Shown here: positions 1-43,142 of the stretch, in pieces
How positions within the stretch are numbered: position 1 is the first letter of the stretch
Layout: every line of letters starts with the position of its first letter
Assembly: GCF_023715605.1 (NCBI RefSeq)
Contig: NZ_JAMBOL010000028.1
Location: 1 to 43,142, forward strand
Length of the DNA stretch: 43,142 nucleotides
DNA from: Halalkalibacter oceani
Lineage (GTDB): Bacteria > Bacillota > Bacilli > Bacillales > Bacillaceae_D
Direction: 5' to 3'
Program-made: the position numbers and the translations under genes
Notes under the pieces: generated by a model
Told to the model about the DNA's origin: nothing
The model's input: only the letters and a program-made list of their open reading frames with translations
Database searches by the model: none

Positions 1-238
1 GGACGCAGCAATGTGCGGAGTCGCTACAAGTTTTTCAAAGTCTAGAGAGGAGTGGGGTTCTCCACTCTAGACGAGTAGCGTACGGAGCCATTGCGACTTC
101 CCCGATATAGATTGATCAAAGAGAACCAAGACATTCGAGGAAGCAAATGGCTGAGGAATGGAGCGTACATCAGTACGTGACATGACCGAAGACCATGAAG
201 CTGACAAAGAAGGTCGCCGGTAATCTCTCGATCAAAAG
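1..238 (+). other. 23S-5S rRNA spacer (left edge of window)
   Basis: No gene is visible; the 3' end of 23S rRNA was not recognised, so it should lie left of the window and the spacer would be at least 238 nt. There is a strong hairpin GTCTAGAG (40-47) / CTCTAGAC (65-72) and a smaller one around CGTAC/GTACG at about 164-178. Positions 2-20 match the core of the tRNA-linked repeat described below (GACGCAGC, 6 nt, CGGAG, same spacing as the copy before tRNA-Asn), so a degenerate copy may be cut by the window edge. Confidence 0.55.
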
Positions 239-355
239 TCCGGTGGCGATAGCGAAGAGGTCACACCCGTTCCCATGCCGAACACGGTCGTTAAGCTCTT
301 CAGCGCCGATGGTAGTTGGGGGCTTCCCCCTGTGAGAGTAGGACGTTGCCGGGCA
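239..355 (+). rRNA. rrf: 5S ribosomal RNA
   Basis: Recognised by the Bacillus-type 5S sequence: GGTGGCGATAGCGAAGAGG at the 5' end, the CCGAACACGG segment and the GTGAGAGTAGGACG 3' part. The length of about 117 nt is normal. The terminal stem is tccggtggc against gttgccggg. It is followed by a T-run and then by tRNA-linked sequence, so it is the distal part of an rrn operon. Confidence 0.97.
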
Positions 356-411
356 ACTCTTTTTTTTCTTCCATGACCAAAAGCGTAAGTGAAAAGCAAT
401 ATTATACATAT

Positions 412-549
412 TCCACAGTAGCTCAGTGACGATGAGAAAGCTTCCTCGAAAAGTTTTCGAGTTGTCTCGACGCAGCTAACGTCGGAGCAAAGCGATCAAG
501 AGGAAGAGACAGGTACCACAAGCGTACGAATGAACAACTTCAATGATAT
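412..549 (+). repeat. tRNA-Asn 5' fragment joined to repeat core (one copy)
   Basis: Bases 412-429 repeat the first 18 nt of tRNA-Asn (acceptor strand to D-loop, ending CTCAGTG). At that point, inside the D-loop, the sequence changes to the repeat core: a palindrome CTCGAAAAGTTTTCGAG, then TTGTCTCGACGCAGC, GGAGCAAAG, and AAGAGGAAGAGACA. A unique tail then leads directly into the intact tRNA-Asn. The same core occurs in the arrays before tRNA-Thr (10415) and tRNA-Lys (11261). TGTCTC and GAGACA can pair. Not a functional tRNA: the anticodon and T arms are missing. Confidence 0.85.
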
Positions 550-624
550 TCCACAGTAGCTCAGTGGTAGAGCAATCGGCTGTTAACCGATCGGTCGTAG
601 GTTCGAGTCCTACCTGTGGAGCCA
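550..624 (+). tRNA. tRNA-Asn (GTT)
   Basis: 75 nt including encoded CCA. Acceptor TCCACAG pairs with CTGTGGA. The anticodon loop CTGTTAA lies between ATCGG and CCGAT, giving anticodon GTT. T arm GTAGG-TTCGAGT-CCTAC. It lies downstream of 5S rRNA and directly after the partial copy of its own 5' end. Confidence 0.97.
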
Positions 625-631
625 TTTTTGC

Positions 632-704
632 GCTTCCATAGCTCAGTCGGTAGAGCACTACCATGGTAAGGTAGGGGTCAGCGGTTCAAGTCCGCTTGGA
701 AGCT
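632..704 (+). tRNA. tRNA-Thr (GGT)
   Basis: 73 nt, CCA not encoded. Acceptor GCTTCCA pairs with TGGAAGC. The anticodon stem CTACC/GGTAG encloses loop ATGGTAA, giving anticodon GGT. It is 7 nt after tRNA-Asn and is the last gene of this rrn-tRNA unit. Confidence 0.96.
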
Positions 705-724
705 TACCTCGAACGCCTTATGCG

Positions 725-756
725 GCAAGCCTTTCAGGAGATGGAGGGCTTTTTGT
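725..756 (+). terminator. Rho-independent terminator of rrn-tRNA unit
   Basis: AAGCC...GGCTT stem (about 727-751, extendable by a G-U pair) followed by TTTTTGTTTTG. It sits 20 nt after tRNA-Thr. Confidence 0.65.
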
Positions 757-1041
757 TTTGCTTCTGTATTTAATGTTGAGGTGGCAAGAGAAGAAAGCCG
801 CCTTACCCTCACCACGAATGATAGTCCTTCACCAGTTTACTTTTTATCTTCACTATTTCCGGCTCTATAAAAGTTTTCACTCTCCCTCCTTTTCTATTAT
901 GATGTTGCTCTCTACACGCCATTTTCTTGTAAATTCGACAGAGAAATTGTTTTTGGAGTCACGATAGATGCTGCCGATAAGATGGACAGAATTTTAAACT
1001 AATAGGATGGATAAATGAGGGCTATAAGGGAAGATTTATCT
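757..1041. other. Intergenic region without recognised gene
   Basis: About 285 nt between the rrn-tRNA terminator and the next terminator. A 69-codon open frame here (758-967) has no ribosome binding site and low-complexity composition; I do not consider it a gene. No RNA motif was recognised. Confidence 0.5.
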
Positions 1042-1075
1042 AAAAAAGGAACAGTGAAAAAGCTGTTCCTTTTTT
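1042..1075. terminator. Bidirectional terminator
   Basis: Perfect stem AAAAGGAACAG / CTGTTCCTTTT with a small loop. T-runs occur on both strands, so it can end transcription from the left and from the minus-strand VOC gene on the right. Confidence 0.85.
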
Positions 1076-1125
1076 CGTACTCTGCTTTCTACTCGAGCTA
1101 AGCTGCAAACGAATGAAACAAACAT

Positions 1126-1539
1126 TTACCCTTGTGCTTCCGTGTCGATTTGAAAGGTTACGCCAAATTTGTCTGTAACGCTGCCATAGCCGGGGCTAAA
1201 TGACGTTTCCTGAAACGGCATTTTCACTCGGCCTCCGTCGGTTAAGGCTTCAAAGAACCGCTTGGATTTCTCAACATCATTGGTTGAAATGCAAATGGTG
1301 ACTTGATTGCCGCTCGTAATGGATGAAGGGCCGGGGGTGTCAGAAAACATCAGGGCCGCTTCTTCAATTTTAATTTTTGCATGGGCAATCAGCTCTTTCA
1401 AATCTTCAGAAGGGGAATCCGGCATGTCTCTGTATGTAATAATCGTCAGTACTTCAGCACCTAGGGTTTGTTCATAAAATTGGATGGCTTCCTTAGCATT
1501 TCCGTTCATCATTAAATAAGGGGTAATGGTAACCGGCAT
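1126..1539 (-). CDS. VOC family protein (PhnB/glyoxalase-like)
   Basis: 137 residues, one full PhnB-type vicinal oxygen chelate unit: N-terminal MPVTITPYLMMNGNAKEAIQ (beta strand then helix AIQFYEQTLGAEVL) and C-terminal GYGSVTDKFGVTFQID, typical of this family. Start supported by AAGGAGGAAA 6-7 nt upstream. The family includes glyoxalase, bleomycin-resistance and many uncharacterised small-molecule proteins, so the substrate is unknown. A second PhnB-like protein is encoded at 39715 in this window. Single gene on the minus strand, ended by the bidirectional terminator at 1042-1075. Confidence 0.85.
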   Translation of the reverse strand: MPVTITPYLMMNGNAKEAIQFYEQTLGAEVLTIITYRDMPDSPSEDLKELIAHAKIKIEEAALMFSDTPGPSSITSGNQVTICISTNDVEKSKRFFEALTDGGRVKMPFQETSFSPGYGSVTDKFGVTFQIDTEAQG

Positions 1540-1643
1540 GATTATTTCCTCCTTACGTTGTATGGTAACTACGGTTGAATTATACTAGCGCACGGGTTAC
1601 CACCTTTCTTTTATCTTGCTACGTTTGGTGCCACCCATTTATT

Positions 1644-1922
1644 TTAAGATTTTTCTTCCCGCCAGGCAGTGATAGTCGTTTTTAAGGCGGCATAATTGCC
1701 AATTGCCGCATATCCATAAAACCAGCCCATAAATATCCCGACAACGAGGCTATGTCGGTGACTTATAAAAATGGAGATGCCTAATCCCAGGAGCAGGGCG
1801 ACGGTAGGGACAAATTTTTTAGGCATTTTAAAAAATAGTTTAATGAGTTGAGTTACAAGCATGACGACGGGAACCGCGATGACCGCATCCCAAAAGTTCG
1901 TATGAATTGTGGGAAAGTCCAA
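1644..1922 (-). CDS. Small holin-like membrane protein
   Basis: 92 residues. A longer frame starts at an ATG at 1955, but GGAGGT lies 8 nt upstream of a TTG at 1922, so I choose that start (M-DFPTIHTNFWDAVI). Two to three hydrophobic segments: about 10-30, 38-57 and 60-78. The C-terminus is charged (AWREEKS). Length and layout resemble small phage-holin-like proteins, which are common as single chromosomal genes in Bacillaceae; that assignment rests on architecture only. No lytic enzyme or phage gene is adjacent. Confidence 0.6.
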   Translation of the reverse strand: MDFPTIHTNFWDAVIAVPVVMLVTQLIKLFFKMPKKFVPTVALLLGLGISIFISHRHSLVVGIFMGWFYGYAAIGNYAALKTTITAWREEKS

Positions 1923-2107
1923 AATGATCCACCTCCTACCATAATATGTCCACAACTAGATTTATTAAACAATTGGGAAACGCGGACAGAAGGTTGGACG
2001 GTGAGCCGGCTTTAGCAAATTAAACAAACGTTTTATTAAAAAGACATAAAACCTGTTATTAAAGGAGGATTGCCTTATTACAGATAATTAATTAAAACAA
2101 TATTTAG

Positions 2108-3337
<1,230 letters not shown>

Positions 3338-3359
3338 ATCTTTTTTTACTGTTTATGAA

Positions 3360-3375
3360 ATATCATATATCAAAT
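3360..3375. promoter_or_regulatory. Variant GntR-type operator before TRAP P gene
   Basis: TCATATATCA at 3363-3372 differs by one base from TGATATATCA found at three other sites in this locus. It lies 25-35 nt upstream of the TRAP binding-protein gene and 12 nt before its ribosome binding site. It may be a second binding site within the operon. Confidence 0.45.
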
Positions 3376-3399
3376 TTATTATTAGGAGGGGTTTCATTG

Positions 3400-4473
3400 A
3401 TGAAAAAGAGACTATTGCTTCTGTTGCTTGCTGTCGGCCTTGTGCTTGTTGTCGCTGCTTGTGGGTCTGCGAATGAGACAAACGAACCAGCGCCGGAAGC
3501 TGGAGAAGAGAATGAGGCGCAAAGCGGGGAAGGGGAAGAGGAAACTGCCGGGAATGGAGAGCAAATGATACTTCGTTACGGAGAGCTGAATCCGGATGAT
3601 CACCCAATTACAGAAGGAGCCTATGAATTTGCTCGTCTTGTGGAGGAAGCGACTGACGGCAGAATTAAAATAGAAATATTCTCGGCAAGTGCCTTAGGCT
3701 CAGAAAGAGAACAATTACAGTCCGTCCAGGCTGGAGGCTTGGATTTCTTCCGGCCCAACTCAAGTGCTTTAACAGATTTTGGTGCGGATCCGATGGGGGT
3801 GCTTGCCTTGCCATTTATTTTTGAAAATCGTGAGCATCAATGGAATGCGTTGAATGGTCCGGCAGGTGAGGAAATTCTTCAAAGTGTCGAAGAATTCATC
3901 GGCGGGATGAAAGGGTTAACCTATTATGATGATGGAGCAAGACATATTTTTACTAGTGGAAATCCGGTTGAAACAGTAGAAGATATGAGCGGGTTAAAAA
4001 TCCGGGTACCGGAAAATGCGATATTTATGGATATGATTTCAGCATTTAATGCCGATCCAACACCACTGAATTATGCCGAATTGTATAGCGCTATCCAAAC
4101 AGGGGTCGTGGATGGAGCTGAAAATACGATCGCAGGCTATTTAACAAATTCATTTTATGAAGTGGCCGAAAACTTCTCATTAACAAGCCATGTCGCGAGT
4201 CCAGGAGTAGTCGTTATTTCAGAAATGACTTGGAATAAATTAAGTGCAGAAGATCAGGAAATTATCCAGGAAGCTGCCGTACAGTCTTCTGAATTTGTTC
4301 GAAGCGAAACGGAGAAATTTGAAGAAGAAGCATTAGCTGAGTTAGAAGAGTTAGGGGCAAATATTATACAACTTGATGATCTTTCAAGCTGGCAAGCAGA
4401 AGTAAGTGACCTCTATGAAACGTACGGCGGGGATTTTGCAGACCTCATTGAAGCGATTCAAACGGCGGAGTAA
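3400..4473 (+). CDS. TRAP transporter substrate-binding lipoprotein, DctP family
   Basis: 357 residues from the ATG at 3400, with AGGAGGGG 8 nt upstream; the frame is open further upstream but lacks a signal there. A lipoprotein signal peptide ends at LVVAAC-GS, so the mature protein should be anchored to the outer face of the membrane. An acidic linker follows (EAGEENEAQSGEGEEE). DctP features: LRYGELNPDDHPITEGAYEF near the start of the mature domain, GLKIRVPENAIFMDMI and VDGAENTIAGYL. It delivers an organic acid to the Q and M subunits encoded next. Nearby enzymes suggest a sugar acid ligand. Confidence 0.93.
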   Translation: MKKRLLLLLLAVGLVLVVAACGSANETNEPAPEAGEENEAQSGEGEEETAGNGEQMILRYGELNPDDHPITEGAYEFARLVEEATDGRIKIEIFSASALGSEREQLQSVQAGGLDFFRPNSSALTDFGADPMGVLALPFIFENREHQWNALNGPAGEEILQSVEEFIGGMKGLTYYDDGARHIFTSGNPVETVEDMSGLKIRVPENAIFMDMISAFNADPTPLNYAELYSAIQTGVVDGAENTIAGYLTNSFYEVAENFSLTSHVASPGVVVISEMTWNKLSAEDQEIIQEAAVQSSEFVRSETEKFEEEALAELEELGANIIQLDDLSSWQAEVSDLYETYGGDFADLIEAIQTAE

Positions 4474-4545
4474 CTAGTTTTTTTACGGAGAGTCGGTTTT
4501 TCATGCGATTCTCCGTGAAAAAGATCAAAATGGAGGTGTGAAAGA

Positions 4546-5001
4546 ATGGAGACGCTTTCCCGGTATGCAACGCTATTTATTGAATATTTTTCAAAGGTAT
4601 TACTTGTCCTGCTTGTGATGATTGTTAGCTGGATTGTATTTGGACGATATGTTTTAAGTGCTACTCCGGCGTGGGGCGAGGAATTAGCGAAAATATTAAT
4701 GGTATGGATTGCCTTGACTAGTGCGAGTATGGCGATTCGGACCGACACTCATTTACGATTATCGATTATCGATTTTATTTTACCAAAAAAATATATGAAC
4801 ATGGTTCATTGGGTCGTTCTAATAATGATGAGCGTGTTTTCCATCTTTTTTATAATAGCTGGTTTCCAGCTTGTGCAATTAACAAGTACAAATACGTTAC
4901 CTGGTTTGCGAATTTCTTCGTCGTGGTTATATTTGGCTGTTCCTATTTCTGGTCTGGCAATGCTACTTCAGATTATCGACAAAGGACGGAGGATGCTATG
5001 A
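4546..5001 (+). CDS. TRAP transporter small permease, DctQ family
   Basis: 151 residues with GGAGGTG upstream of ATG 4546. Four hydrophobic helices, at roughly 15-37, 43-60, 83-108 and 122-143. The family hallmark is seen at TPAWGEELAKILMVWIALTS (second segment: W-x-EE-x3-ILM-W). It follows the P subunit after a 72 nt gap and overlaps the M subunit gene by 4 nt (ATGA), so Q and M are translationally coupled. Confidence 0.92.
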   Translation: METLSRYATLFIEYFSKVLLVLLVMIVSWIVFGRYVLSATPAWGEELAKILMVWIALTSASMAIRTDTHLRLSIIDFILPKKYMNMVHWVVLIMMSVFSIFFIIAGFQLVQLTSTNTLPGLRISSSWLYLAVPISGLAMLLQIIDKGRRML

Positions 5002-6296
5002 TTAGCAATATGACGGCTGTTTACCTTTTGATTGGCAGTTTCTTTTTCTTAATATTCATTCGAGTACCGATTGTGTTTGCATTAGGCATTTCTTCGATCG
5101 TGACAGCTTGGTATTTGGATTTACCTTTTTTGATGGTTGCGCAAAGCATTGTTGGTGGTATTAATGTCTATGTACTTCTTGCGATTCCATTTTTTATTCT
5201 AGCGGGGGAGCTGATGTCACAAGGGGGTATTTCTGACCGTCTTGTTAAGTTGTCACAGGCACTGGTCGGTCGATTTCGCGGTGGTTTAGCAATGGTGAAT
5301 ATTCAAGCAAGTATGTTCTTTGGAGGAATTTCGGGGTCTTCCGTAGCTGATACCTCATCAATCGGATCAGTCATGATTCCAATGATGAAGAAAAACGGCT
5401 ATGAAGCCGATTATTCGACGGCCGTAACTGTAGCTAGCTCTGTACAAGGGGTCCTAATACCGCCGAGTCATAATATTATTTTGTATGCGCTTGTCGCAGG
5501 AGGCGGAGTGTCGATTGGGCAACTGTTTTTAGCAGGGATTGTACCTGGAGTGTTTTTAGGAATTGCGTTGATGGTATTTAGTTATCTGGTTGCGTTAAAG
5601 CGTAAATATCCAAAGGGTGAACCATATACGTTGAGAGCGACGTTTACAGCTTTACGTGAGTCCATGCTAGGCCTAATGACTGTCTTAATTGTCGTTGTTG
5701 GTGTGGTAGTCGGTATTTTTACAGCAACAGAGGCTGCGGCGATTGCTGTTGTATATGCTTTTATTGTAACTTTTATCATTTATCGTGATATTCCTCTTTC
5801 GCGTATGAACCTTATTTTAAAAAATACGCTCGGAACGATTTCGATTGTCTTTATTCTTATTGGTACATCAAGTGCGTTTGGTTATTTAATGAATTACTTG
5901 AATGTGACGAGTGTGATTGGCAACGCTTTGCTGAATATGTCCGATAGTAAAGTAATCATTCTTTTGCTTGTCAATCTGATTATGCTTATTTTAGGAACCT
6001 TTATGGATATGGCTGCACTGATTTTACTCATTACTCCTGTCTTACTTCCTGTTGTCACTGCAGTAGGAATGGACCCTGTCCACTTTGGGGTCGTGATGAT
6101 GCTAAACCTTGGAATCGGTCTATTAACCCCCCCAGTAGGAGGTACTCTTTTTGTCGGCAGTGCAATAAGTGGGGTTTCAATTGAAAGGCTAAGCATAACC
6201 ATGCTGCCATTTTACTTCGTTATGATTGCTGTTTTGTTGATCATTACCTTTATTCCGGAAATCGTCATGTTTGTTCCGAGTCATTTTATGAAGTAA
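4998..6296 (+). CDS. TRAP transporter large permease, DctM family
   Basis: 432 residues. The ATG at 4998 overlaps the stop of the Q subunit gene as ATGA and has GGAGGA just upstream; an open frame extending left to 4809 runs inside that gene and is not used. About 11-12 hydrophobic segments. DctM signatures: FFGGISGSSVADTSSIGSVM, GVLIPPSHN, the TATEAAAIAVVYA repeat region and the C-terminal GLLTPPVGG. Sodium-driven uptake pore of the three-part transporter, working with the P and Q subunits. Confidence 0.94.
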   Translation: MISNMTAVYLLIGSFFFLIFIRVPIVFALGISSIVTAWYLDLPFLMVAQSIVGGINVYVLLAIPFFILAGELMSQGGISDRLVKLSQALVGRFRGGLAMVNIQASMFFGGISGSSVADTSSIGSVMIPMMKKNGYEADYSTAVTVASSVQGVLIPPSHNIILYALVAGGGVSIGQLFLAGIVPGVFLGIALMVFSYLVALKRKYPKGEPYTLRATFTALRESMLGLMTVLIVVVGVVVGIFTATEAAAIAVVYAFIVTFIIYRDIPLSRMNLILKNTLGTISIVFILIGTSSAFGYLMNYLNVTSVIGNALLNMSDSKVIILLLVNLIMLILGTFMDMAALILLITPVLLPVVTAVGMDPVHFGVVMMLNLGIGLLTPPVGGTLFVGSAISGVSIERLSITMLPFYFVMIAVLLIITFIPEIVMFVPSHFMK

Positions 6297-6314
6297 ACAG
6301 AAAGGGAGGTTCAT

Positions 6315-7084
6315 ATGAAAGTAGCAATTGTAACCGGGGGAGGCTCCGGGATTGGCCGTGCGGTAGCGCTGGAGCTTGCCAAAGAGAACTATGCGGTAGC
6401 GGTGGCAGACATTGAAGAAACCAAAGCACAACAAGTCGCCGCAGCGATTGAAAAAGAAGGCGGCGAGGCGATTGCTCTTCAGGTCGATATTAAAGAGGAA
6501 TCTGCCATTCAGGAAATGGTCGAAAACGCATATCAGCGGTTTGGCCGGTTAAATGTATTAGTTAATAATGCCGGCATTAATTTTACACACAGCGTGGAAG
6601 ACTGTACCGTTGAGGAATTTGATGAATGTATCGCGGTTAATTTTCGCGGGCATTACCTGGCATCAAAATATAGCATCCCGTATTTAAAAGAAGAAGAAAA
6701 TAACGCAATTATCCACATTTCGTCCACACATGCGATGCGTACCCAGCCGCGTTTCTTTCCTTATAACGCGTCAAAGAGTGCAATTCTGGCGATGACGAGA
6801 AGCATGGCGATTGATTTAAGTGCGTATCGCATTCGCGTCAACGCCATCTGCCCCGGCTTTATCAAAACAACTATATTATCACCGGACATTTATCAAGAAG
6901 ATGGGGCCTATATGAAAAAAATAATGAAATACCATCCGAGTGGAAGAGTGGGGAATCCGGAGATGTCGCGTATGCGGTTGCTTTTCTGGTTTCCGACAAA
7001 GCTGCTTTTATTAATGGTGAGACGCTTGTGATCGATGGAGGGAGAAGTGCTCTCACATATGATCTGGGCGGCATCAATGATTGA
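6315..7084 (+). pseudogene. SDR family oxidoreductase, frameshifted near the C-terminus
   Basis: Starts at ATG 6315 after AAAGGGAGG. Classical SDR: TGGGSGIG nucleotide-binding loop, NNAG at about 87-90, and YNASK with catalytic Tyr and Lys near 153-157. After residue ~216 (HPSGRVGNPE) the frame runs into an unrelated tail and stops at 7031. In the next frame, from 6962, the expected SDR C-terminus appears: DVAYAVAFLVSDKAAFINGE, then TLVIDGG, to a stop at 7082-7084. One missing base near 6960-6962 explains this. It could be a real loss-of-function mutation or an assembly error. It lies in the TRAP-enzyme operon, 26 nt before the lactonase, so the intact enzyme would probably have oxidised the sugar or sugar acid. 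Confidence 0.88.
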
Positions 7085-7109
7085 TGACAACCGGAAGGGA
7101 GTAGATGAA

Positions 7110-8174
7110 GTGGGGCAAAAAGACCGGCTTTTGTATGTTGGAACGTTTACAGACAAGGAAAGTGAAGGGATTTATCTTTATCATTTTAATGAGGAAAGCG
7201 GAGAACTGCGCTATTACGATGTCGTGAAGCAAGTAGCGGATCCATCCTTTATAACGCCCGGTCCAGATCACACGCTTTATGCCATCAACGCCTTATTTGA
7301 ATATAAAGGCGAGCCGACCGGGGCTGTCAGCGCCTTTTCCATCGAACGCGAGTCAGGCAGGCTGACCCTGTTAAATGAGCGATCTTCCCGCGGGAGGCGT
7401 CCTGCTTATGCTTTTGTTGACCGCTCAAAGAACTATGTGCTGCTTGCCAATTATGGTGAAGGAAGTGTTGTCGTCTTTCCGATTTTAGCTGATGGCCGAT
7501 TAGGAGAGGCAACGGATGTCGTCCAGCACGTCGGAGCAAGCGTCCATCCGAGACAGGAAGGGCCGCATGCCCATTCGATCATCACTGATCCGAGCAATTC
7601 ATTTGCATTGGTAGCCGATCTCGGGACGGATACGGTTTATGTGTATCGATTTGATACCGAAAAGGGCAAGCTGGAGCCGCACCGCCGTTATAAGGCAGCG
7701 GCGGGTGCCGGTCCGAGGCATCTCGCTTTTCACCCTTCTAATCGCTATCTCGTTATTGTTCACGAGTTGAATTCGACGATGACAAGCTACCGGTGGACAG
7801 AAGAGAGTGGCGAGCTGACGGAGCTGGAAACGGTCTCGACGCTCCCACATCAAGCGGACATTGAAAACACGGCGGCTGAAGTGAAGTTTTCCGCTTGTGG
7901 CCGGTTTCTCTATGCGACAAACAGGGGAGATAATAGTATCATTTTCTATACATTTCAGGAGGAGACAGGCAAGCTGCGTTATGTAAATCATTATGACTGC
8001 AAAGGAGAGGTGCCGCGACATTTCACATTCTCTCCTGATGGGAGGTTTTTGCTAGTCGCCAATCAGGAAAGTGATTCAATTGTTTCGTTTCACGTTAACG
8101 AGGATACAGGGGAATTAACCTTTACCGGGAATGTGACGAAAGCCCCTACCCCTGTGTGCTTGCTGTTTTTATGA
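7110..8174 (+). CDS. Lactonase family protein (seven-bladed beta-propeller, 6-phosphogluconolactonase-like)
   Basis: 354 residues from the GTG at 7110, with GGAAGGGAG upstream; the frame is open from 7035 but lies inside the SDR gene there. Starts DRLLYVGTFTDKESEGIYLY, typical of the lactonase family. Repeated propeller strands include PRHLAFHPSNRYLVIVHELN, CGRFLYATNRGDNSI and PRHFTFSPDGRFLLVANQES; it ends APTPVCLLFL. Family members open sugar lactones. Here it would act after a dehydrogenase and before the enolase-superfamily dehydratase. The specific substrate is unknown. Last gene of the operon starting at 2180. Confidence 0.88.
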   Translation: MGQKDRLLYVGTFTDKESEGIYLYHFNEESGELRYYDVVKQVADPSFITPGPDHTLYAINALFEYKGEPTGAVSAFSIERESGRLTLLNERSSRGRRPAYAFVDRSKNYVLLANYGEGSVVVFPILADGRLGEATDVVQHVGASVHPRQEGPHAHSIITDPSNSFALVADLGTDTVYVYRFDTEKGKLEPHRRYKAAAGAGPRHLAFHPSNRYLVIVHELNSTMTSYRWTEESGELTELETVSTLPHQADIENTAAEVKFSACGRFLYATNRGDNSIIFYTFQEETGKLRYVNHYDCKGEVPRHFTFSPDGRFLLVANQESDSIVSFHVNEDTGELTFTGNVTKAPTPVCLLFL

Positions 8175-8216
8175 TAAGTCTGTCCTGCTTTTCGCACATT
8201 TACAACCGCCAGCAGC

Positions 8217-8239
8217 TATGATAATATTTGATATATCAA
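8217..8239 (+). promoter_or_regulatory. -10 element and GntR-type operator of the regulator gene
   Basis: A perfect 12 bp palindrome TTGATATATCAA (8228-8239) lies just after a -10-like TATGAT (8217-8222); no good -35 is visible. It precedes the GntR-family gene, which suggests autoregulation. Confidence 0.6.
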
Positions 8240-8262
8240 TTGGACGAATGGAGATGTCTAGT

Positions 8263-8949
8263 ATGAATAAAGAGTCAGCTGAACAGTCTTTTGAAAAGCT
8301 TATTTCTACTAGAACTCGAAATGTGAAATCATTAAGAGAAGTAGTGGTCGAATCATTGCGAGAGGCGATTGTAAGAGGGCAAATCAAAAGCGGTGAGCAT
8401 TTAAAGGAGCGGGATCTTTCCGAGAAGCTCGGAATCAGTACGACACCGATCAAGGAGGCTTTTCGAATTTTAGGGAACGAGGGATTGGTTGTGACGATCC
8501 CTCGAAAAGGGACGTATGTCTCAGAATATGTCGATACGAATATTGAGGAAGTTCTTCAATTACGAGCAGTTGTAGAAGGTTTGTGCGCGAAGTTTGCCGC
8601 GGCAAAGGTCAATGACCGGCAAGTTGATAAATTAAAGGCGCAGCTCGCTCTCATGGAGGAACTTTTTGAAAAAAGGGATATTGACGCACTTGTAGAAGAG
8701 AATACGAGATTCCATTCCCTCATTCGGGAGATTGCCAACAATCCGATGGTGACCAACTTACTGAACAATATTTCAAGCTTTGAGACAGCCTTTCGCAAAA
8801 GAGCCCTTACAGAGAAAGATGAAATGAAGGATGGTTACTTAGAGCATAAGGCAATTCTGCAAGCGATTATTGAGCGCAATCCTGAACGAGCAGAAGAATT
8901 AATGAAACGACATATCAACAGAACGTTGACCAATGTCTTAAAGAAATAA
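8263..8949 (+). CDS. GntR family transcriptional regulator (FCD subfamily)
   Basis: 228 residues from the ATG at 8263 (GGAG 8 nt upstream); an earlier in-frame ATG at 8218 falls in the operator region. Winged helix N-terminus: LREVVVESLREAIVRGQI, HLKERDLSEKLGISTTPIKE (recognition helix) and GLVVTIPRKGTYVSEY. The C-terminal all-helical FCD domain holds the usual metal-binding pattern (LRAVVEGLCA; E/NTRFHSLIREIANNP; GYLEHKAILQAI). It probably binds the TGATATATCA sites and responds to a pathway intermediate. Confidence 0.92.
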   Translation: MNKESAEQSFEKLISTRTRNVKSLREVVVESLREAIVRGQIKSGEHLKERDLSEKLGISTTPIKEAFRILGNEGLVVTIPRKGTYVSEYVDTNIEEVLQLRAVVEGLCAKFAAAKVNDRQVDKLKAQLALMEELFEKRDIDALVEENTRFHSLIREIANNPMVTNLLNNISSFETAFRKRALTEKDEMKDGYLEHKAILQAIIERNPERAEELMKRHINRTLTNVLKK

Positions 8950-8972
8950 TGCGTTATTTCTTTAAGTTTTTA

Positions 8973-8984
8973 TTGATATATCAA
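8973..8984 (+). promoter_or_regulatory. GntR-type operator before DapA-family gene
   Basis: Perfect palindrome TTGATATATCAA in the 85 nt between the regulator and the DapA-family gene. Same sequence as at 8228-8239, so the lyase gene probably belongs to the same regulon. Confidence 0.65.
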
Positions 8985-9034
8985 ATTTCATTTATTGCTT
9001 CAGCTCATGAAAAGATGAAAATGGAGGCAAAAAA

Positions 9035-9958
9035 ATGGACTATCAATCATTTGGAAAGAAGTTCGAGGATATTTCAGGCATTACAATTACTCCTTTCAAA
9101 GAAGGGTCGAAAGAAATTGATTGGAACGGTGTAAAAGAAAATGTGAAGTTTTTGATTAACCGGGGAGTTAATGTGCTTGTTCCCTGTGGAAATACGAGTG
9201 AGTTTTATGCGCTGACATTAGAAGAAGTGAAAGAAGAAATCAGATATGTCGTTGAATGTGCCAATAAGCGTGCTACCGTTTTGGCCGGGGTCGGTTATTC
9301 GGTTGCGACGGCGATTGAACTGGGCAACTATGCGAAGGATGTCGGAGCTGATTGCATCATGATTCATATGCCTGTTCACCCTTTTATGACCGATGACGGG
9401 GTGGTGGATTATTTTAAATCGATTATTGAAAATGTCGATTTGCCGGCCGTGATTTATTTTAAAAATCCAGCTATCTCAGATCGGGTGTTGGAGGAACTGT
9501 CCTCACTGGAAAGGTTAGTTGCGGTTAAATACGCGATTAATGATTTGCCGCGCTTTGCTAGAACCGTTCATTCGATCCCCGCCCATCATAACATTACGTG
9601 GGTATGCGGGATCGCAGAAAAGTGGGCGCCATTCTTTTTCCATGCTGGCGCCAGAGGCTTTACATCGGGATTGGTCAATCTTTATCCTGAAAAATCACTC
9701 GAACTGCTTGCCGCATTAAAAAAGAACGATGAAACGAAAGTATGGAGCGTCTGGAATGAAGTACTTCCTTTTGAAAACTTACGGGAAAAATACAACAGCG
9801 GTGTCAATGTAGCGATTGTCAAGGAAGGGATGCGACAAATCGGTTTAAACCCGGGCGTCACGAGAGAACCTGTCAGCCCATTAAGCGCCGAAGACAAAGC
9901 TGCCGTCCGCACCTTGATTCATCAGTGGAACCTTGATATTCCCAAGCAACCACAATAA
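9035..9958 (+). CDS. Dihydrodipicolinate synthase (DapA) family lyase/dehydratase
   Basis: 307 residues with ATGGAGG 8 nt upstream of ATG 9035. TIM-barrel class I (Schiff-base) family: substrate loop CGNTSEFYAL (51-60), conserved Tyr Y141 in VIYFKNP, and Schiff-base lysine K165 in VAVKYAIND. In Bacilli, relatives convert 2-keto-3-deoxy sugar acids (for example 5-dehydro-4-deoxyglucarate dehydratase, KdgD) or act as aldolases. Lysine biosynthesis is unlikely given the catabolic neighbours and the GntR operator upstream. No semialdehyde dehydrogenase is encoded in the window, so the end of the pathway is not visible. Confidence 0.88.
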   Translation: MDYQSFGKKFEDISGITITPFKEGSKEIDWNGVKENVKFLINRGVNVLVPCGNTSEFYALTLEEVKEEIRYVVECANKRATVLAGVGYSVATAIELGNYAKDVGADCIMIHMPVHPFMTDDGVVDYFKSIIENVDLPAVIYFKNPAISDRVLEELSSLERLVAVKYAINDLPRFARTVHSIPAHHNITWVCGIAEKWAPFFFHAGARGFTSGLVNLYPEKSLELLAALKKNDETKVWSVWNEVLPFENLREKYNSGVNVAIVKEGMRQIGLNPGVTREPVSPLSAEDKAAVRTLIHQWNLDIPKQPQ

Positions 9959-9965
9959 ATCGCGA

Positions 9966-10008
9966 TAAAAAGAAGGCTCAATGTTGCTGATTGATGAGCC
10001 TTCTTTTT
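9966..10008 (+). terminator. Rho-independent terminator after DapA-family gene
   Basis: Long perfect stem AAAAAGAAGGCTCA / TGAGCCTTCTTTTT with a short loop. T-rich on both strands, so probably bidirectional. Confidence 0.92.
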
Positions 10009-10157
10009 GCATTAAGAAAGTATAAAAACCTTCGCGTTGATTCGGACAGGCCCCCGGTCCGCGCGTTACACGGATGGCAGAAGCCCCCGTTTTCAGCGAT
10101 TTCGAAACGATTGTAATCGATTTGCATCCCTTTCTAAGAAAAATTATACAAAGGGGG

Positions 10158-10186
10158 TTGTCTTTAAAGTTTATTTTTTATATAAT
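10158..10186 (+). promoter_or_regulatory. Promoter of tRNA operon
   Basis: -35 TTGTCT (10158-10163), 17 nt spacer, consensus -10 TATAAT (10181-10186), about 30 nt before tRNA-Glu. The AT-rich context fits a strong stable-RNA promoter. Confidence 0.85.
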
Positions 10187-10217
10187 ATTTTTTGTCAGTA
10201 AGAAAGAGTTGTATTTT

Positions 10218-10292
10218 GGCCCGTTGGTCAAGTGGTTAAGACACCGCCCTTTCACGGCGGTAACACGGGTTCGAATCCCGTACGGGTCACCA
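10218..10292 (+). tRNA. tRNA-Glu (TTC)
   Basis: 75 nt including encoded CCA. Acceptor GGCCCGT/ACGGGTC; anticodon stem CCGCC/GGCGG with loop CTTTCAC, giving TTC. First gene of the operon. Confidence 0.97.
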
Positions 10293-10298
10293 TTTGCC

Positions 10299-10374
10299 GG
10301 AGGATTAGCTCAGCTGGGAGAGCACCTGCCTTACAAGCAGGGGGTCGGCGGTTCGATCCCGTCATCCTCCACCA
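10299..10374 (+). tRNA. tRNA-Val (TAC)
   Basis: 76 nt including CCA. Acceptor GGAGGAT/ATCCTCC; anticodon stem CCTGC/GCAGG with loop CTTACAA, giving TAC. Confidence 0.97.
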
Positions 10375-10414
10375 GCATACATAGGGATAAAAGCCAACAT
10401 GCTACATATACTAT

Positions 10415-10994
10415 GCCGGTCTAGCTCAATTGGTAGAGACGAGCAAAAGCATCGTCGAATAAACGGCGAGTTGTCTCGACGCAACCCGCATCGGAGCAAA
10501 AGCTGTCAAGAGGAAGAGACACAGTCTCAGCATAAAGTAAGGAACACTGTCTATAACATGCCGGTCTAGCTCAATTGGTAGAGACGAGCAAAAGCATCGT
10601 CGAGTAATCAACGAGTTGTCTCGACGCAGCCCGCATCGGAGCAAAAGCTGTCAAGAGGAAGAGACACAGTCTCAGCATAAAGTAAGGAATACTATCCATA
10701 TTATGCCGGTCTAGCTCAATTGGTAGAGACGAGCAAAAGCATCGTCGAGTAGTCAACGAGTTGTCTCGACGCAGCCTGCATCGAAGCATAATCAGGCAAG
10801 AGGAAGAGACACAGTCTCAGCATAAAGTAAGGAACACTATCCATATTATGCCGGTCTAGCTCAATTGGTAGAGACGAGCAAAAGCATCGTCGAATAAACG
10901 GCGAGTTGTCTCGACGCAGCCCGCATCGGAGCAAAAGCTGTCAAGAGGAAGAGACACAGTCTCAGCATAAAGTAAGGAACACTGTCTATAACAT
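10415..10994 (+). repeat. Tandem array: 4 x 145 bp units of tRNA-Thr 5' fragment plus repeat core
   Basis: Units start at 10415, 10560, 10705 and 10850, exactly 145 bp apart, and the next start (10995) is the intact tRNA-Thr. Each begins with the first 24 nt of tRNA-Thr (to GGTAGAG in the D arm). The core follows: GACGAGC-AAAA-GCATCGTC hairpin, CGAGTTGTCTCGACGCA, GGAGCAAAAGC and AAGAGGAAGAGACA. A tail of about 45 nt leads into the next tRNA start. Units 1 and 4 differ at one position that I can see (CAACCC versus CAGCCC); units 2 and 3 differ more, so block duplication is likely. The fragments lack anticodon and T arms. No protein is encoded. Confidence 0.93.
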
Positions 10995-11067
<73 letters not shown>

Positions 11068-11080
11068 CTTGAATGATTGT

Positions 11081-11165
11081 GGAGGGGTAGCGAAGTGGCT
11101 AAACGCGGCGGACTGTAAATCCGCTCCCTCCGGGTTCGGCGGTTCGAATCCGTCCCCCTCCACCA
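11081..11165 (+). tRNA. tRNA-Tyr (GTA)
   Basis: 85 nt including CCA, with the long variable arm typical of bacterial tRNA-Tyr. Loop ACTGTAAAT gives anticodon GTA. Acceptor GGAGGGG/CCCCTCC. Confidence 0.97.
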
Positions 11166-11171
11166 TTTCGT

Positions 11172-11246
11172 TGGGCTATAGCCAAGCGGTAAGGCAACGG
11201 ACTTTGACTCCGTCATGCGCTGGTTCGAATCCAGCTAGCCCAGCCA
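11172..11246 (+). tRNA. tRNA-Gln (TTG)
   Basis: 75 nt including CCA. Acceptor TGGGCTA/TAGCCCA; loop CTTTGAC between CGGA and TCCG, giving anticodon TTG. Confidence 0.96.
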
Positions 11247-11260
11247 TTTTTTTATAACCA

Positions 11261-11921
11261 AGTAGGTAGCTCAGTGACGAGCGAAAGCATCGTTGAAAAG
11301 ACTTCGAGTTGTTCCGACGCAGCCAGCATCAGAGCATGGCTGGGAAGAGGAAGGAACAGGTGGAGACGGCGGAGCAAAACATCGTCCGGAAGCACCATGA
11401 GAAGCGACATTGGAAAGACATCGGGAGCTATTAGCTCAGTGACGAGCGAAAGCATCGTCGAAAAGACTTCGAGTTGTTCCGACGCAGCCAGCATCAGAGC
11501 ATGGCTGGGAAGAGGAAGGAACAGGTGGAGACAACGGAGCGAAACATCGTCCGGAAGCACCATGAGAAGCGACATTGAAACACACATCGGGAGCCATTAG
11601 CTCAGTGACGAGCGAAAGCATCGTCGAAAAGACTTCGAGTTGTTCCGACGCAGCCGGCATCAGAGCATGGCTGGGAAGAGGAAGGAACAGGTGGAGACGG
11701 CGGAGCAAAACATCGTCCGTAAGCCTCATGAGAAGCGACATTGGAAAGACATCGGGAGCCATTAGCTCAGTGACGAGCGAAAGCATCGTCGAAAAGACTT
11801 CGAGTTGTTCCGACGCAGCCAGCATCAGAGCATAGCTGGGAAGAGGAAGGAACAGGTGGAGACAACGGAGCGAAACATCGTCCGGAAGCACCATGAGAAG
11901 CGTCATTGAAACACACATCGG
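11261..11921 (+). repeat. Tandem array: 4 units (~165 bp) of tRNA-Lys 5' fragment plus repeat core
   Basis: TAGCTCAGTGACGAGCG starts at 11267, 11432, 11598 and 11763; the intact tRNA-Lys repeats the pattern at 11929, so spacing is 165-166 bp. Units 2-4 begin with the tRNA-Lys 5' end (GAGCCATTAGCTCAGT, or GAGCTATT in unit 2); unit 1 is degenerate there. The core has a GACGAGC-GAAA-GCATCGTC hairpin, TTGTTCC...GGAACA pairing and an inner CAGCCA/TGGCTG stem. Units 1 and 3 share one tail and units 2 and 4 another, so the array looks like a duplicated 331 bp dimer. Long open frames on both strands here follow from the repeat and are not genes. Confidence 0.93.
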
Positions 11922-11994
11922 GAGCCATTAGCTCAGTTGGTAGAGCATCTGACTTTTAATCAGAGGGTCGAAGGTTCGAGTCCTTCATGGCTCA
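11922..11994 (+). tRNA. tRNA-Lys (TTT)
   Basis: 73 nt, no encoded CCA. Acceptor GAGCCAT/ATGGCTC; anticodon stem TCTGA/TCAGA, loop CTTTTAA, anticodon TTT. Directly follows the Lys-type repeat array. Confidence 0.97.
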
Positions 11995-12024
11995 TACTTG
12001 TACAAGAGCATCTATTGCAAAAAC

Positions 12025-12097
12025 GGGGCCTTAGCTCAGCTGGGAGAGCGCCTGCCTTGCACGCAGGAGGTCAGCGGTTCGATCCCGCTAGGCTCCA
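12025..12097 (+). tRNA. tRNA-Ala (TGC)
   Basis: 73 nt, no encoded CCA. Acceptor GGGGCCT/AGGCTCC (one G-U); anticodon stem CCTGC/GCAGG, loop CTTGCAC, anticodon TGC. Last gene of the tRNA operon. Confidence 0.97.
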
Positions 12098-12108
12098 TCG
12101 TGAATACT

Positions 12109-12165
12109 AAACACACCTTTAGCGGATTAGGTCTTGGCCTAATGACCGCTGAAGGTGTGTTTTTG
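12109..12165 (+). terminator. Terminator of tRNA operon
   Basis: Long stem AACACACCTT-AGCGG / CCGCT-AAGGTGTGTT with an inner ATTAGG/CCTAAT helix, followed by TTTTTG. Strong and 12 nt after tRNA-Ala. Confidence 0.93.
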
Positions 12166-12415
12166 TCTGCTATATTGATTGCTTTACCGATGATCCCAAT
12201 CTAAATAATGAAGGTAAATGGATTTCCAGTAGATCGTTTACTTTAAGGGAACGGCAAAGCCGGGGAGCCGGGGAGCCGGGTGCTACGCTTTTACGAAGTT
12301 TACCCAACTTTGATGATAACAAGACCCGAAGTACTTATTGTTGGTCGTCTTACCGTGTGTGGTCCACGGTTTTTCTTGTATCTATTTTCGGGGTCTCTAA
12401 AATTGCGCCTGCCGC

Positions 12416-12601
12416 CTACTCCAGATGGCGTGTTTGAGGCGGGAGTGATCTCGTCAAGTTATTGTACTTGTTTAACAGCTGATCGAGCTTCTTGCTGAAG
12501 CAGACCATTGGAGCTGAAGGAAGCGGGTTGGTTTTCGCTTTCTCGTTTAACAGCTGGCGGTAATGTTCAATTTCCGCAAGTAATTGTTTTTCCGTGCTCA
12601 T
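12416..12601 (-). CDS. Spo0E-like aspartyl-phosphate phosphatase
   Basis: 61 residues. The motif FSKKLDQLLNKY matches the Spo0E signature (S-x-x-L-D followed by hydrophobics and Tyr). The preceding helix IEHYRQLLNEKA would form the other half of the two-helix hairpin. A likely ribosome binding site GAGGGTGG lies upstream of the ATG. Family members dephosphorylate Spo0A-P and delay sporulation; which response regulator this one acts on is unknown. Single gene convergent with the tRNA operon and divergent from sigW. Confidence 0.75.
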   Translation of the reverse strand: MSTEKQLLAEIEHYRQLLNEKAKTNPLPSAPMVCFSKKLDQLLNKYNNLTRSLPPQTRHLE

Positions 12602-12745
12602 TCCAAGCCACCCTCTCTACAAGTCGTAAGTACGCTTTTTATATTACTTACATACCCTAATATTTAGTAAAAAAAACACTAATGGCTAATCTGATTTAGG
12701 CAAAAGGTATGTTATGATAGAAAGATCAGATTTCATAAAAAATAA

Positions 12746-12774
12746 TGAAACGGAAGACGGAGCTTATCCGTATA
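12746..12774 (+). promoter_or_regulatory. ECF-type (sigma-W-like) promoter of sigW-rsiW
   Basis: -35 TGAAAC (12746-12751), 17 nt spacer, -10 CGTATA (12769-12774). This matches the known sigma-W class (TGAAAC, about 16 nt, CGTA), which supports autoregulation of sigW. Confidence 0.82.
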
Positions 12775-12807
12775 TAAGTCAGAACGAATGTGGGTAGGGA
12801 TAGGAAC

Positions 12808-13371
12808 ATGGAAACGATAGTAAAAAGGTTAATCCGGGAAGTGAGGAAAGGTGATCAACAGGCGTTTGAGGAAATCGTCGAGCTTTATAAAGACAAGATA
12901 TACCAAGTTTCCTATCGAATGGTAGGGAATGTGCATGAGGCACAGGATATCGCGCAGGAGGCTTTTCTGCGGGCCTATACAAATATTGATCGTTTTGACA
13001 GTAATCGTAAATTCTCTACCTGGTTATTCCGGATCGCCACCAATGTAGCGATTGATCGTTTACGCAAGAAGAAACCCGATTTTTACCTTCAGGAACAAGT
13101 AAAAGGTTCTGATGGGTTAACCTTGGAATCCCAGCTTGCTGCTGATACGGAATTGCCTGAGGATCAAGTTGTAACACTTGAAATGCAGGAGTGGGTTCAA
13201 TCGGAAATCAACCAGCTCCCGCCGAAATATCGGACTGCAATTATTTTAAAATACATTGAAGATCTATCCATTAATGAAATAAGTGAAATTCTTGATATGC
13301 CTCCATCCACAGTGAAGACGAGAATTCATCGCGGCCGGGAAGCATTGAGAAAAAGAATGCGTCATGTGTAG
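12808..13371 (+). CDS. sigW: ECF RNA polymerase sigma factor SigW
   Basis: 187 residues from the ATG at 12808 after TAGGGATAGGA; an upstream frame start at 12790 is less well placed. Region 2: DQQAFEEIVELYKDKIYQVS, AQDIAQEAFLRAYTNIDRF and KFSTWLFRIATNVAIDRLRK. Region 4: LPPKYRTAIILKYIEDLSIN, then EISEILDMPPSTVKTRIHRG (helix-turn-helix). In Bacillus, SigW controls defence against cell-envelope stress and antimicrobial peptides. It is followed 17 nt later by its anti-sigma factor, and the downstream order is the standard Bacillus one. Confidence 0.96.
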   Translation: METIVKRLIREVRKGDQQAFEEIVELYKDKIYQVSYRMVGNVHEAQDIAQEAFLRAYTNIDRFDSNRKFSTWLFRIATNVAIDRLRKKKPDFYLQEQVKGSDGLTLESQLAADTELPEDQVVTLEMQEWVQSEINQLPPKYRTAIILKYIEDLSINEISEILDMPPSTVKTRIHRGREALRKRMRHV

Positions 13372-13388
13372 GAAGGAAGTGTTTATGA

Positions 13389-14009
13389 GTGAAATGTGAA
13401 AAGCATTATGAGGAGTTAATACAAGCCTTCCTTGATGGTGAAGCCACACAAGAAGAAAAAGAACAGTTAGATGCTCATTTGGCACAATGTCCTTCCTGTC
13501 GTCAGCGTTTTACTGAGCTGAAGAAGGTCATTGCCTTTGTCCAAAGCTCATCTCATATTGAAGCCCCGTCTGGATTTACAGCAGGTGTTATGGCAAGATT
13601 GCCGGAAAAAAAATCAACGTCAAAGTGGAAGCAATGGACGAGAAGCCATCCTTTGCTCGTTTCAGCAGCTGTCTTCTTTTTGCTCATGTCAATCAGCATC
13701 TCGTCTCTCTGGCAGGGCGATGACGAGCAGGTCGTCGTCACGGGGCCGGGTCATGTGATTATTGATCAGGATAAAGGCAAGGTGATTGTGCCGGAAGGTG
13801 AAGTGATTGAAGGAGATCTTGTCGTGCGTAACGGAACGCTTCAGATTGATGGCGAGGTGCAGGGAAATGTCCTGCTCGTGAACGGGGATGCGTACTATGC
13901 TTCTGCCGGGCATGTGTCGGGAGAGATTGAAGAGGTCAATCAGGTGCTTGAATGGGTCTGGTATCATATAAAAGGATTTTTTAAAGAAGTCGTTGCGATC
14001 GTGAAATGA
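13389..14009 (+). CDS. rsiW: Anti-sigma-W factor RsiW
   Basis: 206 residues from a GTG with GGAAGGAAG 9 nt upstream. N-terminal zinc anti-sigma domain: C3/H6 and HLAQCPSC (H30, C34, C37). One membrane segment follows at about 87-107 (PLLVSAAVFFLLMSISISSL). The extracytoplasmic part has short beta repeats (EGDLVVRNGTLQIDGEVQGN), resembling a bactofilin-type turn pattern. In Bacillus, RsiW holds SigW at the membrane until cut by PrsW and RasP. Operon partner of sigW. Confidence 0.94.
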   Translation: MKCEKHYEELIQAFLDGEATQEEKEQLDAHLAQCPSCRQRFTELKKVIAFVQSSSHIEAPSGFTAGVMARLPEKKSTSKWKQWTRSHPLLVSAAVFFLLMSISISSLWQGDDEQVVVTGPGHVIIDQDKGKVIVPEGEVIEGDLVVRNGTLQIDGEVQGNVLLVNGDAYYASAGHVSGEIEEVNQVLEWVWYHIKGFFKEVVAIVK

Positions 14010-14023
14010 TTGGGCGAAATAAA

Positions 14024-14066
14024 GAAGGATATCTCAAAGAAAACAATCTATTGGGGTATCCTTTTC
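14024..14066 (+). terminator. Probable terminator after rsiW
   Basis: AAGGATA (14025-14031) / TATCCTT (14057-14063) stem with a loop of 25 nt followed by TTCTATT. Moderate strength. Confidence 0.6.
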
Positions 14067-14486
14067 TATTGATCTGAATAGCTTCATAAAGAGGCCTGCA
14101 GCCGGCAGAGAAAGTTTCCCGCGAATAATCTTTGTCAAACTTTGCTAAGCAGGGGTTATTCAAGCTATAATGAAACCTGTGACAGATGATAAGTCGCCTA
14201 TGGATAGATTGATAAAATGACCGTATTGAGACCGGTATTAAAAAACGGATGAAGTCTCATCAATTGCTTAGTCGAAACGTGTGATCTATGTATTTCGTAA
14301 GGGCTTCTCAAAAAAGCCTTTTTAAAAGGTGAAAAAATGAAGCGGTTGTTCTGCGCTGCACAAAGGTAACGGGACAGCAAAATCTGCCCCTACTTGCTTT
14401 AAAACAATCGTGCGGACCACATTCCCCGCTTCGTTGATGCTTTTTTGGAACAGCATCATGTATGATAATGGTTTGGAGGAAGAGCC
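14067..14486. other. Intergenic region between rsiW and cdaA
   Basis: About 420 nt. No coding frame with a start signal was found. A -10-like TATGAT lies at about 14461-14466, some 20 nt before cdaA, but no well-spaced -35 was found. cdaA presumably has its own promoter here. Confidence 0.4.
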
Positions 14487-15311
14487 ATGTTTTCATTTGA
14501 AGATTTTAGTTTGCTTAATTATATCGGGCAAATTGTAGATATATTAGTCGTCACCTACGTAGTCTATAAGGCGATCATGATTATTCGCGGTACGAGAGCC
14601 GTACAGCTGCTGAAAGGAATTACCGTTATTCTCGCTGTCTGGTTTCTCAGTAAGTTTCTCGGGCTGCGAACATTGGAATTTCTAATGACGCAGACCGTTA
14701 CATACGGATTGCTGGCGATTATCATTATTTTTCAGCCGGAGCTTAGACGGGCGCTTGAACAGCTGGGGAGAGGACGATTATTTGCGAGCAGAACGATTCC
14801 ACAGGATGATACAGTGAAAAAAGCGATTGCCGCGATTGTAAAAGCTTCCACCTACATGGGAAAGCGGCGGATCGGGGCGCTGATGTCGCTTGAGCGTGAG
14901 ACGGGGATGAATGATTACGTCGAGACAGGGATTGCAATGAATGCCAACTTGACGGCGGAACTGCTGATCAATACGTTTATTCCGAATACGCCGCTTCATG
15001 ATGGGGCGGTCATCATTAAGGATGAAACAATTTTAGCCGCAGCCTGTTATTTGCCGCTTTCTGAAAATCCGTTTATTTCAAAAGAACTCGGTACGAGACA
15101 CCGGGCGGCGCTCGGCGTAAGTGAAGTGACCGATTCGATCACGATTGTTGTGTCGGAGGAAACAGGAAATATTTCGCTCACGAAAAATGGTGAGCTGCAT
15201 CGCGACCTTGACGAAGAACAGCTGAGAGGTCTGCTTGAACAAGAACTATTAGTGGAAGGCAAGCAAACAACCACTTCACGCTGGCAGTGGGGGGGAAAGA
15301 AAAATGGATAG
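14487..15311 (+). CDS. cdaA: Diadenylate cyclase CdaA
   Basis: 274 residues, GGAGGAAG upstream of ATG. Three N-terminal membrane helices (about 12-30, 38-58, 68-83). The DAC domain follows with the DGA motif at 172-174 (PLHDGAVII) and the RHR motif at 204-206 (GTRHRAALG), which bind ATP for c-di-AMP synthesis. c-di-AMP controls potassium and osmotic balance in Firmicutes. It overlaps cdaR by 8 nt; cdaA, cdaR and glmM form the conserved operon in which CdaR and GlmM modulate the cyclase. Confidence 0.97.
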   Translation: MFSFEDFSLLNYIGQIVDILVVTYVVYKAIMIIRGTRAVQLLKGITVILAVWFLSKFLGLRTLEFLMTQTVTYGLLAIIIIFQPELRRALEQLGRGRLFASRTIPQDDTVKKAIAAIVKASTYMGKRRIGALMSLERETGMNDYVETGIAMNANLTAELLINTFIPNTPLHDGAVIIKDETILAAACYLPLSENPFISKELGTRHRAALGVSEVTDSITIVVSEETGNISLTKNGELHRDLDEEQLRGLLEQELLVEGKQTTTSRWQWGGKKNG

Positions 15312-16551
15312 ACTGTTTAATAGTCATTGGTTCGTTAAGATTATTTCTTTCTTTATTGCGCTAATGCTCTTTACGATGGTAAACCTTGATGATCTAACAA
15401 GTCAGCCAGGCGTTCTGCCGACAATCAGTCCGGCTACATACACGCTGGAAGAGGTCGAGCTTAGTGTGCTCTATGATGAAGAGAATTACGCCGTTATTGA
15501 TCAAACGGAAAGCGTCAGAGTCAATCTGAGAGGGCCGCAAAGTGAAATCATGCTGTTTCAGTTAACGCGGCCAACATATGAAGTGTTTGTCGATGTGAGC
15601 GAGCGCGAGGAAGGTGTGCATACTCTTAATGTTCAGCACCGCGGGTTTCCTGAGGAACTGACTGTCTCAATCGTTCCGCAATTTGCCCGCGTTGAGCTTC
15701 AGGAAAAACAAACGATTTCTCTTCCTGTTGAAGTTGAACTGCTGCATGCGGAAGAAGTGACAGAGGGCTATACAGTGGGAACGCCGATTGTGAATCCAAT
15801 CAATGTTGATGTCAGAGCGGCACGGAGCATCGTCTCCCAGGTCGATTCAGCGAAAGTATTTATTGATGTCGCTGGGGCTGACAAGATGATCGAGGAGACA
15901 GGGCGGGTGACGCTTTACCAGGCAAACGGTGAAGAAATAGAGCTTGAGCCTGAGCCATCCGTTGTTGACGTCCGCGTGCCGATTACAAGCCCGAATCGGG
16001 AAGTTCCGGTGCGCGTCGGCAGAGAAGGTGAGCTTCCGGAAGGGCTCAGCATTCAGGAGGTTCGGCTTGAGCCGGGCGAGGTAACCGTTTATGGTCCGCT
16101 GGAGATTATTGATCAGTTACAGGTGATTGAGTTAGGAAATCTTAATTTGAATGAAATTACCGAAAGTGGCAGTTACGAATGGCAGGTTCCCGTTCCACCT
16201 GGAGTAGAACAAGTATCGCCTGAGGTCGTGACGGTCACAGTAACAGTGGATCAGGAACAGGAGAGAGAGCTTGCGAACGTTCCAATTGAGATCGTCGGTT
16301 TAGCAGATGGCCAGACGGCGACGCTGGCTGAAGCTCCCACTGCTGTCCTGATCGCATATGGAACAGCAGAAATAGTGGAACAGTTGGATATAGAGGATAT
16401 TCAGGCATATATCGATATCAGTAATTTTCAAGAAGGGGAACACGAAGCAGAGCTGCAAATCAACGGCCCTTCCAATGTCCGCTTCCAGCCTGTTCAGGCA
16501 ACGATTCCGGTGATAATACGTAATGATGTGATTGAAGGAGAGAATGAATAA
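15304..16551 (+). CDS. cdaR: CdaA regulatory protein CdaR (YbbR-domain protein)
   Basis: 415 residues; the start overlaps the end of cdaA, with GGGGGGAAAG upstream. One N-terminal membrane helix (about 10-26), then YbbR repeats outside the membrane: [60 protein letters not shown] and [20 protein letters not shown], about four in all. In Bacillus and Listeria it binds CdaA and adjusts c-di-AMP output. The stop shares one base with the glmM start. Confidence 0.93.
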
Positions 16552-17894
16552 TGGGAAATTATTTTGGTACGGATGGAGTAAGGGGAGTCGCAAATACGGA
16601 GCTGACGCCGGAGCTTGCTTTTAAGCTCGGCAGAATGGGTGGCTATGTGCTGACGAAACATACAGAGAAGCCGCGCGTGATTATTGGCCGTGATACTCGT
16701 ATTTCCGGCGAGATGCTGGAAAGTGCGCTCATTGCCGGTCTGTTGTCAATCGGAGCTGAGGTGATGCGCTTAGGGGTCATTTCAACACCCGGGGTCGCTT
16801 TCTTAACAAAGGCGTTAAGCGCTAATGCCGGAGTAATGATTTCCGCTTCGCATAATCCGGTGCCGGATAACGGGATTAAATTTTTCGGTCCGGATGGCTT
16901 TAAGCTGTTAGACGAGCAGGAGCAGGAGATTGAACGGTATTTAGACAGCGAGGATGAGCTGCCTCGGCCGACGGGCGGCGCGCTTGGGCAAGTGAGCGAT
17001 TACTACGAAGGCGGTCAGAAGTATTTGCAATTTCTGAAGCAAACCGTTCAGGAGGATTTTTCCGGCATTCATATCGCGCTTGATTGCGCGCACGGCTCTG
17101 CTTCTTCGCTCGCTCCGCATTTATTTGCCGATCTTGAAGCGGATATTTCGACGATGGGAACCGCGCCGAACGGAGTCAATATTAATGACGGCTGCGGCTC
17201 AACTCATCCTGAAGCGCTAAGTACCTTCGTTCTGGAAAGAGGCGCGCAAATCGGGCTAGCCTTTGATGGCGACGCCGATCGCTTGATTGCAGTTGATGAA
17301 AAAGGTCAAATCGTCGATGGCGATAAAATTATGTTTATTTGCGCGAAGTATATGAAGGAGCAAGGCTGGCTCAAGCACGGAACGGTCGTTTCAACGGTGA
17401 TGAGCAACCTCGGCTTTTATAAAGCATTGGAAGAAGAGGGGATCATCGCCAAGCAGACGGCGGTCGGTGACCGTTATGTGATGGAAGAAATGCGCAAAGG
17501 CGGTTACAACCTTGGCGGTGAGCAATCAGGCCACATCATCTTTCTCGATCACATTACGACCGGAGATGGGCTTCTGTCCGCGCTTCAGCTTGTGAACATT
17601 ATGAAGATGACGAATAAGCCGCTATCTGAGCTTGCGGCACAAATGCAGACGTATCCGCAGAAGCTCGTCAATATCCGCGTCAGCGACAAGCATGCGGTCA
17701 GCGAAAACGAGGCGGTCAAGGCGGCGATTGACAAGGTCGAAGACGATATGAACGGAGAAGGCCGCGTCCTCGTTCGTCCATCGGGCACAGAGCCGCTTGT
17801 TCGCGTCATGGTCGAAGCACAAAGCGAAGAGCTATGCGACCGGTATGTCGATGAGATCGCCACGGTTGTAAAAGCTGAGCTGGGAGCGGAGTAA
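16551..17894 (+). CDS. glmM: Phosphoglucosamine mutase GlmM
   Basis: 447 residues, full length. N-terminus [15 protein letters not shown]. Catalytic phosphoserine loop ISASHNP with S100, metal loop DGDADR at 239-244, sugar-binding GGEQSGH, and C-terminal phosphate loop [13 protein letters not shown]. It converts glucosamine-6-phosphate to glucosamine-1-phosphate for UDP-GlcNAc, hence peptidoglycan and teichoic acids. It also binds and inhibits CdaA in Bacillus. Last gene of the cdaA operon, closed by a strong terminator. Confidence 0.98.
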
Positions 17895-17904
17895 GAAAAA
17901 GAGG

Positions 17905-17948
17905 CGATGCATAAGCAGCACAAGACAAGCTGCTTATGCATATTTTTA
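17905..17948 (+). terminator. Terminator after glmM
   Basis: Perfect stem ATGCATAAGCAGC / GCTGCTTATGCAT, 9 nt loop, followed by ATTTTTAATT. It separates the cdaA operon from glmS. Confidence 0.95.
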
Positions 17949-18096
17949 ATTATCACGTTTTTCGTGGTGACTTATGAGGGCCGCACGGCAAAGGCATGGA
18001 AGCAGAATATATAAAATCATGGGAAAGAGAACTCAATTAGGCGCAGAGCCTGTCTCCGAGCGGTGTTTTCGGGAAATGAGCTTACTGTGTTTCTAA

Positions 18097-18125
18097 TTGA
18101 CGTTCCGGATTCATTACGGTATGAT
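18097..18125 (+). promoter_or_regulatory. glmS promoter
   Basis: -35 TTGACG (18097-18102), 17 nt spacer, -10 TATGAT (18120-18125). It is about 50 nt upstream of the ribozyme cleavage site, as expected for a transcript that begins before the ribozyme. Confidence 0.8.
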
Positions 18126-18170
18126 GGTTCGTGAGTTAAAAAAAGAGAGGAGGATCGAAGTCGTCATTGT

Positions 18171-18331
18171 AATCAAAGCGCCAGGACTACACACGGACGA
18201 GAACGTGTAGTTGACGAGGAGAGGGTTTATCGAGTATTCGGCGGATGCCCTCCGGCTGTAGCATGACAGCCGCTAAGCTTCTGGAGAAAACAGAGAGGCA
18301 ACTCTCTGCACAAAGCCGGAAGCAGCCATGC
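18171..18331 (+). promoter_or_regulatory. glmS ribozyme-riboswitch
   Basis: Recognised by the conserved core: cleavage site A/GCGCC at 18177/18178, P1-type hairpin ACTACAC/GTGTAGT, TTGACGAGGAG, GGTTTATCGA, TTCGGCGGATGCCC, hairpin CGGCTGT/ACAGCCG and the distal CAGAGAG/CTCTCTG stem enclosed by GCTTCTGG/CCGGAAGC. Binding of glucosamine-6-phosphate triggers self-cleavage and loss of glmS mRNA. It lies 77 nt before the glmS start. Confidence 0.97.
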
Positions 18332-18353
18332 CTTCTAATAAAAAAATAGAGAG

Positions 18354-18387
18354 CGGGGGCAAGTCTGCCCTCAGGTCCTTGCCCCCC
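18354..18387 (+). other. Hairpin between ribozyme and glmS ribosome binding site
   Basis: Stem GGGGGCAAG (18355-18363) / CTTGCCCCC (18378-18386) ends 5 nt before GGGAGG of glmS. There is no T-run, so it is not a normal terminator; it may affect mRNA stability or ribosome access. Confidence 0.6.
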
Positions 18388-18407
18388 ACTTGGGAGGTAA
18401 CTGTTAT

Positions 18408-20210
18408 ATGTGTGGAATCGTAGGTTATATTGGGACAAATGATGCGAAGGAAATTTTGTTACGGGGATTAGAAAAGCTTGAATACCGCGGCTATGATTCA
18501 GCCGGAATTGCTGTTGTCAATGACGCGGGCGTTCATGTCTTCAAGGAAAAGGGTCGCATTGCCGCGTTACGTCAAATCGTCGCCGAGGATGTCGACGGCC
18601 CGGTTGGCATCGGTCATACCCGCTGGGCGACTCATGGTGAACCGAGCCGGGTCAATGCCCACCCGCATCAAAGTGAAACAGCGCGCTTTACGCTCGTGCA
18701 TAATGGCGTCATTGAAAACTATGAGCAGCTTCGTGCGGATTATTTAGCCGATGTGACACTCAAAAGCGACACCGATACCGAAATCATGGTTCAGCTGGTC
18801 GAGCTTTTTGTGAAAAAGGGAAGCCAGGTCGAAGAAGCGTTCCGTCAAACATTATCCTTATTGAAAGGATCCTATGCGACAGCGCTGCTTGATAAGCAGA
18901 ACCGTGACACGATTTACGTCGGTAAAAACAAAAGTCCGCTGCTCATTGGCGTCGGAGAAGAAGCAAATGTTGTCGCTTCGGATGCGATGGCGATGCTGCA
19001 GGTGACAAATCAATTTGTTGAAATTATGGATGAGGAAGTCGTCATCGTGACGCGCGACGCCTTTACGATTAAAACGCTTGACGGAAAGAAGGTCGAACGC
19101 CTTCCTTACACCGCTGAGCTTGATGCGAGCGACATTGAAAAAGGCACGTACCCTCATTTTATGTTGAAGGAAATTGATGAACAGCCTTTTGTCATCCGTA
19201 ACATTATTCAAAAGTATCAGAATGAAGACGGCACCGTTCGTCTTGACGACGAGATCCGCGGAGCGATGAAGGCAGCAGACCGCATCTATATTATCGCTGC
19301 CGGAACGAGCTACCACGCCGGTCTTGTCGGCAAACAGCTGATCGAGAAAATCGCACAACGTCCCGTAGAGGTTCACATTGCAAGTGAATTTCTATACAAT
19401 ATGCCTTTATTATCAGAAAACCCGCTCTTTATCTTCATCTCACAAAGCGGAGAAACCGCCGATCTGCGCGGCGTTCTCGTTGACGTGAAGAAAAAAGGCT
19501 ATCCGGCATTAACGATTACGAACGTGCCAGGCTCCACTCTCTCACGGGAGGCGGATTTCACCCTGCACACCTATGCCGGGCCGGAAATCGCGGTTGCTTC
19601 AACAAAAGCGTATACCGCCCAAATGGCCGTGCTTACCCTGCTTGCTGTTGATACAGCGAAAGCAAGAGGGATTGAGCTTGACTTCGATCCGCTGCAGGAG
19701 CTGGCTATCGTCTCAAGCGCAATGGAAACGCTCTGCGACCAAAAAGAGAAGCTTGAGCTGATCGCCCGCGATTATCTCGCGGTCACACGCAACTGCTTCT
19801 TCATCGGCCGCGCCGCCGACTACTTTGTCTGCTTAGAAGGAGCCCTGAAACTAAAGGAAATCTCCTACATCCAGGCAGAAGGCTTCGCCGGTGGAGAACT
19901 GAAGCACGGAACGATCGCCTTAATTGAAGACGGCACTCCGGTAATCGCGATCGCAACCCAGGAGCACGTCAACCTGAGCATTCGCGGAAACGTGAAGGAA
20001 GTCGCCGCACGCGGCGCTTATCCATGCATCATCAGCATGGAAGGTCTGGACCAGGACGGAGACGCATTCGTTCTTCCGAAAGTTCACGAATACCTGACTT
20101 CCCTCATCACGGTCATTCCGCTGCAGCTGATCTCCTACTACGCCGCTCTGCACCGCGACTGCGACGTCGATAAGCCGCGCAACCTCGCGAAGAGCGTGAC
20201 CGTGGAGTAA
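18408..20210 (+). CDS. glmS: Glutamine-fructose-6-phosphate aminotransferase GlmS
   Basis: 600 residues from the ATG at 18408 (GGGAGGTAA 7 nt upstream). An upstream in-frame TTG at 18390 would bury the catalytic residue, because Cys must be residue 2 (M-CGIVGYIG) to serve as N-terminal nucleophile. N-terminal glutaminase domain: [28 protein letters not shown]. Two SIS isomerase domains follow: [26 protein letters not shown], and C-terminal [12 protein letters not shown]. It makes glucosamine-6-phosphate, the substrate of GlmM, and is under ribozyme feedback control. Confidence 0.98.
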
Positions 20211-20269
20211 GCTGAGATTTGTGTTCAGTGATAATATAGTTGTTTAAATCATAATAAAGTCGTTTAAAA

Positions 20270-20322
20270 ACTGTCAGCTGGGAGGACCTACTCAACCCCA
20301 ATCCCTTGCTGGCAGTTTTTTT
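20270..20322 (+). terminator. Terminator after glmS
   Basis: ACTGTCAGC / GCTGGCAGT (one G-U pair), loop of about 29 nt, followed by TTTTTTTG. Confidence 0.85.
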
Positions 20323-20460
20323 GTATGTAGATGATTTTTTGCAACATGACAACTGGAATCGAACTGGAAGAACAACCAAGCCCTCAAAAGTGTGCCGAAA
20401 TAAAGTTATTTCAAATTCTTATGCAAATAATGATTTAATTTAGGCAAAGGAGAGATTGAA

Positions 20461-20910
20461 TTGTATTTATACCATAAAGTAATGGAACAAGATAGCGGGG
20501 TCTATATAAGCCCTAAAAGGGCCTTAGATGAAGGATTGAACAGTAGAACTGTAACAAGGTGGTACACAAATGGTGGTAGCTTATTTCCTGAAATTACAGA
20601 CCGCTACAAACCGATAAATACTCCAGTTTGGATTGATTTTAAAATAGCTATTGGGGCAGAGCTTGCTCCACCGCCCAAACCCTATTTTAGATTTTCTAAT
20701 TTCAGCGATAAAATAGCCGTTTTCAATCGAGAACTATCAAGTGATTTATTTGCTTATATAGAGGATGAATATATGGAAGAAGAGGCTGGGAAAAAGGTCA
20801 AAAAACAACCTTTTGTCCAGCCTCTTTTGTGTTTAGTGGAAGGCAAGGTAAAAAGTATCCATGTGAAAGGATTGACAATAGCTATTTCTCATGCCACCGG
20901 TCTGACTTAA
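20461..20910 (+). CDS. Hypothetical protein, C-terminus formed by a repeat hairpin
   Basis: 149 codons from a TTG at 20461 with AAAGGAGAG 6 nt upstream, so translation is plausible. The first ~105 residues are soluble, mixed alpha/beta in composition (TVTRWYTNGGSLFPEITDRY; GAELAPPPKPYFRFSNFSDK) and not recognised. From about residue 108 (EEAGKKVKKQPFVQPLLC) the sequence is the translation of an intergenic-type palindrome (20782-20827) that also occurs at 40253-40298. The natural C-terminus was therefore probably lost or replaced. Single gene between glmS and the gas vesicle operon. Confidence 0.5.
   Translation: MYLYHKVMEQDSGVYISPKRALDEGLNSRTVTRWYTNGGSLFPEITDRYKPINTPVWIDFKIAIGAELAPPPKPYFRFSNFSDKIAVFNRELSSDLFAYIEDEYMEEEAGKKVKKQPFVQPLLCLVEGKVKSIHVKGLTIAISHATGLT
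20782..20827 (+). repeat. GAGGCTGGG-type palindromic repeat, copy 1
   Basis: GAGGCTGGGAAAAAGGT pairs with ACCTTTTGTCCAGCCTC, followed by TTTTG. An almost identical palindrome lies at 40253-40298. Terminator-like elements beginning GAGGCTGGGA are common between genes in Bacillaceae and Staphylococcaceae. This copy lies inside the open frame of the upstream gene. Confidence 0.8.
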
Positions 20911-21023
20911 GTACTATTTAACTTATGGATCTAATCAAGAAACGAAATAGTAATAAATCCGGTAACAAACCAGGGCCTGTATGATTTCAACGAATCGACT
21001 CGTGGAGTAAGGAGTGCTTTTTG

Positions 21024-21071
21024 ATGAAAAATATGGCAATTCATTTAATCGATACTAAAGACTCGTTTTAA
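21024..21071 (+). CDS. Possible 15-residue peptide upstream of gas vesicle operon
   Basis: MKNMAIHLIDTKDSF, preceded by GTAAGGAGTG at a workable distance. No similarity recognised. It could be a leader peptide of the gas vesicle operon, a remnant of an older gene start, or chance. Confidence 0.22.
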   Translation: MKNMAIHLIDTKDSF

Positions 21072-21132
21072 TCATTATCTTCAAAGGAATAGACCCGTAA
21101 CCGTCAGAATTTGGTTGTTCTTCGTTTGGTGA

Positions 21133-21148
21133 GGATCGATCCTATGAT
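21133..21148 (+). promoter_or_regulatory. Possible -10 and palindrome upstream of gvpA
   Basis: Perfect palindrome GGATCGATCC (21133-21142) directly followed by TATGAT (21143-21148), about 36 nt before gvpA. No good -35 is visible at 16-18 nt, so if this is the promoter it may need an activator or a different sigma factor. Confidence 0.35.
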
Positions 21149-21184
21149 TAAGCGCAAGAAACAATCGATAAAGGAGTGAGCTAG

Positions 21185-21445
21185 ATGAGTATTCAAAAAA
21201 GTACGGATAGTTCAAGTCTGGCAGAAGTGATTGACAGAATCTTAGATAAAGGGATTGTGATTGATGCCTTTGTCAGAGTCTCATTAGTAGGTATTGAAAT
21301 TCTAACGGTAGAAGCGAGGGTTGTGATTGCTAGTGTGGATACTTGGCTTCGTTATGCGGAAGCCGTGGGGCTTTTGCGTGATGAAGTAGAGGAAGAAGGT
21401 CTGCCAGAGAGAGGGCAAAACATACAGCCACAATTTAGTTTCTAA
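21185..21445 (+). CDS. gvpA: Gas vesicle structural protein GvpA
   Basis: 86 residues, AAAGGAGTGAG upstream of ATG. Canonical Gvp[41 protein letters not shown] and [16 protein letters not shown]. It is the small hydrophobic subunit that forms the ribbed gas vesicle wall. First gene of a 15-gene operon-like run on the same strand. Residues 1-75 match the second copy (22423) except for two positions (S2A, L34V). Confidence 0.97.
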
Positions 21446-21485
21446 TGGAGTAAATAGCCTAATTTAAAAGCGAGGTGGAAGCCAT

Positions 21486-21938
21486 ATGACAACGAAAGAA
21501 AAGAGCGAGCAAAGCACAGACAAAAACAACCAAACGAATTCTCTGAACCTGGCGTTGATTGGCGGGGTAGTAGGAGCAGGAATTGGTTTATTATCAAGTC
21601 CTGGTACAAGCAAGAAGGTAATGAAAAGTTTAAGTGAGTCTGAAGTTATGAGGTCGGCAGGAAAAGAATTAAAAAGAACAGCCCAAGAAATCGTAATGGA
21701 GCAAGCCATTAACAGCTTTAGACAAACGGCCTCCGAGTACATGAGTGGGGGAGGATTTTTACCGAAGAAAAGACACGAACAACAAGAAGATCAACAAGAT
21801 AAGAGTAAGGAAGAAGAATCCTCCCAAGAACAGTCTTCTTCTGAATACGACGAAATAAAAGAAGAAAATAAACAATTAAGTGATCGTTTAGAAAGAATCG
21901 AAGAAATGCTAAAAAACTTGGTAGAGTCCAAGAAATAG
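21486..21938 (+). CDS. gvpP: Gas vesicle accessory protein GvpP
   Basis: 150 residues, GAGGTGG upstream. N-terminal disordered segment, then a glycine-rich hydrophobic stretch (NLALIGGVVGAGIGLLSSPG, about 21-40) as in YtxH-like proteins. A helix and an acidic, Gln/Ser-rich linker follow, with a C-terminal coiled coil EENKQLSDRLERIEEMLKNL. Named by its position between gvpA and gvpQ, as in P. megaterium; function unknown. The same coiled-coil pattern occurs in GvpT, GvpJ and GvpU here. Confidence 0.75.
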   Translation: MTTKEKSEQSTDKNNQTNSLNLALIGGVVGAGIGLLSSPGTSKKVMKSLSESEVMRSAGKELKRTAQEIVMEQAINSFRQTASEYMSGGGFLPKKRHEQQEDQQDKSKEEESSQEQSSSEYDEIKEENKQLSDRLERIEEMLKNLVESKK

Positions 21939-21973
21939 CGTTCATTGATTCAGAGTAGAAGAGGAGGAATTCG

Positions 21974-22402
21974 ATGAGCACATTTAAAAAAGCTGCCGGC
22001 AAAGCGGTTAAAAAAATAGTCGAATATACTCCAGAACCAATCAAAGATGAACTAAAAGAAACGGTCAAAGACAAAGCAAAAGAAAAGTTTATTGAAAATG
22101 TCCAAGACAAAGCTGATCATGCTGCTGATAAGCTTGAAGATGCAAAAAATGAGGGTGCCGATAAGCTGCATGATAAGGCAGAAGAGGGGAAAGAGAAAGC
22201 GCAAGAGACCTTACTGAAGGTCAAAGATAAAATCGGCAATGCAGTAGAAGCCGGAAAAGATTTTCAAGAAAAAATCTCTTCAAACCAGAATGAAAAAGAT
22301 GACAAGAAAATAAAAGGAGTCAGCCAGATTAAAGGCGTCTCACGCATCAAAAGTTATAAGGATGTTAAAAGTTCAAATGACATTAAGACGATGGGTTCTT
22401 AA
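21974..22402 (+). CDS. gvpQ: Gas vesicle accessory protein GvpQ
   Basis: 142 residues, GAGGAGG upstream. Highly charged, Lys/Asp/Ala-rich amphipathic helix through most of its length (DKAKEKFIENVQDKADHAAD; KAEEGKEKAQETLLKVKDKI), with composition like LEA or apolipoprotein-type helices. The C-terminus has a short repeat (IKGVSQIKGVSRIKSYK). Assigned by position between gvpP and the second gvpA-type gene; no biochemical role is established. Confidence 0.75.
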   Translation: MSTFKKAAGKAVKKIVEYTPEPIKDELKETVKDKAKEKFIENVQDKADHAADKLEDAKNEGADKLHDKAEEGKEKAQETLLKVKDKIGNAVEAGKDFQEKISSNQNEKDDKKIKGVSQIKGVSRIKSYKDVKSSNDIKTMGS

Positions 22403-22422
22403 TAAAGAAAGGGGCATGAGAA

Positions 22423-22683
22423 ATGGCTATTCAGAAAAGTACCGATAGCTCAAGTTTAGCGGAGGTCATTGACCGTATTTTAGATAAAGGAATTGTCATT
22501 GATGCTTTTGTCAGGGTTTCGGTCGTCGGGATCGAAATCTTAACCGTTGAAGCGCGTGTCGTTATTGCAAGTGTTGATACGTGGTTGCGCTATGCGGAAG
22601 CAGTAGGTCTCTTGCGTGATGAGGTAGAAGAAGAAGGCCTGCCAGAGCAGCCGAATGAAAGAAATGCTGCATTTAGTATATAA
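22423..22683 (+). CDS. gvpB: Gas vesicle structural protein GvpB (GvpA paralog)
   Basis: 86 residues, GAAAGGGG upstream. Nearly the same protein as gvpA up to residue 75, then a different tail ([11 protein letters not shown]). The DNA differs from gvpA at many third codon positions, so the copies are not a recent duplication. In P. megaterium the second copy at this position is called gvpB and suffices as wall protein in recombinant systems. Confidence 0.95.
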
Positions 22684-22744
22684 ATGGCGGTAATGACAGT
22701 CGGATCAGGTCGGCTGTACGTTGTCTGATAAGCAGGAGGGCACT

Positions 22745-23005
22745 ATGGGAATAAAAGAAATCATGAATAATGTCGCCGACTTCTTCAATGAACACGTTGC
22801 CCCTCTTCATAAAATAACGACAGTGGAAGAAGCGGAAAACGGTGGCTGGCATTTAATTGTTGAAGTCATTGAAGAAAAAGAATATATGAAAAAATATGCA
22901 AAAGATGAAATGATCGGCGTATATGATGTAGCTCTAAACGAGGATAAAGAAGTCACTTCTTTTAGAAGGCGTGAAGTGCGTTACAGAAGTGCCATCGATC
23001 AATGA
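22745..23005 (+). CDS. gvpR: Gas vesicle protein GvpR (GvpO family)
   Basis: 86 residues from the ATG at 22745 with AGGAGGG 4-5 nt upstream; an earlier TTG (22721) lacks a ribosome binding site. Contains VEEAENGGWHLIVEVIEEKE and IGVYDVALNEDKEVTSFRRR, the GvpO-type pattern (glycine-Trp turn, acidic strand, then Tyr-x-V...R-Y). In the order gvpB-R-N. GvpO-family proteins are needed for gas vesicle formation; their exact role is open. Confidence 0.82.
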   Translation: MGIKEIMNNVADFFNEHVAPLHKITTVEEAENGGWHLIVEVIEEKEYMKKYAKDEMIGVYDVALNEDKEVTSFRRREVRYRSAIDQ

Positions 23006-23034
23006 AAGAAAAGTAATGAGTAGGAGGGATAGCA

Positions 23035-23952
23035 GTGACTGTATTAAAAAATAGTAGCAAAACAAAAACTGACGGTCTCATTCAAGATGAAGATACAAAA
23101 CAGCTGCTAGCTCGCTCCTTGCGTTATTTAAAAGCAGGCTACCCTATTCATTACACAGGTCCAACAGGCGCCGGAAAAACCTCTCTGGCACTCGCCCTTG
23201 CTAAAAAAAGAAGACGTCCGGTTATGCTGATTCATGGACACCATGAGTTAGATAATAAAGATTTAATCGGTGATTTTACAGGCTATACAAGCAAGAAAAT
23301 CGTTGATAACTACGTGCGCTCAGTTTACAAAAAGGACGAAACTGTCCACGAAACATGGAGAGATGGACGACTGCTTGAAGCGGTTAAACATGGTTATACG
23401 CTTGTTTACGATGAATTCACGAGATCTAAGCCTACAACGAATAATTTATTTTTATCCATTCTTGAAGAGAAGATCTTGCCCCTGTACGGTTTAAAGAAAA
23501 CCGAGCCGTTTGTTCCTGTTCATCCTGATTTTAGAGTCATTTTCACAAGTAATCCAGAAGAATATGCCGGAGTATTTAAAACCCAGGATGCCTTATTAGA
23601 TCGTGTCATTTCGATTATTGTGGATTATAAAGATCAAGAACATGAAGCCACTATCGCAGCTGGGAAATTCGGTCTTGAGGAGAGTCAGGCAAAGAAGATT
23701 ACAACGCTTGTCTCGACAGTAAGAGAAGAGTGTACGGGTGAAAGCGGACCTAGTTTAAGAGCTTCACTCATGATTGCAAAGCTGGTCGTAGAAGAGGGCA
23801 TCGCCATTGATGGAGAAAATGAGGAATTCAAGCAGCTATGTTTGGACATTTTAGGTCATCAGCTAAGCCGCTGTATAGACGCAGATCAACCAATGAAGGC
23901 AGCAGAAGAACGAATCGAAAAAGCATTAAAACAAATGAACGTCTCTCATTAA
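23035..23952 (+). CDS. gvpN: Gas vesicle protein GvpN (AAA+ ATPase, MoxR-like)
   Basis: 305 residues from a GTG with GGAGGG upstream. Walker A GPTGAGKT at 42-49, Walker B LVYDEF with D126/E127, sensor 1 region VIFTSNPEEYAGV and arginine-rich LLDRVISI. GvpN is an AAA+ ATPase that aids growth of gas vesicles from small bicones to wide cylinders. It lies between gvpR and gvpF as in P. megaterium. Confidence 0.95.
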   Translation: MTVLKNSSKTKTDGLIQDEDTKQLLARSLRYLKAGYPIHYTGPTGAGKTSLALALAKKRRRPVMLIHGHHELDNKDLIGDFTGYTSKKIVDNYVRSVYKKDETVHETWRDGRLLEAVKHGYTLVYDEFTRSKPTTNNLFLSILEEKILPLYGLKKTEPFVPVHPDFRVIFTSNPEEYAGVFKTQDALLDRVISIIVDYKDQEHEATIAAGKFGLEESQAKKITTLVSTVREECTGESGPSLRASLMIAKLVVEEGIAIDGENEEFKQLCLDILGHQLSRCIDADQPMKAAEERIEKALKQMNVSH

Positions 23953-23991
23953 TCAGGAGATAGAAATAGCTTAAATAAAGGGGTTTTCAAG

Positions 23992-24759
23992 ATGAACCAA
24001 GAGATAAAAATGGGTACGTATATATTCTGTGGGATAGAGACTGATATAGATGATGACTTTGGTGAAGTAGAATTTGAAGGTGTGAAGCGAAAGCTTTTTA
24101 CGGTCCGCTATAAAAACGCGGCGATGGTAGCGGCGGACGTTCCTATGAAGATCTATCACCCGAATAAAGAGAATCTTATGATGCACCAGCATGTCGTTTC
24201 CGTCGTAATGAAAAAAAAAGACACAGTTATTCCTGTTAGTTTTGGAAATGTATTTCAGTCATCAGAAGATGTGGGGGTATTACTTGAGAATTTATATCCC
24301 CAATTTACAAAGCTGTTCCCAGAAATAAAAGGAAAAATTGAAGTCGGATTAAAGGTGATTGCAAAAAAAGAATGGCTTGAAGCCACAGTGAGGAAAAATA
24401 CCAATTTAGAGAAAATGGCACATGCTGTTAAAGGGAAATCTGAAGCAGCGAGCTATTACGAGCGGATTAAAATTGGAGATGCTGCTCAACAGTTTATGAC
24501 GTCTTTGCGAAACGAGGTAAAAGATGAGGTATATGAGCCGTTAGAAAAGTCGGCAGTGGCTGCAAAAGCGAATGATCCCATTGGAGAAACGATGCTGGTA
24601 AACGCCTCTTTTCTCGTCGATCGAGATAAAGAGGAAGAGTTTGATCAAAAGGTTAATGAGGCTCATGAGAAGTGGAAGGACAAAGTGGAATTTAACTACA
24701 CCGGCCCTTGGCCAGCCTATAATTTTGTCAATATCAGGTTGAAGGTAGAGGAAAGCTGA
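23992..24759 (+). CDS. gvpF: Gas vesicle protein GvpF (GvpL/F family)
   Basis: 255 residues, AAAGGGG upstream of ATG. N-terminal GvpL/F domain: GTYIFCGIETD, VAADVPMKIYHPNKENLMMH and TVIPVSFGNVFQSSEDV. The C-terminal domain ends FNYTGPWPAYNFVNIRL, the family hallmark G-PWPAYNF. GvpF is a minor structural or nucleation protein contacting GvpA. The stop shares one base with the gvpG start. Confidence 0.95.
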   Translation: MNQEIKMGTYIFCGIETDIDDDFGEVEFEGVKRKLFTVRYKNAAMVAADVPMKIYHPNKENLMMHQHVVSVVMKKKDTVIPVSFGNVFQSSEDVGVLLENLYPQFTKLFPEIKGKIEVGLKVIAKKEWLEATVRKNTNLEKMAHAVKGKSEAASYYERIKIGDAAQQFMTSLRNEVKDEVYEPLEKSAVAAKANDPIGETMLVNASFLVDRDKEEEFDQKVNEAHEKWKDKVEFNYTGPWPAYNFVNIRLKVEES

Positions 24760-25022
24760 TGATCCACAAGCTGGTGACAGCCCCCATTAACCTTGTTATA
24801 AAAATCGGTGAAAAAGTGAAAGAAGAAGCAGATAAAGAGCTATATGATCTGCCAACAATCCAACAGAAGCTGATTCAGCTCCAAATGATGTATGAGCTTG
24901 GCGAAATTCCTGAAGAAGCTTATAAAGCAAAGGAAGAAGAGCTGCTTACTCGCTATGAAGTAGCGAAACAGCTGGAGATTGAACAATGGGAGCAGATGGC
25001 ACAGCGAAGGAAAAAGGAGTAG
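24759..25022 (+). CDS. gvpG: Gas vesicle protein GvpG
   Basis: 87 residues; the start overlaps the stop of gvpF by one base, so translation is coupled. Typical GvpG: short N-terminal hydrophobic part (VTAPINLVIKIGEKVKEEAD), then a helical segment IQQKLIQLQMMYELGEIPEE and EEELLTRYEVA. It is an assembly protein conserved between gvpF and gvpL across gas vesicle clusters. Confidence 0.93.
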   Translation: MIHKLVTAPINLVIKIGEKVKEEADKELYDLPTIQQKLIQLQMMYELGEIPEEAYKAKEEELLTRYEVAKQLEIEQWEQMAQRRKKE

Positions 25023-25027
25023 GAAAG

Positions 25028-25834
25028 ATGGAACAATTGATTTATTTATACGGAGTCATTCCAACCTCTGAATTAAGCAGCGAGTCGCTTCCAGCAATGA
25101 AAGGATTTGATCCTGAGGAAGAGCTTTATTTAATCAACATAGGGCAGCATAGTGCTGTTGTTTGCAGGTTAGATGGAAGAGAGTATTCAGAAGAAAAGAT
25201 TAAAGAGCGTGTGGATGAAGATATGGAGTGGCTTCAAGAAAAAGCCTTCCATCATCATGAGACAGTGATGCAGCTAGCGAAAAGCTATACGACGATTCCG
25301 CTCAAATTCTGTACGTTGTATAAATCAGAAGAGAGTGTAATGAAAACCATTGAAGATCATGAGATGAAACTCGCCGAAACGTTTAACTCCATTAAAGGCA
25401 ATGAAGAGTGGAACGTTAAAATATATTGCGATGATCAGCAGTTGAACGAAGAAGTAGCAAAGAATAATCCAGCGGTTGAAGCTAAAAAAGAAGAAATTAA
25501 AAAATTACCTAGAGGAAAGCAGTTTTTTGAGAATAAAAAACTCGATAAAATCATCGCAGAGGAAGCGGAAGCGGAGAAGAAACGTATCGGTGAAGAAGTG
25601 CATAACCATCTGCTTGGATATGTTTCGCAAGGTACAGTGAAAAGAAACTGGAACAAGGATGTGACGGGAAAAAAAGAGAACATGACGTGGAATGGTGTAT
25701 ACCTCATTCCTAAAGAGGATGTCGAAACATTCTTAGAACAAATTCAAGACTATGAAAAAAAAATGGGGGAGCGGGGATGGCAGTTTGTTGCATCAGGGCC
25801 TTGGCCAGCCTACCATTTCTCCCAATTTTCATAA
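25028..25834 (+). CDS. gvpL: Gas vesicle protein GvpL (GvpL/F family)
   Basis: 268 residues from the ATG at 25028 (AAAAGGAG upstream); an open frame from 24986 lies inside gvpG. N-terminal LIYLYGVIPTSELSSE, central YTTIPLKFCTLYKSEESV, and C-terminal VASGPWPAYHFSQF. It is a paralog of the gvpF product; in other systems GvpL interacts with many Gvp proteins and may organise assembly. Confidence 0.95.
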   Translation: MEQLIYLYGVIPTSELSSESLPAMKGFDPEEELYLINIGQHSAVVCRLDGREYSEEKIKERVDEDMEWLQEKAFHHHETVMQLAKSYTTIPLKFCTLYKSEESVMKTIEDHEMKLAETFNSIKGNEEWNVKIYCDDQQLNEEVAKNNPAVEAKKEEIKKLPRGKQFFENKKLDKIIAEEAEAEKKRIGEEVHNHLLGYVSQGTVKRNWNKDVTGKKENMTWNGVYLIPKEDVETFLEQIQDYEKKMGERGWQFVASGPWPAYHFSQFS

Positions 25835-25847
25835 GTGAGGAGTCAAT

Positions 25848-26132
25848 ATGTCTCTAAGAGAATCAATTGAAGACAAAGACATCGCCTTAATTGACATTTT
25901 AGATGTGATTCTTGATAAGGGAGTGGCTATTAAAGCTGATCTAGTGATCTCTATTGCAGGGGTAGATTTAGTCTATTTAGATGTAAGAGTATTAATTGCT
26001 TCGGTAGAATCTCTCGTCCAGGCAAAGCAGCATACATCTGTTTCATCAGATAATTTTGATCTACAAAGGGAGGAGTTAATGGATGCAACCGGCCAGCAGA
26101 ACAAATGGAAGAATACATTTAGATCCGGATAA
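25848..26132 (+). CDS. gvpS: Gas vesicle protein GvpS (GvpA-like)
   Basis: 94 residues, GTGAGGAGT upstream. GvpA-type core: IALIDILDVILDKGVAIKAD and LVISIAGVDLVYLDVRVLIASVE. The C-terminal tail is longer and polar. Minor wall-related paralog, found between gvpL and gvpK in P. megaterium. Its last 50 nt overlap the start of gvpK in another frame. Confidence 0.93.
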   Translation: MSLRESIEDKDIALIDILDVILDKGVAIKADLVISIAGVDLVYLDVRVLIASVESLVQAKQHTSVSSDNFDLQREELMDATGQQNKWKNTFRSG

Positions 26133-26367
26133 CGCTGAACATGGTTTAGCGCAGCTAGTTCTCACTGTTATCGAGCTTCTGCGCCAGATTGTGGAGCGGC
26201 ATGCGATGCGGCGTGTGGAAGGCGGTACGTTGACGGATGAACAAATTGAAAACTTAGGCGAAGCTTTAATGAATCTCGAAGAAAAAATGGAAGAGTTAAA
26301 AAGTATTTTTGGACTTGAGGCAGATGATTTAAATATCGACCTTGGTCCCCTAGGAAGTTTGCTTTAA
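26083..26367 (+). CDS. gvpK: Gas vesicle protein GvpK
   Basis: 94 residues; the ribosome binding site GGGAGGAG lies inside gvpS. GvpK signature: INLDPDNAEHGL-type start (here RIHLDPDNAEHGLAQLVLTV), IELLRQIVERHAMRRVEGGT, LTDEQIENLGEALMNLEEKM. Required for gas vesicle formation in several systems; it overlaps gvpS by 50 nt, so expression of the two is linked. Confidence 0.94.
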   Translation: MQPASRTNGRIHLDPDNAEHGLAQLVLTVIELLRQIVERHAMRRVEGGTLTDEQIENLGEALMNLEEKMEELKSIFGLEADDLNIDLGPLGSLL

Positions 26368-26392
26368 CTAGATTAGGAAGGAGGACTTGATT

Positions 26393-26725
26393 ATGGCAGT
26401 CGAACACTCAATGCAATCAAGCACGATTGTAGATGTATTAGAGAAAATATTAGATAAAGGAGTTGTCATTGCAGGGGATATCACAGTTGGTATTGCTGAT
26501 GTTGAGTTATTAACGATTAAAATTCGTTTAATCGTCGCATCAGTAGATAAAGCAAAAGAAATCGGTATGGACTGGTGGGAGCAAGATCCTTATCTAAGCT
26601 CTAAGGCAGCAAATAACAGCACAAAGAACTTGGAAAAAGAAAATGAGATGTTAAGAGAGAGGGTAGAGTCTCTCGAAAATAAACTAGGTACAAATCGTTT
26701 AAATAACACGGAGTTTAATTATTAA
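26393..26725 (+). CDS. gvpJ: Gas vesicle protein GvpJ (GvpA-like)
   Basis: 110 residues from the ATG at 26393 (AAGGAGG 8 nt upstream; the TTG at 26387 is too close). GvpA-like core STIVDVLEKILDKGVVIAGD and ITVGIADVELLTIKIRLIVA. The C-terminal extension holds a predicted coiled coil (NLEKENEMLRERVESLENKL). GvpJ homologues act at vesicle tips or in nucleation. Confidence 0.94.
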   Translation: MAVEHSMQSSTIVDVLEKILDKGVVIAGDITVGIADVELLTIKIRLIVASVDKAKEIGMDWWEQDPYLSSKAANNSTKNLEKENEMLRERVESLENKLGTNRLNNTEFNY

Positions 26726-26741
26726 TTAGGAGGTTTTGATC

Positions 26742-27530
26742 ATGGCAGAACAACAAAAAGTAGAAAATCAAACGGAGGATCAGCAAACGAATAATGAAGG
26801 CGCAGCTAACGAGGAATCAGGTTCAAATGGTAGTGCTATTAAGCGTTCGATTGCCGGTGGATTAATTGGAGCAACTGTTGGTTATTTGGCTACACCAGAG
26901 AATGCAAAGAGAATGAAAGACAGGATTGATAGTGACAAGCTAAAGAGCAAAGGATCAGATTTTGGTCAAATGGCAAAAGAAAAATCGAAGCAAGCTGCAG
27001 AATCTATCAAGAGCTCGGCCATGAGTTTATTCAACCAGGATAATGATTCAAAAAATAATGATGATAATGAAGAATCATCAAATGACGCCACTGATGAAGA
27101 AAATAGCCAAAATGAAGACTATGAAGCATTGAAAGAAGAAAATGAAAATCTCCAAGATCGTCTAGGGAGACTTGAAGACATGTTAACCAAGTTCATTGAT
27201 AGTCAAAATGAAAAAGATAAAGATAATGATGAAGAAACAGATGAAGAAACAAATGACGATGAAGAAGAAGACTCAAGGGATAAAGTAGAGAATTCTTCGA
27301 AAGAGAAAGAGAAATCAGACCAGGAAGATGAAGATTCAGATGAGAATAATGAATCTGATGAGAGTGAAGAAGAGTCTGATGAAGATGATGAAAATAAAAC
27401 AACTAAGAAAAATACGACTTCAAGAAAAGGAAATACGAGTAAAAAGCGTTATACCTCAAAAAAATCATCACAATCTAAATCGAAAAATGGGACAACTCTC
27501 TCAAGTGATGACGATACGTCTTCAAAATAA
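26742..27530 (+). CDS. gvpT: Gas vesicle accessory protein GvpT
   Basis: 262 residues from the ATG at 26742 (TTAGGAGG 8 nt upstream). A glycine-rich YtxH-like segment, SIAGGLIGATVGYLATPENA, lies at about 35-55, then a helix. The coiled coil ALKEENENLQDRLGRLEDML (about 130-150) is followed by ~100 residues of Glu/Asp/Ser repeats and a basic end (KKNTTSRKGNTSKKRYTSKK). Named by position between gvpJ and gvpU. The acidic-then-basic tail is probably disordered. Function not established. Confidence 0.82.
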   Translation: MAEQQKVENQTEDQQTNNEGAANEESGSNGSAIKRSIAGGLIGATVGYLATPENAKRMKDRIDSDKLKSKGSDFGQMAKEKSKQAAESIKSSAMSLFNQDNDSKNNDDNEESSNDATDEENSQNEDYEALKEENENLQDRLGRLEDMLTKFIDSQNEKDKDNDEETDEETNDDEEEDSRDKVENSSKEKEKSDQEDEDSDENNESDESEEESDEDDENKTTKKNTTSRKGNTSKKRYTSKKSSQSKSKNGTTLSSDDDTSSK

Positions 27531-27551
27531 TATGAGAAGGGAGTTGTTAAG

Positions 27552-28274
27552 ATGAGTGCTTCAAATGATAATATCTTAGAATATTTTGTCCAAGCAACTA
27601 ATAAACATGATTTTGCTTTGGACATAACCTTAAATGTTGGTGGAGCCATTGTTACCGGAACAATGGTCTCTGCTAAACATTACTTTTCTACGATGAGCGA
27701 AACGTTTGCAGGTGGGAACGAAATTTCTCATCACCTTAGTGATCAACTAGCTCAAGCGGGAGAGGCTGCAAAAAAAAGTGAGGAACCTTCTGCAAGTTTT
27801 ATTCACCTAAAAGAAGCCAAAGTGTATTGCGGGGATAGTAACCCAACCCCTTCAGAAGGAGAAGTGCTCTGGAGAGGTAAATTAAGTGAAATTGATGGCT
27901 TCTACCTTGGGAAAATAACTGGTGGCGAGACACCATCCTCAGACCAAGAAAAAACGGAGGATAGTTCTAGCAGCAACAAGCTAAACGACCGCTTAGATAA
28001 ATTAGAAGAAAACATCAAAGGTTTGTTTGGAAAAGATAATGAAGGCAAAGAAGAAGCAGATTCGGTAGAAGAAACTAGTGAAGAGTCTGCAGATGAAAGC
28101 AAAGAAGAAGAGTCAGATACGGAAGAGGAACCAAGCGAAGAGTCCGAGGATGAAGGTGAAGAAGAACCAAGCGAAGAATCCGAGAATGAAAAAAATACCT
28201 CGAAAGCAAAACGTTCTTCCTCTACTAAACCATCTAAAAGCTCTAGAGGGAGAAAAGCTAAAAAAGATGATTAA
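27552..28274 (+). CDS. gvpU: Gas vesicle protein GvpU with charged C-terminal extension
   Basis: 240 residues, AAGGGAG upstream. The N-terminal ~124 residues form the GvpU domain (FALDITLNVGGAIVTGTMVS; EVLWRGKLSEIDGFYLGKIT). Then come a Ser-rich linker, a coiled coil (NKLNDRLDKLEENIKGLFGK), about 50 acidic residues in repeats such as EEEPSEESEDEGEEEPSEES, and a basic end (SSSTKPSKSSRGRKAKKDD). GvpU in P. megaterium affects clustering of gas vesicles. The second copy downstream has only the core domain, so this gene carries an added tail similar to that of GvpT. Confidence 0.88.
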   Translation: MSASNDNILEYFVQATNKHDFALDITLNVGGAIVTGTMVSAKHYFSTMSETFAGGNEISHHLSDQLAQAGEAAKKSEEPSASFIHLKEAKVYCGDSNPTPSEGEVLWRGKLSEIDGFYLGKITGGETPSSDQEKTEDSSSSNKLNDRLDKLEENIKGLFGKDNEGKEEADSVEETSEESADESKEEESDTEEEPSEESEDEGEEEPSEESENEKNTSKAKRSSSTKPSKSSRGRKAKKDD

Positions 28275-28330
28275 GTGTAACTTAATGTAATTACGTTTCC
28301 TTAGACACCGTGTTGAAAGGAGATAGGGAA

Positions 28331-28720
28331 TTGAGTAATCAGTCTGGTCATAAAGATCAAATTCTCGAATTTTTTGTCAACGCAGCAAATAAGCGGAGTT
28401 TTGCATTAGACATAACCTTGAATGTGAAAGGGTGCCTTATTACAGGTACCCTTATATCAGCAAAGGAATACTTTGAAGAGCTGAGTGAACATTTTGAGCA
28501 ATGTAATGAAATGAGTCACAAAATAAGTGAACAATTGGCTTCTGCTGTGAAAGGGATGGATAGTAATAAGAGTGAAGAAGTAAATTTTATTCATATGAAG
28601 CACGTGAGCATTTATTTTGGTGATAGTCTCCCTACTCCGGATCAACGGAAAACACTTTGGAGAGGGAAGTTAGAGAAAGTAGATGGTTTTTTCCTTGGGA
28701 GAATTACAGAGGGGGCATAA
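28331..28720 (+). CDS. gvpU: Second GvpU protein (core domain only)
   Basis: 129 residues from a TTG at 28331 after AAAGGAGATAGGG; the frame is open from 28310. It matches the N-terminal domain of the preceding gene: FFVNAANKRSFALDITLNVK, CLITGTLISAKEYFEELSEH, TLWRGKLEKVDGFFLGRITE. It lacks the charged tail. Last gene of the gas vesicle run, followed by a terminator. Confidence 0.88.
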   Translation: MSNQSGHKDQILEFFVNAANKRSFALDITLNVKGCLITGTLISAKEYFEELSEHFEQCNEMSHKISEQLASAVKGMDSNKSEEVNFIHMKHVSIYFGDSLPTPDQRKTLWRGKLEKVDGFFLGRITEGA

Positions 28721-28734
28721 AAGTGCAATCATCC

Positions 28735-29062
28735 ATGGTTGCTCCAGTCTGTCGACAAAGTCGACAGGCTTTTTTGTTTCGTAGTCAAGTTGGCTCTTCG
28801 ACCTTGCTACCGAGATGGGGGCACCCTTTCCGCAGGCGGACGTTGAACGAACCTGAAGGGGCTCAAAAAAATTTCATGCAGGCGATGCTTGTTTTCGTTT
28901 CCAGGAATTAAAAAAACTGGCGACATGGCACTGGAGGAACACCAAACCGACAGGGCCACCTCCGGAAAACGATACGAAAAATGCAAAAACGGCTTTGTGA
29001 GTCACAACCCGAAGCCGTATTGTCTACGGTCTGGAGTAACCATCAATGGTTGCTCTTTTTTA
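28735..29062. other. ~310 bp non-coding segment bounded by inverted repeats
   Basis: ATGGTTGCTCCAGTC (28735-28749) and GTCTGGAGTAACCAT (29029-29043) are imperfect inverted repeats (13 of 15). The right one is part of a hairpin GAGTAACCAT/ATGGTTGCTC followed by TTTTTT, a terminator shape, and then by AGGAGG and a 10-codon frame (29078-29110). It may be a miniature inverted-repeat element or the leader of a lost gene. Open frames across it (28657-28911, 28889-29110) have no recognisable product. Confidence 0.45.
28746..28777 (+). terminator. Terminator of gas vesicle operon
   Basis: AGTCTGTCGAC / GTCGACAGGCT stem, AAA loop, then TTTTTTG. It ends the run that starts at gvpA; I saw no strong terminator within that run. 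Confidence 0.92.
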
Positions 29063-29110
29063 GGAGGAGATTACAAGATGTATCTTCAAAGGGTCGACCA
29101 ATTCATTTAA

Positions 29111-29556
29111 AAGGAATAAAAATAAACCGAGAACTGTCGAACAAAAATTAACCTAGGACAATCTGTTCTATCTATTTTTTCGCGAATTGCGACTTTTTTG
29201 CCATTTACAATGCAATGAACATCGTCCTATCCCGTGCAATGCAATCAAAATCATGCGGAGAAAAATGAGCATAGTCAACATAGGATTGTTGCTACAAGCT
29301 ATTCATCTCGTTTTACTTATTACATTCATGCCAATGGTTTAGCGTAATCTGTCTTCGGCCTGAGAATGCCTCCCCTAAAAATGGAATTGCGCAATGAAGG
29401 CACCTGACCTTTTTCGATCTTCATAAGACTTTCCCCACAACACCAAAGGCGTTGAGATCGTGTGCGTTACTGCAAAAATAATGGAAATTTGCTCTTGATG
29501 TCATATAATCTTTATAAGGGGAACCTTTTGAAATAAAATAAAATTCAAAAAACTAT
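29111..29556. other. Intergenic region, no gene recognised
   Basis: About 450 nt. On the minus strand a 32-codon frame (MKIEKGQVPSLRNSIFRGGI...) lies around 29330-29430, without a ribosome binding site. Adjacent fragments in other frames suggest a decayed gene, but I could not identify it. Confidence 0.35.
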
Positions 29557-29585
29557 TTTACATCGAAAGAAAGTTATGTTAGAAT
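29557..29585 (+). promoter_or_regulatory. Promoter of second catabolic locus
   Basis: -35 TTTACA (29557-29562), 17 nt spacer, -10 TAGAAT (29580-29585). Directly downstream, GTTCT (29588-29592) and AGAAC (29606-29610) flank AAGTACTT, a further inverted repeat at the likely start of transcription. Confidence 0.6.
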
Positions 29586-29632
29586 CCGTTCTAAGGAAGT
29601 ACTTAAGAACTTTTCTTTTTATTTCTCATTTT

Positions 29633-29648
29633 TTGAATACGTATTCAA
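29633..29648. promoter_or_regulatory. LacI-type operator, site 1
   Basis: Perfect 16 bp palindrome TTGAATACGTATTCAA with the central CG typical of LacI-family operators. It lies about 70 nt before the SDR gene. Related sites are at 31177 and 33632; a LacI-family gene is at 32586. Confidence 0.8.
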
Positions 29649-29716
29649 AGTGATTTTTTCCTATTATTTTTAGCGCGCGTTTAGATCCATTTCCGGAAGT
29701 TTTAGGGAGAGTGATT

Positions 29717-30478
29717 ATGTCATATTTTTCTGAGTTGAAGGGTCAAAAGGTTATTGTTACAGGCGGCAGCAAAGGAATCGGTAAGGACATCGCATTAGCA
29801 TTTGCAAAGTTAAAAGCTGACGTAGTCATAACAGGGCGGGACCAAACAACCTTAGCTGCTGTAGTTAAAGAATTAACCGACTATAGTTCAAACTGCTCTT
29901 ATGTTGTAGCTGATATGCGAAATGTAGAGGAAATTTACAGAATGGTTGATGAGGCAGTAAATTTTTTAGGAGGCTTGGATGTACTGGTCAATAATGCGGG
30001 TGTTAATATTCCAAAGCCTGCATTGGAAGTGACAGAGGGAGATTGGGATTGTGTGATTGATACAAATTTGAAAGGAAATTTCTTTTGCTCACAGCGGGCA
30101 GGCACTTATATGATTCCGCAAAAGAAAGGGAAAGTAATCAACATCGTCTCGCAGATGGCCTTTGTCGGATATATCAAAAGATCAGCATATTGCTCGAGCA
30201 AGGGGGGAGCCGTTCAGTTGACAAAAGCCCTTGCTGTTGAGTGGGCTCCCTATAATATTAAAGTGAATGCTGTAGCTCCAACTTTTATCGAATCAGAACT
30301 GACTGCTCCGATGTTCAAGGATAAGTCTTTTTATAATGATGTGATAAGTCGAATTCCGCTTGGTCAATTGGCTCAACCTTCGGATGTCACGGGTGCAGTT
30401 CTGTTTCTTGCTTCTAATTTGGCTGAGTTTGTGACAGGGGACACCATCAAAGTCGATGGAGGATGGACAGCGATTTAA
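29717..30478 (+). CDS. SDR family oxidoreductase
   Basis: 253 residues from the ATG at 29717 (GGGAGA 6 nt upstream; the GTG at 29711 overlaps that site). Classical SDR: VTGGSKGIGKDIA nucleotide loop, NNAGVNIP, catalytic Ser in NIVSQMAF, YCSSKGG with Tyr and Lys, and C-terminal VTGDTIKVDGGWTA. Resembles gluconate 5-dehydrogenase and related sugar or polyol dehydrogenases. First gene of the LacI-linked locus and intact, unlike the SDR at 6315. Confidence 0.92.
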   Translation: MSYFSELKGQKVIVTGGSKGIGKDIALAFAKLKADVVITGRDQTTLAAVVKELTDYSSNCSYVVADMRNVEEIYRMVDEAVNFLGGLDVLVNNAGVNIPKPALEVTEGDWDCVIDTNLKGNFFCSQRAGTYMIPQKKGKVINIVSQMAFVGYIKRSAYCSSKGGAVQLTKALAVEWAPYNIKVNAVAPTFIESELTAPMFKDKSFYNDVISRIPLGQLAQPSDVTGAVLFLASNLAEFVTGDTIKVDGGWTAI

Positions 30479-30551
30479 AAACACGAACAGAGTTAACTTT
30501 AGTTGAACTGATTTTTATTACTCATTAATTTATCATAAGGTGGCGTTTATT

Positions 30552-31163
30552 GTGGAGAAGAAAACTTATTCAAACGAAGAAATTGAAAAAAATTGGGTTG
30601 TACGATTTGATGAATTGAAACATAACGCAATTCCATTAATGTTTATCGATAGTATTATTCCGGGGCATCAACGTCTTAATTACGCAATTATTGGGGATAC
30701 AGCGAGTGAAAATGACACATATTCACCTGCTATTACTGAACCCCACAATTTTCAACTTGGAATGGTGAAAGCGCCTCCTGGCAATGGGCCTGCTTATCAC
30801 ACGCATGAATATATAGAGTCCTTCTTTGTCTTAACTGGAAAATGGCGGTTTTATTGGGGACATGAAAATGATCCTGAAAAGGTTGAAGGTGAAACGATTA
30901 TTGGCCAGTGGGATCTTATTTCATTACCACCAGGTTTATTTAGAGGCTTTGAAAATGCCAGTGATGAGGATGCTTGGTTATTCTCTATTCTTGAACCACA
31001 TAAAGTATTTTCAGGCAGAGACCCAATATGGTCACCACAAATAGTAAAACATGCAGCGGAGCACGGGTTTCACTCTGACGAGAACGGCAAAATGATAAAA
31101 CCGGAAAACTTCAGCGAGCTTGAAAAGCAAATGGCCGAGAAGTTACGTGTCGGTGTGAAATAA
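30552..31163 (+). CDS. Cupin domain protein
   Basis: 203 residues from a GTG at 30552 with AAGGTGG 8 nt upstream; the frame is open from 30540. Cupin motif 1: GPAYHTHEYIESFFVLTGKW with the metal ligand pattern H-x-H-x(4)-E (HTHEYIES). Motif 2: GQWDLISLPPGLFRGFENAS, where the usual His is not obvious. The protein resembles single-domain cupins of dioxygenase or sugar isomerase type. It sits between dehydrogenase genes, so an isomerase or oxygenase step in the same pathway is possible; not assignable. Confidence 0.78.
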   Translation: MEKKTYSNEEIEKNWVVRFDELKHNAIPLMFIDSIIPGHQRLNYAIIGDTASENDTYSPAITEPHNFQLGMVKAPPGNGPAYHTHEYIESFFVLTGKWRFYWGHENDPEKVEGETIIGQWDLISLPPGLFRGFENASDEDAWLFSILEPHKVFSGRDPIWSPQIVKHAAEHGFHSDENGKMIKPENFSELEKQMAEKLRVGVK

Positions 31164-31176
31164 GATTTTCAAGGAA

Positions 31177-31192
31177 ATGAATACGTATACAA
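31177..31192. promoter_or_regulatory. LacI-type operator, site 2
   Basis: ATGAATACGTATACAA, two mismatches from site 1. It is in the gap just before the HisD-family gene, 4 nt before its ribosome binding site. Confidence 0.65.
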
Positions 31193-31210
31193 TAGTGAGG
31201 AGTGAACAAG

Positions 31211-32506
31211 ATGGTAAGGTTCTTAAAAAGGGGTAGAAGCGAAACGGACATTCAAGAAACAGATGTGAAAGTGAAAGAGATCGTTCAGGGAATTATAAAA
31301 GATATTGAAGAGAATGGTGACGCTGCTGTTAAGGCTCTTGCTGTAAAATTTGATAATTGGACGGCCGACAGTTTCCGTCTAAGCGATGAGGAAATAGAGA
31401 ATACGATCCAGTCCCTTTCTGAACAGACTATCCGCGATATTAAGTTTGCTCAGGCCCAGGTCCGTAACTTTGCCGAGAAACAAAGAGCAGCTATTACCGA
31501 TATCGAGGTGGAAACCTTACCCGGGGTTACATTGGGCCATAAAAACATTCCGGTAAACAGTGTCGGCTGTTATGTACCCGGGGGGAGATACCCGATGGTT
31601 GCCTCTGCTCACATGAGTATTCTTACGGCTAAAGTTGCCGGTGTGAAAAGAGTCATTGGTTGCACACCGCCAATAAAAGGTCAAATTCCTGCGGCAACGG
31701 TTGCGGCGATGCATTTGGCAGGAGCGGATGAAATTTATATACTAGGTGGAGTTCAGGCGATGACCGCCATGGCAGTAGGAACAGACTCGATTCAACCTGT
31801 TGATATGATTGTTGGACCGGGCAATGCGTTTGTCGCTGAAGCAAAGCGGCAACTGTTCGGAAAGGTCGGAATTGACTTGCTGGCCGGGCCGACAGAAACT
31901 CTTATTATTGCGGATGATTCGGCTGATGCTGAAATAATTGCCACTGATTTATTGGGGCAGGCCGAGCATGGACCGACTTCTCCTTCTGCCTTAATCACAA
32001 CGTCAGAAACGTTAGCACAACAAACGCTGGATGAAATCGAAAGGCAGTTGAAGGTTCTGCCAACAGCTGATGTTGCCGGTGTCGCATGGCAAGATTGTGG
32101 TTCTGTTATCATAGTTGACAGTCTGGAGGAGGCTGTTACAGAGGCAGATAAAATGGCATATGAGCATGTCGAGGTTTTAACAGAAGACCCAGATTACTTT
32201 TTAGAGAACTTGACAAACTATGGGGCACTGTTCCTGGGTCCTGAAACAAATGTTGCTTACGGAGACAAAGTGATCGGTACAAATCACACGCTTCCGACAA
32301 AAGGGGCGGCGCGTTTTACCGGGGGGCTATGGGTTGGTAAATATCTGAAGACATGTACGTATCAAAAGTGTACACCCGAAGCCAGTGCGATGATTGGCGA
32401 ATACGGATCACGCCTGTGTGAATTAGAAGGGTTTATGGGTCATAAAAAGCAGGCTGATTTACGTGTGAGCCGCTACAAAAAACATATGGTCAACACTAAG
32501 AGTTAG
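31211..32506 (+). CDS. Histidinol-dehydrogenase family protein (HpsN-like polyol dehydrogenase)
   Basis: 431 residues from the ATG at 31211 (GAGGAG 8 nt upstream). Full HisD fold: [43 protein letters not shown]. Zinc ligands fit Q250 and H253 (GQAEHG), D352 ([10 protein letters not shown]) and H411 (MGHKK); the catalytic pair is E318/H319 (AYEHVEVL). No histidine genes are nearby and a TRAP transporter and LacI regulator are linked, so a catabolic paralog is more likely than biosynthetic HisD. Known examples include sulfopropanediol 3-dehydrogenase HpsN, but no sulfolyase is seen here, so the substrate stays open. Confidence 0.85.
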
Positions 32507-32585
32507 GAGGACAATTCCTTTACTTCCCCTTACCCGTATGCTATTTTAGCTATATTCTTATTAGAAATTAAAGGAATGATGGGTC

Positions 32586-33593
32586 ATGGATAGAGTTACT
32601 TCAAAAGATGTAGCTAAAAAAGCCGGGGTGTCACAGGCTACTGTCTCAAGAGTTATCAATAATTACCCACATATGAAGCAGTCAACAAGAGAAAAGGTAC
32701 TTAAGGCGATTCAGGAACTGGGGTTTACACCAGATCAGATTGCGCGAAGTCTGAATATGCGGAAAACGAGTTCGATTGGTTTAATTGTCGGTGATATTTC
32801 GAATCCTTTTTTTGCGGAAACAGCAAAAGTGATTATATCCCAGGCACGAAAAAGCGGATTTGATGTGATATTGACAGATACCGAACACGAAAGTGTAAAT
32901 CTTGAAAAGTCGATTGAATCATTGGTCGGCAAACGAGTGGAAGGAATTATTATCGGGTCTGTGGATCTTTATGATTCAAAAACACGGCAGTTTGCTGAAA
33001 CGGGATTTCCTGTTGTCTTCTATAATACGAATATTCATGAAGACATTGGGAATTATGTTGTTCTTAACAATAAAAAGGGAGCAAAAGTAGGCGTAAAGCA
33101 TTTAGTTGAACTCGGTCATCGAAAGATTGCTTATATTTCCGGAACGTTGAAGTATTCAAATTTGAGCGGCAGGTTGGAGGGGTTCAAAGAAGCATTAAAG
33201 GAGTATGACTTGCCTTTTGATAAGCATTTAATTAAAGAATTTGATGTTTCCTCAAATGGTATCTCTACTTTTCTGAAAGCTCAAATGGAACAACCCAACC
33301 CGCCAACAGCATTTTTTGCTGCTTCAGATCAAATTGCCTTTACTGTAATGGAAGCTGCAAGGGAACTGGGGCTTCAAATACCGGATGATATTTCTGTTAT
33401 CGGTTTTGATAATATCAATATATCTGCAAATCCTTTCATTAATCTAACAACTATTTCTCAGCAGCATCGAAGAATGGCTTCCATTGCCCTGGAGAATTTG
33501 CTTACGCTAATTAAAAATGATAATGAAATGATAAGAAATGTTCTCGAACCAGAGCTGATCCTGAGGAGCACAACGACGACACCCCGAAAATAA
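32586..33593 (+). CDS. LacI family transcriptional regulator
   Basis: 335 residues; AAAGGA lies about 13 nt before ATG, a rather long spacing. N-terminal LacI helix-turn-helix VTSKDVAKKAGVSQATVSRV and hinge GFTPDQIARSLNMRKT. Periplasmic-binding-like effector domain: SIGLIVGDISNPFFAETAKV, GHRKIAYISG, FFAASDQIAFTVM, ISVIGFDNINISANP. It lies inside the locus and very likely binds the TGAATACGTATTCA-type sites. Single gene between the two enzyme groups. Confidence 0.95.
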   Translation: MDRVTSKDVAKKAGVSQATVSRVINNYPHMKQSTREKVLKAIQELGFTPDQIARSLNMRKTSSIGLIVGDISNPFFAETAKVIISQARKSGFDVILTDTEHESVNLEKSIESLVGKRVEGIIIGSVDLYDSKTRQFAETGFPVVFYNTNIHEDIGNYVVLNNKKGAKVGVKHLVELGHRKIAYISGTLKYSNLSGRLEGFKEALKEYDLPFDKHLIKEFDVSSNGISTFLKAQMEQPNPPTAFFAASDQIAFTVMEAARELGLQIPDDISVIGFDNINISANPFINLTTISQQHRRMASIALENLLTLIKNDNEMIRNVLEPELILRSTTTTPRK

Positions 33594-33631
33594 ATAATCA
33601 TCATTTTGGGGTCTGATTCATTTATTTCAAA

Positions 33632-33647
33632 ATGAATGCGTATTCAA
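33632..33647. promoter_or_regulatory. LacI-type operator, site 3
   Basis: ATGAATGCGTATTCAA, two mismatches from site 1, about 110 nt before the hydrolase gene and after the LacI gene stop. It probably controls the hydrolase-aldolase-TRAP group. Confidence 0.68.
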
Positions 33648-33684
33648 ATGAAATAGCAGATTTAAGTTAAGGAGGAAAATGGTA

Positions 33685-33741
33685 ATGGCGATTTCCTCTC
33701 AAGTTAATTATGTTAGAAGCTACTGTAGGGGGAGGGGTTAA
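33685..33741 (+). CDS. Possible small leader ORF before hydrolase
   Basis: MAISSQVNYVRSYCRGRG (18 residues; an in-frame ATG 6 nt earlier also exists), preceded by TTAAGGAGG, one of the best ribosome binding sites of the region. It stops 2 nt before the putative ATT start of the hydrolase. It could couple translation of the hydrolase, or it could be the start of an older gene now broken. Confidence 0.35.
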   Translation: MAISSQVNYVRSYCRGRG

Positions 33742-33743
33742 AG

Positions 33744-34436
33744 ATTGAAACTCTTATTCTAGTGCCGGGAACGTTATGTGATGAAACACTTTGGTATCAT
33801 CAAAAGCTTCATTTAAAGGGTGTTAAGATCCTAATAGCAGATATTTCAAAAGACGATACTGTTGAGAAAATGGCTGAAAGGTTACTTAATTCAGCGCCTG
33901 AAAGCTTTGCATTGGCCGGTCTGTCATTGGGAGGAATAGTGGCAATGGAGGTCATGCGACAGGCGCCAGAGAGAGTAACGAGATTGGCCTTAATCGATAC
34001 AAATCCTAATTCTCCTAAACCTGAACAAGTGAAAACGTGGGAGCAGCAAATCAAGCGGGTAAAAAATCATCAATTTCAAGAAGTAACTGAAAAACAATTC
34101 TTTCCACATTTAATTCATGAAAATAGCAAACAAGATCCAAAACTGGTACAGAGTATCAAAGAAATGTTTAAAACAGTTGGAGCAGAAGGGTTTATTAATC
34201 AATTAAAGGCTAATCAAACGAGACCAAAAGGCAAAGACGTGCTCCCAGTCATGACTTGTCCGGTATTAGTGTTAGCGGGGAAAGAGGATGCCCTCTGTCC
34301 CCCAGAAATCCATGAAGAGATGGCCGAAATAATACCGAATGCCACGCTTGTGTTTATTGAAAATTGCGGTCACTTAAGTACACTTGAACAGCCTGAGGCA
34401 GTTACAGATGCAATGCAGGATTGGCTCCGTTCATAA
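33744..34436 (+). CDS. Alpha/beta hydrolase
   Basis: About 230 residues. The first conventional start in frame is GTG 33762, but it would remove the first beta strand (ETLIL-VPGTLCDETLW). The frame is open back to an ATT at 33744, which has GGGGGAGGGG 6-7 nt upstream. The alternative is a TTG at 33745 (MKLLF...) plus one missing base. Nucleophile elbow GLSLGG (Ser), acid region LVLAGKEDALCPP and catalytic His in NCGHLSTLEQP. Such enzymes hydrolyse esters, lactones or C-C bonds; in this locus a lactone or ester step is plausible. Confidence 0.78.
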   Translation: METLILVPGTLCDETLWYHQKLHLKGVKILIADISKDDTVEKMAERLLNSAPESFALAGLSLGGIVAMEVMRQAPERVTRLALIDTNPNSPKPEQVKTWEQQIKRVKNHQFQEVTEKQFFPHLIHENSKQDPKLVQSIKEMFKTVGAEGFINQLKANQTRPKGKDVLPVMTCPVLVLAGKEDALCPPEIHEEMAEIIPNATLVFIENCGHLSTLEQPEAVTDAMQDWLRS

Positions 34437-34464
34437 GCATACCTATAGAGTAGGGGTGAGTAGG

Positions 34465-35217
34465 TTGTTAAGAAACAAAGTAAAAGAAAAATTAAAAAAA
34501 GGTGAACCGTCCATTGGTTGTATGACAGGTTTTTATTCTCCGGCATTAGTTGAGATGTTAGGGCTGGCAGGCTATGATTTTATCGTAATTGATGATGAGC
34601 ATGGTGCATTCAGCTGGCCTCAGTTGGAGGAGATGATACGTACAGCGTTGCTTGTAGATTTAGTTCCCATTGTTCGAACGGATTACAATCCGTCCAGCAT
34701 TCAGAAAATTATGGACCGGGGAGCGTTGGGAATACAGGTCCCAATGGTGAATACGAAAGAAGAGGCAGAAAAAATAGTAGAAAGAGCAAAATACCCTCCT
34801 TTTGGTAAAAGAGGAACTTCATTTTCAATACGGGCGGCAGGATATGGCTTTCAGGGTGGCAAGGAATTTATGGATGCATCTGACGAAAATTCCTTGATCA
34901 TTGTTCATATTGAAACAAAAGAAGGGCTGGAAAATGTAGAGGAAATTATGAGTGTTCCAGGAATCGACGTAGCATTTGTTGGACCCTTAGATTTATGTGT
35001 CAATCTTGGCTATAAAGAAGAAGGGTTTAACCATCCCGAAGTGCAGAAAAAAATTAATCAAGTATATGAGAAGGGTAAGGAATTACAGTCCATTGTAGGG
35101 ACCATTGCAACCACTAAGAATGAAGTTCAAAAAGCGGTTGAAAAAGGCAATTTGTTTATTGCTGTTGTAGCCACAACGGTTATTAAAAATGCAATTAGTG
35201 ACATTCTTTCAAGCTAG
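34465..35217 (+). CDS. HpcH/HpaI aldolase family protein
   Basis: 250 residues from a TTG at 34465 (TAGGGGTGAG upstream); the frame is open from 34384, inside the hydrolase gene. Class II pyruvate-type aldolase: FIVIDDEHGAFSWPQLEEMI (Asp/His region), R in PIVRTDYNP, metal Glu in HIETKEGLEN and Asp in FVGPLDLCVNLG. Members cleave 2-keto acids to pyruvate and an aldehyde. It would be the chain-splitting step of the pathway fed by the TRAP transporter that follows. Confidence 0.9.
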   Translation: MLRNKVKEKLKKGEPSIGCMTGFYSPALVEMLGLAGYDFIVIDDEHGAFSWPQLEEMIRTALLVDLVPIVRTDYNPSSIQKIMDRGALGIQVPMVNTKEEAEKIVERAKYPPFGKRGTSFSIRAAGYGFQGGKEFMDASDENSLIIVHIETKEGLENVEEIMSVPGIDVAFVGPLDLCVNLGYKEEGFNHPEVQKKINQVYEKGKELQSIVGTIATTKNEVQKAVEKGNLFIAVVATTVIKNAISDILSS

Positions 35218-35594
35218 TGCGGTCAGTTATAGCAATTTTTGGCGGGAAATCATAAGAAGTCCAAGAATGACAGGCAGATAGCTATATTGAGAATTCATAA
35301 CCGGTGAAGACTTTTGAACTCTTCACTGGATACCGTTTACTAATAAACTACTATTGATACGATGGAAATGAGGACAACTACTAGGTCTATCACTGATATA
35401 GTGGATCTTCCAGCAAAGATGCACAAAACAAGCGGTTTCATGGAGGGTGTATTTGTATTTTTATGGTGCCATTTAGAATCCGTGGAGCAGAGTTCAGCTG
35501 GGTCAGCAGGTCAAAACGAGTCTCAGTGAGTTTACAGTAAGGAAATAGAAGTGAACTCAACTTTATTATTTGAAATGGGAGGTTAGTCAAATAT
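35218..35594. other. Intergenic region before second TRAP transporter
   Basis: 377 nt. A 53-codon frame (35368-35529) has a poor ribosome binding site and no recognised product. No copy of the LacI-type palindrome was seen here. A promoter for the TRAP genes may lie here but no clear -35/-10 pair stood out. Confidence 0.4.
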
Positions 35595-36623
35595 ATGAAA
35601 AATCTTGTTTTTGGTATAGGGAGTTTCTTGTTATTGCTCAGCGTGTTAGCTGGTTGTCAGGGTTCAATTGAAAGTGAAACAGGTGCTACCGGTCAAGAAG
35701 AAGTTTTTTTAAGAATTGGGCATGACAGTTCAGCAGACCATCCTTCAAATGTCGCGTTAGAAACATTTAAAGAAAATATTGAAAGCGCTTCAGAAGGGAG
35801 AATCAAGGTGGAGATCTTTCCGCATGCTCAATTAGGAAATGCCGCTGAGATGATGGAACAAACCCGTCGGGGGGATTTAGAGATGTCATTGGGGGCGACC
35901 GTACACTACACTTCAATACCGGAATTCCAAGTGTTTAATAGTTTTTATATGTTTGAGGATGCTCCCCATGCTCACCGCGTGTTAGATGGAGAAGCAGTAC
36001 AAAATTTACTCAATGTTTTGGAGCCAAACGGATTAACTGGAATAGGTTTCATGGAAATTGGCTTTCGGAACTTTACGAATAATTCAAGACCTATCGAAAC
36101 GAAAGAGGATGTTAGCGGTTTAAGAATAAGAGGCTATAACCCTATACAAATTAAGGGGTGGGAATCACTTGGTGTCTCTCTTACAAGTATAGATTGGGCC
36201 GAAATGTTTACTTCCTTACAACAGGGTTTAATTGATGGTCAAGAAAGTGCAACTATAAGTTTTTACGATGAGAGATTTTTTGAAGCACAGGATTATTTGT
36301 CTGTAACGAACCATATTTACACACCTTATCTTTGGTATGCAAACAAGAACTTTATGGAGTCTTTATCTGAAGACAATAAGCAACTTATTTTAGCGGAAGC
36401 AAGTAAGGCCATTGATATGCAACGTGATCTTATGACTCAGCTGGAAGAAGAAACGTTAGCGAAGCTGGAGCAAGAGGGTGTGCAAATAAATGAAGTGTCA
36501 TTAGAAGAAAGAGACAGAATGGGCGAAGTTATGAATGAAGCAATTAGGGAAGATATCATAAGTCAAGTAGGGTCAGAACTGTATGAGGAGTTTATGGAAC
36601 AAGTAGAAGAAGAAAGGCATTAA
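35595..36623 (+). CDS. TRAP transporter substrate-binding lipoprotein, DctP family (second)
   Basis: 342 residues; GGGAGG lies 12 nt before ATG. Lipoprotein signal peptide with lipobox LAGC (SVLAGCQGS). DctP pattern: LRIGHDSSADHPSNVALETF, EIFPHAQLGNAAEMMEQTRR, GLRIRGYNPIQIKGWESLGV, LIDGQESATISFY. Distinct from the P protein at 3400. It captures the substrate for the Q and M proteins encoded next; the neighbouring HisD-type dehydrogenase and aldolase probably use it. Confidence 0.93.
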   Translation: MKNLVFGIGSFLLLLSVLAGCQGSIESETGATGQEEVFLRIGHDSSADHPSNVALETFKENIESASEGRIKVEIFPHAQLGNAAEMMEQTRRGDLEMSLGATVHYTSIPEFQVFNSFYMFEDAPHAHRVLDGEAVQNLLNVLEPNGLTGIGFMEIGFRNFTNNSRPIETKEDVSGLRIRGYNPIQIKGWESLGVSLTSIDWAEMFTSLQQGLIDGQESATISFYDERFFEAQDYLSVTNHIYTPYLWYANKNFMESLSEDNKQLILAEASKAIDMQRDLMTQLEEETLAKLEQEGVQINEVSLEERDRMGEVMNEAIREDIISQVGSELYEEFMEQVEEERH

Positions 36624-36669
36624 TTTCACCATAATTATTTTTCGGGTTTTAAGGGAGGGGGATGAGAAT

Positions 36670-37230
36670 GTGAAAAGGACGTTTCTTTGGTTAGAGAAGA
36701 ATTTAGAACCGATCTTCATTGTTGTTCTATTTTTCGCCATGACCCTGCTTATTTCTTTACAAGTGGTACTCCGTTTTGGATTTAATACAGGGTTTTCATG
36801 GGCTGAAGAGTTAGCTAGATTTATATTTATTTGGATCATGTACTTTAGCTTCTCTTATGCTACCCGTAATCAAGCTCATATTAATATAAACTTGTTTATT
36901 AACCAATTTAAGTCCAGTGTACAAAAAGCATTACTTATTTTAGCTGATTTATTATTTTTAATATTTTCCATCATCATTTTCATTTCGGTCATTCGAGTAT
37001 CTTTATCTACTATGGAATATAATATTAAATCGGCCAGTTTGGATATTACGATGAATGTCATGTACGGTGCCGGTGTAATAGGCTTTTTGTTAATAAATCT
37101 GCGCTTGATTCAAAATATTTGGTGGAAATTGAAAAATGTAAAACAGCCTATAAAGTCCTTTAGAGAAAGAACAGGTCTGGACAGGGAAAACATCTTTACG
37201 CGGTCTCTGGCAAAGGAGGAGAAAAAATGA
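36670..37230 (+). CDS. TRAP transporter small permease, DctQ family (second)
   Basis: 186 residues from a GTG with GGGAGGGGG about 10 nt upstream. Four helices: IVVLFFAMTLLISLQVVLRF, the WAEELARFIFIWIMYFSFSY hallmark (W-x-EE-x3-F-F-W), ALLILADLLFLIFSIIIFIS and MYGAGVIGFLLINLRLI. A charged cytoplasmic tail follows that is longer than in the Q protein at 4546. Overlaps the M gene by 4 nt. Confidence 0.92.
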   Translation: MKRTFLWLEKNLEPIFIVVLFFAMTLLISLQVVLRFGFNTGFSWAEELARFIFIWIMYFSFSYATRNQAHININLFINQFKSSVQKALLILADLLFLIFSIIIFISVIRVSLSTMEYNIKSASLDITMNVMYGAGVIGFLLINLRLIQNIWWKLKNVKQPIKSFRERTGLDRENIFTRSLAKEEKK

Positions 37231-38507
37231 CATTCTTACTTTTATTTGGGACGTTCATCTTGTTTCTCCTGCTTTCCGTACCGATTGGAATAGCACTTGG
37301 TCTTTCATCTGTTGTGACGATTTTAGGGACAAACATTATAGGTATGGACACGTTTACTCAAAGAATGATAGAAGGATTAAATAACTTTCCTCTCCTGGCA
37401 GTGCCGCTATTTGCGTTCGCAGGGGATATTATGGGTAGAGGCGGGATAGCTAAACGGTTACTGAATTTGGCTAATATATTCTTTGGAAGGATAACAGGAG
37501 GGTTAGGTGTTGTTACCGTAATTGCATGTTTGTTTTTTGCTGCGATCTCGGGAACTGGATCGGCCACTGTAGCTGCTATAGGGTTAATTATGATACCGGC
37601 TATGATAGCAAAAGGGTATGCTCCTCCTTTTGCAACTGCTTTAGTAGCTACTTCAGGAACTGTTGGTACGTTAATTCCTCCCAGTGTAACAATGATTATT
37701 TACGCTGTTACCGCGGGCGTTTCAGTAACACAGATGTTTGCCGCTGGAATAGGCCCCGGATTGTTAGTAGGAATTGCATTGATTACGTTTACACTTTATT
37801 ATGCAAATAAGCATAAATATAAAGGTGAAGAAAATCAGTACACGGTAAAAGAAGCTTTTGTCATCTTTCTCAAAGCAATTCCGGCTCTGCTTGTGCCTGT
37901 TATTGTACTTGGTGGAATATATGGTGGGATATTTACACCAACTGAAGCTGCTGGAGCTGCTTGTATATATGGGATTATTCTCAGTGTCTTTGTTTATAAG
38001 GAAATAAAGATAACGGAGCTTCCATACTTTGCTTTTAATGCCTGTATGCTAAGCGCTGCGGTTCTGCTTATTATTGGGATGTCCGCTGGTTTTGGATTAA
38101 TCCTTACGGTGACTCAGCTACCAGTAACAATTTCAAGTTTTATTATAGATATGGGAACAAATATGATAGTGATTCTGCTATTAATCAATGTTCTTTTACT
38201 GATTACGGGTACATTCATGGAGACCAATGCGGCAATTGTGATCTTGACCCCAATACTGTTGCCTATCGTTACAGCGGTTGGAGTGGACCCAGTTCATTTT
38301 GGTTTGATTATGGTTCTAAACTTGGCAATTGGGTTTATTACACCACCATTGGGTGCCAATTTATTTATGGCAACAAAAGTAAGTAATGTCTCATATGAAA
38401 CTCTCGCTAAATCGATCATTCCATGGATTTTTGTCATGATAGTGGTTTTGCTGTTAGTAACCTTTATTCCGAGTATTTCTTTATATCTGCCGAGTATTTT
38501 AAGATAA
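37227..38507 (+). CDS. TRAP transporter large permease, DctM family (second)
   Basis: 426 residues; ATG overlaps the Q stop (ATGA), with AAAGGAGG upstream. DctM features: RVPIGIALGL-like start (here LLSVPIGIALGLSSVVT), AISGTGSATVAAIGLIMIPA, GTLIPPSVTM, FTPTEAAGAACIYG, and the C-terminal GFITPPLGANLFMATKVSNV. About 12 membrane segments. Forms the sodium-coupled uptake pore with the Q subunit. Confidence 0.94.
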   Translation: MTFLLLFGTFILFLLLSVPIGIALGLSSVVTILGTNIIGMDTFTQRMIEGLNNFPLLAVPLFAFAGDIMGRGGIAKRLLNLANIFFGRITGGLGVVTVIACLFFAAISGTGSATVAAIGLIMIPAMIAKGYAPPFATALVATSGTVGTLIPPSVTMIIYAVTAGVSVTQMFAAGIGPGLLVGIALITFTLYYANKHKYKGEENQYTVKEAFVIFLKAIPALLVPVIVLGGIYGGIFTPTEAAGAACIYGIILSVFVYKEIKITELPYFAFNACMLSAAVLLIIGMSAGFGLILTVTQLPVTISSFIIDMGTNMIVILLLINVLLLITGTFMETNAAIVILTPILLPIVTAVGVDPVHFGLIMVLNLAIGFITPPLGANLFMATKVSNVSYETLAKSIIPWIFVMIVVLLLVTFIPSISLYLPSILR

Positions 38508-38567
38508 TGCAAAAGGGATATCGTTTCATTGGTAATAAAAAACCAAGATTTAAACAACTTTATTTTA

Positions 38568-38595
38568 AACCCCGTCTAAATATCAGGACGGGGTT
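38568..38595 (+). terminator. Hairpin after second TRAP operon
   Basis: AACCCCGTC / GACGGGGTT, 10 nt loop, strong stem but followed by AGGCGTATTT rather than a T-run. It may be a weak terminator or an mRNA-stabilising 3' end. Confidence 0.5.
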
Positions 38596-38719
38596 AGGCG
38601 TATTTGGGGCAGTGATAATAAATTTTTTATGTAGATGAAATCGCGTCGAACGTGGACAAAATCATAGATTTGCAGCTCCAAAAAGAAACGAAGTGAAGGT
38701 AGCTTCATTATGAAGATGT

Positions 38720-39637
38720 CTACTTCTTTGGCTGTCTGTACAGCTCCACCGCCTGATCCAAAAAGGTGACGTATTTTTTAATGTAATCGTTTGGTTTTAT
38801 AATCTTAACTTTGTTACCGAAGCCGGCTAAAAACTGATAGGCAAAAGGGTTCTCCGGTAGTTCGATGTTCGCCAGGTAACTGCCTGATGGCACTTTCGTA
38901 ACCCCCCTCTTGCCATAGCGTTCAATAAATTGATCTCTGACAGAAACATCTAGCATTAACTGAACACGAACTAAATGTGGTTCGTTGGGCTTTGTTTGTT
39001 CTTTAAGCTCGGGATCAGCCCGGGGGGTAAAAAACCCGCCTTTTTCAATGTGTAATATCCTCGCTAATTTAAATGTCCGGTAGTCGTTTCGTTCCACGCT
39101 GTAACCGAACAGATACCACTGCATCTCACTTACATGCATCTTATAAGGTTCGACGACTCTGGCAGTTTTGTTTCCCTTTTGGTCGACATAGTCAAATTTT
39201 AGTAGCCGGTGGTTCTCGATTGCTTGCCTGATCAAAGAAATATCTTCCTTCATGTCTCTTCTTCCCGGCCAATCGTAGAAGGATAAATCTAGTTTGGGAG
39301 AAATATCTGCGCTGGTCATTCCTTTGATTTTTTGTATAGTAGCTTGAATTTCCTGGTTTTGAATCAGTTGCTCAAAGCCGCCTAAAGCGACGAGGATATT
39401 TTCGATATCCTGTTGATTCAGTAGTCGCTTATCGAATTTATATTCTTCCATCAGCGCATATCCCCCTTCTGCTCCATATTCCGCATAAACAGGGATGTTC
39501 GCATAACTTAATGCTTCCATATCACGCTGAATCGTTCGTCTCGTTACATGAAAAAGCCGGCTGAATTCTGATGCCGGAACAACTTCTCGTTGTAACAAGA
39601 TCATCACGATAGAGATAAGCCGCTCAACTTTTTTCAT
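38720..39637 (-). CDS. WYL-domain transcriptional regulator (YafY family)
   Basis: 305 residues, GGGAGG upstream of ATG. N-terminal winged helix-turn-helix of DeoR type: RLISIVMILLQREVVPASEF, RLFHVTRRTIQRDMEALSYA, GYALMEEYKFDKRLL. WYL domain about 135-220 (HRLLKFDYVDQKGNKTARVV; EMQWYLFGYSVERNDYRTFK), then the C-terminal WCX extension. WYL domains sense ligands, often nucleic acid or small molecules. Divergent from the VOC gene at 39715, a common pairing in Bacilli where the regulator controls its neighbour. Confidence 0.93.
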   Translation of the reverse strand: MKKVERLISIVMILLQREVVPASEFSRLFHVTRRTIQRDMEALSYANIPVYAEYGAEGGYALMEEYKFDKRLLNQQDIENILVALGGFEQLIQNQEIQATIQKIKGMTSADISPKLDLSFYDWPGRRDMKEDISLIRQAIENHRLLKFDYVDQKGNKTARVVEPYKMHVSEMQWYLFGYSVERNDYRTFKLARILHIEKGGFFTPRADPELKEQTKPNEPHLVRVQLMLDVSVRDQFIERYGKRGVTKVPSGSYLANIELPENPFAYQFLAGFGNKVKIIKPNDYIKKYVTFLDQAVELYRQPKK

Positions 39638-39653
39638 AGTAGCCTCCCATATA

Positions 39654-39669
39654 CGACATACATATGTCG
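39654..39669. promoter_or_regulatory. Inverted repeat in divergent promoter region
   Basis: CGACATA-CA-TATGTCG, a 7-2-7 inverted repeat midway between the WYL regulator and VOC gene starts. It is a candidate operator for the WYL regulator. Confidence 0.6.
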
Positions 39670-39714
39670 CCTATACTCCATTATACTTCAACTATAAAAA
39701 GGAGGGAATCAATA

Positions 39715-40170
39715 ATGAAATCCATCACATATTTACAATTTAATGGGGACGCGGAAGAGGCGTTATCCTTTTATGAAGTGGCATTACAAGCAACAAGCGT
39801 GCAAAAAGTCAGGTTTGATGCTTTCGGTCAAAATCCAAATGTCCCAATGACGGAAGAAGAGCAAAACATGATTATGGAAGCGCGTATTGAGTTTTTTGGC
39901 AACCGTTTAATGCTCTCTGATGTGCCGCCTTCGATGCAGGCTATGACGGGAGAAATCACAAAGGGAAATAGCGTGTTAATTAGTATCATTGATGCTGATC
40001 CGGAAATGAATACAAAAAGCTTTGAAAAGCTTGCGGAAGGGGGGACGGTGATCATGCCGTTATCGTCAACACCATGGTCAGCAAGCTTTGGAATCGTAAT
40101 TGATCAATTCGGGGTGATGTGGAAGTTCAATAGTGATGCGAGTAAGTTTCTGGATAACTTCTTAAAATAG
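39715..40170 (+). CDS. VOC family protein (PhnB-like)
   Basis: 151 residues from the ATG at 39715 with AAAAGGAGGG 8 nt upstream; the frame is open from 39664, through the operator region. PhnB-type fold: SITYLQFNGDAEEALSFYEV, MIMEARIEFFGNRLMLSDVP and PWSASFGIVIDQFGVMWKFN. Related in architecture to the protein at 1126. Function unknown; the divergent WYL regulator suggests induction by some small molecule. Confidence 0.85.
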   Translation: MKSITYLQFNGDAEEALSFYEVALQATSVQKVRFDAFGQNPNVPMTEEEQNMIMEARIEFFGNRLMLSDVPPSMQAMTGEITKGNSVLISIIDADPEMNTKSFEKLAEGGTVIMPLSSTPWSASFGIVIDQFGVMWKFNSDASKFLDNFLK

Positions 40171-40252
40171 GCTTGTCTATTTTATAAAAGAGCTTGAGAC
40201 AAAACTAGCTTTGGACTTTAAAAGATCGTGGCGGTTCCGCTCATTGCTTAGC

Positions 40253-40298
40253 GAGGCTGGGAAAAAGGTCAAAAAACAACCTTTTGTTCCAGTCTCTT
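40253..40298 (+). repeat. GAGGCTGGG-type palindromic repeat, copy 2
   Basis: GAGGCTGGGAAAAAGGT / ACCTTTTGTTCCAGTCTC, nearly identical to 20782-20827. It lies between genes here and may act as a terminator for the VOC gene. Confidence 0.8.
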
Positions 40299-40423
40299 AT
40301 TCATGCTAAGATACAGAGCGAGGCTCCTATATAGTTGGTTGGCATCAACCAGTGCATCAACGGCCGTGAATGGTAGTGAACATGCTAGAATTGAAAAATT
40401 TTAAAGGGAGCGGGGTTTTTAAT

Positions 40424-40729
40424 ATGGGTTCAATGATGGAAATTGGGCGTATTTTATTCCCTCTTGTCGTAGTGGCGGGAATTGCGGTCTTTGTGATTAA
40501 AAGGCTTCAATCAAAACATAAACAAGGCACTCTAGGTAAGAAAAAATCGAAAAGCGCGCAATCCCTGTTAGATAGTTTACTACCATTGGGGATGCTGGCA
40601 GGTACGGCCGTCAGTGTGATTATTAGCATGATCGTCCAAATTCCGTTACTGTCTATTATTGGGTTAGGAGCGGGAATTGGTTTATTAGTTGGCTATTTTG
40701 CTTATGAAGTGTATAGCAGGAAGCCATAA
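40424..40729 (+). CDS. Small membrane protein of unknown function
   Basis: 101 residues from the ATG at 40424, with AAAGGGAGCGGGG upstream; the frame is open from 40370. Three hydrophobic segments: ILFPLVVVAGIAVFVIKRLQ (about 8-24), LLPLGMLAGTAVSVIISMIV (about 50-69) and LLSIIGLGAGIGLLVGYFAY. A basic loop (QSKHKQGTLGKKKSKS) lies between the first two. Not recognised. Confidence 0.65.
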   Translation: MGSMMEIGRILFPLVVVAGIAVFVIKRLQSKHKQGTLGKKKSKSAQSLLDSLLPLGMLAGTAVSVIISMIVQIPLLSIIGLGAGIGLLVGYFAYEVYSRKP

Positions 40730-40762
40730 GAGCAGAGATGCTGTCTGCACTAAGATGACAAG

Positions 40763-41017
40763 TTAAGACGATTTCCCAGAAGGTTCAAAAGGATTCCCAC
40801 AGAATGGGCAGTGTGAAAATGGCTGTCCATAATGTCTGCCTGTCTTCCCGCAATGCCTGCATGTTGTTTTGTTAAAAATGTGAGCCAGCGTTATACAAAC
40901 TATGCATAACGCTGCGGCAAGAATAAATAAAGCAGTCTGTTTGAAATAAAACATGAGGGCAAAAAAGATAAATGCTAAGCTGCCTGTCACGATAAATAAA
41001 ATCCTTTTCAAGTGCAT
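40763..41017 (-). CDS. Small membrane protein with zinc ribbon
   Basis: 84 residues from the ATG that begins MHLKRILFIVTGS, with GGAAGGAGAG 6 nt upstream; the frame is open to 41083. Two membrane segments (FIVTGSLAFIFFALMFYF; LFILAAALCIVCITLAHIF). The C-terminal zinc ribbon has CRHCG and CPFCG pairs. Function unknown; the layout resembles small TIGR04104-type membrane proteins of Bacilli, a tentative comparison. Confidence 0.7.
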   Translation of the reverse strand: MHLKRILFIVTGSLAFIFFALMFYFKQTALFILAAALCIVCITLAHIFNKTTCRHCGKTGRHYGQPFSHCPFCGNPFEPSGKSS

Positions 41018-41139
41018 GTGGTTCTCTCCTTCCATCGTTATTCGAATGAAGCAACAGAGCGCTGCTGGTTGGCATGACCTCAAAGCACCACTCCTTGCTT
41101 TTTAGTTTGGGATTGCTCTGTCCCCAGGTAGTTCTAAGT

Positions 41140-42774
41140 TCAGGTCACAGAGGAATAACGAAAGCGTTTGACGATTTTATTTAATTGGGCTACTTCGGTT
41201 GCGAGTAAGGCGGAATCGTTAGCGAGTGTTTGAATCCCTTCTACATTCGTTTCCATCGTTGAAGTTGTTTCCTGAATCATAGACGTAAAGTCATGGGCGA
41301 TGGCGTTAATTTCTTTCATAATTTGCTCGAGCTTTTTCCCTTCGGCCATGACATCATGAGCAAAGGTTTGGTTGTTTTCGACTAACTCTTTTGTCTTTAA
41401 GGAGCTTGCCTTTAATTCTGAGATCGTCTGGCCGGCGAAGGATACGGTATTCATGCCGTTCTTAATAAAGTTCATATTATTCTCGACTTGGAGAACGGCA
41501 TCGCTTAAATCGCGCTGTGTCTGTTGTAAGGACGATAAAATATCTTTGGCGAATTCATTTGTTCCTTCGGCTAATTTTCTTACTTCCGTCGCCACAACAC
41601 CGAATCCTTTCCCGGATTCACCGGCGCGGGCTGCTTCGATGGATGCGTTTAAGGCAAGTAAGTTTGTTTGTTCGGCAATGTCCGTAATGGAGGACACTTT
41701 ATTCATTACTGCATCGGCTTCAGCGGCAATCTTTTTAATCTTTTCTGCCGTACATCTCACATCTTCTTCTATCGTTTTCATGATCGTGGTGGTGGAGAGT
41801 ACAGCGTCTTCGCCTTTTTTTGCGGTGATAAGAGCTTGATCCGCGCCGGTAACCGCTTTGTTCACTTCGTTTGCCATACTGTCTGCTTTCTTCATCAGTT
41901 CATTTACCATTTGGTGGGCGAGGTTCACTGAACCTTGCTGTTGCTCCGAGCCGCCTTGAAAGGTTTGCATCGTTGCGGATATTTGTTGAAAGGCAGCTGA
42001 TAACCGTTGGGAAGCGGCTTCCTGCTCATCACTAATATGGTTAACAGTCTTGATCGAGCTCTCGATGTTTTTTATAATGGAGCGAACTCCTAAAATGACT
42101 TTATTAATTTCATAGCCAATTTGATGAAACTCGTTTCTCCGCCCGACCGTCCTGACTTCCGCACTCAGGTCACCGGAGGAAATCGAACGGGTAACGGAGT
42201 ACCAGCTTCTTAAATGGGTGATAAGGAGCCTATGGAAAAAGAAGTTGAAAATGTAAGCGATAACAAATGTGCACAGAAACACAATAAGCATGTCTGATGG
42301 TGTGCCGCCGACCAGCTTTGAGGCAATCGCTGCTGAAAGCGCAGCGACCCCATTTAAAGCGGCAAAAAGTATGCCGAGAAACGGCTTGTGAATCAATCGT
42401 CCCATTCTTAAGTTGTACCGCTTTCCATTTTTATCTTGAAATAGCGGGCATGAGGCGTCAAGTAAGACTTCCCCTGTATTTCTGGGATATAGCTGAAGTA
42501 ACGGTTCCGCGGTCCGGGCCGCCTTAAGCCCGACGTCATCAGTGAAAAAGGATCCTTCCCGCAGTCTATTCGTATGAACGACACCCTTCCCGGAATGGTC
42601 CACGATAACGAAAAACTCATCCTGCTCTAATTCATCATCCAACATTTTGCGGATATCCTCTGTTTGGCTTTCTAATGATTTTGTATGATCCCGCTTGGTC
42701 CGTATTAGATTGGCAACATTTTGTACTTTTTGCAGCCCTTTTTTTGCATGAGAAGAAGTAAGCAATCGACCCAT
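41140..42774 (-). CDS. Methyl-accepting chemotaxis protein
   Basis: 544 residues if started at the ATG at 42774; an ATG 9 nt earlier (42783) directly abuts AAAGGGG, leaving no spacing. The ~130-residue N-terminus has no membrane helix and contains a PAS-like stretch ([20 protein letters not shown]). Two membrane helices follow at about 131-175 ([40 protein letters not shown]). Then comes a HAMP-like segment ([20 protein letters not shown]) and the signalling hairpin tip [20 protein letters not shown]. The sensor before the membrane helices suggests cytoplasmic sensing. Ligand unknown. Confidence 0.93.
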
Positions 42775-42783
42775 TGTCTCCAT

Positions 42784-43142
42784 CCCCTTTATTCCCTATT
42801 TATAGAAATGTTCTATATTTTTTACAAAAGTCCTGTTTCTTTCTCCGTAATTAAATAGATTTGCAGCATTTTTCTTGCGTAATGAGCGATACCACGTCCG
42901 GACAGAATCAAAACAATTTAAAGCAAAACAGGGCATTGTGACTATCTTCTTGCTTGTGGCAGATCTAACGCAATCGGAAAGAAATTTGCAGGAGAGCTGT
43001 GTGATAAGCTGGGTAGTGGTACTGTCAAAAGTTCTATGAAAAGTCGGTAGATGGTTCAGATTCTTTCCATGAATTTAGTGGGAAGGCCACGCAATCGCCC
43101 TTGACAAACACGCCAATGGTTTGACTCGAGCTTATCAAGGGC
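42784..43142. other. Right end of window, no intact gene
   Basis: About 360 nt. Short open fragments occur in several frames on the plus strand (for example QKFYEKSVDGSDSFHEFSGK, about 43028-43090), each stopped early, which may mark a decayed gene continuing out of the window. No start signal or known motif was recognised. Confidence 0.4.

Follow-up and report, generated by a model that had tools for sequence, protein, structure and literature searches.

A candidate structured noncoding element within duplicated tRNA 5' ends in tRNA operons of Halalkalibacter oceani and its relatives

In tRNA operons of Halalkalibacter oceani and many of its relatives, intact tRNA genes are preceded by units in which a copy of the 5' end of the following tRNA leads into a noncoding element, here called E. 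On balance, and with modest confidence, we read E as a small structured noncoding element whose copies multiply in tRNA operons without damage to the tRNAs and build up arrays through direct-repeat recombination. The unit would be an inserted noncoding module, E plus a linker, with a copy of the tRNA 5' end in direct repeat on either side, and the tRNA gene would stay intact because its 5' end is duplicated around that module. E would spread between the tRNA loci of one genome, and arrays would gain and lose units as the tRNA-derived direct repeats recombine with one another, a process that would keep each fragment identical to its own tRNA.

The window, the whole 43,142-nt stretch of contig NZ_JAMBOL010000028.1 that was analyzed, contains arrays of such units before tRNA-Thr and tRNA-Lys and a single unit before tRNA-Asn (Table 1), showing that the arrays are not specific to Thr. 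A typical unit consists of the first 12–31 nt of the following tRNA, E (about 80 nt, with ACGAGC at its left end and GRRRCA at its right end, and common to the Thr and Lys arrays) and a linker of about 45 nt. A first-pass annotation of this DNA had described four exact 145-bp units that repeat the 5' end of tRNA-Thr and continue into a core unrelated to tRNA. Its periodicity is correct, the unit starts at 10415, 10560, 10705 and 10850 and the tRNA-Thr gene at 10995 being exactly 145 bp apart, and so are its repeated tRNA end, GCCGGTCTAGCTCAATTGGTAGAG (24 nt, identical in the four units and the intact tRNA-Thr), and its non-tRNA core; the units themselves are not identical (129–144 of 145 bases alike between pairs), so that "exact" holds for the spacing only. 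The same annotation was right about the Thr array and missed the Lys array, the Asn copy and the copies on six other contigs. The Lys array lies after tRNA-Gln and before tRNA-Lys(UUU), with a degenerate tRNA-Lys 5' part in its first unit.

An assembly artefact is an unlikely source of the Thr array, since its units are not identical and the same operon of a close relative (G402) holds two and one units. Protein coding by the arrays was rejected, 145 bp being no multiple of three and the Lys spacing alternating between 165 and 166. E would be transcribed together with the tRNAs. The first-pass annotation's further idea, that the truncated tRNA-Thr ends might be decoys for RNase P or tRNA-modifying enzymes or might give rise to small RNAs, is speculative. 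The promoter annotated at 10158 corresponds to an existing site, the one found by the scan; because shuffled sequences contain 1.7 such sites on average, the scan alone lends no support to a promoter at 10158–10186. On the minus strand of the Thr array, positions 10466–10963 hold seven terminator-like hairpins, compared with 2.4 (sd 1.5) in shuffles of 9950–12300.

Table 1. Units, copies of E, tRNA genes and a promoter-like site in the window
Feature	Position	Strand	Description
Thr array, four 145-bp units	10415..10994	+	each unit: tRNA-Thr nt 1-24, E (83 bp), linker (38 bp)
E copies of Thr array	10439-10521, 10584-10666, 10729-10811, 10874-10956	+	covariance model R1
Intact tRNA-Thr(UGU)	10995..11068	+	first 24 nt same as in Thr units
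Lys array, four units, spacing 165/166	about 11260..11921	+	each unit: tRNA-Lys 5' part (16-17 nt), E, linker
E copies of Lys array	11277-11358, 11442-11523, 11608-11689, 11773-11854	+	covariance model
Intact tRNA-Lys(UUU)	11922..11994	+	
Single Asn unit	412..549	+	tRNA-Asn 5' part 412-428, E 429-511, linker 512-549; after 5S rRNA gene
Intact tRNA-Asn(GUU)	550..624	+	
Promoter-like hexamers upstream of tRNA operon	10158..10186	+	consensus match only, 10/12

E is predicted to fold, as RNA or as single-stranded DNA, into a structure whose terminal helix has been preserved through compensatory changes. This helix, P2 (TGYYYC/GRRRCA), is 99.2% paired across 61 aligned copies, and double changes at its three varying pairs are found in 27, 16 and 13 of the 61 sequences; P2 thus has the compensatory changes expected of a structured RNA. 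The search pattern fixed the conserved core and left the three varying pairs free, and the alignment (A1) is a hand-picked set of 61 of 107 non-redundant copies. A helix near the left end of E, P1, is 84.3% paired and shows no double changes in the 61 copies, a third candidate helix pairs in just 53% of cells, and single copies mostly give weak folding z-scores (−0.5 to −3.2). The consensus of E contains an imperfect internal repeat of 18 nt (15/18 matching; 0 of 1000 shuffles), a hint that E holds a pair of similar hairpins; in single copies the repeat halves agree at 0.50, compared with 0.48 between different copies. Linkers of many units of the D-loop type (Lys, Ala, Arg-ACG) carry a CGGAGC...CATCGTCCG motif, for example at window positions 11524–11590, which resembles the first hairpin of E.

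The relation of E to the downstream tRNA was analyzed in 227 copies, comprising the source genome and the pattern loci among the matches listed (65 species labels) and leaving out L142–L171 (likely duplicates), an L175 copy also contained in L021, and five viral-contig loci. Among these listed matches, a same-strand tRNA starts within 150 nt of 143 of the 227 copies and within 800 nt of 53 more, giving 196 with a called same-strand tRNA within 800 nt and 12 anticodons in all; seven copies lie at contig ends, and for 24 no tRNA is called in the 800 nt downstream, one of these rows (L032 at −34) being a contig-start artefact. In 129 of the 143 listed matches with a near tRNA, the left flank fits that tRNA above the best of 20 tRNAs of other isoacceptors; the left-flank match is clear in 123, with none clear in 20. 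E stands in the sense orientation within the copied tRNA segment, in its D arm or, for Gly, its anticodon loop, directly after AGYN in 166 of 185 copies and after AGAG in 14 of the other 19, among the matches listed. Where the segment ends depends on the tRNA type, the usual inner edge being nt 31 for Gly, 14 for initiator Met, 24 for Thr, 17 for Asn, Asp, Ala, Val and Arg-ACG, and 17 or 26 for Lys, with extremes at nt 12 (one Phe copy) and nt 31.

Beyond the right end of E, 73 non-Gly copies resume the tRNA sequence for 3–4 nt (identities of 0.82, 0.79, 0.66 and 0.45, against control values of 0.52, 0.20, 0.17 and 0.26), and Gly copies have mostly one matching base. Since the tRNA sequence resumes there, E is placed inside tRNA-derived sequence, with an intact copy of the tRNA after it. 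A functional tRNA intron was considered and rejected, none of 165 joined flanks giving a junction-spanning tRNA by ARAGORN after removal of E alone. The copies behind the joined-flank and inner-edge analyses include the five viral-contig loci, one of which is also in alignment A1, and 21 of 186 copies with an unclear left end were dropped. In Geobacillus zalihae (L066:4373-4454), E lies within a tRNA-Arg-like gene whose 3' part follows directly, with no intact copy in the locus; the joined sequence, one of the 165, was not called as a tRNA. Among the matches listed, 12 of the 24 copies lacking a tRNA share two other left flanks, CTCCAGCG-like in eight and GCAGGA in four, which look like other dispersed repeats; all 12 belong to Evansella, Alteribacter and Litchfieldia (L031, L041, L060, L073, L082, L084, L109, L115, L116). 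Transfer RNA is therefore the main, not the sole, host sequence of E.

In 37 of 46 Gly copies the 31-nt fragment matches its own tRNA at every base, and the tRNA variant of its own species is its best match in 44 of the 46, with ties in two; these counts are conditional on a match, the test having used those 46 of 51 Gly copies with the clear left match that it required. Mean identity among Gly copies is 0.74 in E and 0.35 in the linker (0.225 in shuffled linkers). Within a set of 112 representatives, copies of E that precede different tRNAs in the same genome are more alike than expected (none of 500 permutations gave a value as low), and E carries no tRNA-type signal across genera (98 of 500 permutations), a result on which a tRNA-type-specific guide in E was rejected. 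These patterns fit a history in which E has spread or been homogenized within genomes and the fragment tracks the local tRNA. Coevolution with a host factor could also be the source of the within-genome likeness.

Among the matches listed, 34 of 144 tRNA sites have at least two units, and the 52 tandem spacings measure 84–174 bp. In Parageobacillus thermantarcticus (L039:7137-7578), some tandem copies of E are joined without a tRNA fragment between them, and upstream of the Gly unit of L173 a second linker-like stretch precedes the first tRNA fragment and looks like the remnant of one more unit. The operon of the two arrays was compared in stretches upstream of a sigma-factor-like gene, our reading of the open reading frame at 12790, from 20 relatives, some cut by contig ends. 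Units before Thr and before Lys in this one operon number four and four in the source genome, two and one in G402, one and none in G369, and two and none in G170. The Val–Thr interval is complete in 12 genomes, these four (with four, two, one and two units) and eight that have none; the Gln–Lys interval is complete in 20, with four units in the source genome, one each in G402 and G400, and none in 17.

The layout in G369 is Val-TTAT-half-E-linker-Thr, and seven relatives have 2–6 nt between Val and Thr. With a 4-nt spacer followed by tRNA half, E, linker and Thr, the net insertion in G369 amounts to half, E and linker, which is equivalent to E plus linker put into the tRNA between direct repeats of about 24 nt. 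The clean G369 case is not general, for at other filled sites the first fragment comes after a longer spacer (40 nt in the source genome). The site between the 5S rRNA gene and tRNA-Asn is filled in the source genome and empty in eight relatives. At sprT-like gene loci, E precedes the tRNA-Asn just downstream in five of nine (the source genome, two Geobacillus and two Parageobacillus); some copies thus look old and kept, a hint of function, and these loci count against simple recent mobility.

In its own genome, E has 22 copies on seven contigs (covariance model, E-value ≤0.01), each of which was read to precede a tRNA for Thr, Lys, Asn, Gly-UCC or initiator Met. The first-pass annotation had proposed a search for the core beside tRNA genes of Bacillaceae, and the core was found there. 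E is present in 13 of 13 genomes of the same genus and, in a sample of the order, in 183 of 397 genomes and 82 of 135 genera, leaving 214 genomes with no E (E-value ≤0.01, strict filters). A phylum-wide sample, in which three of 249 genomes, including the source genome, come from the same order, gave E in one, the Halalkalibacter oceani source genome (E-value ≤1e-5). A pattern scan of named genomes retrieved at least 115 stretches, of which 112 are Bacillus-like by name among the matches listed. The remaining listed stretches are two from Verrucomicrobiales, which are coding and were dropped as chance matches, and one from a Bacteroidia MAG (L126), whose right flank is that of an Anoxybacillus copy (L105) over the 14 bases compared. 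With one copy of E as query, there was no match in 50,697 phage records, and three of 72,556 plasmid records matched (two Anoxybacillus, one Geobacillus; 2–4 annotated genes nearby), a number that is not informative.

Rfam scans of the whole window at gathering thresholds, of positions 10100–12200 at an E-value ≤5 and of L130, L052 and L134 at an E-value ≤0.5 gave no match to E; the matches in these scans were tRNA, rRNA and glmS, together with sub-threshold matches over tRNAs. The glmS ribozyme lies at 18166–18333 of the window (136 bits). Bacillaceae-1 is entered as RF01690 in a table of PMC2864571; neither it nor the other Rfam families gave a covariance-model match to E. Among the open-access papers listed by the literature search, no title or abstract opening describes E. 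Having no match to the described families tested, E is filed here as a putative undescribed bacterial noncoding repeat that is a member of no named family.

The first-pass annotation had named E. coli tyrT, the source of rtT RNA, as the best precedent, and the likeness holds as an analogy: tyrT, too, has tandem repeats of 100–200 bp that contain part of a tRNA within a tRNA operon. The tyrT repeats, however, carry the 3' end and occur at one operon, whereas units of E carry the 5' end (nt 1–24 in tRNA-Thr) and a structured core and occur at many tRNAs and in many genera; rtT has its own Rfam model, and the core matches none. REP, MITE and bcr-like repeats resemble E in being short, gene-free, structured, present in many copies and similar within a genome. 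Unlike these, 196 of 227 copies of E among the matches listed lie in sense within 800 nt before a tRNA, most of them within 150 nt and behind its 5' copy. The rrA, rrB and rrF RNAs of E. coli rRNA operons are likewise noncoding RNAs inside a stable-RNA operon (PMC8144298); its title and abstract opening mention no tRNA fragment or tandem array, and the comparison is by description only.

Several other explanations bear on these observations. The most serious, possible though in our judgment unlikely, is that E is a host regulatory or processing RNA, in which the tRNA 5' half and E are transcribed with the operon as a small RNA or protein binder whose dose the arrays would raise. A helix maintained by compensatory change, sense orientation inside tRNA operons, the range over 82 of the 135 genera, the five sprT-like loci with E before tRNA-Asn and within-genome copies as alike as one coevolving partner would make them all speak for such a role, but a host RNA sits poorly with zero to four units before one tRNA of the same operon among relatives, with the 214 genomes that lack E under strict filters (E-value ≤0.01), and with the 24 of 227 listed matches that have no called tRNA within 800 nt downstream, 12 of them behind two other flanks. 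On the favored reading, E would be less a host regulator than a passenger of tRNA operons. Ordinary tandem duplication of a decayed, functionless tRNA region would account for the variable copy number and for linkers that have diverged far (identity 0.35, against 0.225 when shuffled), yet one and the same E with paired changes accompanies tRNAs with 12 different anticodons across 65 species labels among the matches listed. Such a shared element is beyond the reach of independent duplications, which refutes tandem duplication as a full account and leaves it a negligible probability.

Mobility by known enzymes was weighed as well. IS200/IS605 elements insert after a fixed tetranucleotide, without duplication, and E might be a non-autonomous element of such a Y1 transposase or of another single-strand recombinase, inserting after AGYN as a folded single strand. 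Precise insertion in one orientation after a short motif (AGYN in 166 of 185 listed matches), a paired element end and targets in tRNA arms fit this idea, and genomes with E contain Y1_Tnp more often (149 of 183) than genomes that lack E do (122 of 214; odds ratio 3.3, p = 1.7e-7, a statistic that ignores phylogeny). We consider it improbable, since the source genome has 22 copies and no Y1_Tnp at an E-value ≤1e-10, 34 of the 183 E-positive genomes also lack it, and a tRNA 5' end repeated directly on both sides of E and linker does not resemble duplication-free insertion; absent from the source genome at that threshold, a Y1 transposase was rejected as an obligate partner of E. Site-specific integration at tRNA genes, with the 5' segment as an att-like identity block and E plus linker moved in trans by an integrase, would leave what islands and prophages leave: a direct repeat of one tRNA end next to a restored, intact tRNA, and tandem copies. 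Those elements, however, use the 3' end and carry an integrase, whereas the identity block of E units is at the 5' end, its inner edge varies from nt 12 to 31 with the tRNA, and tandem spacings of 84–174 bp among the matches listed are too short to hold an integrase gene. The lack of a phage match to the one copy queried points the same way, and we rate a remnant of integration as slightly less probable still than a Y1-borne element.

E may even be a protein-free mobile RNA that inserts itself into tRNA transcripts behind AGYN, a speculative idea to which we give about as little credence as to Y1 transposition. Fixed in DNA as E, linker and tRNA 5' half, it would be a bacterial analogue of tRNA-headed SINEs. 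Its RNA intermediate would be the repeat unit, whose loss or gain would leave the tRNA sequence as it was. Unit gain and loss without change to the tRNA would explain the sense orientation, the preference for tRNA, the want of a gene and the tolerance of E in essential tRNA operons. The broader reading that we favor, of a proliferating element whose arrays change by recombination, has against it that no movement of E was observed and no enzyme was found; that E moves at all is suggested by the filled and empty orthologous sites.

E is a gene-free element of 80 bases that about half of the order's sampled genomes carry in their tRNA operons, and it stands outside Rfam. It bears on hidden, unannotated RNA in the tRNA operons of Geobacillus, Halalkalibacterium halodurans, Shouchella and their relatives, and could account for partial tRNA copies that annotation may take for pseudogenes. 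E would also offer a direct test of how noncoding sequence enters tRNA genes without breaking them.
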